DNA from: Deltaproteobacteria bacterium
GTDB lineage: Bacteria; Desulfobacterota; Binatia; UBA12015
Length of the DNA: 47,652 nt
Direction of reading: 5' to 3'
Assembly: GCA_016874795.1 (NCBI GenBank)
Contig: VGTG01000027.1
Coordinates: forward strand, 1-47,652
Shown here in pieces: positions 1 through 47,652 of this stretch. The notes beneath the pieces are model-generated. The model was not told the DNA's origin. It searched no databases and saw only the letters and a program-made list of their open reading frames with translations. The position numbers were made by a program, and so were the translations under genes. How positions within the stretch are numbered: the stretch's first letter is position 1; every line of letters starts with the position of its first letter.

Positions 1-164
1 TAGTGCACCGCCGTCGAGATAGCGTCAAGCAGATTGCCGTTCATCGGCGTCCCTCGCAAGGAACGCCGACGAAGGAATATCTGGCATATTTCGAGGAGGC
101 GTGACGCCGCGAGGGGCGTCGAGGGGCGGTAAGATGTTGACGCTATCTCGACGGCGGTGCACTA
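1..164. mobile_element. MITE-like element with 28-bp perfect terminal inverted repeats
   Basis: Bases 1-28 (beginning TAGTGCACCGCCG) are the exact reverse complement of bases 137-164. Partial matching continues about ten bases further inward. The 108-base interior encodes no convincing protein but can fold: 40-50 pairs with 63-73 with one mismatch, 103-108 pairs with 115-120, and GAGGGGCG occurs twice near 111-127. Short length, perfect termini and no transposase fit a non-autonomous miniature inverted-repeat element. A target-site duplication cannot be checked because the element starts at the window edge. A long intergenic hairpin or bidirectional terminator is the alternative. No further copy of the termini was noticed in the window. 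Confidence 0.6.
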
Positions 165-1850
165 GTGCCTCTTCTCTGCAGGCGCCGGAGGCGTCGCGGT
201 CGGCTCCGTTGCCGCGGCACGCTCCTGGTACCACTTCGCAGCGCGGTCGAGCTCGGCGAGCACGCCGGTGCGGCTCTTGCGGAGCTGCTCGACGCCGACG
301 TTCCGCCGCCAGTCGGGGATCTCGAGGAACGCCCCTTCGCCGGAGGGCTCGAAGAGCGCGCGCAGCGTCGCGATCTCCGCGAGAGCGGCACGCGCCTCCG
401 CCCGGGCGCGCGGACCGGTGCCGAGCGGCGGCGTCCCCGCGACGTCGATCCAGACGGGCGCGGTTTGCGAGGCGGAGAAGCGCTTCCGCGCTCCCTGCGG
501 CCGGCGGTCGAGCTTCGTCCCGCGCGTGCGAAGCGCGAGCCAGCCCGAGGCGCGGATCTCGACGTCGCTCTCGAGGGCGATCTCGCCCGCGGCGCGACGT
601 GAGGTCGCGCGCGCCGCGACCTCGCCGTCGCGGACGAGCTCGAGCGCCTCGACGTCGTCGCGCGTCGGATCGAAGCGGACGACCGCCAGGGCGCGCACCG
701 TTCCCGGCTTCGCGAGCGCGATCTCGCCGCCGACGTCGGCGCTCGCTTCCCCCGCGCCCACACGCAGCTCGAGGAGCGGTCCGTTCGTGACGAACGTCCG
801 GCCCGCACGAAGACCCGCGAGCCAACTCGCGTACGAGAGCTCGCCCTCGACGCGCGTGTAGAAGCGCACCGATCCCGGCAGGTCCTCGAGGCACGGGAAG
901 TCCGTCCCCGCGGTGGGAGCGATCCGCAGGCCGAGGTCCCACGTGCGGTACAGCATCGAGTCGTTCGGGACGTCGACCTGCAAGACCTCGAGGAAGTCGA
1001 TCAGGCCCGTCGGCGCGTCGATCATGACGCCCGGAGCGAACCAGTGCGCGTAGCCGGAAAGCGCGCCCTGCGCGCGCGCCTTCTCCCACACGGGCTGGTA
1101 CACGAGGTAGCTCTCGCCGGGATCGAGATACTCGCGCGCGCCGAGGACGACGCCGTGGCCGAGGACCCACGTGCGCGGGTTCTCCTGCCCCGGGGCGACG
1201 ACGGTGTCGCCCTCGCGGTACCCGCCGCTCGCGCCGAAGGCGTACTGTCGCGCGGCGGCGACGCCGCCGACCCGTCCCATCGCGAGGAGGTTCGCGACGT
1301 GCAGGTCCTCCGCTGCCATCCAGCGCCCGACGAGGGGATCGAGGTCGCGATGCGGGCGAGACACGTGCAGGTGTCCGTCCGCCGAGAACCAGCCGCGCGA
1401 CGGCATGTCGATCCAGCGCTCGAGACGGACCGCCGCGGTCGCGCCGTCCTCGCCGACCTCGATCGGCAGCGAGGCGACGCGGTACTCGAAGCCCTTGCTC
1501 GCGACGAGCCGGTAGCGTCCCGGGGGGACGTCGATCTCGACCGGTCCGTCGACGTAGAACGCGCGCGCGCCCGCCGTGGTGTCGAGGAGGCTCGTCCCGC
1601 GACCCTTCTCCGCCTCGCCGTCCGTCCACCACGCGGGCGCGGGCTTCTCGCATTCGCCGGCGACCGGAAGCGACGCGGGCGGAACGTGCGAGCGCCCCTC
1701 CTCGTCGACGAGCGTGATGCGCGCCGGCGTCGCGCGGCCGCTCTCGTCGTCGACGATCTCGAAGCGAAGCTTCGCCGCGCGTGCCGCCGTCGCCGTGAAC
1801 GGGGAAGCGAGCGCCGCCACGAGGACGGCCGAGAGGAAGCGCGCTCCCAC
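162..1850 (-). CDS. CehA/McbA-like PHP-domain metallohydrolase, secreted
   Basis: 562 residues, GTG start, with an N-terminal signal peptide (about residues 1-26, ending ATAARA). A beta-rich region comes first, then a PHP-type metal site: D158-G-H160-L-H162, H270 in GYAHW, E289, and AGTDFP around D317. This order is typical of CehA/McbA family phosphoesterase-like hydrolases; the substrate cannot be read from sequence. It lies 12 bases after the zincin-like gene on the same strand, so the two probably form an operon. The stop codon TAG (164-162) is the first three bases of the adjacent inverted-repeat element, so the natural C terminus may have been altered. The last 15 or so residues are low-complexity A/P/T. 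Confidence 0.75.
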   Translation of the reverse strand: MGARFLSAVLVAALASPFTATAARAAKLRFEIVDDESGRATPARITLVDEEGRSHVPPASLPVAGECEKPAPAWWTDGEAEKGRGTSLLDTTAGARAFYVDGPVEIDVPPGRYRLVASKGFEYRVASLPIEVGEDGATAAVRLERWIDMPSRGWFSADGHLHVSRPHRDLDPLVGRWMAAEDLHVANLLAMGRVGGVAAARQYAFGASGGYREGDTVVAPGQENPRTWVLGHGVVLGAREYLDPGESYLVYQPVWEKARAQGALSGYAHWFAPGVMIDAPTGLIDFLEVLQVDVPNDSMLYRTWDLGLRIAPTAGTDFPCLEDLPGSVRFYTRVEGELSYASWLAGLRAGRTFVTNGPLLELRVGAGEASADVGGEIALAKPGTVRALAVVRFDPTRDDVEALELVRDGEVAARATSRRAAGEIALESDVEIRASGWLALRTRGTKLDRRPQGARKRFSASQTAPVWIDVAGTPPLGTGPRARAEARAALAEIATLRALFEPSGEGAFLEIPDWRRNVGVEQLRKSRTGVLAELDRAAKWYQERAAATEPTATPPAPAEKRH

Positions 1851-1862
1851 CCGGCTCGTATA

Positions 1863-2543
1863 TCAATCGCCGAGCATCTCCGCGTACATGAACAGGTTCA
1901 CGTGGATGTCGCCCCGATACGCGGCGCGCACGCCGGGCTCGAGGTTCGCGAGCTCCCACTGGTACGCCTCGATCTCGCGCCGCCAGATCTGGCGATGCCC
2001 GAGCTTCACGTGCCCGGCGCCGTACTGGTACGCGTGCACGAGCTCGTGACCGAGGAACGCTCGGATCTCGGCCTCGTTCAGCGCGTCCGGGCCGGTGAAC
2101 ACGGACTGATTGACGTCGATGTATACGACGTCGCCGACGAGACGCGCGCCGCCGTAGGAGGTGCGATTGGCCATGTAGCCGAGAAGCGTCTCGAGGTCCT
2201 CGCGCGGCGGCGCCTGCACGACGATCGAGAGCGGTGGCGGGAGCGGGAAGTCCTCTGCATGGACCGCGAGCACCTCGCGCACCGCGCGCTCGAGACGCAA
2301 GCTCGAACCGGGCGGCGCCGCCTGCACCTCCCACGGCTCGCGCCGGTCCCAGCGCGGGAGGCGCTCGTACCAAAAGCTCGCGCGATCGACGCGGATCGTC
2401 GTGGCGCGCTCGGCCGGCTCCGGCTCCGTCCCGGTCGCGATTCCGGCCGACGCTTCGAGCACGAACACGGCCGCCAGCCAGCGCAACGGTTGGCCGGCGT
2501 GTCGCGCTAAGAATCTGCTCGAGGTGCTCACGGGTTCGCTCAC
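1863..2543 (-). CDS. secreted zincin-like protein with HELVH motif
   Basis: 226 residues from a GTG at 2543. I prefer this start because it gives a signal-like hydrophobic segment (about residues 19-38) and because the roughly 100 residues upstream in frame look non-coding. A second GTG four codons downstream is also possible. The motif H166-E-L-V-H170-AYQ is a zinc metalloprotease signature. E190 and E192, about 20 residues on, are third-ligand candidates, a spacing that loosely recalls the M76/ATP23 group. The family was not firmly recognised. It is the first gene of a two-gene operon with the PHP hydrolase. The stem-loop array at 2550-2639 would lie in its 5' leader and end a few bases from the start codon. 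Confidence 0.55.
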   Translation of the reverse strand: MSEPVSTSSRFLARHAGQPLRWLAAVFVLEASAGIATGTEPEPAERATTIRVDRASFWYERLPRWDRREPWEVQAAPPGSSLRLERAVREVLAVHAEDFPLPPPLSIVVQAPPREDLETLLGYMANRTSYGGARLVGDVVYIDVNQSVFTGPDALNEAEIRAFLGHELVHAYQYGAGHVKLGHRQIWRREIEAYQWELANLEPGVRAAYRGDIHVNLFMYAEMLGD

Positions 2544-2549
2544 CCCATC

Positions 2550-2639
2550 GGGGCCTCTGCGACGCAAGCCAAATGCCAGCCGCAGATCCCCGCGGGGCAA
2601 CCGGATTCTTCCACGGAAGCGCCGCAGAGTGCAGGCCCC
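2550..2639. ncRNA. candidate structured RNA / leader with closing stem and inner hairpins
   Basis: Bases 2550-2561 (GGGGCCTCTGCG) pair with 2623-2628 plus 2634-2639, with a five-base bulge at 2629-2633. Inside are a CTTCC/GGAAG hairpin (2608-2619) and the CCCCGCGGGG palindrome (2588-2597). The closed multi-branch shape resembles a riboswitch. Read on the minus strand, the 3' arm ends about six bases before the GTG of the zincin-like gene and could mask its ribosome binding site. I could not assign a known class; a few bases resemble GEMM, but not in the right order. Confidence 0.3.
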
Positions 2640-2819
2640 GTCGTGCGTCGTGGAAAGAAAAGATGGCGGCGGCGGCCTACGCCGGGCAGCAGGCGCCTCC
2701 GGATCCGGTGCCCAATCGGCGCCGCACCTGTCGAACGGATGCGGCAGCGCCGGCAGCGGTCGAACGGCTCGACCGAGGAAATTCGGCGCCCTTTGCGCGG
2801 CGACGGACGATCGTCCTCG

Positions 2820-2835
2820 TGGCACCGGCATTGCT
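2820..2835 (+). promoter_or_regulatory. sigma-54 (-24/-12) promoter
   Basis: TGGCAC at 2820-2825, five bases, then TTGCT at 2831-2835. This is an exact match to the TGGCAC-N5-TTGCW consensus with correct spacing. It would start transcription near 2846, about 40 bases before the small membrane protein gene. A 12-base palindrome GGACGATCGTCC (2805-2816) lies immediately upstream. GTCGAACGG occurs twice (2730-2738, 2759-2767) and could be activator sites. The promoter is nearly identical to the one at 47029-47044. Confidence 0.7.
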
Positions 2836-2885
2836 GAACCTCCCGACAGGCTCGATCGCACGACCGGGCCGGGAAGGAACCTACG

Positions 2886-3095
2886 ATGGCTGCTCTATTT
2901 GCATTGAACGCTCCCCTGATCGACCTGGCGGGCGGAATTCCGACGGCTGCTCTGACGTTGCCGTTCGAGGGCTTCGCCGCGATCGGCTTGCCGATCGTGA
3001 TCGCTCTCGGGCTCGCATTCGGTCTCGTCGCGGGTCGGCGCTACCGGCGCTCTCCGCGACCGGCAACCGCGACGCCTTCGCCGGCTGCAGCCTGA
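2886..3095 (+). CDS. small membrane protein of unknown function
   Basis: 69 residues. The start is well supported: GGAAGGA lies seven bases upstream of ATG. The N-terminal half is mildly hydrophobic (ALFALNAPLIDLAGG). A clear membrane segment follows at about residues 31-50 (AAIGLPIVIALGLAFGLVAG), then a basic RRYRR stop-transfer and a short A/P/T-rich tail, so it probably has one or two membrane passes with the tail in the cytoplasm. No family was recognised. Its position directly behind the sigma-54 promoter at 2820-2835 suggests an inducible envelope function. Confidence 0.6.
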   Translation: MAALFALNAPLIDLAGGIPTAALTLPFEGFAAIGLPIVIALGLAFGLVAGRRYRRSPRPATATPSPAAA

Positions 3096-3106
3096 GGCGC
3101 AGAAGC

Positions 3107-3171
3107 GCTCGGTGCGGATCTCCGGGCTCAGCGCACGGCCCGGTCAGCCCTCCCCCGGCTGCGCACCGAGC
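3107..3171. repeat. inverted repeat in 3' flank of the small membrane gene
   Basis: GCTCGGTGCG (3107-3116) is perfectly complementary to CGCACCGAGC (3162-3171), separated by 45 bases that contain an inner GGGCT/AGCCC stem. It lies just after the stop of the small membrane protein gene. It could be a 3' UTR fold or a terminator lacking a U-tract. Confidence 0.35.
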
Positions 3172-3278
3172 ACGCGGGCAGCGCGTCGTCTCGCCTCGTC
3201 GAGTCGGCGCGCTTCGCCGCCGCGTCGCCGGCCGCTCTCGCGTGTCGGCGGCCGACCCGCACGCTACTCTCGGGTGGC

Positions 3279-3986
3279 ATGCGCATCGGGATCCTGAAGG
3301 CCGATTCCGTCCTCCCCTCGCTGAGCCCGACCTTCGGCGAGTACACCGACATGTTCCCGGCGGTGCTGCGTCGCGCCGATCCCGATCTCCGATTCGTCTC
3401 GTACGACGTCGAGCACGGCGAGCTTCCGGAGCGGATCGACGCGTGCGACGGCTACGTGATCACCGGGAGCCGTCAGAGCGTGTACGACGACCTGCCGTGG
3501 ATTCGCGCGCTCGAGGAGCTCACGGTTCGCCTCGTCGAGTCGCGAACGAAGCTCATCGCCGTCTGCTTCGGACACCAGCTCGTCGCGCACGCGCTCGGCG
3601 GACGCACCGCGCCGGCAGAGCGCGGCTGGACGACGGGCGTACAGCGCTGTCGCATCGACACGCCATTCCCGTGGGCCGATTCGACGGCGAGCGAAGTTCG
3701 CTTGATCCACAGCCACAAGGATCAGGTGCTCGAGCTTCCGTCGGGCGCCGAGCGCGTCGGCGGCAACGAAGCCTGCCCGAACGCGTTCTATCGGATCGAC
3801 CGGCATGTGATGAGCTGCCAGGGACATCCCGAGTTCAGCCACGCGTACGCGCGCGCTCTCTACCGGGCGCGCCGCGAGGCGCTCGGCGAAGCGGAGTACG
3901 CACGCGCCGACGCGTCCCTCGTCGAGGCGACCGACCGCCTGGAGGTCGCCCGCTGGATCACCACCTTCCTCCGCGACCGAGGCTAG
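3279..3986 (+). CDS. class I glutamine amidotransferase-like protein
   Basis: 235 residues, close to the usual length of stand-alone GATase-1 proteins of the GuaA/YfeJ type. The nucleophile elbow is AVCFGHQ with Cys96. The other triad members are H183 and E185 in CQGHPEFSHAY. A complete triad predicts a working glutaminase or a related hydrolase acting on gamma-glutamyl compounds. No synthetase partner lies beside it, so its acceptor is unknown. It is probably monocistronic. It faces the TauD gene convergently with 27 bases between the stops, where GAGCG-AC-CGCTC is a minor possible hairpin. Confidence 0.8.
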   Translation: MRIGILKADSVLPSLSPTFGEYTDMFPAVLRRADPDLRFVSYDVEHGELPERIDACDGYVITGSRQSVYDDLPWIRALEELTVRLVESRTKLIAVCFGHQLVAHALGGRTAPAERGWTTGVQRCRIDTPFPWADSTASEVRLIHSHKDQVLELPSGAERVGGNEACPNAFYRIDRHVMSCQGHPEFSHAYARALYRARREALGEAEYARADASLVEATDRLEVARWITTFLRDRG

Positions 3987-4013
3987 GCGCGAGAGCGACC
4001 GCTCCACGAGGGC

Positions 4014-4838
4014 TCAAAACGGTTCATCGCCCTCGATGGTGACGCGCTCCATGCGGCGGCGCTCCGGCCAGTAGTCGTTCTCCGGACGATGCTGCGTCGA
4101 GCGGTTGTCCCAGAATGCGATCGAGTTCTCGCGCCAGTGGAACCGGCACGTGAACTCCTTGCGCTGCACGTGCGCGTAGAGAAACTCGAGCAGGGCGTCG
4201 CTCTCCGCGGGATGGAGCCCGACGATCCGCGTCGTGAACAGGCAGTTGACGAAGAGGCAGCGCCGGCCGCTGACCGGATGCGTGCGCACGACCGGATGCT
4301 CGACGGGCGGGTTGTCGGCGAGCGCTTGCGCGAGACGCTCGCGCCCGCCGGGCTCCGCCAGGCTCTCCTGGAAGCCGTGCTCGAAGGAGTGCTCCGCGCG
4401 GAGGCCGTCGAGGAATTTCCGCATCGGCTCCGAGAGCGCCTCGTACGCCGCGGCGAGGCTCAGCCAGAGCGTGTCGCCGCCCTTCGGCGGCACGATGCGC
4501 GCGCGCAGGATCGAGCCGAGCGGCGGATTCGGCCGGAACGTCATGTCCGTGTGCCACTTCTCGATCTTCGACGGGTTCTCGCGGTCGGACTCGAGGATCG
4601 AGAGCTCCGGGTAGCCGTCGACGTGCGGGTACGCCGGATGGCACTGCGGGGCACCGAAGCGCCGCGCGAAGGCGCTCTGCTGGGCCGGCGTGATCTCCTG
4701 GTCACGGAAGAAAATGACCTGGTGCTGGACGAGAGCGCTCTCGAGCGAGTGGAGCTGCTCGTCGGAGAGCGGCTCGCGCAGGTCGATGCCTTCGATCTCG
4801 GCGCCGAGCGCCGCGCCGATCGGATGGACTCGGATCAT
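4014..4838 (-). CDS. TauD/TfdA-family Fe(II)/2-oxoglutarate dioxygenase
   Basis: 274 residues from the ATG at 4838; a longer in-frame start at 4910 would overlap the neighbouring PhyH gene and adds non-conserved sequence. The iron site is visible: H96-x-D98 in KWHTDMTF and distal H250 in STQHRPENDYW, followed by the basic RRRMER 2-oxoglutarate region. N-terminal VHPIGAALGAEIEGIDL is typical of TauD/TfdA enzymes such as alkylsulfatases and 2,4-D or taurine dioxygenases. The substrate is unknown. It is divergent from the PhyH-family oxygenase, with 64 bases between the starts, so the two may share a control region. Confidence 0.88.
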   Translation of the reverse strand: MIRVHPIGAALGAEIEGIDLREPLSDEQLHSLESALVQHQVIFFRDQEITPAQQSAFARRFGAPQCHPAYPHVDGYPELSILESDRENPSKIEKWHTDMTFRPNPPLGSILRARIVPPKGGDTLWLSLAAAYEALSEPMRKFLDGLRAEHSFEHGFQESLAEPGGRERLAQALADNPPVEHPVVRTHPVSGRRCLFVNCLFTTRIVGLHPAESDALLEFLYAHVQRKEFTCRFHWRENSIAFWDNRSTQHRPENDYWPERRRMERVTIEGDEPF

Positions 4839-4902
4839 GGGCGGGATTGAACCACGACGGACCGGGGATTGCCCAGCGTCGGAAATCGAGCGAGTCTCCG
4901 GC

Positions 4903-5763
4903 ATGCCCATCGAGCATCTGAGCGCCGAAGAGAGCCCGAAACGAGCCGCCGAGATCCTCGCCCGGGACGGCTGCGTGGTCGTCGACCGGCTGGTCCCCCG
5001 CAGCCAGCTCGATCGCGTGCGAAGCGAGCTCGCCCCGTATCTCGAGGCGACGCCGATCGGACCCGACCGCTTCAGCGGTCATCACACGCGACGCACGGGC
5101 GCTCTGATCGCGCGCTCGCCGAGCGCCCGAGACGTCGTCGCGCATCCGTTCGCCCTCGACACCGTCGGCTCCCTCCTCGGCCACGCGACGAACTTCCAGC
5201 TCCACCTGACGCAGGTGATCGCGATCGGCCCCGGCGAAGCCGCGCAGGCGATCCATCGCGACCAATGGGCGTTCGACTTCTTCCCCTTCCCTGCGGGCTA
5301 CGAAGTGCAGTGCAACACGATGTGGGCGATGACCGACTTCACCGAGGAGAACGGCGCGACGCGCGTGATCCCCGGCAGCAACCGCTTCGAGGACCGGAAG
5401 CAGTTCGGGAACGACGACACCGAGCCGGCCGAGATGGAGGCGGGCTCCGTCCTCTTCTACACGGGCTCGCTCTACCACGGCGGCGGCGCGAACCGCTCCG
5501 ACGCAGTCCGCTTCGGGTTGAACATCACCTACGCGGTCGCGTGGCTCCGGCAGGAGGAGAATCAGTACTTGTCGGTGCCGCGCGAGATCGCGCGAGATCT
5601 ACCGGTGCCGCTTCTTCGCCTGATGGGCTATGCGCGTGGGGCGTACGCGCTCGGCTACGTCGACGACCTGCGCGATCCGATCGAGGTCGTCCGGCCGGGC
5701 GCCGGCGCGGAAGGCTTCGGCGAGCTTCCCGCCGCCGCGAAGAAGGCGGTCGAGGAGCTCTGA
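4903..5763 (+). CDS. phytanoyl-CoA dioxygenase (PhyH) family protein
   Basis: 286 residues. It belongs to the Fe(II)/2-oxoglutarate oxygenase superfamily, PhyH branch. Evidence is H118-R-D120 (AIHRDQW), distal H192 in LYHGGGANRS and R203 in AVRFG, with the typical WAMTDFTEENGATRVIPGS stretch between them. Such enzymes hydroxylate lipids or small metabolites; many bacterial ones are uncharacterised. It is transcribed away from the TauD gene. The next gene (TPR protein) follows 37 bases downstream on the same strand, so co-transcription is possible. Confidence 0.88.
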   Translation: MPIEHLSAEESPKRAAEILARDGCVVVDRLVPRSQLDRVRSELAPYLEATPIGPDRFSGHHTRRTGALIARSPSARDVVAHPFALDTVGSLLGHATNFQLHLTQVIAIGPGEAAQAIHRDQWAFDFFPFPAGYEVQCNTMWAMTDFTEENGATRVIPGSNRFEDRKQFGNDDTEPAEMEAGSVLFYTGSLYHGGGANRSDAVRFGLNITYAVAWLRQEENQYLSVPREIARDLPVPLLRLMGYARGAYALGYVDDLRDPIEVVRPGAGAEGFGELPAAAKKAVEEL

Positions 5764-5800
5764 TCTCGCGCTCGCTTCCCGTACCATCTACCATCGCGGG

Positions 5801-7387
5801 ATGACCCACTCCCCCCAGGTTTCGCTCGCGGTCGCTTGTCTCCTCGCTTCCGGCTTCGCCGCGGCCGAAACACCGGCGCCCTCGCCCGACGCGACGAAGG
5901 CCGCCGCGGCGGCGCAGACGGCGCAGGCCGCGCAGGCGGCTCACGGTACGCACGCGGCGCACGATCATGCGGCGTTCGCGCGGCACGTCGACGCCGCCCT
6001 CCTCGAGAAGCCGATCGGGATCGAGAAGGGGCTCGGCAAGGTCCACCAGAAGGTCGGGACCGAGTCGAGCGAGGCGCAGACGTACCATGATCAAGGGCTC
6101 GCGAACCTGCACGCGTATCAGTGGATCCGCGCCGCGCGGTCGTTCCACGAGGCACTCCGTCGCGACTCGAACCTCGCCCTCGCACGGATCGGGCTCGCGC
6201 GCGCCTACGAGGGGATGAAGGACGAGGCGGCAGCCGATCGCGAGCTCGCTCGCGCGCAGGAGCTCGCGCCGAAGGCGAGCGCGCGCGAGCAGAAGTACGT
6301 CGCCGCCTACGCGGCGAAACGCCGCGCCGTGGCCGCCGCCGAGGCCGATCGCGAAGCGACGCTCGCGGCATACAAGAAGATCCTCGACGAGCTCACGGCG
6401 GAGGACGCTTCGGACGCCGAGGCCTGGCTCCTGCGCGGCAACGCCGAGGAGAGCGCCGCGGGACGCGGCCAGAACGGCGACGAGACCACGCTTCGGTTCT
6501 ACGAGGCGGCGCTCCGTGCGAGCCCGGACCACTTCGGAGCGCACCACTACGTCGCGCACACCTACGAGAACGTCGGTCGCGCGGACGACGCCGTGAAGCA
6601 CGCGGAGATCTTCTCGCGCGCCTGCCCCGACGTGCCGCACGCCCGTCACATGTTCGCGCACACGCTGCCGCGCGTCGGTCGCTGGAAGGACGCCGTCGCC
6701 GAGCTCGAAGCGGCCGACGTCCTCGAGGAGAACGCCGAGCGCGAGGACGGAATCCCGCGCGCCGAGGACTGGCACCGCGTGCACAACCTGAACCTGCTCG
6801 GTCTCGCGTACCTGCACCGGGGTCGCACCGCGGACGCCGAGCGGACGCTGCGCGAGGCGTACGAGACGCCGATCCCCGATCCGCTCGCGCAGAGCTGGCA
6901 CTCCACCTGGCCCGAGTTCCTGCTCGTGCAGGGACGCCCGCAAGAAGCGCTCGCCGTCGCGAAAGAGCTCGAGGAGAGCGATTCCCCCGTCAAGCGCGCC
7001 ATCGGCAGCGCGCTCGTCGGCGAAGCGATGATCGACCTCGGCGACCTGAAGGGAGCGGGCGAGCAGTCGAAAAAGGCGCGCAAGCGCGTCGACGAGCTCC
7101 GCACCGCGGCCAAGGGACACGCGCGCGCCGAGGTCCTCGTGCTCGTCGCGCAGGAGTACGCGCAGATCCTCGACGTGCGAGGCGCGCTGCGCAACGGCCC
7201 GCCGCAGGAGTGGCGGGACTTCATCGTCGAGCTCGTCGATGCGATCGCGGAGGATCCGACCTTCGACGGCTGGGGCAACGGCTGGGTCCGCCTGAAGCGG
7301 ATCTCGAAGGACGCGCGCGCGACCGGGAACGGCGAGCTCGCGGACCACATCGACGAGAAGCTCGCGGGCTCCTCCTCCTCCTCCTGA
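5801..7387 (+). CDS. exported TPR-repeat protein
   Basis: 528 residues from the ATG at 5801, which is followed by a signal peptide ending ASGFAAAE. An A/Q/H-rich linker (about residues 30-60) leads into helical repeats. YHDQGLANLHAYQWIRAARSF and the following ALARIGLARAYEG fit tetratricopeptide repeats. A central HFGAHHYVAHTYENVGR segment is characteristic of a group of periplasmic TPR proteins. The protein ends in a run of five serines encoded by repeated TCC. No enzymatic motif is visible; an assembly or scaffold role is inferred. It sits between PhyH and the carboxymuconolactone-decarboxylase pair on the same strand. Confidence 0.78.
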   Translation: MTHSPQVSLAVACLLASGFAAAETPAPSPDATKAAAAAQTAQAAQAAHGTHAAHDHAAFARHVDAALLEKPIGIEKGLGKVHQKVGTESSEAQTYHDQGLANLHAYQWIRAARSFHEALRRDSNLALARIGLARAYEGMKDEAAADRELARAQELAPKASAREQKYVAAYAAKRRAVAAAEADREATLAAYKKILDELTAEDASDAEAWLLRGNAEESAAGRGQNGDETTLRFYEAALRASPDHFGAHHYVAHTYENVGRADDAVKHAEIFSRACPDVPHARHMFAHTLPRVGRWKDAVAELEAADVLEENAEREDGIPRAEDWHRVHNLNLLGLAYLHRGRTADAERTLREAYETPIPDPLAQSWHSTWPEFLLVQGRPQEALAVAKELEESDSPVKRAIGSALVGEAMIDLGDLKGAGEQSKKARKRVDELRTAAKGHARAEVLVLVAQEYAQILDVRGALRNGPPQEWRDFIVELVDAIAEDPTFDGWGNGWVRLKRISKDARATGNGELADHIDEKLAGSSSSS

Positions 7388-7445
7388 GGCTCTCAGGCCT
7401 TCCCACGCATGGACAGCCGAGCATCCGGACGATAGCTACCTGCCC

Positions 7446-7976
7446 ATGAGCTGGATCGACGCGTCCCTCGCGGAGGGTGCGAACGGCGCGGACTTCGACC
7501 GCGTTCTCGGCCTTCGGCCCGAGTTCCGCGAGGACTTCACGCGCTTCCACGACCTCCTCTGGAAGTCCGTCGATCCGCTCCTGCTCGAGCTCTGCCGGGT
7601 CCGGATCGCGGAGCTCCTCGGCTGCGTCAGCGAGATGAAGCGCCGGACGCCCGCCGCCGTCGCCGCGGGGCTCGACGAGCGAAAGCTCGCCGCCCTCCCC
7701 GGCTGGCCGAATCACGCGGGCTTCCGCGTTCCGGAGCGCGCCTGTCTCGCCTTCGCCGAGCAGTTCCTCCTCGATCCGCACGGCGTGACGGACGAGCAGG
7801 TGGCCGACGTGATCGCGCACCTCGGCGCTCCGGGGCTCATCGCGTTCGTCGAGGCGCTCGCGATCTTCGAGGGCTTCACGCGCTTCCGCATGATCCTCGA
7901 AGTCGACGTCCCGCCGCTCGCGTACGAAGACGAGGAAGACGAAGACGACGCGGACGAAGCGCCGGAGGAGCGCTGA
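7446..7976 (+). CDS. carboxymuconolactone decarboxylase (AhpD-like) family protein
   Basis: 176 residues. The helical core with LCRVRIAELLGC and a downstream FVEALAIFEGFTRFR region fits the CMD/AhpD superfamily. In the usual CxxC position it has only one cysteine (GCVSEM), so classical AhpD-type disulfide chemistry by this subunit alone is unlikely. The C terminus is strongly acidic (EDEEDEDDADEAPEE). A second CMD protein that does carry CxxC starts one base after this stop, so the two are almost certainly co-translated and may form a heteromer. The electron donor and substrate are unknown. Confidence 0.72.
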   Translation: MSWIDASLAEGANGADFDRVLGLRPEFREDFTRFHDLLWKSVDPLLLELCRVRIAELLGCVSEMKRRTPAAVAAGLDERKLAALPGWPNHAGFRVPERACLAFAEQFLLDPHGVTDEQVADVIAHLGAPGLIAFVEALAIFEGFTRFRMILEVDVPPLAYEDEEDEDDADEAPEER

Positions 7977-7977
7977 G

Positions 7978-8499
7978 GTGGGGCGCGTTCCGCTTCCGGA
8001 GGCGAAAGGCGACGACGCCGTCTCGGCGAGCGTCCTCGCGCACCAGCCGAAGCTCCTGCACGCCTTCCAGCGTCTCTACGGCACGCTCTGGAGCCACGGC
8101 GTCGTCGATCACGCGACGAAGGAGGTCGCGCGCCTGCGCAACGCGCGGACGACCGGCTGCGGCTACTGCAAGAACGTCCGCTTCGCCGACGCGCTCGAAG
8201 AAGGGCTCACCGAGGAGCGCGTCGCGACCATCAATGACAATTTCGAGAGGTCGGAGCTCCTCGACGAGCGGCAGAAGCTCGTAATCCGCTACGTCGACGC
8301 GTTCCTCGACGATCCGGCCGGGCTCGACGACGAGGTGCGCGAGGAGATGCTCGCGGAGTTCTCGCCGGCGGAGATCGTCGAGCTCACCGCGGGACTCTCG
8401 CTCTTCCTCGGCTTCTCGAAGATCGCGGTCGCGCTCGGCCAGGCGCCCGCCTCGATGCCGACGACCGTCGTACCGACACCCACGCGCCCCGCGGATTGA
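7978..8499 (+). CDS. carboxymuconolactone decarboxylase family protein with CxxC
   Basis: 173 residues, GTG start one base after the preceding stop. TGCGYCKNVRFADALEEG carries the redox CxxC of the AhpD/CMD superfamily. YVDAFLDDP and ELTAGLSLFLGFSKIAVALG match the rest of the fold. AhpD-like proteins act as thiol peroxidase reductants or, in other branches, as decarboxylases; sequence alone does not distinguish these. It is coupled upstream to a cysteine-poor paralogue. It is coupled downstream through a TGATG overlap to a hexapeptide acyltransferase, forming a three-gene unit. Confidence 0.78.
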   Translation: MGRVPLPEAKGDDAVSASVLAHQPKLLHAFQRLYGTLWSHGVVDHATKEVARLRNARTTGCGYCKNVRFADALEEGLTEERVATINDNFERSELLDERQKLVIRYVDAFLDDPAGLDDEVREEMLAEFSPAEIVELTAGLSLFLGFSKIAVALGQAPASMPTTVVPTPTRPAD

Positions 8500-9215
8500 T
8501 GCGGCGCGATACCCGGCCCTACTGGGTCAAGAAGGCGATGGATCGCCTGAACACGGCGTACTGCGAGCGCTTCCTGCGCCCGCAGTTCGACGAGCTCGGC
8601 ATCGATCCGGTCTTCCGGAACCCACGCCACTTCGAGATCATCGGGCCGGACATCCGCGCCGGAGACCACCTGCACGCGCTCGCGGCGCGCGACGCGCCGA
8701 TCAGCCTCGTCGTCTACCCGGAGACGGGCGGGAAGATCCGCATCGGGAGCTACGTCGCCCTCTCGCCAGGCGTGCGGATCAAGAGCGCCACGTCGATCGA
8801 GGTCGGCGACAGCTGCTTGATCGCCGAGCGCGTCTTCATCACCGACGCGGACTGGCACGACTACTACGATCGGATCTACCCCCCCGGGCCGATGGCGCCG
8901 GTGCGGCTCGAGGAGAACGTCTGGATCGGTGACGGCGCGACGATCTGCAAGGGCGTCACGATCGGCAAGAACAGCGTCGTCGGAACCGGGTCGATCGTCA
9001 CGACCGACGTACCGCCGAACACCGTCGTCGCGGGGAATCCCGCGCGACCGATCCGAACGCTCGACGAGGGCGCACGCTTCGTCACGCGCCGCGAGATGTT
9101 CCTCGGCGCGAAGCCATGGGGCTCGTTCGAGGACGAGATGTCCTACCGCTACCTCTCCGAGAACACGCTTCTCGACTGGTTCCGCGCGATGTTCGCTCCG
9201 ACGCGCGACATGTGA
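8499..9215 (+). CDS. left-handed beta-helix (hexapeptide) acyltransferase
   Basis: 238 residues. The ATG overlaps the upstream stop (TGATG); an in-frame TTG one codon earlier is less likely. Hexapeptide repeats run through GKIRIGSYVALSPGVRI, IEVGDSCLIAERVFI, VWIGDGATICKGVTI and GKNSVVGTGSIVTTDV. They end in VVAGNPARPIR, the usual terminal element of LbH O- or N-acyltransferases. A histidine after the ADWHDYY loop may be the general base. The acceptor is unknown, probably a sugar or small amine. It is translationally coupled to the CMD pair. Confidence 0.85.
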   Translation: MRRDTRPYWVKKAMDRLNTAYCERFLRPQFDELGIDPVFRNPRHFEIIGPDIRAGDHLHALAARDAPISLVVYPETGGKIRIGSYVALSPGVRIKSATSIEVGDSCLIAERVFITDADWHDYYDRIYPPGPMAPVRLEENVWIGDGATICKGVTIGKNSVVGTGSIVTTDVPPNTVVAGNPARPIRTLDEGARFVTRREMFLGAKPWGSFEDEMSYRYLSENTLLDWFRAMFAPTRDM

Positions 9216-9437
9216 CTCGGGCACGTGACGCGAGCCGGGCGGAGCCGCCGCGGTTGATTCACGGCGCTCGGACCGTTTGGATGCGAGCCGATGCCGGCCC
9301 GTCCTCCCCGTAGGAGCTTCCGCAAGCAGGCGAGCGCGTCGCGCACGAAGCGAGCGCGCGCGGCGGTGCGACCGCGCTCGGGAGGCGCCGTCGCCGAGTG
9401 CGCGCCCGCCCAGACGAGACGCGGATCGCGCGCCGCG

Positions 9438-10055
9438 ATGGATCCTCGAGCGCACGGGGTCGCCCTCGCCGCGAAGGGGTTCCTCCACGACGAGGAAGGT
9501 CTCCGGCTCCACGAGCTCGCGCGCGAGTGCGCGCCGCTCGGCCCGCTCGTCGAGATCGGCAGCTACTGCGGAAAGTCCTCCGTGTATCTCGGCGCCGGCG
9601 CGCGCGCCGCGGGCGGAACGCTCGTCTGCGTCGACCACCACCGCGGCTCGGAGGAGCAGCAGCCGGGGCAGCTCTACCACGACTCCGATCTCTTCGACGC
9701 GGAAGCCGGCGCGATGGACAGCCTGCCTCTCTTGCGACGCACGCTGCGCGCCGCCGGCCTCGAGGACACCGCGGTGCTGCTCGTCACGCGAAGTGCGGTC
9801 GCCTCGCGGATCTGGAGCACGCCGCTCGGGCTTCTCTTCATCGACGGCGGCCACACCTTCGAGGCGGCCGAGGGCGACTACCGCGGCTGGGTCGGGAAGA
9901 TCGCGCGCGGCGGGATCCTCGCGATCCACGACCTGTTTCCCGACCCGAACGAGGGCGGCCAGGCGCCGATCACGATCTACCGGCACGCCGTCGCGTCGGG
10001 GCTCTTCGACGAGCTCCCGACGATCCGCACGCTCGGCATCCTCCGCCGCCGCTAG
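9438..10055 (+). CDS. class I SAM-dependent methyltransferase (Methyltransf_24 type)
   Basis: 205 residues from ATG 9438. The frame is open upstream to 9291, but that part is arginine-rich and low in information, so I exclude it. VEIGSYCGKSSVYLGAG is the SAM-binding motif I. TLVCVDHHRG is the end-of-strand-2 acid, and LLFIDGGHTFEAAEGDY and GGILAIHDLFPDP are the later Rossmann strands. This pattern matches the Methyltransf_24 group often found in polysaccharide or secondary-metabolite loci. It is convergent with the alpha-toroid gene, 25 bases apart. The substrate is unknown. The 222 bases before it show no clear gene. Confidence 0.75.
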   Translation: MDPRAHGVALAAKGFLHDEEGLRLHELARECAPLGPLVEIGSYCGKSSVYLGAGARAAGGTLVCVDHHRGSEEQQPGQLYHDSDLFDAEAGAMDSLPLLRRTLRAAGLEDTAVLLVTRSAVASRIWSTPLGLLFIDGGHTFEAAEGDYRGWVGKIARGGILAIHDLFPDPNEGGQAPITIYRHAVASGLFDELPTIRTLGILRRR

Positions 10056-10080
10056 AACTAGAAGCTAGAGCGACCCCGTC

Positions 10081-11238
10081 TCAGGGCGTCGCTTCGGCGG
10101 AAGCGGAGATCTCCTCGCGCTCGAGCTCGGTGCGATCCTCGCGCTCGGCACGCGCGACCGGCTTCGCGACGTTCTCGGCGAGCGCTTCGCCCAGGTCCTC
10201 GCCCGCGAGATCTCGGAAGAAGCTGCTCGTCGCCGACTCGCGCGCGAGCGCGTCGGCCGCGAGGAGCACCGTCGCCGCCGTCCACGGCGTCTGCTCGCCC
10301 TCCGGATAGAGGATGCGGTCCGGGTGCGTGACGCCGGTCCAGTAGCCGCCCTCCTCCGTGCGCAGCGGCTTCACCCACGAGAGCATCTGCTCGGCGCGGT
10401 TCGTGAGGCCGCAGGCGTCGAGGGCGAGCACCATCTCGCAGGTCTCGGCGACGGTGTACCAGGGACGCTCGATGACGCAGCGGCAGCCGACGCCCTCCTC
10501 GAGGAAGACGTCCGCCTGCGCGCGGTCGAGCAGGCGAAGGCGCGCGGCCGCACCGCGCACCGCTCCGCCGAGGATCGGGTAGTACCAGTCCATCGAGTGG
10601 CGGCCCGGCCCGCCGTTCGGGAGATCGACGTCGTCGAAGCGCCGGAGATCGTGACGGAGCACGTGCGCGAGACGCTCGCGCGCGGCGCGCCACTCCGAAG
10701 CGTCGCGGTCGAGGCGCTCCGCGATGCGGATCGCGCAGACGAGGCTCCCGTGGATCGAGGAGCTCCCCGTGAGGAGCGGCGCCTTCCACGGCCTGCCGGC
10801 CGGGTTCACCGCCCAGGCGATCGAGCCGCACGGCATCCGCAGGTCGACGACGAAGTCGATCGCGCGCTGCAGCGACGGCCACATCTCCGCGAGGAAATCG
10901 ACGTCGGGCTTCGCCGTGTGGTGATGCCAGAGCCCCACCGCGAGGTAGGCGGCGTGGTTCGACTGCCTTGTCGCATCGACGACCTGCCCGCCGCACGACT
11001 CCGCGGCCCAAGCGCCGTCCGCTCCCTGGGCGCGCACGAGGTAGCGGAACGCGGCGCGCGCGGCGTCGAAGCGTCCCGCGAGCGTCAGCCCCATCGCCGC
11101 GTGGACGTGATCCCACGGATCGAACTTCCCGTTCGGCACCCACGGCAGGGCGCCGTCGCTCTCCTGCCGGGACGCGATCCAATCGCCCGTGGCCTCGAGA
11201 TGCTTCAAGGCGAGTGGACGACGCCTGCTTCTCATCAT
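10081..11238 (-). CDS. alpha/alpha-toroid (glycan or prenyl-cyclase-like) protein
   Basis: 385 residues from the ATG at 11238, which overlaps the methyltransferase stop as ATGA. The sequence is a series of helical repeats with aromatic motifs (GDWIASRQESDGALPW, YLVRAQGADGAWAAESCGGQ, WYTVAETCEMVLALDACG, EEGGYWTGVTHPD). These resemble the alpha6/alpha6 toroids of prenyltransferase/squalene-cyclase-like and glycoside-hydrolase-like families. No catalytic residues could be assigned. It is the last gene of a three-gene minus-strand operon with a GT4 glycosyltransferase and a methyltransferase, which suggests a role in glycan or glycolipid metabolism. The C-terminal 50 residues are charged and variable. 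Confidence 0.6.
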   Translation of the reverse strand: MMRSRRRPLALKHLEATGDWIASRQESDGALPWVPNGKFDPWDHVHAAMGLTLAGRFDAARAAFRYLVRAQGADGAWAAESCGGQVVDATRQSNHAAYLAVGLWHHHTAKPDVDFLAEMWPSLQRAIDFVVDLRMPCGSIAWAVNPAGRPWKAPLLTGSSSIHGSLVCAIRIAERLDRDASEWRAARERLAHVLRHDLRRFDDVDLPNGGPGRHSMDWYYPILGGAVRGAAARLRLLDRAQADVFLEEGVGCRCVIERPWYTVAETCEMVLALDACGLTNRAEQMLSWVKPLRTEEGGYWTGVTHPDRILYPEGEQTPWTAATVLLAADALARESATSSFFRDLAGEDLGEALAENVAKPVARAEREDRTELEREEISASAEATP

Positions 11239-11975
11239 GCGTATCCTTTGACCGCGTACAGCACGACGCTCTTGCCGATCAGGGGGTTCAGCAGCGACTC
11301 GAGTGCTCGGGTGAGCCGAGGCCGCTGCATCAGATCCCAGACCAGGAACCGATGATAGAGTTTGACCGGCCATACTCGTTCGTTCTTGAGCCCGAACAAG
11401 CACTTGAGCCACCAGTAGGGAGAATGCAGCGCGTGGGCGTAGTGCCGCCCGACGATCTCGTAGCCGAAGCACTTCAGCATCCCGGCGAGACGATTCCCGC
11501 GGTAGATGCGGACGTGTCCGCCGACCGCGACCGGAGCCGGATACTCCGACGAGAGCGCCCAGCAGATCGACTCGGGCACCGCGCGTGGAACCGAGACCGC
11601 GAGCACGCCTCCGGGCTTCAGCACGCGCGACGCTTCACGCAGCGCTTCCTCGTCTCGCTCGAGATGCTCGAGGACCTCGGAGACGATCAGACAATCGAAC
11701 GAAGCATCGCGAAACGGGAGCGCGTACCCGCTGCCGCGGAGAGCCGCCCAGGGCCCCGCGTTCGGGATCGTCCCGCCGAGCTCGGGGGAGAGCTCGTCCA
11801 TCTCGCGGAGCGCGGCCTTCGCTCCCGCGACTTCCTCCGCTCCGAGATCGACGCCGACGGCGAGGATGCCCGGCCGGCGACGGGTCTCGCGCAGGTGACG
11901 GCCCGCACCGCACCCCAGGTCGAGCACGCGCGCCCCGGGCTCGAGCCCGAGCCGTTCGAACTCGACGGTCAGCAC
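11235..11975 (-). CDS. class I SAM-dependent methyltransferase (Methyltransf_11 type)
   Basis: 246 residues, GTG start seven bases inside the end of the glycosyltransferase gene. RVLDLGCGAGRHLRE is motif I; VGVDLGAEEVAGAK is the acidic end of strand 2. LPFRDASFDCLIVSEVLEHLERDEEALREASRVLKPGG is the classic Methyltransf_11 core (stretch quoted across motifs II and III). A C-terminal aromatic and basic region (YWWLKCLFGLKNERVW) may contact membrane or lipid substrate. The operon context points to methylation of a sugar or lipid carrier product. It overlaps the next gene by ATGA. Confidence 0.85.
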   Translation of the reverse strand: MLTVEFERLGLEPGARVLDLGCGAGRHLRETRRRPGILAVGVDLGAEEVAGAKAALREMDELSPELGGTIPNAGPWAALRGSGYALPFRDASFDCLIVSEVLEHLERDEEALREASRVLKPGGVLAVSVPRAVPESICWALSSEYPAPVAVGGHVRIYRGNRLAGMLKCFGYEIVGRHYAHALHSPYWWLKCLFGLKNERVWPVKLYHRFLVWDLMQRPRLTRALESLLNPLIGKSVVLYAVKGYA

Positions 11976-13240
11976 GCGACGCTCACCCGCTCCGCGATGG
12001 CCTCGCGATAGACTTCGACGCGCCGCTCGGCGGCCCGTCGCCAGGTGAACATCGACTCGACGCGCTTCTTCGCGGCGAGGCCCATGCCGCGCCGCTTCTC
12101 CGGAGCGTCGAGGAGATCGCGGATTCCGCGCGCCAGCGCCTCGCCCGACCCGGGCTCGACGAGCACGCCGGTGGTCCCGTCCCGGCCGACCACCTCCGGC
12201 AACGCACCGCCGGTCGTGGCGACGAGCGGCACCTCACAGGCCATCGCCTCCCCCGCGGGAAGCCCGAATCCTTCGTAGAGAGAAGCGACGACGGCCAGGG
12301 TCGCGCGCGCGTAGAGCCGCGCGATCTCGTCCGCCTCGACCTTGCCGAGGAACTGGACGGCGTCCTGGAGGCCGAGCTTCTGGATCAGCTTCGCGGTGTG
12401 CGTCTTTCGCCCCGGCGAGCCGACGACGACGAGGCGCAGCGCCGGCCGCTCGCGCCGCAGGATCGCCAGCGCCTCCAGGAGGTAGCGAAATCCCTTGATC
12501 GCCGAGTCCGCCGAGAGCGTCGCGACGAGGAGATCCGGCTCCCGCTGGATGTCGGGCTTCGGGTGGAACACCGTCGTGTCGATGCCGATGCCGACGACGC
12601 GGATCCGCTCGCGCGCGATCCCGTACTCGCCCGCGATGTCGTCTGCGGAGGCCTCGGAGACCGTCATCACGCGATCGAGCCGGCGCGACATGCGGAGCTG
12701 CTTCGGCAGGAAGCTGTACCAGCGGACGAGCCCGTAGCGCTCGCGGAGAGTGTGCGACGATTCGAGGGCGATCCGCCGGTCCCGGGTCATCGGGTGGTGG
12801 ATCGTCGCGACGAGGGGGATCTTGGAGCGAAGCCGCAGCAGCTCCGGAGCGAGCGTCTGGTTGTCGTGCAGGATGTCGTACTTGGGACCGCTCCCGTTCG
12901 CGCGCGAGAGCGTCCGCACGACGCGCTGCGAGAACGTGAACGGCTCGGGGAATCCTCCCGTCACCGTGCGCGCGTACTCGGACACGTTGATCGGGTCGCG
13001 CAGCTCGCGGGCCGTCGGGAAGCGGAAGAACGCCTGATCGTTCCACAGGTCCAGGCTCGGGACCTTCACCATGCCGACGCCGTCGCAGAGCTCCGGGTAC
13101 GGCTGGCCGCTCCACACGTCGACGTGGTGGCCGAGCTCGACGAGCTCTCGACTGAGGAGCCGCACGTAAATGCCCTGCCCGCCGGATCGAGGGTTCCCCC
13201 GATACGTGAGCAGAGCTATGCGGAGCGGCTCTCCGGACAT
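11969..13240 (-). CDS. GT4-family glycosyltransferase
   Basis: 423 residues from the ATG at 13240. The GT-B fold is clear. N-terminal RIALLTYRGNPRSGGQGIYV is the glycine-rich acceptor-side loop. VVGIGIDTTVFHP opens the second Rossmann domain. ASLYEGFGLPAGEAMACEVP contains the E-x7-E motif that binds the nucleotide sugar. Typical family length is 370-430, so the protein is complete. It is the first gene of the GT, methyltransferase and toroid operon. A possible sigma-70 promoter lies at 13345-13373, about 100 bases upstream. The glycan product is unknown. Confidence 0.9.
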   Translation of the reverse strand: MSGEPLRIALLTYRGNPRSGGQGIYVRLLSRELVELGHHVDVWSGQPYPELCDGVGMVKVPSLDLWNDQAFFRFPTARELRDPINVSEYARTVTGGFPEPFTFSQRVVRTLSRANGSGPKYDILHDNQTLAPELLRLRSKIPLVATIHHPMTRDRRIALESSHTLRERYGLVRWYSFLPKQLRMSRRLDRVMTVSEASADDIAGEYGIARERIRVVGIGIDTTVFHPKPDIQREPDLLVATLSADSAIKGFRYLLEALAILRRERPALRLVVVGSPGRKTHTAKLIQKLGLQDAVQFLGKVEADEIARLYARATLAVVASLYEGFGLPAGEAMACEVPLVATTGGALPEVVGRDGTTGVLVEPGSGEALARGIRDLLDAPEKRRGMGLAAKKRVESMFTWRRAAERRVEVYREAIAERVSVAC

Positions 13241-13344
13241 CCGAGCTTCCTCGACCTGACGTGACGACGATTGGCGCGAGCCGCCCGGTACCGCCTCACG
13301 GAGCAACGCGCTCCTCTCTGCCCCGGGGCGGGCCCGCCGCGCAG

Positions 13345-13373
13345 TTGATACGGTTTGCTCTCCGGCTTTGCAA
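13345..13373 (-). promoter_or_regulatory. possible sigma-70-type promoter for the glycosyltransferase operon
   Basis: On the minus strand, TTGCAA (13373-13368) and TATCAA (13350-13345) are separated by 17 bases, each matching four of six consensus positions. A GTTTGC / GCAAAC inverted repeat falls within the same segment and may be an operator. It lies in the 207-base divergent gap before the SDR gene. The prediction is weak. Confidence 0.3.
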
Positions 13374-13447
13374 ACGCTGTTGTGAAGCAACCGGCCTGCT
13401 AGGCGCTCGCCGAGTTCGCTGATAAGCAGAGCGTTCGGGTACCGGGA

Positions 13448-14281
13448 ATGACGCACGATCCGCCGGCGAAAGGGCTCGTGGCTCTGGTGACCGGAGCCAG
13501 CCGGGGCATCGGCGCGGCGATCGCACAGCGCCTCGCCGCCGCCGGAGCCGAGGTCGGACTCGTCGCACGCACCCTCGAGGCGCACCCGCACCTTCCGGGG
13601 ACGCTCCGGCAGACGGCCAATGCGATCCGCGATCTCGGTGGCCGCGCCGTGATGATCCAGGGCGACCTCTCCGATCCCCTCGCCCGCCGGCGGATCGTCG
13701 ACGACGTGCTCGGCCGGCTCGGCCGAGTCGACATCCTCGTGAACAACGCTTCGGCCGCGTACTACATGCCGTTCGAGGAGTACTCCGAGAAGCGTTACCG
13801 GATCGCCTTCGAGCTGAACGTCCGGGCGCCGTTCGACCTCGCGCAGGCGTTCCTCCCCCGCATGCGGAAGGTGCGGCGCGGCTGGATCCTGAACATCTCC
13901 GCCTCGACGTCGCGCCACCCGCCGGGCCCGCCGTACGACGCGTTCACGGCCAGCGCGGGCGGGATCCTCTACGCGATGACCAAGGCCGCGCTCGACCGCT
14001 TCAGCACCGGGCTCGCGGCCGAGGTCTACGACGAGGGAATCTGCGTCAACTCCCTCTCCCCGGTCGCGGCCGTGCGCACGCCGGGAACCGAAGCCCTGCA
14101 CATGATCCCGGACGATCCGTCGCTGATCGAGCCGGTCGAGATGATCGCCGAAGCCGCGGTCGCCCTGTGCACGTGTCCGGCACGGTCGCTCACCGGCCGG
14201 GTCGCGTTCACGCGGGCGCTCTTGAAGGAGCTCGGCCGCAAGCCGCGGACGCTCGACGGGTCCGCCGATTTCGAGGAGTAG
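13448..14281 (+). CDS. short-chain dehydrogenase/reductase
   Basis: 277 residues. The cofactor-binding motif is TGASRGIG at residues 15-22, NNAS follows strand 4, and the catalytic set is NISAS plus Y-A-M-T-K. ARTLEAHPH after strand 2 suggests NADP preference through the arginine, by inference. The extra loop SRHPPGPPYDAFTAS before the catalytic tyrosine is typical of larger SDRs acting on lipid or steroid-like substrates. It converges on an enoyl-CoA hydratase gene; both stop codons lie within one hairpin (14281-14307). It may serve a fatty-acid or alicyclic degradation route. Confidence 0.88.
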   Translation: MTHDPPAKGLVALVTGASRGIGAAIAQRLAAAGAEVGLVARTLEAHPHLPGTLRQTANAIRDLGGRAVMIQGDLSDPLARRRIVDDVLGRLGRVDILVNNASAAYYMPFEEYSEKRYRIAFELNVRAPFDLAQAFLPRMRKVRRGWILNISASTSRHPPGPPYDAFTASAGGILYAMTKAALDRFSTGLAAEVYDEGICVNSLSPVAAVRTPGTEALHMIPDDPSLIEPVEMIAEAAVALCTCPARSLTGRVAFTRALLKELGRKPRTLDGSADFEE

Positions 14282-14307
14282 GCCGGCGGACGCTCAGCGT
14301 CCCGGCC
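14281..14307. terminator. shared hairpin between convergent SDR and enoyl-CoA hydratase genes
   Basis: GGCCG (14281-14285) pairs with CGGCC (14303-14307), and GGACGC (14288-14293) pairs with GCGTCC (14297-14302), leaving a TCA loop and a two-base bulge. The loop is the stop codon of the minus-strand gene, and the plus-strand stop ends at the first paired base. No U-tract follows, so this is a bidirectional terminator by position only. Confidence 0.45.
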
Positions 14308-15109
14308 AAGGCTTCGGAAAGTCCCGAGGAACGCGGAGCTGCCACTGCGGTGCCCGCTTCTCGAGGAACGCGAGAACGCCTTCGACCGCATCGGGGCGGC
14401 CCATCACCACACGATGCAGCTCCGTCTCGAGGTGCTCGATCTCGTCGGCGGGGAGCGAGCGCGACTCCCAGAGGAGGCGCTTGCACACCGCGGCCGAGAG
14501 CGGTGCGACGTTCGTAGCGATGTCGCGCGCCATCTCGAGCGCCGCCGGCAGCACCTCCGCCGCCGGGAGGGCCCGGCTCGCGAGGCCGAGCTGGACGGCT
14601 TCGTCCCCACCGAAGCGCCGGCCCGTCAGGAAGAGCTCGGCGGTGCGCGCGAAGCCGATCGCGCGTGGGACCGTCCAGTGTGCGTACGCGTCCGGGAGAA
14701 CGCCGCGGCGCACGTGCAGAAAGCCGTACTTCCCCTCGCGCGCGAAGACTCGGATGTCGCACTGCATCGGGAGCGTGAGCCCGATGCCGACGGCGTGGCC
14801 GTTCACGGCCGCGATCACGGGCTTCCGGACGCGGAAGGCGGGCGGATCGACTGGTGAGGAGCTGAACTCCTTCTCCTCGCGCGCCTCGAAGGTGTCGCCG
14901 CCCGTCGCGAAATCCGCTCCGGCGCAGAACGCGTCCCCCGCTCCGGTCAGCACGACCGCGCGTACCTCGTCGTCCTCGTCGCAAGCGCGGTAGGCACGGC
15001 CGAGCGAGTCTCCCATCGCTCCGGAGAACGCGTTCCGGTGCTCCGGCCGGTCGAGGGTCAGGACGGCGACGCCGTCCTGCAGGGAGAACGTGAGATCGCG
15101 GTAGCTCAT
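14294..15109 (-). CDS. enoyl-CoA hydratase/isomerase (crotonase) family protein
   Basis: 271 residues. The crotonase signature is present: TLDRPEHRNAFSGAM, AFCAGADF as the first oxyanion-hole strand, and KPVIAAVNGHAVGIGLTLPM as the second. In the catalytic region VRRGVLPDAYAHW the usual glutamates of classical hydratases are not obvious, so it could be an isomerase or a hydrolase of the same fold. It acts on acyl-CoA by family. Convergent with the SDR and divergent from a serine hydrolase. Confidence 0.85.
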   Translation of the reverse strand: MSYRDLTFSLQDGVAVLTLDRPEHRNAFSGAMGDSLGRAYRACDEDDEVRAVVLTGAGDAFCAGADFATGGDTFEAREEKEFSSSPVDPPAFRVRKPVIAAVNGHAVGIGLTLPMQCDIRVFAREGKYGFLHVRRGVLPDAYAHWTVPRAIGFARTAELFLTGRRFGGDEAVQLGLASRALPAAEVLPAALEMARDIATNVAPLSAAVCKRLLWESRSLPADEIEHLETELHRVVMGRPDAVEGVLAFLEKRAPQWQLRVPRDFPKPWPGR

Positions 15110-15181
15110 GCGGCGCTGCCGGCCGTCCTAGCATGGGAGAGCCGCGAGAAGCGCGTCCCGGCATCTGGACAGCGGGAGCCC

Positions 15182-16357
15182 ATGCTGCCATCCAGGCCAG
15201 CCATGCAGGCGGCGGGATACGTCGAGCCGCGCTTCGCACGCGTTCGCGAGGCGTTCGAGGCGAACTTCGCGCGCGGCGAGGTCGGCGCCGCGTGCTGCGT
15301 GTACTACCGCGGCGCGCCCGTCGTCGACCTCTACGGCGGCATCGCCGACCGCGCTTCCGGCGCGCCCTGGCGCGAGGACACGACGGCGCTCGTCTTCTCG
15401 ACGACCAAGGGCGTCACGGCGATCTGCGTACACCTCCTCCTCGAGCGCGGCGTGCTCGAGCTCGACGCACCGATCGCGCGCTGGTGGCCCGAGTTCGCGG
15501 CGCGCGGCAAGGAGTCGATCACGCTGCGGCACGCTCTGACGCACCAGGCCGGGCTCGCTCTCGTCGACGGCGATCACTTGACGCTCGCCGACGTCGTCGC
15601 GTGGGATCCCGTCGTGGACGCGATCGCGCGCCAGGCGCCGATCTGGGAGCCCGGGACGGCGCACGGCTATCACGCGCGCGCGTACGGGTGGATCCTCGGC
15701 GAGGTCGTGCGACGCGCGACGGGGCGCTCGCTCGGCCGCTTCTTCGCGGACGAGATCGCGGCGCCGCTCGGGCTCGACTTCTGGATCGGCCTCCCCGAGA
15801 GCGAGGAGCCGCGCGTCGCCGCGATCGTCCCGGCGGAGCCGCCGGCCGATCCGCGCGTACGCGAGCTGATGGAGCAGTTCACCGGCCCCGACACCCTCCT
15901 CGGAAGGGTGATGAGCGGACCGGCGAACCTCTTCGCCTACGACGAGCGCTGGAACCGCCGCGAGCTGCACGAGGCGGAGATGCCGTCGTCGAACGGGATC
16001 GGTACCGCGCGCGCGATCGCCCGGCTCTACGCCGCGACGATCGGCGCGGTGGACGGGACCCGCCTTCTCGGGCCCGCGACCCTCGCCGCCGCGTGCACCG
16101 AGCAGGTGAGCGGCAGCGACAAGGTCCTCCTCCTGCCGACGACCTTCGGGCTCGGCTTCATGCTCCCGCCGACCCTGTGCCTCGCCGCGGCATCGGGGGC
16201 CTTCGGACATCCGGGTGCGGGCGGATCCCTCGGCATCGCGGATCCGAAGGCCGGCTTCGCCCTCGGCTACGTGATGAACCAGATGGTCCTCGTCGACGCG
16301 ACCGATGCTCGGGCGCGGTCGCTCGTGGAGGCCGTCTACGCTTGTCTTTCCGAATGA
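15182..16357 (+). CDS. serine hydrolase, class C beta-lactamase/esterase fold
   Basis: 391 residues. I choose ATG 15182 because GGGAG lies just upstream; ATG 15203 is the alternative. The S73-T-T-K76 motif in FSTTKGVTA carries the nucleophile and base. The HALTHQAGL motif and YHARAYGWILGEVVRRATGR, which contains the second-motif tyrosine, follow. FGHPGAGGSLGIADP is the third motif, with HPG in place of the lactamase KTG, as in esterase-type EstB proteins. No signal peptide is seen, so it is a cytoplasmic esterase or transacylase rather than a beta-lactamase. Divergent from the enoyl-CoA hydratase. Confidence 0.87.
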   Translation: MLPSRPAMQAAGYVEPRFARVREAFEANFARGEVGAACCVYYRGAPVVDLYGGIADRASGAPWREDTTALVFSTTKGVTAICVHLLLERGVLELDAPIARWWPEFAARGKESITLRHALTHQAGLALVDGDHLTLADVVAWDPVVDAIARQAPIWEPGTAHGYHARAYGWILGEVVRRATGRSLGRFFADEIAAPLGLDFWIGLPESEEPRVAAIVPAEPPADPRVRELMEQFTGPDTLLGRVMSGPANLFAYDERWNRRELHEAEMPSSNGIGTARAIARLYAATIGAVDGTRLLGPATLAAACTEQVSGSDKVLLLPTTFGLGFMLPPTLCLAAASGAFGHPGAGGSLGIADPKAGFALGYVMNQMVLVDATDARARSLVEAVYACLSE

Positions 16358-16385
16358 GCCCGGGAGTGCTCCGTCTTCAGCGGCG

Positions 16386-16473
16386 CTTCTGCAGAAGATG
16401 AACCGAGATGGCCCCACTTTCGCGTCCCATGAATTGCAATCATGAAGCAGAGCGTTAAGAAATAGGTGCCCTC
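16386..16473 (+). promoter_or_regulatory. putative control region of the sdh operon
   Basis: This gap holds a perfect 12-base palindrome CTTCTGCAGAAG (16386-16397) and an imperfect dyad CATGA-N7-TCATG (16428-16444). A weak TTGCAA (16434-16439) with TAAGAA 16 bases later could be a promoter. AGGTG ahead of the sdhC ATG is the ribosome binding site. The operator reading is inference. Confidence 0.3.
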
Positions 16474-17196
16474 ATGAACACGCCACGCTTCCGCCTCTGG
16501 TCCTCGGTCGGGAAGAAGATCCTCACCGGCCTGACCGGCATTGCGCTCATGGCGTTCATCGTCATGCACCTGCTGGGCAACTTGACGCTCCTCGTCGGTG
16601 CCGACGCGTTCAATGGGTATACCGAGTCGCTGCACGAGCTCGGCTGGCTCGTGATCGTCGCCGAGCTCGGCCTCATTGCCCTCTTCGGCTTGCACGCCAT
16701 CTCGGCGGTGCAGGTCTGGCTCGACAAGGGAAAGGCGCGCAAGCAGCACAACAGCTTGATGCGGACCAAGGGAGCGCCGAGCAAGCAGACCATCGCTTCG
16801 CGCTCGATGATCGTGACGGGCGCCGTGCTGCTCGTGTTCGTCGTGGTGCACGTGATCCAGTTCCGCTTCGGTCCGAGCATCGAGCAGGGCTACGTCGCGG
16901 TCGTCGACGGTGCGCCGGCACGCGACCTCCATCGGCTCGTCGTCGAGACGTTCAAGAATCCGGTCTGGACCGGCATCTACGTCGCCGTGATGCTCCTGCT
17001 CGGCTTCCACCTGCGGCACGGGTTCTGGAGCGCCTTCCAGTCGATCGGAGCACTCGGACCGAAGCTTCGCCCGCTCGCGTACTCGGTGGCGGTGGTGTTC
17101 GCGGTGGCGATGGCGGTCGGATTCCTGATCCTGCCGCTCTACCTCTTCCTCTTCGCGTCGGTTCCGTCCGGCGCGGTCGCGATGGCGGGGCACTGA
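16474..17196 (+). CDS. sdhC: succinate dehydrogenase cytochrome b subunit (b558 type)
   Basis: 240 residues with about five membrane helices (near 15-40, 57-76, 110-128, 163-185 and 205-228). [20 protein letters not shown] is the conserved first helix. The histidines in helices 1, 2, 3 and 4 (MHLLGN, GLHAIS, VHVIQF, FHLRHGF) fit two-heme ligation in the single-subunit b558 anchors found in Bacillus, Bdellovibrio and deltaproteobacteria. It anchors SdhAB to the cytoplasmic membrane and passes electrons to quinone. The stop overlaps the sdhA start (TGATG). Confidence 0.93.
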
Positions 17197-19139
17197 TGGC
17201 TTCGATGCCGCAGACGATTCCGAACGGCGACGGCTTGCATTCCGGGGCGCCGGGAGGCCCGATCGAGACCCGCTGGGATCGTCACCGCTTCGAGATGAAG
17301 CTCGTGAACCCGGCGAACAAGCGGAAGTACACCGTGATCGTCGTCGGCACGGGCCTCGCCGGCGGCGCCGCGGCCGCGACACTCGGCGAGCTCGGCTACA
17401 ACGTCCTGAACTTCTGCATCCAGGACAGCCCGCGCCGCGCCCACAGCGTCGCCGCGCAGGGCGGCATCAACGCCGCGAAGAACTATCCGAACGACGGCGA
17501 CAGCGTCTGGCGGCTCTTCTACGACACCGTGAAGGGCGGCGACTTCCGCGCCCGCGAGTCGAACGTCTACCGCCTCGCACAGCTCTCGGTGAACATCATC
17601 GATCAGTGCGTCGCGCAGGGCGTGCCGTTCGCGCGCGAGTACGGCGGCCTCCTCGCGACGCGCTCGTTCGGCGGAACGCAGGTCTCACGCACGTTCTACG
17701 CGCGCGGTCAGACGGGGCAGCAGCTCCTCCTCGGCGCGTACGGCTCGCTGATGCGCCAGCTCGAAACCGGCCGCGTCAAGATGTTCGCGCGCCGCGAGAT
17801 GCTCGATCTCGTCGTGGTCGACGGTCACGCGAAGGGAATCATCTGCCGAAACCTCGTGACGGGTGAGCTCGAGCGCCACGCCGCGGACGCGGTCGTGCTC
17901 GCGACCGGCGGCTACTCGACCGCGTACTTCCTCTCGACGAACGCGGTGAACTCGAATGCGACGGCGGTTTGGCGCTGCCACAAGCGCGGCGCGTACTTCG
18001 CGAACCCCTGCTTCATGCAGATCCACCCGACGTGCATCCCTCTCCAGGGCTCCGCGCAGTCGAAGCTCACGCTGATGAGCGAGAGCCTGCGCAACGACGG
18101 GCGCATCTGGGTGCCGGCGAAGAAGGGCGACCCGCGACCGCCCGACCAGATCCCGGAGGCCGAGCGCGACTACTTCCTCGAGCGGCGCTACCCGTCGTTC
18201 GGCAACCTCGTGCCGCGCGACGTCGCCTCGCGTGCCGCGAAGCACGCTTGCGACGAGGGCTACGGCGTCGGCACCGGGCAGGCGGTCTATCTCGACTTCG
18301 CGGACGCGATCCAGCGCCTCGGCCAGAACGTGATCGCCGAGCGATACGGCAACCTCTTCGACATGTATCGCGAGATCACCGACGAGGACCCGTACAAGCT
18401 CCCGATGCGGATCTACCCGGCGCCGCACTACACGATGGGCGGCCTCTGGGTCGACTACAACCTGCAGAGCACGATCCCGGGCCTGCACGTCCTCGGCGAG
18501 GCGAACTTCTCCGACCACGGCGCGAACCGGCTCGGCGCGAGCGCCCTGATGCAGGGGCTCGCCGACGGCTACTTCGTGATCCCGTACACGCTCGGCAACT
18601 ACCTTGCCGGCACGAGGCCGGGCACCGTCCGCAGCGACGCACCCGAGTTCGGCGAGGCCGAGCAGAAGGTCCGCGGCGTGATCGATCACCTGCTCGGCTG
18701 CCGCGGCAAGAAGACTCCCCGCGAGTTCCACTGGGAGCTCGGTCGCCTGCTGTGGGACGAGTGCGGCATGTCGCGAAGCCCGGAAGGCTTGACGCAGACG
18801 ATCGACAAGATTCGCGCGCTTCGCGCCGAGTTCTGGGAGAACGTGCACGTCGCGGGATCGGGCCAGGAGCTGAACCAGCATCTCGAGTACGCCGGACGCG
18901 TCGCGGACTACTTCGAGCTCGGCGAGCTGATCGCGATCGACGCCCAGCAGCGCAACGAGAGCTGCGGCTGCCACCTGCGCGTCGATCACCAGACGCCGGA
19001 GGGCGAGCCGATCCGCGACGACGAGAACTACGCCTACGTCGCCGCCTGGGAGCACACCGGGGACGTCTCGAAGCCGCGGCTGCACCGCGAGAAGCTCGAG
19101 TTCGAGAACGTCCACCTCACCGTACGGACCTACAAATGA
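17196..19139 (+). CDS. sdhA: succinate dehydrogenase/fumarate reductase flavoprotein subunit
   Basis: 647 residues. It is the FAD-binding catalytic subunit that interconverts succinate and fumarate. [20 protein letters not shown] is the dinucleotide-binding motif. The histidine in [18 protein letters not shown] is the covalent FAD ligand of the family. MQIHPTCIP and the later [17 protein letters not shown] and [13 protein letters not shown] segments carry substrate-binding and catalytic residues. Length and N-terminal extension match the b558-type SdhA group. The start overlaps sdhC by one base and the stop overlaps sdhB as ATGA, so the three subunits are translationally coupled. Confidence 0.96.
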
Positions 19140-19897
19140 GCAACGCGCGGCAGCCACGCTCCTACACGCTCCGGGTATGGCGGCAGCCGAGCTCGACGAC
19201 GGAGGGAAAGCTCGTCGAGTACGCGGTGTCGGACATCGACCCGGATTCCTCGTTCCTCGAGATGCTCGACCACCTGAACGAGAATCTCGTCAAGAAGAAC
19301 GAGGAGCCGATCGCATTCGACAGCGATTGCCGCGAGGGCATCTGCGGCACGTGCGGTGTCTGCATCGACGGCCGCCCGCACGGCCCCATCCCGCACGTCA
19401 CGACGTGTGCGCTTCGCATGCGCGACTTCGCGGATCGCTCGACGATCGTGGTCGAGCCCTTCCGCGCGAAGTCGTTCCCCGTCGTGAAGGATCTCGTCGT
19501 CGATCGGTCCGCTTTCGACCGGATCATCGAGGCCGGCGGCTACGTCTCGGTGAACGCGGGCTCGGCGCCCGAGGCGAACATGATCCCGATCGGGAAGGAC
19601 ATCGCCGAGTCGGCGATGGACTCGGCCGTCTGCATCGGCTGCGGAGCGTGCGTCGCTTCGTGTCCGAACGCTTCCGCTTCGCTCTTCGTCGGCGCGAAGA
19701 TGCGCCAGATGGTCCTCCTCCCGCAGGGCGCGGTCGAGAGGAAGCACCGCGCGCTCGCGATGGTCGAGCGAATGGACCGGGAAGGCTTCGGTGACTGCTC
19801 GAACCACGGAGAGTGCGAAGCCGCCTGCCCGAAGGCGATCTCGATCGAGAACATCGCGACACTCCGCCGCGAGTACATGAAGGCGATCTTTCGCTGA
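19136..19897 (+). CDS. sdhB: succinate dehydrogenase iron-sulfur subunit
   Basis: 253 residues, ATG overlapping the sdhA stop. [15 protein letters not shown] binds the 2Fe-2S cluster. [12 protein letters not shown] and [15 protein letters not shown] supply ligands for the 4Fe-4S and 3Fe-4S clusters. In the second group of the C-terminal domain the spacing is the usual one for succinate:quinone reductases of this branch. The protein conducts electrons from FAD to the membrane anchor. It is the last gene of the operon; the next gene downstream is on the opposite strand. Confidence 0.96.
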
Positions 19898-19957
19898 CGG
19901 AGAGGGACCCGGCACCGCGGTAGCAACGCCTGGCCCGACACCGCGACGCGATCGCCA

Positions 19958-20323
19958 TCATGTCAGGTAGAGCCCGGGCGCTGCGGCAAAGCGCGCCACG
20001 CACTCCAGCGAGCAGAACCAGAAGTCTCGATTCGAGTGGCGAAGATGCCCAGGGGCGGAATCCGGGCGGACGCGCATGCGGCACACCGGGTCGATGGCTT
20101 CGGACGCGGAGCTCTCGGCCGGAGGGCCAAGATCGATCTCGAAAAGCTCGATCGGCTCGATCAGATTGCGCAGCGACGTCGGTCCGATCGAGCGAGCGAC
20201 GACCCCGATCCGCTCGCAGGCGGCGACGACCGCTCCGGTCGCCAGCACCTGTCCGCCGCGGGCATACGCGAGGGAGCGAAGCCTCAGCCGGAGAGATCTC
20301 CGGCTGACCTCGACCACGGCCAA
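19958..20323 (-). pseudogene. adenylate-cyclase C-terminal remnant with YHS domain
   Basis: The frame of about 121 codons has no good start, only a TTG or GTG inside the desaturase gene. Residues about 17-68 (YARGGQVLATGAVVAACERIG, then LIEPIELFEIDLG) match the last strands of a class III adenylate/guanylate cyclase domain. Residues about 78-121 (IDPVCRMRV, then FWFCSLECVARFAAAPGLYL) are a YHS metal-binding domain with its cysteines intact. The catalytic part of the cyclase is absent, so this is probably the 3' remnant of a cyclase-YHS fusion. A short stand-alone YHS protein starting internally is the alternative. Confidence 0.5.
20284..20307 (-). terminator. 10-bp hairpin at the end of the sterol desaturase gene
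   Basis: TCAGCCGGAG (20284-20293) and CTCCGGCTGA (20298-20307) form a perfect stem around a four-base loop. The stop codon of the minus-strand desaturase gene is within the stem. There is no clear U-run, so a terminator role is only plausible. Confidence 0.35.
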
Positions 20324-21150
20324 GCGAGCTGCGCGAAGTAGCGGGTGGGCATCCTCTGCTCTCGCAGCCCGACCTCACCCGAGCGAACCCCGTTCTGCTC
20401 GTGGTGGAACGTCCCCGCGAGAAGATCCCAGAACGTCCAGAGCTCGCCGAAGTTCACCTGCGCGTCCTCGTACTCTCGCTTGTGATGCCAGCGATGGATC
20501 TCCGCCACGCACAGGACGTAGCGAAATGGTCCGAGAGTGAAATCGAGGTTCGCGTGCTGGAACGCGAGGTGAACGGACACGATCGCCATCCATGTGCCGA
20601 TCGCGAGCGGCGGCGCGCCGAGGAGAACCGCGAGCGTGATCCCCGGTGCCGCCAGGACGAGCGCCGACAGCGGATGCCGGCGCTCCCCGTTCAGCCAATA
20701 GAGCCGCTCCGCACTGTGGTGCAACGCGTGCAGCCGCCAGAGGAACCCGAACCGGTGGCTCGCCCGGTGCATCGCCCAGAGCCCGAGGTCGATGATCGCT
20801 CCCGCGACCAGCACGCTCCACCAGGCAGGCCAGCCGGAGGGCCAGAGATGCCAGATCGGAAGGATGCTCCGGGCCGCCGCGGCGATCTCGATGCTCGAGA
20901 AGATGAGCCCCAAGCTCACCGCACCGTGGAGGACGTCGACCGCAGTGTCGCCATGGTCCTGGAGCCACGCGGCCTCGTACGGCTGGACGCGTTCGAGTAG
21001 CGCGACGATCAGGATGGCGGCCGCGGAGACGAGCAACGCCCAGGGCCAGTAGGGATGGCCCGCGGTCACGATCCAGAGAAGGAGCCCGGCGCTCGTTCCG
21101 AACACGAGCGGATAGGCCCCGTAGCGAACCACCGGACGCAAAGTGGGCAT
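20284..21150 (-). CDS. sterol desaturase / fatty acid hydroxylase family membrane protein
   Basis: 288 residues with about four membrane helices in the first 200. The di-iron histidine boxes are H-R-A-S-H (AMHRASHRFGF), LHALHHSAERLYWLNGERRH, QHANLDF and EIHRWHHKREYED, in the order of the fatty acid hydroxylase superfamily. Such enzymes hydroxylate or desaturate sterols, carotenoids or lipids in the membrane. An AraC-type regulator gene lies 47 bases upstream on the same strand and may control it. Its 3' end overlaps the cyclase/YHS remnant by 40 bases. Confidence 0.88.
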   Translation of the reverse strand: MPTLRPVVRYGAYPLVFGTSAGLLLWIVTAGHPYWPWALLVSAAAILIVALLERVQPYEAAWLQDHGDTAVDVLHGAVSLGLIFSSIEIAAAARSILPIWHLWPSGWPAWWSVLVAGAIIDLGLWAMHRASHRFGFLWRLHALHHSAERLYWLNGERRHPLSALVLAAPGITLAVLLGAPPLAIGTWMAIVSVHLAFQHANLDFTLGPFRYVLCVAEIHRWHHKREYEDAQVNFGELWTFWDLLAGTFHHEQNGVRSGEVGLREQRMPTRYFAQLAWPWSRSAGDLSG

Positions 21151-21197
21151 GCGGCCGATCCTGACGGACCCGGGGCGCTTCGTCTTGAACGCTTGTG

Positions 21198-22061
21198 CTA
21201 CTGCTTGCGAGCACGCCCGAGAGCGCGCACCGGGTTGATGCCGAACATCGCACGGAAGGTCCGGACGAAGTGCGCCTGGTCGGCAAAGCCGGCCTGGGCT
21301 GCGGCCGCGGCCATCGGCTCGCCGTCGAGAATCCGCTCCACGGCTCGCGTCAGGCGTTGCCACTTCCGATAGGTCTGCATCGGCATGCCTGCGCGCTCGC
21401 GAAACCAGTGCGAGAAGCGGCTCTCCGACATCCCCAGGAGCGATGCGAGCTCGCGACGCCTCGGTATTGCGTCCGGCGCGGTCGGCTGGGACAGCGCCCG
21501 CGCGACCCGCGCGAGCGCCGGGTCCGGCTCGAGGCACGCCGCGCCTCCGCCGAGTTCCTGCGCGATCCCGGTGACGACTTCCGCATCGAGCTCGCCCTCG
21601 CCTCCACCGAGCGCCGCGAGCCGCGCGGCGAGCCGGTCGGGAATGCGAGCGATCGGATCGAGCGAGCCGGCGCTCGCACGCTTCGCGATTCCGACACGGC
21701 CCGACACGTCCGCATAGACCGACAGGACGCGCCGCCCCTCGACGCGATGGACGCTCGATGCCGCAATGAACACGGCGCGAGCCGAGATCGGCCGAGCCGG
21801 CCCGTGTATCGTGACGAGGGAATCCAGGCCGACCGAGAGCTGATGCGCACCGTGTGCGTGGAGAGCGTTGTCGCCGGCGATGCCGCGAAACACTCCGACC
21901 TGCGGGCCGACGAAGATCTGCCCCCGCCACGACTGCGGCGGCCCCCGCCGCGCCCGAGCATCTCCCTGATCCGCTCCGCCCGTGGCTTGCCTTTCATCGG
22001 CCACGGAAGATCTACGGGACGTCGGGATCCGGTGTCCTGCCGCTCCCGTCTCTCGCACCAT
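21198..22061 (-). CDS. AraC-family transcriptional regulator
   Basis: 287 residues. The start at 22061 is supported by GGAGG nine bases upstream. The C-terminal double helix-turn-helix is clear: RRRELASLLGMSESRFSHWF, then ILDGEPMAAAAAQAGFADQAHFVRTFRAMFG with the conserved GF-D-x-S/A-H-F-x-R-x-F-x pattern. The N-terminal 150 residues form a cupin-like sensing domain (GVFRGIAGDNALHAHGAHQL with histidines). It is followed by the desaturase gene and probably responds to a small hydrophobic or sugar ligand, by inference. The first 45 residues are low-complexity and possibly not functional. Confidence 0.88.
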   Translation of the reverse strand: MVRETGAAGHRIPTSRRSSVADERQATGGADQGDARARRGPPQSWRGQIFVGPQVGVFRGIAGDNALHAHGAHQLSVGLDSLVTIHGPARPISARAVFIAASSVHRVEGRRVLSVYADVSGRVGIAKRASAGSLDPIARIPDRLAARLAALGGGEGELDAEVVTGIAQELGGGAACLEPDPALARVARALSQPTAPDAIPRRRELASLLGMSESRFSHWFRERAGMPMQTYRKWQRLTRAVERILDGEPMAAAAAQAGFADQAHFVRTFRAMFGINPVRALGRARKQ

Positions 22062-22299
22062 CTCGCCTCCGTGTACGCGGCACGAGCTCCGATGTCAGCC
22101 ATTCGTTCGCCGGTACGGAGCCGGGTCGCAGATTCGTTGCCAAGACTCCCGCCCCGGCCGCGCCCGGTACGAGGCTCGGATCGCGCCGAAATCGCAGCCG
22201 CCGGCTGCAGTGACGGGAATTCGCGCAAGTCTTTGATCCCGGTTTCGAGAACGACTTCGCCGGGATGCGCGCTGCGCGCGCGCAGGGCGCCGGCGGAGG
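22062..22299. other. intergenic region without recognised gene
   Basis: 238 bases between the end of ftsH and the start of the AraC gene (both minus strand). It contains the AraC ribosome binding site at its lower end and a GC-rich alternating stretch (GCGCGCTGCGCGCGCGC, near 22267-22283) that could form a hairpin after ftsH. No open frame with family resemblance was seen. Confidence 0.5.
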
Positions 22300-24267
<1,968 letters not shown>

Positions 24268-24285
24268 GTGGTGATGTCTAGCCTT

Positions 24286-24933
24286 TCATCCAAACGGCCA
24301 CCAGGAGCTGTCATCCGCGATGTTGTCGAGATTCGTTCGGCAGGCTTCGTACTGCGACTCGTAGGTCCGCGCGAGCCAGTCGACCTTTCGCGCGACGATC
24401 AGCACCGACGGCTTGTTGCGGTGGGTGCCGCGCGCGTATCCGTACTGGCCCTCGTGATACGAGAGCCAGAACGCGTAGGGGTCGTTTCGCGGGATGCCGA
24501 AGCGCCGCTCGCCGACGTCTCCGTACCAGCCGATGAAGTCCGTGACGTCGGCGAAGTCGTCGCGATCCGCAAAGGTCCCTCCGGTGCTGTCCTGGTAGGT
24601 GTCCCACGTTCCGTCGAGGACCTGGCCGTAGCCATAAGCGGACGAGGGCCGCGGCCCGGGAATCAACCACAAGATCCGCGTGCGAGGCGGCTTCGCATCC
24701 GAGTCGAATCCGGACTCGTGGCGGATCACGGCGAGCTGCAGCGGCACCGGCACGCCCCAGCGACGGTACGAGCTGCGCGCCGCGGCGTACCACTCCGGCC
24801 GCTCGTAGAAGATCGAGCACAGATCGTTCGGCCGGTCGGGCCGGGTGGCGCTGCACGCGCCCGCCAGGAGCAGCAGCGCGCCCAGAGAAAGGCCCCGAGC
24901 GCAGGCCGCCCTCGCCGATCCACTCCATCCCAT
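24286..24933 (-). CDS. SLT-fold lipoprotein, probable lytic transglycosylase-like
   Basis: 215 residues from ATG 24933, which gives a clean lipoprotein signal (LLLAGAC, Cys27); a GTG nine codons upstream is also possible. The sequence VPLQLAVIRHESGFDSDAK has the catalytic-type glutamate followed by S-G-F as in soluble lytic transglycosylases. SSAYGYGQVLDGTWDTYQ and FWLSYHEGQYGYARG match the YGxxQ and later aromatic motifs. It probably cleaves peptidoglycan at the membrane. It precedes ftsH by 18 bases, a link between envelope remodelling and membrane proteolysis. Confidence 0.82.
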   Translation of the reverse strand: MGWSGSARAACARGLSLGALLLLAGACSATRPDRPNDLCSIFYERPEWYAAARSSYRRWGVPVPLQLAVIRHESGFDSDAKPPRTRILWLIPGPRPSSAYGYGQVLDGTWDTYQDSTGGTFADRDDFADVTDFIGWYGDVGERRFGIPRNDPYAFWLSYHEGQYGYARGTHRNKPSVLIVARKVDWLARTYESQYEACRTNLDNIADDSSWWPFG

Positions 24934-25013
24934 CCACGCCGCCACGACCGCCTCTTCCACCCCCGATTAGACAGCGTAATTCGCTGGATGTGAAACCTTC
25001 GGGGGGTCTGGCG

Positions 25014-25158
25014 ATGGACCTGCTGACGCGCCGCGTTACCGTCGTGGGAGAGGGTCCACTCGCATCGCGAGGACGGCGTCGAGGTCTACGAGATCCCGCT
25101 CGACCCCTCGTTCGACGACGAGCTCGACGACTCGGCGGCATACGTCCGCTTCGCCTGA
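25014..25158 (+). pseudogene. possible frameshifted small gene antisense to RluA tail
   Basis: An ATG at 25014 with GGGGGG about ten bases upstream opens a frame reading MDLLTRRVTVVGEGPL. From about 25055 that frame turns arginine-rich and unlikely. A different plus frame then reads like a normal acidic C terminus (HREDGVEVYEIPLDPS, ending AAYVRFA) and stops at 25156-25158. One frameshift near 25050-25065 would join them into a protein of about 48 residues. It may be a decayed or mis-sequenced microprotein gene. It overlaps the last 73 bases of the convergent RluA gene. Confidence 0.3.
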
Positions 25159-26072
25159 TCGCGCCCCCGAAGCCGGTCGAGCCACGCCGCCAGATCGGCG
25201 GGCCACGGGCTCTCGAACGACAGGGACTCCCCCGTGACCGGGTGCCGGAACCCCAGGCGGCACGCGTGCAGCGCGAGCCGCGGTGGATCCGAACGCGTCC
25301 GCCAGCCGTATCGAAGGTCGCCGAGCACCGGATGGTCGACGCCTCGCATGTGGATCCGCACCTGGTGCGTGCGCCCGGTCTCGAGACGAACGCGCACGAG
25401 CCACGCGCCTTCGGCGAGAGGCTCGAGGACGCTCACGTGGCTCACGGCGGACCGGCCGCCGACCGGCGCTTCGATCTGGCCCTCCTGCGGCGCCTCTTCG
25501 CCGGCGACCGCCGCGAGGTATTCGCGCTCGACGTCGTGGCTCCGGAAGGCGCTCGCGAGGACGCGGCCCGCTTCGCCCGTCTTCGCGAAGACGAGGAGCC
25601 CGCTCGTCTCGAGGTCGAGGCGATGCACGACCCAGACGCGGCGCCGGAGCCGCCGCCCGAGGAGATCCGCGAGGTTATGACGATCGCTCTCCGGCGTCGG
25701 CGCGGTGAGGAGACGCGCCGGCTTCTCGACGACGACGATCGAATCGTCCTCGTGGACGATCGCGTACGGCGGCAACGATTCCGTGTCTCGCGCTCGCGCC
25801 GCCGCTCCGAGCCGCTTCGAAGCGCGCTCGAGCGCGCCGCCGAGGTTCACCTCGACCCGCGCACCGCTCTGCAGGCGACGCCCGAGGATCTTGACGCGCG
25901 CCCGGTCGACGAACACGCCGCCGAGCTCGATCACGAGACGGGCACGCTGACGCGAGAGCCCGGGAACGCGCCGAGCGACGAGCTGATCGAGGCGAAGGCC
26001 CTCGTCCTCCTTCTCCACCTCGAACGTGGTCCGCTGCGCGCCCTCGCTCGCCGAACGCGAGTCTCCCTTCAT
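25086..26072 (-). CDS. RluA/RluD-family pseudouridine synthase
   Basis: 328 residues. An S4 RNA-binding domain occupies about residues 20-75 (RRVPGLSRQRARLVIELGGV). The catalytic domain has HRLDLETSGLLVFAKT with the active-site aspartate, plus RLETGRTHQVRIHM and HPVLGDLRYG. It converts uridine to pseudouridine in 23S rRNA; whether the site is that of RluD or RluC cannot be told. The C-terminal tail (AESSSSSSNEGSSGIS) is low-complexity and lies opposite the possible plus-strand microgene, so the tail may be non-essential or recent. Divergent from the NCS2 permease gene by 105 bases. Confidence 0.92.
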   Translation of the reverse strand: MKGDSRSASEGAQRTTFEVEKEDEGLRLDQLVARRVPGLSRQRARLVIELGGVFVDRARVKILGRRLQSGARVEVNLGGALERASKRLGAAARARDTESLPPYAIVHEDDSIVVVEKPARLLTAPTPESDRHNLADLLGRRLRRRVWVVHRLDLETSGLLVFAKTGEAGRVLASAFRSHDVEREYLAAVAGEEAPQEGQIEAPVGGRSAVSHVSVLEPLAEGAWLVRVRLETGRTHQVRIHMRGVDHPVLGDLRYGWRTRSDPPRLALHACRLGFRHPVTGESLSFESPWPADLAAWLDRLRGRDQAKRTYAAESSSSSSNEGSSGIS

Positions 26073-26177
26073 GGCTCGATCCTCGCTCGCGCGACGCCGG
26101 CGCGGCAAGCCCCGACCCGCGCGAAGGCTTGCCGACGGGGCATCGACTCGATATCGCGACTGCCGCGAGACGGCCCG

Positions 26178-27551
26178 ATGCTCGAACGGCTCTTCGCGCT
26201 CCGCGCGCACCGCACCACCGTCCGGCAAGAGGTCGTCGGCGGCGCGACGACGTTCCTCGCGATGGCGTACATCGTCGTGCTGAACCCGGCGATCCTGAGC
26301 GCCGCGGGAATCCCACACGGTCCCGAGACGATCGCGACGATCCTGACCGCGACGTTCGGCTCGCTCCTGATGGGCTTCTGGGCGAATCGCCCGATCGCCG
26401 TCGCTCCCTACATGGGAGAGAACGCGTTCCTCGCGTTCGGCCTCGCTGCCCTCGGGATCAGCTGGCAAGCGCGACTCGGCACCGTCTTCGTATCGGGGCT
26501 CGCCTTTCTCGCGCTCGTGCTCTTCCGGATCGGGCCGTGGCTCTCGCGCTCGATCTCGCCGTCGCTCAAGCACAGCTTCGGGGTCGGAATCGGGCTGTTC
26601 CTCCTCTTCCTCGGTCTGCACGAAGCGGGGCTCGTCGTCAGCGGTGCGGACGGGATGCCGGCGGCGGCCCTGCTCGTTCCGGGGACGGACGTCCTCGGCG
26701 ATCCTCCCGTTCCCCTCAAGATCGGCGCGCTGCACGAGCCGCGTGCTCTTCTCGCGATCGGCGGCGTCCTGCTGATCGTCGTGCTGCAGGCGCGGCGGAT
26801 CACCGGCGCCGTGCTGATCTCGATGATCGCGACCGGCGCCCTTGGCATCGCGCTCGGTCTCGGCGAGGCGCCGCGCGCGGTCGCGGCGATGCCGTTCCAG
26901 GGCGATCTTTCGCTTGGTCCCGTGGCGCTCCACCTCGACGTCGCGGGCGTGCTGCAGGTCGCGTTCCTTCCGATCCTGCTGACGCTCTTCCTCGTGAGCT
27001 TCCTCGACTCGCTCGGATCGCTCGTCGGCCTCGGTGCGGCGGCGGGCCTCCTCGACGAGCACGGCGACTTCCCCGAGATCGAGCGGCCGCTGGTCGTCAA
27101 TGCGCTCTCCTGCGTCTTCGGCTCGCTGATCGGAACCTCGACGAGCGGCGCCTACATCGAGTCGGGCGCCGGGATCCGCGAGGGTGCGCGCACCGGGCTC
27201 GCCGCCGTGACGACCGGCCTTCTCTTCGCGGCGACCCTGTTCTTCGTTCCGCTCGTCGAGCCTCTGCAGCATCTCTCGTTCGCGTACGCGCCCGCTCTGA
27301 TCTCCGTCGGCATCGCGATGCTGCCGGCGGTACGAGGCATCGACTTCGACGATCCAACGGAGCTCCTGCCGGCAATGGCGACGCTCGCGATGATGGTATT
27401 CACGTTCAACATCGCGAACGGCCTCACCGCTGGACTCGCGCTCTACCCGATCGTCAAGGTCGGCACGGGCCGCGCGCGCGAGGTCTCCGCGGGTGCGTGG
27501 CTCTTCGCCGCGCTCTGCTTCTTCTATTACACGTTCGGCCTGGTGCACTGA
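26178..27551 (+). CDS. NCS2-family purine/guanine-hypoxanthine permease
   Basis: 457 residues, with 12-14 predicted membrane segments. TTVRQEVVGGATTFLAMAYI and NPAILSAAGIP are the N-terminal family signature of AzgA/GhxP permeases. GIGLFLLFLGLHEAGLV, LVSFLDSLGSLVGLGAAAGL and GTSTSGAYIESGAGI cover the substrate-binding region (TM8 and TM10 equivalents). It imports purines by proton symport by family assignment. The stop is adjacent to the GTG of the next gene, so it leads a three-gene operon with a PPIase and a HupE/UreJ protein. Confidence 0.93.
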   Translation: MLERLFALRAHRTTVRQEVVGGATTFLAMAYIVVLNPAILSAAGIPHGPETIATILTATFGSLLMGFWANRPIAVAPYMGENAFLAFGLAALGISWQARLGTVFVSGLAFLALVLFRIGPWLSRSISPSLKHSFGVGIGLFLLFLGLHEAGLVVSGADGMPAAALLVPGTDVLGDPPVPLKIGALHEPRALLAIGGVLLIVVLQARRITGAVLISMIATGALGIALGLGEAPRAVAAMPFQGDLSLGPVALHLDVAGVLQVAFLPILLTLFLVSFLDSLGSLVGLGAAAGLLDEHGDFPEIERPLVVNALSCVFGSLIGTSTSGAYIESGAGIREGARTGLAAVTTGLLFAATLFFVPLVEPLQHLSFAYAPALISVGIAMLPAVRGIDFDDPTELLPAMATLAMMVFTFNIANGLTAGLALYPIVKVGTGRAREVSAGAWLFAALCFFYYTFGLVH

Positions 27552-28544
27552 GTGGCTTCGCTGCAGAGCCTGATCCGGCGGCCCGCGGTGCATTTCGTGC
27601 TCCTCGGGCTCGTGCTGTACGGAATCGCGCGCTGGTGGACGGTGCAGGACGACGCAGGCGATCCGCGCGGGGCTTCGATCGTCATCGAACGCGAGCGCGT
27701 CGAGCGCCTCCGCGACGAGTTCCGCCGTCAGACCGGCTCTCCGCCGACGCCCGAGCAGGAGCGCGCGCTCGTCGGCGAGGAGGTCGACGAGGAGATCCTC
27801 TACCGCGAAGCGCTCGCGCGCGGGCTCGAGAACGGCGACCGGAGCGTGCGCTGGTGGCTGATCAAGAAGATGCGCTTCGTCGCGGAAGACCCGGCGGAGA
27901 GCGATGACGACCTCTACCGGAAGGCGCGCGAGCTCGGGCTCGACCGGGACGACATCGTGATCCGTCGGATCCTCGCGCAGAAGATGCGGCTTCTCGCGGA
28001 GGTCTCCGGCGGCTCGGTCGAGCCGGACGAAGCGGAGGTCGAAGCCTACTACGAGAAGCACCGCGGCGACTGGATGCGGCCCGAGCGCGTGAGCCTTTCG
28101 CACGTCTTTCTCAGCCGCGACCGGCGCGGCGCGGCGACCGAGGAGGACGCGAAGACGCTGCTCGCCGAAATCGAGGGACGCCCGCCTCCGGAGGTCGGTG
28201 ACGTCGGGGACCCCTTCGCGCTCGGGCGGCGGCACACGGCGCGCTCGCAGGAGCAGCTCGCGAAGCTCTTCGGGCCCGAGTTCGCGGAGCGCGTGAGCAC
28301 GCTCGAGCCGGGCCACTGGGTGGGACCGATCCCGTCCGCGTACGGCCTGCACCTCGTCTGGGTCGAGGAGAAGCTCGCGGCCGAGCCCGCTTCGCTGGGT
28401 TCGGTGCGGAACCAGGTGAGCCGTCGCCTCGCCGCGGAGCGCCGCGAAGCCGCGCTTTCGCAGGAGCTCGAGAAGCTCCGCCCGCGCTACGACGTGCGCG
28501 TCGAGCCCGCGACGTCGAGCGAGGGAGCCGCCGATGCTTCGTGA
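27552..28544 (+). CDS. membrane-anchored parvulin-type peptidyl-prolyl isomerase
   Basis: 330 residues, GTG start immediately after the permease stop. One N-terminal membrane helix (about 13-28) is followed by a SurA/PrsA-like helical region (about 45-180). A PPIC domain follows at about 180-300: RVSLSHVFLSRD, then GDPFALGRRHTARS, PGHWVGPIPSAYGLHLVWVEE. It folds exported proteins at the outer face of the membrane. It overlaps the HupE/UreJ gene by 11 bases; such PPIase-HupE pairs are recurrent, which suggests that the isomerase assists that membrane protein or its partners, by inference. Confidence 0.85.
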   Translation: MASLQSLIRRPAVHFVLLGLVLYGIARWWTVQDDAGDPRGASIVIERERVERLRDEFRRQTGSPPTPEQERALVGEEVDEEILYREALARGLENGDRSVRWWLIKKMRFVAEDPAESDDDLYRKARELGLDRDDIVIRRILAQKMRLLAEVSGGSVEPDEAEVEAYYEKHRGDWMRPERVSLSHVFLSRDRRGAATEEDAKTLLAEIEGRPPPEVGDVGDPFALGRRHTARSQEQLAKLFGPEFAERVSTLEPGHWVGPIPSAYGLHLVWVEEKLAAEPASLGSVRNQVSRRLAAERREAALSQELEKLRPRYDVRVEPATSSEGAADAS

Positions 28545-29559
28545 GAGCATGCGGCCGCTCGCCCCTGTCGCGGCGCTCCTCACGGCGCTCCTCGCGGCGC
28601 TCGTCTCCGCGACGCCGGTGATCGCTCATCCGCTCGCTCCCGCCCTGCTGCAGCTCCGCGAGCTGCCGGATGGGAAGACGGAGGTGACCTGGAAGACCTC
28701 CGTCGTGCGCGTCCGCGGCGCGCGCGTCGAGCCGATCCTGCCGGAAGGGTGCCGCGGCACGGGCGAGCCGACGATGAAGCAGGAGGGAGACGGCCTGATC
28801 CAGCGCTGGACGATCGACTGCGGCGAAGGCGGCCTCGTCGGACGCGTGGTCGGCGTCTCCGGGCTCGGCACGGGACGGAGCGACGCGCTCCTTCGCGTCG
28901 CTCTCGCCGACGGACGCGTCGTGCAGCGCGTGCTCCGCGCCGACGAGCCGACCTTCGAGATCACCGCGGGCGATCGTCCGACGAGCGTCTTCGGCGGCTA
29001 CCTGCGCCTCGGCTTCGATCACATCCTCGGCGGCGTCGACCACCTGCTCTTCGTCTTCGGGCTTCTCCTCCTCGCGAGCTCGACGCGACTCCTCATCGAG
29101 ACGATCACGGCGTTCACGGTCGGGCACAGCATCACCCTCTCGCTCGCCGCGCTCGGCATCGCGAACGTCCCTTCGTCCGCGGTGGACGTGCTGATCGCGA
29201 TCAGCATCTTCGTGCTCGCGATCGAGCTCGCGCGCGGCAAGGACGCTCCGCCGACGCTTCTCCGCCGCTTTCCGTGGCTCATGGCCTTCCTCTTCGGCCT
29301 GCTGCACGGCCTCGGGTTCGCCGGCGCGTTGCGCGAGATCGGGCTCCCCGAGCGCGACATCCCGATGGCGCTCCTCTCCTTCAACGTCGGCATCGAGCTC
29401 GGGCAGCTCGCCTTCGTGTTCGCGATTTTGAGCGGCGGCGTGCTGCTGCGGCGCATCCTGGTGCGGCTCCCCGAATGGGCGGAGCACGTTCCGGTGTACG
29501 CGATCGGGTGTCTCTCCGCGTACTGGGTCCTCGACCGGCTCTCGACCTGGCTTCGCTGA
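28534..29559 (+). CDS. HupE/UreJ-family membrane protein
   Basis: 341 residues. It has a signal peptide (ending SATPVIAHP) and a beta-rich extracytoplasmic domain to about residue 145. Membrane helices follow, with LRLGFDHILGGVDHLLFVFGLLLL and TVGHSITLSLAALG, whose D/H residues form the HupE/UreJ motif, then LLHGLGFAGALREIG and FNVGIELGQLAFVF. HupE and UreJ proteins are linked to nickel uptake, but the long N-terminal version beside PPIases has no proven substrate. No hydrogenase or urease gene is nearby in this window. Translationally coupled to the PPIase. Confidence 0.88.
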   Translation: MLRESMRPLAPVAALLTALLAALVSATPVIAHPLAPALLQLRELPDGKTEVTWKTSVVRVRGARVEPILPEGCRGTGEPTMKQEGDGLIQRWTIDCGEGGLVGRVVGVSGLGTGRSDALLRVALADGRVVQRVLRADEPTFEITAGDRPTSVFGGYLRLGFDHILGGVDHLLFVFGLLLLASSTRLLIETITAFTVGHSITLSLAALGIANVPSSAVDVLIAISIFVLAIELARGKDAPPTLLRRFPWLMAFLFGLLHGLGFAGALREIGLPERDIPMALLSFNVGIELGQLAFVFAILSGGVLLRRILVRLPEWAEHVPVYAIGCLSAYWVLDRLSTWLR

Positions 29560-29780
29560 GATCGCGAGGGCGGGAGCCTCTCGCTACAGGCGGCTCGCGA
29601 GCATCTTCCGCGCGGCGGCGATGATCCACTGGGGCGCGGGGGACTATCGATACCTGCGGAACGTGATGCTGCTCGCGACTGCGACGTGCCGTCCGTCGCG
29701 AAGGAAAGCGCGTTCAACGGCTGCGCGAGAGCGATTCGGCCTGTGTTGACAAAACCGCGCTGCGCGGGGAACGTCCCGGC
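29560..29780. other. intergenic region before the CrtC-like gene
   Basis: 221 bases. It holds a perfect TTGACA (29746-29751) but no matching -10 box 17 bases on, and a CCGCG-CTG-CGCGG hairpin (29755-29767) just ahead of the next start. No supported coding sequence. Confidence 0.4.
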
Positions 29781-30770
29781 ATGGCGAAGATCATCGGAAA
29801 CCTCGTCGCGGAAGACGACTACACGCATCCTCTCGGCCCGGAGGCGAACTTCAACGAGAGCATGTACTTCAACTTCTTCGACCCGGGGAACCGCTGGGGC
29901 GGCTTCGTGCGGCTCGGGAACCGCGCGAACGAGGGCCGCGCCGAGATGACGGTCGCAATCTACCGGCCCGACGGGCGCGCGCTCTTCATGTTCAAGCGCC
30001 CGACGATCGAGAACAACGACCGCTTCGATGCAGGCGGGCTCTCGTTCGACGTGATCGAGCCGGGACAGCGCCTTCGCACCGTGTACCGCGGCTCGGTCCT
30101 CGATCTCGCCGAGCCGCGCGTCCTGACCGATCCGAAGGCCGCGTTCACGACGAATCCCGCGGTCAAGATCGAGCTCGACCTCGAGCACGACGCGGTCGGA
30201 CCGATGTACGGCGGCTCACAGAGCAAGGAGGAGTCGGATCGGCCCGCCGAGCAGCAGTTCGGCAAGGCGCACTACGAGCAGCACATGGCCGTGACGGGAA
30301 CGCTGAAGCTCGGCGACGAGACGATCCCGATCCGCGGGCACGGGCTTCGCGACCATTCGTGGGGCCCGCGCTACTGGCAGGCGATCGCGGCCTACGAGTG
30401 GCTGACGATGAACTTCGGCCCGGACCTCGGCGTGATGGTCTCGACGATCCGCCGCGACGCCGACCACGTGCGCCGCGGCGGTGTGATCGTGCGGGGCGAC
30501 GAGATGGAGCCGATCGTGTGGGCGGACGTCACGGCCGAGTACGAGCCCGGAACGCCGTTCCACAAGACGGTTCGTGCCGACGTCGAGACGGCGAAGGGCG
30601 AGCGCCTTCGCATCGACGGGAGCGTGATGGGGTTCATCCCGCTCCGCAATCGACGCGAGGGCGTGACGACGCAGATCGGCGAGGGCATGACCGAGTGGCG
30701 CCTCGGCGACCGCGTCGGCTACGGCCTGAGCGAGTTCCTGCGAACGCTGGAGACGCCTTCGGGAAGCTGA
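29781..30770 (+). CDS. CrtC-like (DUF7064/7065) lipocalin-fold protein
   Basis: 329 residues, no signal peptide. N-terminal FNESMYFNFFDPGNRWGG and central GHGLRDHSWGPRYWQA are characteristic of DUF7064/7065 proteins related to hydroxyneurosporene (CrtC) hydratases and other double-lipocalin proteins. The RDHSWG box is the strongest marker. The activity is unknown; binding or hydration of an isoprenoid or fatty molecule is an inference. It stands alone between HupE and a convergent lipoprotein gene, ending inside a perfect 11-bp hairpin. Confidence 0.75.
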   Translation: MAKIIGNLVAEDDYTHPLGPEANFNESMYFNFFDPGNRWGGFVRLGNRANEGRAEMTVAIYRPDGRALFMFKRPTIENNDRFDAGGLSFDVIEPGQRLRTVYRGSVLDLAEPRVLTDPKAAFTTNPAVKIELDLEHDAVGPMYGGSQSKEESDRPAEQQFGKAHYEQHMAVTGTLKLGDETIPIRGHGLRDHSWGPRYWQAIAAYEWLTMNFGPDLGVMVSTIRRDADHVRRGGVIVRGDEMEPIVWADVTAEYEPGTPFHKTVRADVETAKGERLRIDGSVMGFIPLRNRREGVTTQIGEGMTEWRLGDRVGYGLSEFLRTLETPSGS

Positions 30771-30787
30771 GCGTCGCGCTCAGCTTC
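30763..30787. terminator. bidirectional terminator-like hairpin
   Basis: GAAGCTGAGCG (30763-30773) and CGCTCAGCTTC (30777-30787) form a perfect 11-bp stem with a TCG loop. The stem contains the stop of the plus-strand CrtC-like gene and abuts the stop of the minus-strand lipoprotein gene. Position and stability support a shared terminator, although there is no strong U-tract. Confidence 0.6.
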
Positions 30788-31210
30788 TCACCACCAGGGG
30801 CCCCAGCCGCCCCACATGCCCCAGTTCATCGAGGCCGCTTCGTTCGCTTCCGCGGTCTGCAGCTGCGCCTGCTGGATCTTCTGCACGAGCGCGAGCCGCG
30901 AGTAGCGCTCGTACGCCTTGTCCGTCCCGACGTACATGCACTTGCAGAACTCGGCGTCCGCGTAGACGAAGCGCGTCTGCCCGTCCTGCTGGCGCGGCAC
31001 GATCGAGCGCTGCGGCTGGACGGTCTCCAGGCTCTGGACCTTGGCCGACGTGTCCGCGAACTTCATCTGGAAGCCCGCCGCGGCGAGCGTCCGCTCGGTC
31101 TTGAACGCGTCGTCCCGCTGGATCGCCGTGCAGCCTCCCGCCAGCGCGCCGCCCGCGATCAGGACCGCCGCTGCCAACCCACCGTTCCACCGTCGCATGT
31201 TTCCGTTCAT
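30788..31210 (-). CDS. small lipoprotein of unknown function
   Basis: 140 residues; GGGAGGAGA about ten bases upstream fixes the ATG at 31210. The lipobox is GGALAGGC with Cys27. The body is charged and helical with a short Cys pair (FCKCMYVG) and a Q/A-rich helix (LVQKIQQAQLQTAEANEAAS). It ends in an aromatic-glycine tail (MNWGMWGGWGPWW). No family was recognised. The tail may insert in the membrane or bind carbohydrate, by inference. Convergent with the CrtC-like gene; the preceding 182 bases toward the dioxygenase gene hold its leader. Confidence 0.65.
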   Translation of the reverse strand: MNGNMRRWNGGLAAAVLIAGGALAGGCTAIQRDDAFKTERTLAAAGFQMKFADTSAKVQSLETVQPQRSIVPRQQDGQTRFVYADAEFCKCMYVGTDKAYERYSRLALVQKIQQAQLQTAEANEAASMNWGMWGGWGPWW

Positions 31211-31392
31211 CGTCGGATTCTCCTCCCTCGACTCGGTCCCGTTCTCGCCGGCTCGCGCCGCCGAGCGCCGGGATTCTGCCAGACCACGCGGGCAGGCACA
31301 ACGACGCCGGGGCGCGTCCACGGTCGCTCGGATTCGCCCACGTTGACCGACCCGCGCGCGCGTTGTTGAACCGTCTCGGAGGCGCGACGAGC

Positions 31393-32397
31393 GTGAGCGG
31401 ATTTTTCTCCTACGCCGAGCAGACCGTGCACTATTTCACCCGGCCGCACGAGCGGCCGGCTCTCGCGCCGGTCGGCGGTCCGGCCGCCTGGCGCGGCGCA
31501 GACCTCGCCCGAAGCGACTCCTGGCGCACGCCGCTTCGTCCCGCGCAGGTGGACGAGCTTTGCCGAGCGCTCGCGAGCGCTCTTTCGACGGGAAAGCCGA
31601 CCGCCGAGCTGACCGCCGCCGACTTTCCCTTGCCGACGCTCGCCGCGGAAGTCCGGCGCTGGCGCGAAGCGATCGAGGCGGGCCCGGGGCTGCACGTCGT
31701 CTCCGGAATCCCGGTCGAGAGCTGGACGCAGGCGGAGTCCGAGACCGCCTTCTGGTGCCTCGGCCTCCACCTCGGGCGGCCCGGCGCGCAGAACGCGGCG
31801 GGCGATCTTCTCGGCCACGTCGTCGACACGGGCGAGGACGCGGCCGATCCGCACGTCCGGCTCTATCGCACGGCTTCGCACATCGCCTACCACTGCGACG
31901 CAGCGGACGTCGTCGGCCTTCTCTGCCTCCGCACCGCGCGCCGCGGCGGAACGAGCCGGATCGCGAGCTCGGTGACGGTCTACGACGAGCTCCTCGCGCG
32001 GCGTCCGGATCTCGTCCCGCTCCTCTACGAGCCCTTCCCGCTCGACGTGCGCAACGAGGACGCCTCGGGACGCCTTCGCTGGATCCCGATCCCGCCGTGC
32101 TGCTTCGCGGATGGCCGCCTGCGCACGTTCTACCACAGCGACTACTTCCGCTCGGTGACGCGCCACGACGACGTGCCGCCGTTCACGCCGGAGAAGCAGG
32201 CGCTGATCGATCTCTACGAGGAGATCGCGGCGACGCCGGGGATCTACCTCGACATGGAACTGCGGCCGGGCGACGTCCAGTGGCTCTCGAACCACACGAT
32301 CGTCCACTCGCGGACCGCCTACGAGGACGAAGGCACCGCCGGCGGCAAGCGCCATCTGCTGCGCCTCTGGCTTTCGCTCGATCACGCGGTCGCTTGA
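31393..32397 (+). CDS. TauD/gamma-butyrobetaine-like 2-oxoglutarate dioxygenase
   Basis: 334 residues from GTG 31393, chosen because GGAGG lies about 12 bases upstream; a TTG ten codons earlier is less likely. The metal ligands are H-C-D in IAYHCDAADVVGLLCLRTA and the distal histidine in WLSNHTIVHSRTAYED, followed by RHLLRLWLS with the 2-oxoglutarate arginine. The pattern GTSRIASSVTVYDELLARRPDL is common in a TauD subgroup seen in environmental genomes. Substrate unknown. It is followed six bases later by an LLM-type oxidoreductase gene. Confidence 0.83.
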   Translation: MSGFFSYAEQTVHYFTRPHERPALAPVGGPAAWRGADLARSDSWRTPLRPAQVDELCRALASALSTGKPTAELTAADFPLPTLAAEVRRWREAIEAGPGLHVVSGIPVESWTQAESETAFWCLGLHLGRPGAQNAAGDLLGHVVDTGEDAADPHVRLYRTASHIAYHCDAADVVGLLCLRTARRGGTSRIASSVTVYDELLARRPDLVPLLYEPFPLDVRNEDASGRLRWIPIPPCCFADGRLRTFYHSDYFRSVTRHDDVPPFTPEKQALIDLYEEIAATPGIYLDMELRPGDVQWLSNHTIVHSRTAYEDEGTAGGKRHLLRLWLSLDHAVA

Positions 32398-32403
32398 GCG
32401 GCG

Positions 32404-33375
32404 ATGGGAGACCCGCCACTCGGCGATCGCGAGCTTCCGGAGAGCGGCGGGCCTTCGAGCGCGCCGGGCGAGCGCCGGCTGCGCTTGGGCGTCGTGATTC
32501 TTCCGGAGCTGCCGTGGAGCGCCGCGCGCGACGTCTGGCGGCGCGCCGAGGAGCTCGGCTGCGATCACGCGTGGACCTACGATCACCTCGCCTGGCGCTC
32601 GCTGCGCGACTCGGCCTGGTACGGCGCCGTCCCGACGCTGGCCGCCGCCGCGACGGCGACGGAGCGCTTGCGGATCGGCTTTCTCGTCGCCTCGCCGAAC
32701 TTCCGGCATCCGGTGCCGTTCGCGCGCGACCTCCTCGCGCTCGACGACGTCTCGAGAGGACGGATCGATCTCGGGATCGGCGCGGGCGGCTACGGCTGGG
32801 ACGCGACCGTCCTCGGCGGCACCGCCCCGACGGACCGTGAGCGCGCGGACCGGTTCACGGAGCTCGTCGAGTTGCTGGACGTCCTCCTTCGCGAGCGAGA
32901 GGTCTCGTATCGCGGCCGTTACTTCACGGCGGAGGAAGCGCGCTCGCATCCCGGCTGCGTGCAGCAGCCGCGCATCCCCTTCGCCATCGCGGCGACGAAG
33001 CCGCGCGGGATGCGGCTCGCCGCGAGGTTCGGCCAGACGTGGGTGACGACGGGCGAGCGATCCGTGGAGTCGCCGCTCCCCGCGCGCGAGGGCGCGCGTG
33101 TCGTCCGTGCGCAGAACGAGCGCCTCGACGAGATCTGCGCGCGGCTCGGGCGCGATCCGGCGACGCTGCGGCGGCTCGTCGTGACGGGCCCGAGCCTCGA
33201 CGGCGGGCCCGCTTCCGTCGATCGGTTCCACGAGACGGCGGGCCGCTACGCGGAGGCTGGTGCGACGGACCTCGTCTTGCACTGGCCGCGGCGCGAGCCG
33301 CCGTTCGCCGCCGATCTCGCGACATTCGAGCGGATCGTGACGAGCGTGCCGCGCAGATCCGCGCGCTACTCGTAG
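32404..33375 (+). CDS. LLM-class (luciferase-like) flavin- or F420-dependent oxidoreductase
   Basis: 323 residues. A TIM-barrel luciferase-like protein: LRLGVVILPELPWSAARDVW begins strand 1, CDHAWTYDHLAW is the typical second strand, and TERLRIGFLVASPNFRHPVPFA and RGRIDLGIGAGGYGWDA are the family core. IAATKPRGMRLAARFGQTWVT is the C-terminal cofactor-side motif. FMN or F420 use cannot be decided. It probably forms an operon with the dioxygenase gene. The 3' end overlaps the convergent VOC gene by ten bases. Confidence 0.87.
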   Translation: MGDPPLGDRELPESGGPSSAPGERRLRLGVVILPELPWSAARDVWRRAEELGCDHAWTYDHLAWRSLRDSAWYGAVPTLAAAATATERLRIGFLVASPNFRHPVPFARDLLALDDVSRGRIDLGIGAGGYGWDATVLGGTAPTDRERADRFTELVELLDVLLREREVSYRGRYFTAEEARSHPGCVQQPRIPFAIAATKPRGMRLAARFGQTWVTTGERSVESPLPAREGARVVRAQNERLDEICARLGRDPATLRRLVVTGPSLDGGPASVDRFHETAGRYAEAGATDLVLHWPRREPPFAADLATFERIVTSVPRRSARYS

Positions 33376-33740
33376 TGGCGGATCTCGATCAGGTGCCTGC
33401 TCGGATCGAAGCAGTAGAGCGCGAGCCCCGGGCCGCGCGCGCCGTCCTCCAGGCCCGGTCCCTTGCCGTTCCCGACCGAGTGGAACGAATCGCCGTACTC
33501 GATGCCGGCTTCGCGGATCCTCCGGAAGACCGATTCGAACTCGGCCGCGGACATCGCGAACGCGAGATGCGTCCCGCCCTGCGTCCCCCACGGGGCGAGC
33601 TGCAGCGTCAATCCGGAATCGACGCGGAGGACCGTGAACGGCGGCCGCTCGCCCTCGCAGACGAGCCCGAGGACGCCGGTGTAGAAGCGAACGCTCGCTT
33701 CGATCTCGTTGACGGGAAGGATGAGGTGATCGAGGTTCAC
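33366..33740 (-). CDS. VOC-family (glyoxalase/dioxygenase fold) protein
   Basis: 124 residues, one vicinal-oxygen-chelate module pair. MNLDHLILPVNEIEASVRFY and GLVCEGERPPFTVLRV form the first beta-alpha-beta-beta-beta unit; THLAFAMSAAEFESVFRRI and ALYCFDPSRHLIEIRHY the second. Metal ligands are likely H5, H58 or its equivalent, and the C-terminal E in IEIRHY. It could be a glyoxalase I-like enzyme, a ring-cleavage dioxygenase or a resistance protein. It lies 36 bases downstream of the histidine phosphatase gene on the same strand. Confidence 0.85.
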   Translation of the reverse strand: MNLDHLILPVNEIEASVRFYTGVLGLVCEGERPPFTVLRVDSGLTLQLAPWGTQGGTHLAFAMSAAEFESVFRRIREAGIEYGDSFHSVGNGKGPGLEDGARGPGLALYCFDPSRHLIEIRHYE

Positions 33741-33776
33741 GCTCGCGTACCTCCCTGCTCCGCTGACCGTCGCGGC

Positions 33777-34361
33777 TCAGCCGCCCGAGTTCCAGAGCTG
33801 GATCGCGGGCGTGTCTCGCTCCCAGCCGAGGACGGAGATCGTGCCGACGTCGAGAAGGAAGTGCTTCGCCATGCGCGGATCGAGCTCGGCCCAGCGGGCG
33901 ACGAGGACGCGCAGCACGTGGCCGTGCGCGAAGAGTGCCACGTCGCCGGCAGCCGCGCGTGCGCGCGCGATCACACGGTCGACGCGGGCGGCAACCTGCT
34001 CCGGCGTCTCTCCGCCGGGAGACGGGTGACTGAAGACCGTCCATCCCGGAGCCGTCTTCCGGATCTCGGCCGTCGTCTTTCCCTCGTACTCGCCGTAGTT
34101 CCACTCGACGAGGTCCGGCTCGAGCTCGGCGCGATCGCCGAGACCCGCGATGCGGCACGTCTCGAGAGCGCGCTGCAGCGGGCTCGAGAGGACGAGCGTG
34201 AAGGTCCACTTCGCCATGGCGGGCCGGAGCGACTTCGCGCGCTCGCGTCCTTCCTCCGTCAGCGGGATGTCGGTGTACGACGTGTGCTGTCCGCTCTTGG
34301 TCCACTCCGTCTCGCCGTGGCGGGCGAGGACGACGCGATTCCTGCCTTCGGACGTCGGCAT
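33777..34361 (-). CDS. histidine phosphatase superfamily protein (GpmB/PhoE-like)
   Basis: 194 residues. The catalytic VVLARHGETEW motif carries the phosphorylated histidine at residue 15, and the second histidine is in ALFAHGHVLRVL. SSPLQRALETCRIAGLG and WNYGEYEGKTTAEIR complete the family pattern. Candidate substrates are small phosphoesters or cobalamin intermediates; no cob genes are near. It is the first gene of a probable two-gene operon with the VOC protein. Divergent from the HCCA isomerase gene by 50 bases. Confidence 0.9.
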   Translation of the reverse strand: MPTSEGRNRVVLARHGETEWTKSGQHTSYTDIPLTEEGRERAKSLRPAMAKWTFTLVLSSPLQRALETCRIAGLGDRAELEPDLVEWNYGEYEGKTTAEIRKTAPGWTVFSHPSPGGETPEQVAARVDRVIARARAAAGDVALFAHGHVLRVLVARWAELDPRMAKHFLLDVGTISVLGWERDTPAIQLWNSGG

Positions 34362-34411
34362 GGCTGCCGTGGTTATCGCCCGGAGCCCGACGGAAGTATA
34401 CCGTTCCCGCG

Positions 34412-35017
34412 ATGGCCGCCATGGAAGCCCCCGAGGAGCTGAAGCTCTACTTCGACTACAAGAGCCCGTTCGCGTACCTCGCGGCGGAGCCCGCGCTCGC
34501 GCTGCCGGAGCGCTTCGCCGTGCGCCTGCGCTGGATCCCGTACTTCCTGCGCATCAAGGGAAAGGGCGAGCGGAGCCTCTACTCCGAGTGGAAGGCGCGC
34601 TACTCGTACTTCGACGCGCGGCGCTGGGCGAACCTTCGCGGCGGCTTCCCGATCAAGGGACCGCTCAAGGTGTACGACTCGCGCCCGGCGATGATCGGCG
34701 GCCTGTTCGCCGAGCGCGAGGGCTTCTTCCGCGAGTACACGCTCGAGACGTACGCACGCTTCTTTCGTCGCGAGCTCGAGATCGACGAGACCGCGGCGGT
34801 CGCGAACCTGATCGCCGAGCTCGGGCACGACCCGGACGCCTTCTTCCGCTACGCGCAGGGCGAGGGCGCGGCGGACTTGAAGGCGTGTCTCGACGAGGGG
34901 CACGAGGACCACGTCTTCGGCGTGCCGCTCTTCCTGTTCCGCGGCGAGCCCTTCTGGGGCCACGACCGGATGCCGCTCCTCGAGCAGCGGCTGACGGAAG
35001 CGGGGCTACGCCGCTGA
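34412..35017 (+). CDS. 2-hydroxychromene-2-carboxylate isomerase-like DsbA-fold protein
   Basis: 201 residues. KLYFDYKSPFAYLAAEPAL has the serine-containing version of the thioredoxin-fold active site, as in HCCA isomerases and kappa-class glutathione transferases rather than disulfide oxidases. ELGHDPDAFFRYAQ and GVPLFLFRGEPFWGHDRMPLLE are the C-terminal cis-proline and substrate-side motifs. It probably uses glutathione to isomerise or conjugate an aromatic-degradation intermediate. Its last bases overlap the end of the REP-transposase remnant on the opposite strand. Confidence 0.87.
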   Translation: MAAMEAPEELKLYFDYKSPFAYLAAEPALALPERFAVRLRWIPYFLRIKGKGERSLYSEWKARYSYFDARRWANLRGGFPIKGPLKVYDSRPAMIGGLFAEREGFFREYTLETYARFFRRELEIDETAAVANLIAELGHDPDAFFRYAQGEGAADLKACLDEGHEDHVFGVPLFLFRGEPFWGHDRMPLLEQRLTEAGLRR

Positions 35018-35197
35018 AGGCGCGCTGACGCTGCGGCGCTGGCCTACGCCCTGCCTGGGACCTCCGAGGGATCGATGCCGATGCAGCACGCGTGCGCGTG
35101 GAGATCTCGGTCGCCCCGCTCCGTCACGTGGCCCACCCCATCCGGAGCGCCTGCGGAAGTCGTCGAAGTCGATCTGCGCAGGGAGACTTCGACGCAT
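35006..35197 (-). pseudogene. N-terminal remnant of a REP-associated (IS200-like) tyrosine transposase
   Basis: From ATG 35197 the frame reads MRRSLPAQIDF, then RRRSGWGGPRDGAGRPRSPR and ARVLHRHR. The GG-x-R-x-GAGRP followed by basic R-V-x-H-R is the stereotyped start of RAYT transposases. The expected continuation (a stretch near P-V-H-V-T-L-R and the HUH catalytic site) is absent, and the frame stops at 35006. A neighbouring frame reads EVPGRA just where the family continues, hinting at a frameshift plus truncation. It is a decayed remnant between the HCCA isomerase and the kinase gene. Confidence 0.5.
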
Positions 35198-35323
35198 GGA
35201 TGACTCAACGATGAATCGGCTCTCGTCAATAAAAATAAACGCATCGGGCCACAGAAGCGGAGACGAATCTCGAATCGGGCGATGTTCGCCCATGGAGCGG
35301 CACGCCGCGTATCGCTCGAGCGC
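35198..35323. other. AT-richer spacer after the kinase gene
   Basis: This spacer, with the remnant beside it, makes up the 306-base gap between the HCCA isomerase and the kinase gene. The run TCAATAAAAATAAACG (35226-35241) is strikingly A/T-rich for this genome. It could be foreign DNA left with the transposase remnant or a promoter-like patch. No gene was seen. Confidence 0.45.
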
Positions 35324-37279
35324 TCAGCGGTGGATCGCGCGCGTCAAATGACGCGTCAGCAGGATCGTCGCGATCGACCCCACGACCAGCGAGGTCAGAA
35401 GCCCGATCGCGACGGCAGTGACCAGCGTCCAGAGCTGGTCCGAGATCCACGAGAGCGGCAACCCCGCCCGCACGTAGAGCGTCGGCCGGTGCTCGGCGTC
35501 GCGAACCGGCAGGGCGTAGTAGACCATCTCCTGCTCGAGGCTGTCGCTCCAGCGCCGCGCGTGGCCCTCCCCTTCATCCTCCGCCGCCTCGAACTCGGGA
35601 CGATTCGAGCGGTCCTCGAGACGTGCGGCTCGCTCGTCGGTGTCGGCCACGAGCTTACCGTTGCCGTCGATCACGGTGAGACGAAGCGGTGCCTGGTTCA
35701 CCAGATCGTGCGCGATGCGGCTCACCACCTGCTGGACCTTCTCCGGATCGTTCGTCCCCTGCGCGCGGATCGCGAGCGCGGCGAGCGGCGTGATCGCATG
35801 CAGAGCCGCGACTTCCGATCGGTAATGGAACCGACGCAGCTCGAAGTAGCCCCACACGCCCAGCAGCACGACGACCGCGACCTGCACGAGGATCAGCGCG
35901 AAGCCGACACGACGGGTCGTCCGCAGCGTGCGCTCGCGCACCGCGGCCGCCTCCGCGACCTGCGCCGCGAGCACCGCACCCGCATCGCTCTCGACACCGC
36001 GGAGCGCCGACTCCGCCGTGCCGAGGTCGCCCATCCCGAGCGCCGAATGTGCGAGCAGCAGCCGCGCCGCCTCCTCGCCCTCGGCGGCGACGTCGCTCTC
36101 GGGCCAGGCGAAGCGCGCTTGCGAGAATCCGGCGATCGCCTCGCCGAGACGCGCGTAGAGCTCGCCGCGGTTGTTCGCGTCGACGCCCGCGGTCGCCGTC
36201 GCGCGGCACTCCGCGAGCGTCCGCGCTGCGCGATCGGAGATCTTCACGCTCTCCTGATGCTGCAGGTAGTCCTCGATCGCCGCTCGGAACTCGGCGACGC
36301 TCGCGAAGCGGTCCGAGGGCTCGCGTGCGAGCGCGCGCCGGCAGGCGTCCTGGAGCTCGACCGGCACCGACTCGCCGAAGATCGGCGGCGTGCTCTCGTA
36401 CGCCGCCCGCAGGACGTCGACCAGCTTCGCGCCGCGATGCGGAGGCTTCCCCGTCAGGATCTCATGCAGGAGGCCGCCGAGGAGATAGACGTCCGTCCAC
36501 GGCCCGAACCGATCGCCGCGCGCCTCGACCATCTCCGGGGCCATGTAGACGGGCGTTCCCGACGGACGCCGCACGGAAGAGCAATGCGGCGCACGCACCC
36601 CCATCTCCGTGTCGCTGAAGCGCACGGCGAGGCCCCAATCGAGGACGAGGACCTCGCCGAACTCGCCGATCATCACGTTCTCGGGCTTCAGGTCGCGATG
36701 GATCACGCCGCGGCTGTGCGCGAACGAGACCGCGTTCATCACGCCGAGGAGAATCCGGAGGTTCGAAGCGAGAGTCGTCTCCGGCGAGGCTCCGGGGACC
36801 GCGCGTTCCTCCCGCAAGACGTGCGCCCAGGTCCGCCCACGCGTCAGCTTCATGCCGAGCGCGAGCTCGCCGCTGCCGTCGACGGAGATCCCATAGATCG
36901 GGATCACGTTCGGGTGCTCGAGCTGGCCCGTGACGAGCGCCTCGGAGAGGAACGACCAGCGCGCCGAGCGGCTCTCCCGTCGTCGCGATCGCAGGCGCTT
37001 GACGGCGATGTCGCGATCGAGCCCGTGCTGGCGCGCTCGGAAGACCAGGCTCATGCCGCCGCGCCCCACCTCCTCGACGAGCTCGAAGCCCGAGTCGAGG
37101 AGACCCTCGGCGCCACCGACCTCCTCCGCCTCTTCGTTCTCCGGCTGCAGAAGCAGCGTCGGCGCGTCGGGATCACCGTCGGCCGTCGCGCCGACCTGGG
37201 TCTTGATCGTCCGGCGCAGGTCGAAGTCGGAGTCGGCTCCGACCTCGCCTAGCAGATCGCGGATCTTGCCCTCGTCCAA
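35324..37279 (-). CDS. Ser/Thr protein kinase with C-terminal PhoR-like extracytoplasmic sensor
   Basis: 651 residues. The kinase domain (about 65-340) has the glycine loop VGRGGMS, K94 in AVKRL, HRDLKPEN with D196, VLDWGLA with D214 (DWG, common in bacterial Hanks kinases of this type) and YMAPE. Residues 345-455 are helical and E/A-rich. TM1 lies at about 458-478. Residues 485-613 resemble the PhoR-type sensor (RLTVIDGNGKLVADTDE, RSNRPEF, EQEMVYYALPV, RAGLPLSWISDQL). TM2 is at about 617-641 and only about ten residues follow. Signal would have to pass from the sensor back to the N-terminal kinase. It lies nine bases after the FHA activator gene. Confidence 0.88.
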   Translation of the reverse strand: MDEGKIRDLLGEVGADSDFDLRRTIKTQVGATADGDPDAPTLLLQPENEEAEEVGGAEGLLDSGFELVEEVGRGGMSLVFRARQHGLDRDIAVKRLRSRRRESRSARWSFLSEALVTGQLEHPNVIPIYGISVDGSGELALGMKLTRGRTWAHVLREERAVPGASPETTLASNLRILLGVMNAVSFAHSRGVIHRDLKPENVMIGEFGEVLVLDWGLAVRFSDTEMGVRAPHCSSVRRPSGTPVYMAPEMVEARGDRFGPWTDVYLLGGLLHEILTGKPPHRGAKLVDVLRAAYESTPPIFGESVPVELQDACRRALAREPSDRFASVAEFRAAIEDYLQHQESVKISDRAARTLAECRATATAGVDANNRGELYARLGEAIAGFSQARFAWPESDVAAEGEEAARLLLAHSALGMGDLGTAESALRGVESDAGAVLAAQVAEAAAVRERTLRTTRRVGFALILVQVAVVVLLGVWGYFELRRFHYRSEVAALHAITPLAALAIRAQGTNDPEKVQQVVSRIAHDLVNQAPLRLTVIDGNGKLVADTDERAARLEDRSNRPEFEAAEDEGEGHARRWSDSLEQEMVYYALPVRDAEHRPTLYVRAGLPLSWISDQLWTLVTAVAIGLLTSLVVGSIATILLTRHLTRAIHR

Positions 37280-37288
37280 GGCGAGACC

Positions 37289-38674
<1,386 letters not shown>

Positions 38675-38809
38675 CGAAGGTCTTCTCGCCGCGGCACTCT
38701 ACTCGATTTGCCGACGCCGGGCGATTCCAAACGAGGCGGAGGGTGGGCACCCTCCCGGTCGTCGTTCATTTGCGTCCTTCGTCGGCCCCACGTTACGTCT
38801 CGACGGTCC

Positions 38810-39979
38810 GTGGACGCCTTTCTCGCACCATTTGCAGAGGTCCGCCCGACCGACGTCGTCGACATCCTGCTCGTCACCGCGCTCGTGTACGCGGTGGTCC
38901 TCTGGCTGCGCGGCAGCCGCGCCTCGCTCGTCGCCTTCGGGGTGCTGCTCCTGGCCCTCGTCTTCAGCGCCGCCCGCGCCCTCGGCCTGCAGCTGACGAC
39001 CTGGCTCTTCCAGGGCTTCTTCGCGGTCTTCCTGATCATCGTCGTCGTCATCTTCCAGGAGGAGCTGCGGCAGGTGTTCGAGCGGGTGGCGCTGCTCGGC
39101 CTGCGGCGGAGCGTCCGCGCCGAAGCGCCGCGGGAGGTGACGGATCTTCTCGTCGAATGCCTCGGCAACCTCGCTCGTCAACGCGTCGGTGCGATCCTCG
39201 TGCTCCCCGGCGAGCAGCCGCTCAGCCGCCACGTCCGCGGCGGCATCGAGCTCGATGCGAAGGTGAGCATCCCGCTGCTCGAGAGCTTGACGGATCCCCA
39301 CTCGCCCGGCCACGACGGTGCGATTCTCCTCTCGGGCGAACGCGTCAGCCGCTTCGGCGTGCACCTGCCGCTCTCGACCAACTTCGCTCGTCTGTCCGGC
39401 TTCGGAACGCGGCACGCCGCGGCGCTCGGCCTCGCGGAGAGGACGGACGCGATCTGCTTCGTCGTGTCCGAGGAGCGCGGCTCGATCTCGGTCGCGAGCA
39501 AGGGCGAGATCCGGCGGCTGCGCGACGCGAGCGAGGTCGCGCACCTCCTGCGGGAGCTCGGCGAGCTGCGCGCGGCGGCGACGCCGTCGCTCTGGCGTCG
39601 CGTGCGCTGGCTCGACCTCGTCGGGGCGTTCGCCGCGGTCTTGATCCTCTGGTTCGTGCTCGTCCCCGGCGCGCGTCCCTCGATCCTTCGGGTCGAGGCG
39701 CCCGTCGTCGTGACCAACGTCCCGGTCGGATACGAGCTCGAGAAGATCGACCCGCCCGAGGTGGAGATCGCGCTCAGCGGTCCGTCGCGCGCGTTCTATC
39801 TCCTCGACAAGGACGCGATCGACGTCACCGTCGACGCGACTCTCGCGAACCTCGGGCGCCGCACGTTCGCGATCACGAGCGAGCAGGTACGCAAGCCCGC
39901 CGCGATGACGGTCGAGGACATCGCGCCGGCGCAGGTGCGGATCTCGCTCGCCTCGAAGCAGAACAGGCCCGGAGCATGA
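38810..39979 (+). CDS. cdaA: membrane diadenylate cyclase (CdaA-type DisA_N) fused to YbbR-like domain
   Basis: 389 residues from GTG 38810, chosen because it places the first helix where CdaA proteins start; no good ribosome site is visible. Three helices (about 17-33, 37-55, 66-84) lead into a DisA_N domain. It shows HDGA (D169-G170-A171) and GTRHAAALGLAE at 199-210. CdaA and DisA proteins normally have RHR where this has R201-H202-A203. A fourth helix (268-285) precedes a YbbR-like domain (about 295-380: VVVTNVPVGYELEKIDPPEVEI). It would make c-di-AMP if active. It overlaps the next gene by ATGA. Confidence 0.85.
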   Translation: MDAFLAPFAEVRPTDVVDILLVTALVYAVVLWLRGSRASLVAFGVLLLALVFSAARALGLQLTTWLFQGFFAVFLIIVVVIFQEELRQVFERVALLGLRRSVRAEAPREVTDLLVECLGNLARQRVGAILVLPGEQPLSRHVRGGIELDAKVSIPLLESLTDPHSPGHDGAILLSGERVSRFGVHLPLSTNFARLSGFGTRHAAALGLAERTDAICFVVSEERGSISVASKGEIRRLRDASEVAHLLRELGELRAAATPSLWRRVRWLDLVGAFAAVLILWFVLVPGARPSILRVEAPVVVTNVPVGYELEKIDPPEVEIALSGPSRAFYLLDKDAIDVTVDATLANLGRRTFAITSEQVRKPAAMTVEDIAPAQVRISLASKQNRPGA

Positions 39980-41556
39980 ACCGCCCGGCGCAGATCGTCG
40001 GCGCGATCCTGATCGCGTTCGGGCTCACGGTGTTCGTGTGGAAGTCGTTCATGCTCGACCTTCCGCTGCAGCCGTCGGACCCCGAAGGGCTGTGGGGCGT
40101 CGAGTTCCTCGTCAAGGTCCGCGGCGGAACGGGACAGGGCAGCATCCGCGTCCCGCTCCCCTCGACCGAGCCGGGCCAGGTCGTGTTCGACGAGAGGTCG
40201 ATCTCCGATCGGCTGCGCTTCACGATCCGCTCGGAGCACGGGCAGCGCATCGGCGTCTGGTCCGGGACACTGCGCGGCTCACACGAGATCGCACACGGAT
40301 TCCGTGTCCAGCTCGCGCCCGAGCACACGCGCCTCTCCGCCGGGGAGGAAGAAGAGGAGGAGCCGGCGCGCGGCGGCGACGATCCTCTCAAGGCCTCGAC
40401 CGTCGAGCTGCCCTCGGAGGCTCCCGAGATCGCCGAGCTGCTCTCCCGCGTCTCGCTTCCGAGCGAGCGTGAGCCGGCGGACCGCGCTCGCATCCTCTTC
40501 GCCTACGTGAACGACGAGATCGCGACCATCGAAACAGGAAGCGAAGACGCGCTCCTGACGCTCGCGTCGCGCGAAGGCAGCCCCGACGGCAAGGTGCGCC
40601 TCCTTGCGACGCTGCTCCGCGCCGCCGGCATTCCGGCGCGGCCCGTCCTCGGGATCCGTCTCACTCCGGGCGCCTTGCCGCAGATCCTGCCGTGGGTCGA
40701 GGCGCGCGTCGACGGCGAGTGGGTCTCGATGTCGCCGACCGACGGATTCTTCGGCGCGCGTCCGAAGGACCTCCTCGTGCTGCGTCGTGGGTCGCTCGAG
40801 ATGGTCGAGGCGACCGGCGCGAGCGCGGTCGCGCACCGGGTGAACGCGCTGCGCGAGCGGCTCCGTCCCGAGGAGCTCGCTGCGATGATGGTGCCGCCGA
40901 ACCGCACGCTCGCGGAGATCTCGCTCTACCGTCTTCCCGTCGGGACGCAGGCCGCGTTGCGCGCGCTGCTCCTGCTGCCGCTCGGCGCGCTCGTCGTCGC
41001 GTTCGCGCGGAACGTGCTCGGCATCCCGACGTTCGGCACGTTCATGCCGATCCTGATCGCGTTCACGTTGAGGGAGACGTCGCTCACGATCGGCCTCGCG
41101 ATGGTCGTCGGCGTCCTCGCGCTCGGCGTTGCGGGCCGCGTCCTCCTCGACCGGCTGCATCTCCTTCTCGTGCCGCGGCTCTCGATCCTGCTCTGCATCG
41201 TCGTCCTCGCGGTGACGACGCTCGCCCTTTTCGGACGCGAGGTCGACAGCACCGACCTCTTCGCGGGCGTGCTCTTCCCGATCGTTATCTTGACGATGCT
41301 CGTCGAGCGGTTCTCGATCACCCTCGCGGAGGAAGGACTCCGGGAAGCGCTGATCCGCGCCGGGTGGTCGGTCCTCGTCGCGGTCGGCGTCTACCCGATC
41401 TTCCGGAGCCCGCTCGCGGAGCATCTGATGTTCGGATACCCGGAGCTCCTCTTCGTCATCATGGGGCTGCTCGTGCTGATCGGCGCGTACACCGGCTATC
41501 GCCTCGCCGACCTCCTCCGCTTCCGCTCCTTCGCGCAGGAGAACGAGGACGCATGA
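39976..41556 (+). CDS. inactive-transglutaminase domain fused to 7 transmembrane helices
   Basis: 526 residues. One N-terminal helix (about 7-27) is followed by an extracytoplasmic UUP1-type region. A transglutaminase-like segment comes next (SPDGKVRLLATLLRAAGIPA, then LPWVEARVDGEWVSMSPTDG) in which the usual Cys and His of the triad are missing. From about residue 315 come seven membrane helices (ALRALLLLPLGALVVAFARN, TFGTFMPILIAFTLRETSL and so on), the 7TM_transglut domain. Such proteins recur next to alpha-L-glutamate-ligase-like genes, as here. Function unknown; probably an envelope partner of the ATP-grasp enzyme. Confidence 0.88.
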   Translation: MNRPAQIVGAILIAFGLTVFVWKSFMLDLPLQPSDPEGLWGVEFLVKVRGGTGQGSIRVPLPSTEPGQVVFDERSISDRLRFTIRSEHGQRIGVWSGTLRGSHEIAHGFRVQLAPEHTRLSAGEEEEEEPARGGDDPLKASTVELPSEAPEIAELLSRVSLPSEREPADRARILFAYVNDEIATIETGSEDALLTLASREGSPDGKVRLLATLLRAAGIPARPVLGIRLTPGALPQILPWVEARVDGEWVSMSPTDGFFGARPKDLLVLRRGSLEMVEATGASAVAHRVNALRERLRPEELAAMMVPPNRTLAEISLYRLPVGTQAALRALLLLPLGALVVAFARNVLGIPTFGTFMPILIAFTLRETSLTIGLAMVVGVLALGVAGRVLLDRLHLLLVPRLSILLCIVVLAVTTLALFGREVDSTDLFAGVLFPIVILTMLVERFSITLAEEGLREALIRAGWSVLVAVGVYPIFRSPLAEHLMFGYPELLFVIMGLLVLIGAYTGYRLADLLRFRSFAQENEDA

Positions 41557-42506
41557 GGCGCATCCTTCAGGCGCTTCGCCGCGAAGGCGTGCTCGGCATC
41601 AACCAGCGGAACTCGCGCTACACGCTGCGCTGGAATCCGCGACGGCTCTATCCTCTCGTCGACGACAAGCTGAAGACGAAGGAGCTCTGCCAGGCCGCGG
41701 GGATTCCGACGCCGCGCCTTCTCGCCGTCGCACGCGAGCACTTCGAGCTTCGCGGCCTGCGCGCCCGGCTCGACGGCGAGGAGCGGTTCGTGCTGAAGCC
41801 GTCCCGCGGCGCGATGGGCAACGGCATCCTGATCGTGCGCGGCCGCCGCGGCGACGGCTTCATCCGCTCGGGCGGAAAGAGCCTGACGACACAGGATCTC
41901 CTGTACCACGCCGCAGGCATCATCTCGGGAATGTACGCGCTCGGCGGCCAGCCGGACTCGGCGATGGTCGAGGAGCTGCTCGAGGTGCACCCGACGCTCG
42001 TCGAGATCACGCAGGACGGCGTGCCCGACGTCCGCGTGATCGTCTACCGCGGGATTCCGGTCATGGCGATGGTCCGCCTGCCGACGCTCGCCTCGGGCGG
42101 TCGCGCCAACCTGCACCAGGGGGCGGTCGGCGTCGGAGTCGACCTCGTCAGCGGTCTCGCCACGCACGCGGTGTGCTACAACCGCCCGATCCGACGCCAT
42201 CCCGATTCGCGCGTGCCGCTCCTCGGCCGGCCGTTCCCGGACTTCGAGCGCGTGGTGCGCATCGCTCTCCGCGCCGCCGACCAGGTCGGTCTCGGCTACG
42301 TCGGCGCCGACGTCGTCGTCGACGCGCGCTACGGACCGGTCATCCTCGAGCTGAACGCGCGCCCGGGGCTCGCGGTGCAGCTCGCGAATCGCGCCGGTCT
42401 GCGTCCGCGCCTCACCGCAGTCGACGACACGTGGCGGCCGGATCGTCCGTTCGAGGAGCGCATCACGCTCGCGCGGGAGATCGCCTCGAGCGGCAAGCTG
42501 GCCTGA
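41553..42506 (+). CDS. alpha-L-glutamate ligase-like ATP-grasp protein (RimK-related)
   Basis: 317 residues, ATG overlapping the 7TM gene stop. GINQRNSRYTLRWNPRRLYP and VDDKLKTKELCQAAGIPTP are the signature of the RimK-related ligase group paired with 7TM_transglut proteins. FVLKPSRGAMGNGILIV is the ATP-grasp lysine strand, and DVVVDARYGPVILELNARPG holds the metal-binding E and N. It probably ligates an amino acid, perhaps glutamate, to a protein or peptide; the acceptor is unknown. A gluzincin gene follows 15 bases later, in the place often taken by a RimB-like protease. Confidence 0.9.
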   Translation: MRRILQALRREGVLGINQRNSRYTLRWNPRRLYPLVDDKLKTKELCQAAGIPTPRLLAVAREHFELRGLRARLDGEERFVLKPSRGAMGNGILIVRGRRGDGFIRSGGKSLTTQDLLYHAAGIISGMYALGGQPDSAMVEELLEVHPTLVEITQDGVPDVRVIVYRGIPVMAMVRLPTLASGGRANLHQGAVGVGVDLVSGLATHAVCYNRPIRRHPDSRVPLLGRPFPDFERVVRIALRAADQVGLGYVGADVVVDARYGPVILELNARPGLAVQLANRAGLRPRLTAVDDTWRPDRPFEERITLAREIASSGKLA

Positions 42507-42521
42507 GAGGAACCTGGACCG

Positions 42522-43910
42522 ATGCTCCGCCGCTCCCTACTGGCACTCCTCGCGCTCGTCGCACTCCTCGGGTTCTCTCCCTGGGTGCCTCGCGCGCAAG
42601 AGCGCCCTTCCTCCACGCCGGTCGCGAGCGGCGCGGCGGCTTCCGGGACGGTGCAGTCGGCTCCGACCTCGACGCCGACGCCGTCTCCCGATCCGACGAC
42701 GGCGCCGCCGTCGCCCACGCCGACCACGTCGCCGTCGTACACCGTCCTCTTCGACGCGCGCATCGTGCCGACCGAGAAGGTCGCGTACGTGACGATCGAC
42801 CTGCGCGACCCGGACGAGCGGATGGGCAAGCTCGAATTTCGCATCGATCCCGAGCGGCATCTCGACTTCGCCGGCGACGGGAACGTCGAGGTGAACGGCG
42901 AGACCGTCGTGTGGACGCCGCTTCGGCAGGGCGGGAAGCTGCGCTACCGCTTCCGCATCAATCACCTGCGGAACGAGCGCAGCTACGACTCTCGCGTGAG
43001 CGACTCGTGGGCGATCTTTCGCGGCGACGACCTGGTCCCGCGCACGCGCGTCCACGCGGCGCCCGGCGCGCACGGAGACTCGCGCCTTCGCCTCCGCGTA
43101 CCGGTCGGCTGGTCCGTCGTCGCACCGTACGAGCGCCTCGCGGACGGAACCTACGCGGTCGTCGACGAGGATCGGCGCTTCGATCGACCCTCCGGCTGGA
43201 TCGGAATGGGCGATCTCGGCGTGCTGCGCGAGACGATCGCGGGCACGCGCGTCGCGATCGCCGCGCCGAAGGGACAGGACTTCCGCCGCCAGGATCTGCT
43301 CGCCCTCCTCCGCTGGACGCTGCCGACGCTCCGCGAGACGCTTCCCTCCCTACCCGATCGCCTCGTGATCGTCGGCGCGGGCGATCCGATGTGGCGCGGC
43401 GGTCTCTCCGGCCCGCGCTCGCTCTTCGCGCACGCCGATCGCGCGTCGATCAGCGAGGACGGCACGAGCCCGATCGTGCACGAGCTCGTCCACACCGCGC
43501 TGCGGCTCCCCTCGGGTCCCGGCGGGGACTGGGTCGTCGAGGGTCTCGCCGAGCTCTACTCGCTCCGCGTGCTGCGGCGCTCGGGCACGATCAGCAAGCG
43601 GCGCTACGACCGCTCGATCGAGCGTCTCGAGAAGAAGGCGCGCGGCGTCAAGAACTTGCGAGGCGACGACGTGGATGCCGCCGAGACGGCGCGCGCGGCA
43701 CTCGTTCTCCTCGAGCTCGACAAGCAGCTCGACGCTTCGACGGACGGGCGCGTGCGCCTCGACGACGTCGTGCGCGAGCTCGTCGCGACCCACGAGGACG
43801 TGACGACGGAGCGCTTCCGCGAGGTCGCGGAGCGCGTCTCGCAGACGAACCTGGAGGAGTTCTTCGCGCGTCCGGAGCTCGCCGCTCCGAAGCCGAGCCC
43901 GCGCTCCTAG
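42522..43910 (+). CDS. exported gluzincin, M61/M1-like
   Basis: 462 residues with a signal peptide (about 1-25) and a P/T/S-rich linker (30-72). A beta-rich domain (75-200) precedes the catalytic region H320-E-L-V-H324-TAL and GDWVVEGLAELYSLR with E340 as probable third zinc ligand. This is the HExxH...E arrangement of M1 and M61 peptidases, though the spacing is slightly short and parts of the usual domain set are missing. It is probably a periplasmic aminopeptidase or a substrate-binding relative. It belongs to the run from the diadenylate cyclase to the histidine kinase. Confidence 0.75.
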   Translation: MLRRSLLALLALVALLGFSPWVPRAQERPSSTPVASGAAASGTVQSAPTSTPTPSPDPTTAPPSPTPTTSPSYTVLFDARIVPTEKVAYVTIDLRDPDERMGKLEFRIDPERHLDFAGDGNVEVNGETVVWTPLRQGGKLRYRFRINHLRNERSYDSRVSDSWAIFRGDDLVPRTRVHAAPGAHGDSRLRLRVPVGWSVVAPYERLADGTYAVVDEDRRFDRPSGWIGMGDLGVLRETIAGTRVAIAAPKGQDFRRQDLLALLRWTLPTLRETLPSLPDRLVIVGAGDPMWRGGLSGPRSLFAHADRASISEDGTSPIVHELVHTALRLPSGPGGDWVVEGLAELYSLRVLRRSGTISKRRYDRSIERLEKKARGVKNLRGDDVDAAETARAALVLLELDKQLDASTDGRVRLDDVVRELVATHEDVTTERFREVAERVSQTNLEEFFARPELAAPKPSPRS

Positions 43911-43957
43911 CGCGCGGTTGCGTGCGCGCCGGAAGCGCTCCATCCTGGCCACGAGCC

Positions 43958-44971
43958 ATGTCCCGGACGCTTCGAGCCGAGATCCTCGTGATCGTCGTCG
44001 CGGCGGTCGTCGTCGCGATCGGCTCGTGGCAGTGGCTCGGCGGGCCGCACGCACTGCGAACGCCCGGCGAGGCCGCCCGTGCCGCGCTCGTCTGCGGCGG
44101 CGCCCTCCTCCTGCTCTGGCTCCTCGTCGACCGCTTCGTTCGTGCGCGCGTCGAAGGTCCGGTCCACACGCTCACGCACGGTCTCGAGGAGCGGGTCGGG
44201 CGAACGGCGGACGAGCTCGCGACGCGCGCGCGCGAGCTCGATGCCCTGACGGAGCGGCTCCACGCGATGCAGCTCGAAGCGGTGCGCAGCGAGCGCTTTG
44301 CGGCGCTCGGCCAGACGATGGGCACGCTCGCGCACGAGCTCGGCACGCCGCTCAACTCGGTCCTCGGCTACACACAGCTCCTTCGCCAGCAGGAGATGGA
44401 TCCCGAGCGCTCCGCGAAGCTCGACGTGATCGAGTCGCAGGTGCGCCGCATGATCGAGACCATCGATCGCACGCTCTCGCGCACGCGCGAGGGCGTCCTC
44501 GAGGTCGAGGACGTCGACGTGCGACGCATCGTCGACGAGGTGCTGACGCTCGTGAGCGCTCGGGCCGCGAAGCAGCACATCGACATCGCGCCGGAGATCG
44601 CGAAGGAGCTGAACGACGTCCGCGCCGATCCGGTGGCCCTGCGCCAGGTCCTCGTGAACCTGGTCAACAACGCGCTCGACGCGGAGGAAACCCGCCGCAT
44701 CGTCATCCGGATCGCGACGCCGCCGAGCCCGGTCCCGACGGGCAACCTCGAGATCGAGGTGAGCGACGACGGCGCCGGCATCCCGCGCGACGAGCAGCCG
44801 CGGATCTTCGAAGCGTTCTACACGACGAAGGAGCCCGGCCGCGGGACCGGACTCGGGCTCGCGATCGTCGACCACCTCGTCCGGGCGCACGGCGGCGACA
44901 TCTCGGTCGAGAGCATCCCGAGCCGCGGCACGACGTTCCGCGTGCGGCTCCCCTGCGGGTTCGCGTCGTGA
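43958..44971 (+). CDS. two-TM sensor histidine kinase
   Basis: 337 residues. Membrane helices at about 8-25 and 42-58 are separated by only about 16 residues, so there is no folded periplasmic sensor; signal detection probably lies in the membrane or through a partner. A coiled segment (70-110) leads to the phosphoacceptor H126 in GTLAHELGTPLNSVLGYTQ. The ATPase domain has LVNLVNNALDAEE, DDGAGIPRDEQPRIFEAFYT and GTGLGLAIVDHLVRAHGG (N, G1 and G2 boxes). It is translationally coupled (GTGA) to the NtrC-type regulator, its probable target. NtrB/ZraS-like by organisation. Confidence 0.92.
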   Translation: MSRTLRAEILVIVVAAVVVAIGSWQWLGGPHALRTPGEAARAALVCGGALLLLWLLVDRFVRARVEGPVHTLTHGLEERVGRTADELATRARELDALTERLHAMQLEAVRSERFAALGQTMGTLAHELGTPLNSVLGYTQLLRQQEMDPERSAKLDVIESQVRRMIETIDRTLSRTREGVLEVEDVDVRRIVDEVLTLVSARAAKQHIDIAPEIAKELNDVRADPVALRQVLVNLVNNALDAEETRRIVIRIATPPSPVPTGNLEIEVSDDGAGIPRDEQPRIFEAFYTTKEPGRGTGLGLAIVDHLVRAHGGDISVESIPSRGTTFRVRLPCGFAS

Positions 44972-46326
44972 AGCGGATCCTCGTCGTCGACGACGACGCA
45001 GTGAGCTGCCAGCTCCTCGCCGACGTGCTCCGCAGCGACGGTGCGGAGGTCGTCACCGAGACGGACGGGGGCTCCGCGCTCGAGCTCGCGGAGCGGTTGC
45101 ACGTCGACCTCGCGCTCGTCGACGTCCGCATGCCGGGAATGACCGGCATTTCACTCTTGACCGAGCTGCGCCGCCGCTTCCCGAGCCTGCCGGTGATCCT
45201 GATGACCGCGTTCGGATCGGTCGAGACCGCGGTCGAGGCGGTCGGCGCGGGTGCGGCCGACTATCTGAGCAAGCCCGCCGACGTGCACGAGATCCGCGCC
45301 GCGGTCGCGCGCGCCCTCGGCCATCCGAGCGACGCGCGCGCGGAGCTGCCGAGCTCCGAGGCCGACGTCGGCGGGCTCGTCGGACGCTCCGCCGCAATGG
45401 TGCGCATCTACAACACGATCGCACGCGTCGCGTCCGGACGATCGACCGTGCTCGTCCTCGGCGAGAGCGGCACCGGGAAGGAGCTGATCGCCCGCGCGAT
45501 CCATCGGCACGGCCCGCGAAGCCGCGGACCGTACGTCGCCGTCGATTGCGGCGCGCTTCCCGAGACGCTCCTCGAGAGCGAGCTCTTCGGCCACGTGCGC
45601 GGCGCCTTCACCGGAGCGATCGCCGATTCTCCCGGCCTCTTCGCGGAGGCGGACGGGGGGACGCTCTTCCTCGACGAGATCGGTCACGTGAGCCCCGAAC
45701 TCCAGTCGCGGCTCCTCCGCGCCCTGCAGGAGCACGAGATCCGTCCCGTCGGCGGACAGAAGTGGCGTACCGTCGACGCGCGCGTGATCGCGGCGACGAA
45801 CCGGAACCTCGCCGCGGAGGTCGCCGCGGGACGCTTTCGAGAGGACCTCTTCTACCGCCTCAAGGTGGTGACGATCGAGGTTCCGCCGCTGCGCGAGCGG
45901 CCGGAGGACCTGCCGCTCCTCGTCGATCACCTGATCCGCCGTGCGGCGCGCGACGGCGGCCGTCCCGCGCCCGGGATCTCACGGAGCGCGCTCCGCGCGA
46001 TCGAGGCCTATCCGTGGCCGGGGAACGTCCGCGAGCTCGCGCACGCGCTCGAGCGTGCGGTCGTCCTCGCGCGAGACGAGATGATCAGCGAGCACGACCT
46101 GCCCGAGCCGCTCTCCTCGATGCGCTCGGGGCCTCCGCCCGCGATCCCACGCGACCGGCCGACGCTCGGCGAGCTGAAGCGACGCTACGTGCAGATGGTC
46201 GTCGCCGAGCAGGGCGGCAACATCACGCGCGCGGCGGGCGTCCTCGGCGTCGACCGGCGCTCGCTCTACCGCATCCTCGAGCGCTACGCGCAGGGCGCGC
46301 GCGACGTCGAGGACGAAGACGACTGA
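44968..46326 (+). CDS. NtrC-family sigma-54 response regulator
   Basis: 452 residues, GTG start overlapping the kinase stop. The receiver domain (1-120) has D52 in ALVDVRMPGM and LMTAFGSVETAVEA. The AAA+ domain has GESGTGKE, an intact GAFTGA, and DEIGH. A Fis-type helix-turn-helix, GNITRAAGVLGVDRRSLYRI, closes the protein. It should activate sigma-54 promoters on phosphorylation by the coupled kinase; the promoters at 2820-2835 and 47029-47044 are candidate targets. Its last 43 bases overlap a convergent receiver gene. Confidence 0.95.
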   Translation: MKRILVVDDDAVSCQLLADVLRSDGAEVVTETDGGSALELAERLHVDLALVDVRMPGMTGISLLTELRRRFPSLPVILMTAFGSVETAVEAVGAGAADYLSKPADVHEIRAAVARALGHPSDARAELPSSEADVGGLVGRSAAMVRIYNTIARVASGRSTVLVLGESGTGKELIARAIHRHGPRSRGPYVAVDCGALPETLLESELFGHVRGAFTGAIADSPGLFAEADGGTLFLDEIGHVSPELQSRLLRALQEHEIRPVGGQKWRTVDARVIAATNRNLAAEVAAGRFREDLFYRLKVVTIEVPPLRERPEDLPLLVDHLIRRAARDGGRPAPGISRSALRAIEAYPWPGNVRELAHALERAVVLARDEMISEHDLPEPLSSMRSGPPPAIPRDRPTLGELKRRYVQMVVAEQGGNITRAAGVLGVDRRSLYRILERYAQGARDVEDEDD

Positions 46327-46796
46327 AGCGCGCGCGGCTTCGCCGGCACGAGGGAAGCGACCCTCGCGGCAAGCGCCGCCAGATCGAAGGGCTTGTCGAA
46401 GACGTCCGCGACGCCGAGCGCGCGGGCCTGCGCATGCGTCTGCACGTCACCGAAGGCGGTGATCAGGATGACCGGCACGTGGCGCCACGGTCCGGCGCGC
46501 ACGACGCGGAGCGCGTCGACGCCGGACAGTCCCGGCATGCGGAGGTCCGTGATCACGAGCCCGAGGCTCCCCTCGTCCGCGGGAGCGAGGGCGAGATCGG
46601 CGAGCCGGTCGAGCAGGTCGGCGCCCGAGCACGCCTCGACCACCCGGTAGCCCGCCTGCTCGAGCGTCGCGCGAAGGAGCGTGCGGAAGGTCGCGTCGTC
46701 CTCGGCGATCAGGATCGCCCGGGGAGGTGTCGCCCTCCCGACGCCTGCGTCGGCCGGCAGGCCCGGCCGCCTCGACTCCATCCCGCGCTCGTTCAT
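46284..46796 (-). CDS. stand-alone receiver-domain protein
   Basis: 170 residues from ATG 46796 (ATG 46781 possible). A CheY-like receiver fills residues about 28-145: ILIAEDDATFRTLLRATLEQ with the acidic pair, LGLVITDLRMPGLSGVDALR with the phosphoacceptor Asp, ILITAFGDVQTHAQARALG, and FDKPFDLAAL with the conserved Lys. The tail is serine-rich and short, with no output domain. It probably works as a phosphate sink or a protein-binding switch for the neighbouring two-component pair. It is convergent with, and overlaps, the NtrC-type gene. Confidence 0.88.
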   Translation of the reverse strand: MNERGMESRRPGLPADAGVGRATPPRAILIAEDDATFRTLLRATLEQAGYRVVEACSGADLLDRLADLALAPADEGSLGLVITDLRMPGLSGVDALRVVRAGPWRHVPVILITAFGDVQTHAQARALGVADVFDKPFDLAALAARVASLVPAKPRALQSSSSSTSRAPCA

Positions 46797-47027
46797 GCGT
46801 CGGTCCGCCAAGCCGCTACGCAAGAGGCATTCCCTCGGAAGGGGTGCCGCCGGCGGTGACGAATCTCGTCTCCTCGAAGGTTCGCGGGAGGGGCGTCGAG
46901 ACAAAAGGTCACCTCGGGCGTGGCGTTCGGTCTCGGAAACCTCTGCGACCGTCGCACGAAGCGGAAGGCCGTCTCGGCGTCGTGCGCTTCTGGGGCCGAG
47001 GAGCGAGGGATCGCGGCAATCTCGTTC
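46797..47027. other. upstream region of the second sigma-54 promoter
   Basis: This leads into the gap before the last gene. No gene is supported. An imperfect inverted repeat TCGCACGA / TCGTGCGC (near 46952 and 46979) might be an activator-binding site for the promoter at 47029-47044; this is inference. Confidence 0.35.
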
Positions 47028-47028
47028 T

Positions 47029-47044
47029 TGGCACCGGCCTTGCT
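47029..47044 (+). promoter_or_regulatory. sigma-54 (-24/-12) promoter
   Basis: TGGCAC at 47029-47034, five bases, then TTGCT at 47040-47044, preceded by T. This is an exact consensus match with correct spacing. It shares 15 of 16 bases with the promoter at 2820-2835, differing only at one spacer base. Transcription would start near 47055, about 75 bases before the secreted acidic protein gene. Confidence 0.7.
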
Positions 47045-47130
47045 GTTGCATTTCCACCGACATGCAGGAACAGTGCGACACGTTCGCCGAAGGGTCGGCG
47101 AGAGCGGGGCTCACCGCGTGGAGGTCTGGG

Positions 47131-47538
47131 GTGCCGGCGCTGATTCGGAGGGGTGGGGGGAGCGGTTCGGACGGCCAGGCATCGCCCTCGGAGACGGCTC
47201 CCGGCCGCTCCGCACGACGGCGACTCCGGACGGGGATCGGGCGAGCGGTTCCGGCTTTGGCCCTGTCGTTCGCATTCTTCGCGGCGAGCACGCCGAGCGC
47301 CGTCGCGGGAGAGCTCGAAGCCGTCGACCCGCCGTTCGAGAGCTGGGAAGACGACCTCTTCGGCGACGAGGAGCCGCTCTACCACGACTCCGATCCCTCC
47401 TGGGCCGAAGAGGATCCGGGCCTCGACGAGGGCGAAGGTTACGCACCGTTGTTCCCACCACTGGCGCCGTGGGATCTCGACGAGCCGAGCCTGGAAGAAC
47501 CGGTTTTCGCCGAGCCGGACGTTCTCGAAGAGACCTAG
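47131..47538 (+). CDS. exported acidic protein of unknown function
   Basis: 135 residues from GTG 47131, which has GGAGG six bases upstream; an ATG at 47062 is the alternative but lacks such a site. A long basic N-region (ARRRLRTGIGR) leads into a signal segment (AVPALALSFAFFAAST) with likely cleavage after SAVA. The mature part, about 75 residues, is very acidic and rich in D, E, P and W (SWEDDLFGDEEPLYHDSDPS). No cysteine or family motif is seen. Low complexity and charge suggest metal binding or disorder. It lies directly behind the sigma-54 promoter at 47029-47044. Confidence 0.6.
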   Translation: MPALIRRGGGSGSDGQASPSETAPGRSARRRLRTGIGRAVPALALSFAFFAASTPSAVAGELEAVDPPFESWEDDLFGDEEPLYHDSDPSWAEEDPGLDEGEGYAPLFPPLAPWDLDEPSLEEPVFAEPDVLEET

Positions 47539-47652
47539 CCTGCATTTCTCACCAGATCACGTCGCGAGGCGGTCGAGAGTGCCGAAGATTCGCGAGCCTC
47601 GGACCGGAGGGCGACGCAGGCGTACTTGAACAGTACGTCGAGGAGCCCGGAG
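47539..47652. other. window end without recognised gene
   Basis: 114 bases after the acidic protein gene. They contain a small hairpin, CGTACT-TGAAC-AGTACG (47621-47637), of unknown role. No coding sequence was supported before the window ends. Confidence 0.4.

Follow-up and report, generated by a model that had tools for sequence, protein, structure and literature searches.

The window, meaning the whole stretch of DNA that was analysed (47,652 nucleotides), contains two sigma-54-type promoter cores, each followed by a gene for a short protein without detected relatives. A histidine kinase, a response regulator of the NtrC type and a receiver-domain protein are encoded beside the second core, and the contig ends shortly after it inside a repeated element. 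The features discussed below are the following.

2820..2835, + strand: sigma-54 promoter core TGGCACCGGCATTGCT; sharing of an activator with the 47029 promoter is only a candidate idea
2886..3095, + strand: 69-residue orphan protein encoded downstream of the 2820 core; it has a single hydrophobic segment
37289..38674, - strand: second activator, with FHA-AAA+-HTH_8 domains and a GSFTGA loop
43958..44971, + strand: histidine kinase gene (the enclosing frame matches HisKA and HATPase_c; the kinases of 15 orthologous loci were aligned with it)
44968..46326, + strand: NtrC-type response regulator, the proposed activator (Pfam REC-AAA+-HTH_8, GAFTGA loop, orthologues)
46284..46796, - strand: single receiver-domain protein (Response_reg, E 1e-21; start ATG 46796)
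46898..46912, no strand assigned: predicted operator 1, GAGACAAAAGGTCAC, centred at about -150 from the predicted start (best site for the position weight matrix, window held out)
46920..46934, no strand assigned: predicted operator 2, GTGGCGTTCGGTCTC, centred at about -128 (second-best matrix site in the window)
47029..47044, + strand: sigma-54 promoter core TGGCACCGGCCTTGCT (motif, and corresponding position in orthologues)
47131..47538, + strand: exported acidic protein, 135 residues from GTG (signal peptide predicted by eye)
47535..47652, + strand: left part of a 186-bp repeat (CTAG...CTAG), inside which the contig of the window ends

The core at 47029-47044 has the GG at -24 and the GC at -12 by which sigma-54 promoters are recognized, within TGGCAC-N5-TTGCW, and the predicted transcription start is near 47055. 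As the original prediction stated, it differs from the core at 2820-2835 in a single spacer base (A/C). These two are the sole matches to TGGCACN5TTGCW in the window with one mismatch allowed; the shuffle mean was 0.36 matches, and 5 of 100 shuffles reached two.

The kinase and regulator genes both read towards the 47029 promoter, which is about 0.7 kb from the regulator gene. The receiver gene sits between regulator and promoter and is convergent with the regulator. The regulator fits the NtrC family in having a receiver domain, a sigma-54 AAA+ domain with GAFTGA and a Fis-type helix-turn-helix. Its best NCBIfam match was ZraR, at 436.3 bits, below the NF007689 cut-off of 760 bits. Identity as a PEP-CTERM response regulator was considered and rejected, the TIGR02915 score of 363.7 bits lying below the cut-off of 502.6. 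For the kinase we chose the ATG at 43958 inside a longer frame. A protein starting there has two membrane segments separated by only a very short loop, and apparently lacks the periplasmic domain (about 130-150 residues, judged by eye) that is found in the closer orthologues, so that a sensor domain has seemingly been lost from the kinase in this lineage. Between the two activator genes, frames on the + strand at 38048-41556 match DisA nucleotide-binding (c-di-AMP synthase type) and 7TM-transglutaminase domains.

Sigma-54 machinery and promoter sites in the genome

RpoN is encoded in the genome (one match, E 1.8e-63), and the sigma-54 activator domain has 33 matches, 27 of them strong. It is true, as had been noted, that two activators are encoded between the two cores (44968-46326 and 37289-38674), and this carries little weight because so many strong activators are present. 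The pattern proposed in the original prediction, TGGCACCGGCMTTGCTG, has exactly three matches in the 6.27-Mb genome, the two window sites (both on the + strand) and one further match at C67:4303, which precedes a gene for a 51-residue DUF3309 protein. Looser searches gave 16 matches genome-wide for TGGCACN5TTGCW (reversed control: 4) and 5 for TGGCATN5TTGCW (control: none), which argues that core sites occur beyond chance. Both window motifs are supported by the sequence as real sigma-54 promoters.

By eye, a plausible gene begins shortly after 18 of the 21 exact-core sites, none being seen after the core at L005, L007 and L015. Some cores may also sit inside the end of a preceding gene, overlapping frames being everywhere in this DNA of 70% GC. 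Thirteen of the 21 products look, by eye, like exported or membrane proteins. Family matches behind the cores include a pilin-type N-terminus, an ammonium transporter, two Big_2 proteins and two TSP_3 proteins, as well as glycosyltransferase, radical-SAM, histidine kinase, GAF-domain, HTH and DUF3309 proteins. Sigma-54 is presented as a controller of the bacterial exterior in passages of Francke et al. 2011 (PMC3162934), and many sites here likewise lead exported, pilus, glycosyltransferase or transport genes. In those passages the exterior theme is a general trend, which does not make the window promoters one regulon.

The two TSP_3-repeat proteins (L013 and L016) are paralogous and exported-looking and contain a matrixin-like HExxH stretch, HELGHAIGFAHSW, although the matrixin match of L016 falls below the cut-off. 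Inverted repeats of the form GCGTCA/TGACGC were seen by eye upstream of both.

Counts of TGGCACN5TTGCW against the control in three other members of the genus were 8 v 7, 5 v 10 and 11 v 7, which is no enrichment in two of them and a slight one in the third; enrichment is greater in three further genomes of the family (13 v 9, 10 v 4 and 11 v 2). Within the genome of the window, 22 of the 210 pairs that can be formed from the 21 exact-core sites agree in at least four of the five bases of the spacer, and in 5 of the 210 at least 16 of 17 positions are the same. Because the spacer is strongly biased across these sites and a sigma-54 promoter is selected by the activator bound upstream of it, the near-identity of two cores says little about co-regulation.

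Regulator orthologues and a predicted operator pair

A search with the regulator of 148 genomes of the class found 27 genomes (its own included) with matches at E 1e-118 or better. These gave 28 match rows, among them the window's own and 22 that were read as wide regions. In G081, G129, G130, G137 and G139 only short loci were scanned, at least one of them ended by a contig end, and nothing was found there. We took as the orthologue set the 17 fetched loci (L232 and L276-L291) in which the regulator is at least 50% identical. A -24/-12 site occurs downstream of the regulator gene in 15 of the 17, with TTGC at -12 in 14, and is spread over six families, the sixth being counted through the one weak site of L291 (CTGC at -12). 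In 13 loci the site lies at +88 to +176, and in the remaining two at +662 and +832; no such site follows the regulator gene in L282 or L290. None of the five fetched loci under 50% identity has a TTGC-type site downstream of the regulator. The loose promoter expression also gave scattered weaker matches elsewhere in the loci, as chance predicts, and a tblastx comparison of synteny was too noisy for use.

The closest orthologue in the family is that of G006, which belongs to another genus and has a regulator about 59-61% identical. Its layout is that of the window, with kinase, regulator, convergent receiver, -24/-12 site and a small exported-looking protein, the last having no visible likeness to the acidic protein of the window. 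No regulator orthologue was found in three other genomes of the same genus (best E about 1e-107), so the conservation spans families and not close relatives.

The gene behind the orthologue promoter is most often one for a same-strand receiver protein. In L277 the receiver gene is followed by genes for an outer-membrane efflux protein and a HlyD/CusB-type protein, and the next gene in L279 and L280 is visibly similar, by eye, to that of L277. Small Cys-containing exported-looking proteins with related sequences are encoded behind the promoter in L232 and L281, and a 421-residue exported-looking protein in L278. In L290, where no sigma-54 site was detected, the regulator match is followed at 124-502 and 935-1280 bases by genes for a pair of related proteins, both small and exported-looking, with many Tyr, His and Arg residues.

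A de novo search of the intergenic DNA of 15 orthologues identified the palindrome GRGRC-N5-GYCYC. The search took one site per sequence by construction and left the window out of training; it was confined to intergenic DNA after a first search had picked the coding sequence of the regulator itself, and the 5-5-5 palindromic model was chosen after a similar palindrome had been noticed by eye in the window and in L232. Site scores ranged from 10.1 to 18.8, with a total of 218 against 122-141 in eight shuffled sets, each of which was run with 300 seeds while the real set was run with all seeds.

With the matrix from which the window was held out, the sites at 46898 (15.9) and 46920 (13.0) rank first and second of 47,638 in the window. 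The best window score was reached by 0 of 300 shuffles in one run and 1 of 500 in another, and the pair by 0 of 500. The two sites are 22 bp apart, about two helical turns, and their positions at about -150 and -128 suit predicted upstream activator sites, which according to a passage of PMC4987338 usually lie 80-150 bp from a sigma-54 promoter. Spacing of this kind recurs among the orthologues, with the two best sites 19-23 bp apart in 13 of 15, the second site being weak in several (down to 1.0).

The ranking depends to some degree on which loci make up the matrix. The window operators still rank first and second when all f1 sequence is omitted, first and third with one locus per family, and first and fifth with f8 only. 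A matrix from f6 and f2 places them only 49th and 23rd; its pair score for 47029 (14.0) is second to that of 18498 (14.4) and little above that of 2756 (12.8). A 17-base model picks the same two places in the window, the best score being reached by 1 of 300 shuffles.

Scored as a tandem, the pair at 47029 reaches 29.0, and the runner-up in the window 11.4. Across about 369 kb of loci (overlaps counted; the set includes L068 and L069, from other genomes), a tandem score of 18 or more is found nowhere else. The best 80 regulator-homologue loci in the contig scan, none of them above 49% identity, include 17 in which a strict -24/-12 site lies no more than 1 kb from the regulator match, and all 17 have tandem scores below 18 (the highest is 17.4, at L107). 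Sigma-54 sites are therefore common beside such regulators, and the operator is the specific part. A homologue from the same family with less than 50% identity (G005, L204) has a strong operator-like pair of 20.3 and no strict promoter core.

The palindrome TGCGAC-C-GTCGCA at 46944-46956 was also considered as an operator and rejected, the motif derived from the orthologues lying elsewhere. Elsewhere in the genome it has a single exact copy, inside what by eye is a secretion-type gene.

A candidate circuit and its alternatives

We consider it likely that 47029-47044 is a sigma-54 promoter core that is driven by the adjacent two-component system and serves the exported acidic protein. Comparison of loci supplies the predicted promoter position, the operator and the tandem spacing; to these we add phosphorylation, binding, activation and export as inferred steps. 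The kinase (43958-44971) would phosphorylate the NtrC-type regulator (44968-46326), which would bind the two palindromes at 46898-46912 and 46920-46934 and loop to sigma-54 polymerase at 47029. Transcription would then start near 47055 and lead into the gene for the strongly acidic protein (47131-47538). The circuit is probably a local one with a single target.

The promoter could instead be real and the acidic frame no gene, with the transcript serving a gene beyond the contig end. The acidic protein is an orphan, having no Pfam match at E 0.001 and no match in 57 other genomes, and the case for a real gene is therefore made by its signal-peptide-like start, its codon composition and a Shine-Dalgarno sequence. 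Other genes stand behind the promoter in most orthologues, and the end of the acidic gene abuts the repeat at which the contig stops. We nevertheless think this explanation unlikely, as the likely start, GTG 47131, lies six bases after GGAGG, a signal-like segment ends by eye at AVA-G, and the base composition after that segment is coding-like (0.79/0.43/0.79). An alternative in-frame start, ATG 47062, lacks a good ribosome site. The mature part of 76 residues contains 27 D/E, no K/R and 12 P.

The TAG stop codon of the acidic gene lies in the CTAG edge of the repeat. At least 40 copies of the repeat, at 100% identity over about 118 bases, were present among 263 first-look candidates, and the 12 complete copies are 186 bp long, have inverted ends and are mutually identical. 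Flanking CTAG was found at 41 of 42 distinct ends and TTAG at one, which suggests that CTAG is a duplicated target; if so, the TAG stop was the acidic gene's own. Several copies sit at contig ends, and this MITE-like element has probably undergone a recent burst and contributed to the broken assembly. Copies also lie shortly upstream of two of the other sigma-54-like cores (L007 and L010).

Granting a gene for the acidic protein, we can only guess at its role. Most likely it would be a periplasmic or secreted polyanion for a response to envelope or cation stress, since orthologue promoters precede efflux-type genes in some loci and small exported proteins in others.

On the reading of the original prediction, the promoters at 2820 and 47029 would form a small envelope regulon governed by one and the same activator. 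We regard this as very improbable. The cores are nearly identical, and upstream of 2820 there is a tandem operator-like match at 2756 and 2775, so that a shared activator-binding site would have a strong match at 47029 (29.0, 0 of 500 shuffles) and a weak one at 2820 (8.4, p 0.018 uncorrected). However, activators are not selected by cores, and the activator-specific sites differ. A conserved C is missing from each half of the 2756/2775 match. Of the other 19 promoters tested outside the window, L023 alone outscores it (9.9), and it ranks fifth in the window, or third with two of four reduced matrices. Ungapped comparison of the regions upstream of 2820, 47029 and C67:4303 found likeness only at the level of shuffles (12 per pair), in a test that is weak because the paralogous L013 and L016 pair is also at shuffle level. 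The 69-residue protein behind the 2820 promoter has no match in 57 other genomes. A shared envelope regulon is thus unsupported by the upstream DNA, a weak second site at 2820 being possible and not established, and 2820 is best read as a separate sigma-54 promoter.

A role at 47029 for the FHA-type activator (37289-38674), or for another of the 27 strong activators in the genome, is scarcely credible, for although the FHA gene is only about 8 kb away, we found no evidence of its action at either window promoter, the regulator-linked operator pair at 47029 has no equal elsewhere in the scan, and the promoter accompanies the regulator across families.

Assignment to the adjacent two-component system turns a resemblance between motifs into a circuit with a regulator, a predicted operator and a target. 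The case also shows that look-alike sigma-54 cores are no ground for calling one regulon.

A possible exchange of payloads, and known systems

One tentative idea, which we think less likely than not, is that of a two-component system whose output slot is constant and whose payload can be swapped. On this reading the operators and promoter are kept beside the regulator in at least six families and the gene behind them changes, the payloads in the fetched loci being a receiver, a small Cys-containing exported protein (L232 and L281), a 421-residue exported-looking protein (L278) and, in the window, the unrelated acidic exported protein. With the sensor domain of the kinase seemingly lost, sensing or feedback could have passed to the payload. 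If it is true that the payload of the slot swaps between lineages, this would offer a route to small exported proteins without detectable relatives.

Among the publication titles listed for the operator or the approach, none concerned a GRGRC-N5-GYCYC operator. A motif reconstruction for Desulfovibrio vulgaris (PMC4641369) likewise predicts, in the passages compared, an activator from a palindromic site and from its location beside conserved sigma-54 promoters; it concerns another organism, and GRGRC-N5-GYCYC was not met in those passages.

The nearest parallel is with ZraSR and zraP of enteric bacteria, the role of which is treated in a part of PMC4987338. There, as in the window, a kinase and an NtrC-type regulator are encoded beside a sigma-54 promoter for a small exported protein. 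In contrast to that system, the exported protein of the window is acidic, an orphan that matches no Pfam family and so does not qualify as a ZraP, the kinase is apparently without a periplasmic domain, a convergent receiver gene lies in between, and the regulator scores under the ZraR cut-off and so does not qualify as a ZraR. By this analogy, the circuit in the window is best read as one that would work like ZraSR-zraP without being a member of that system.
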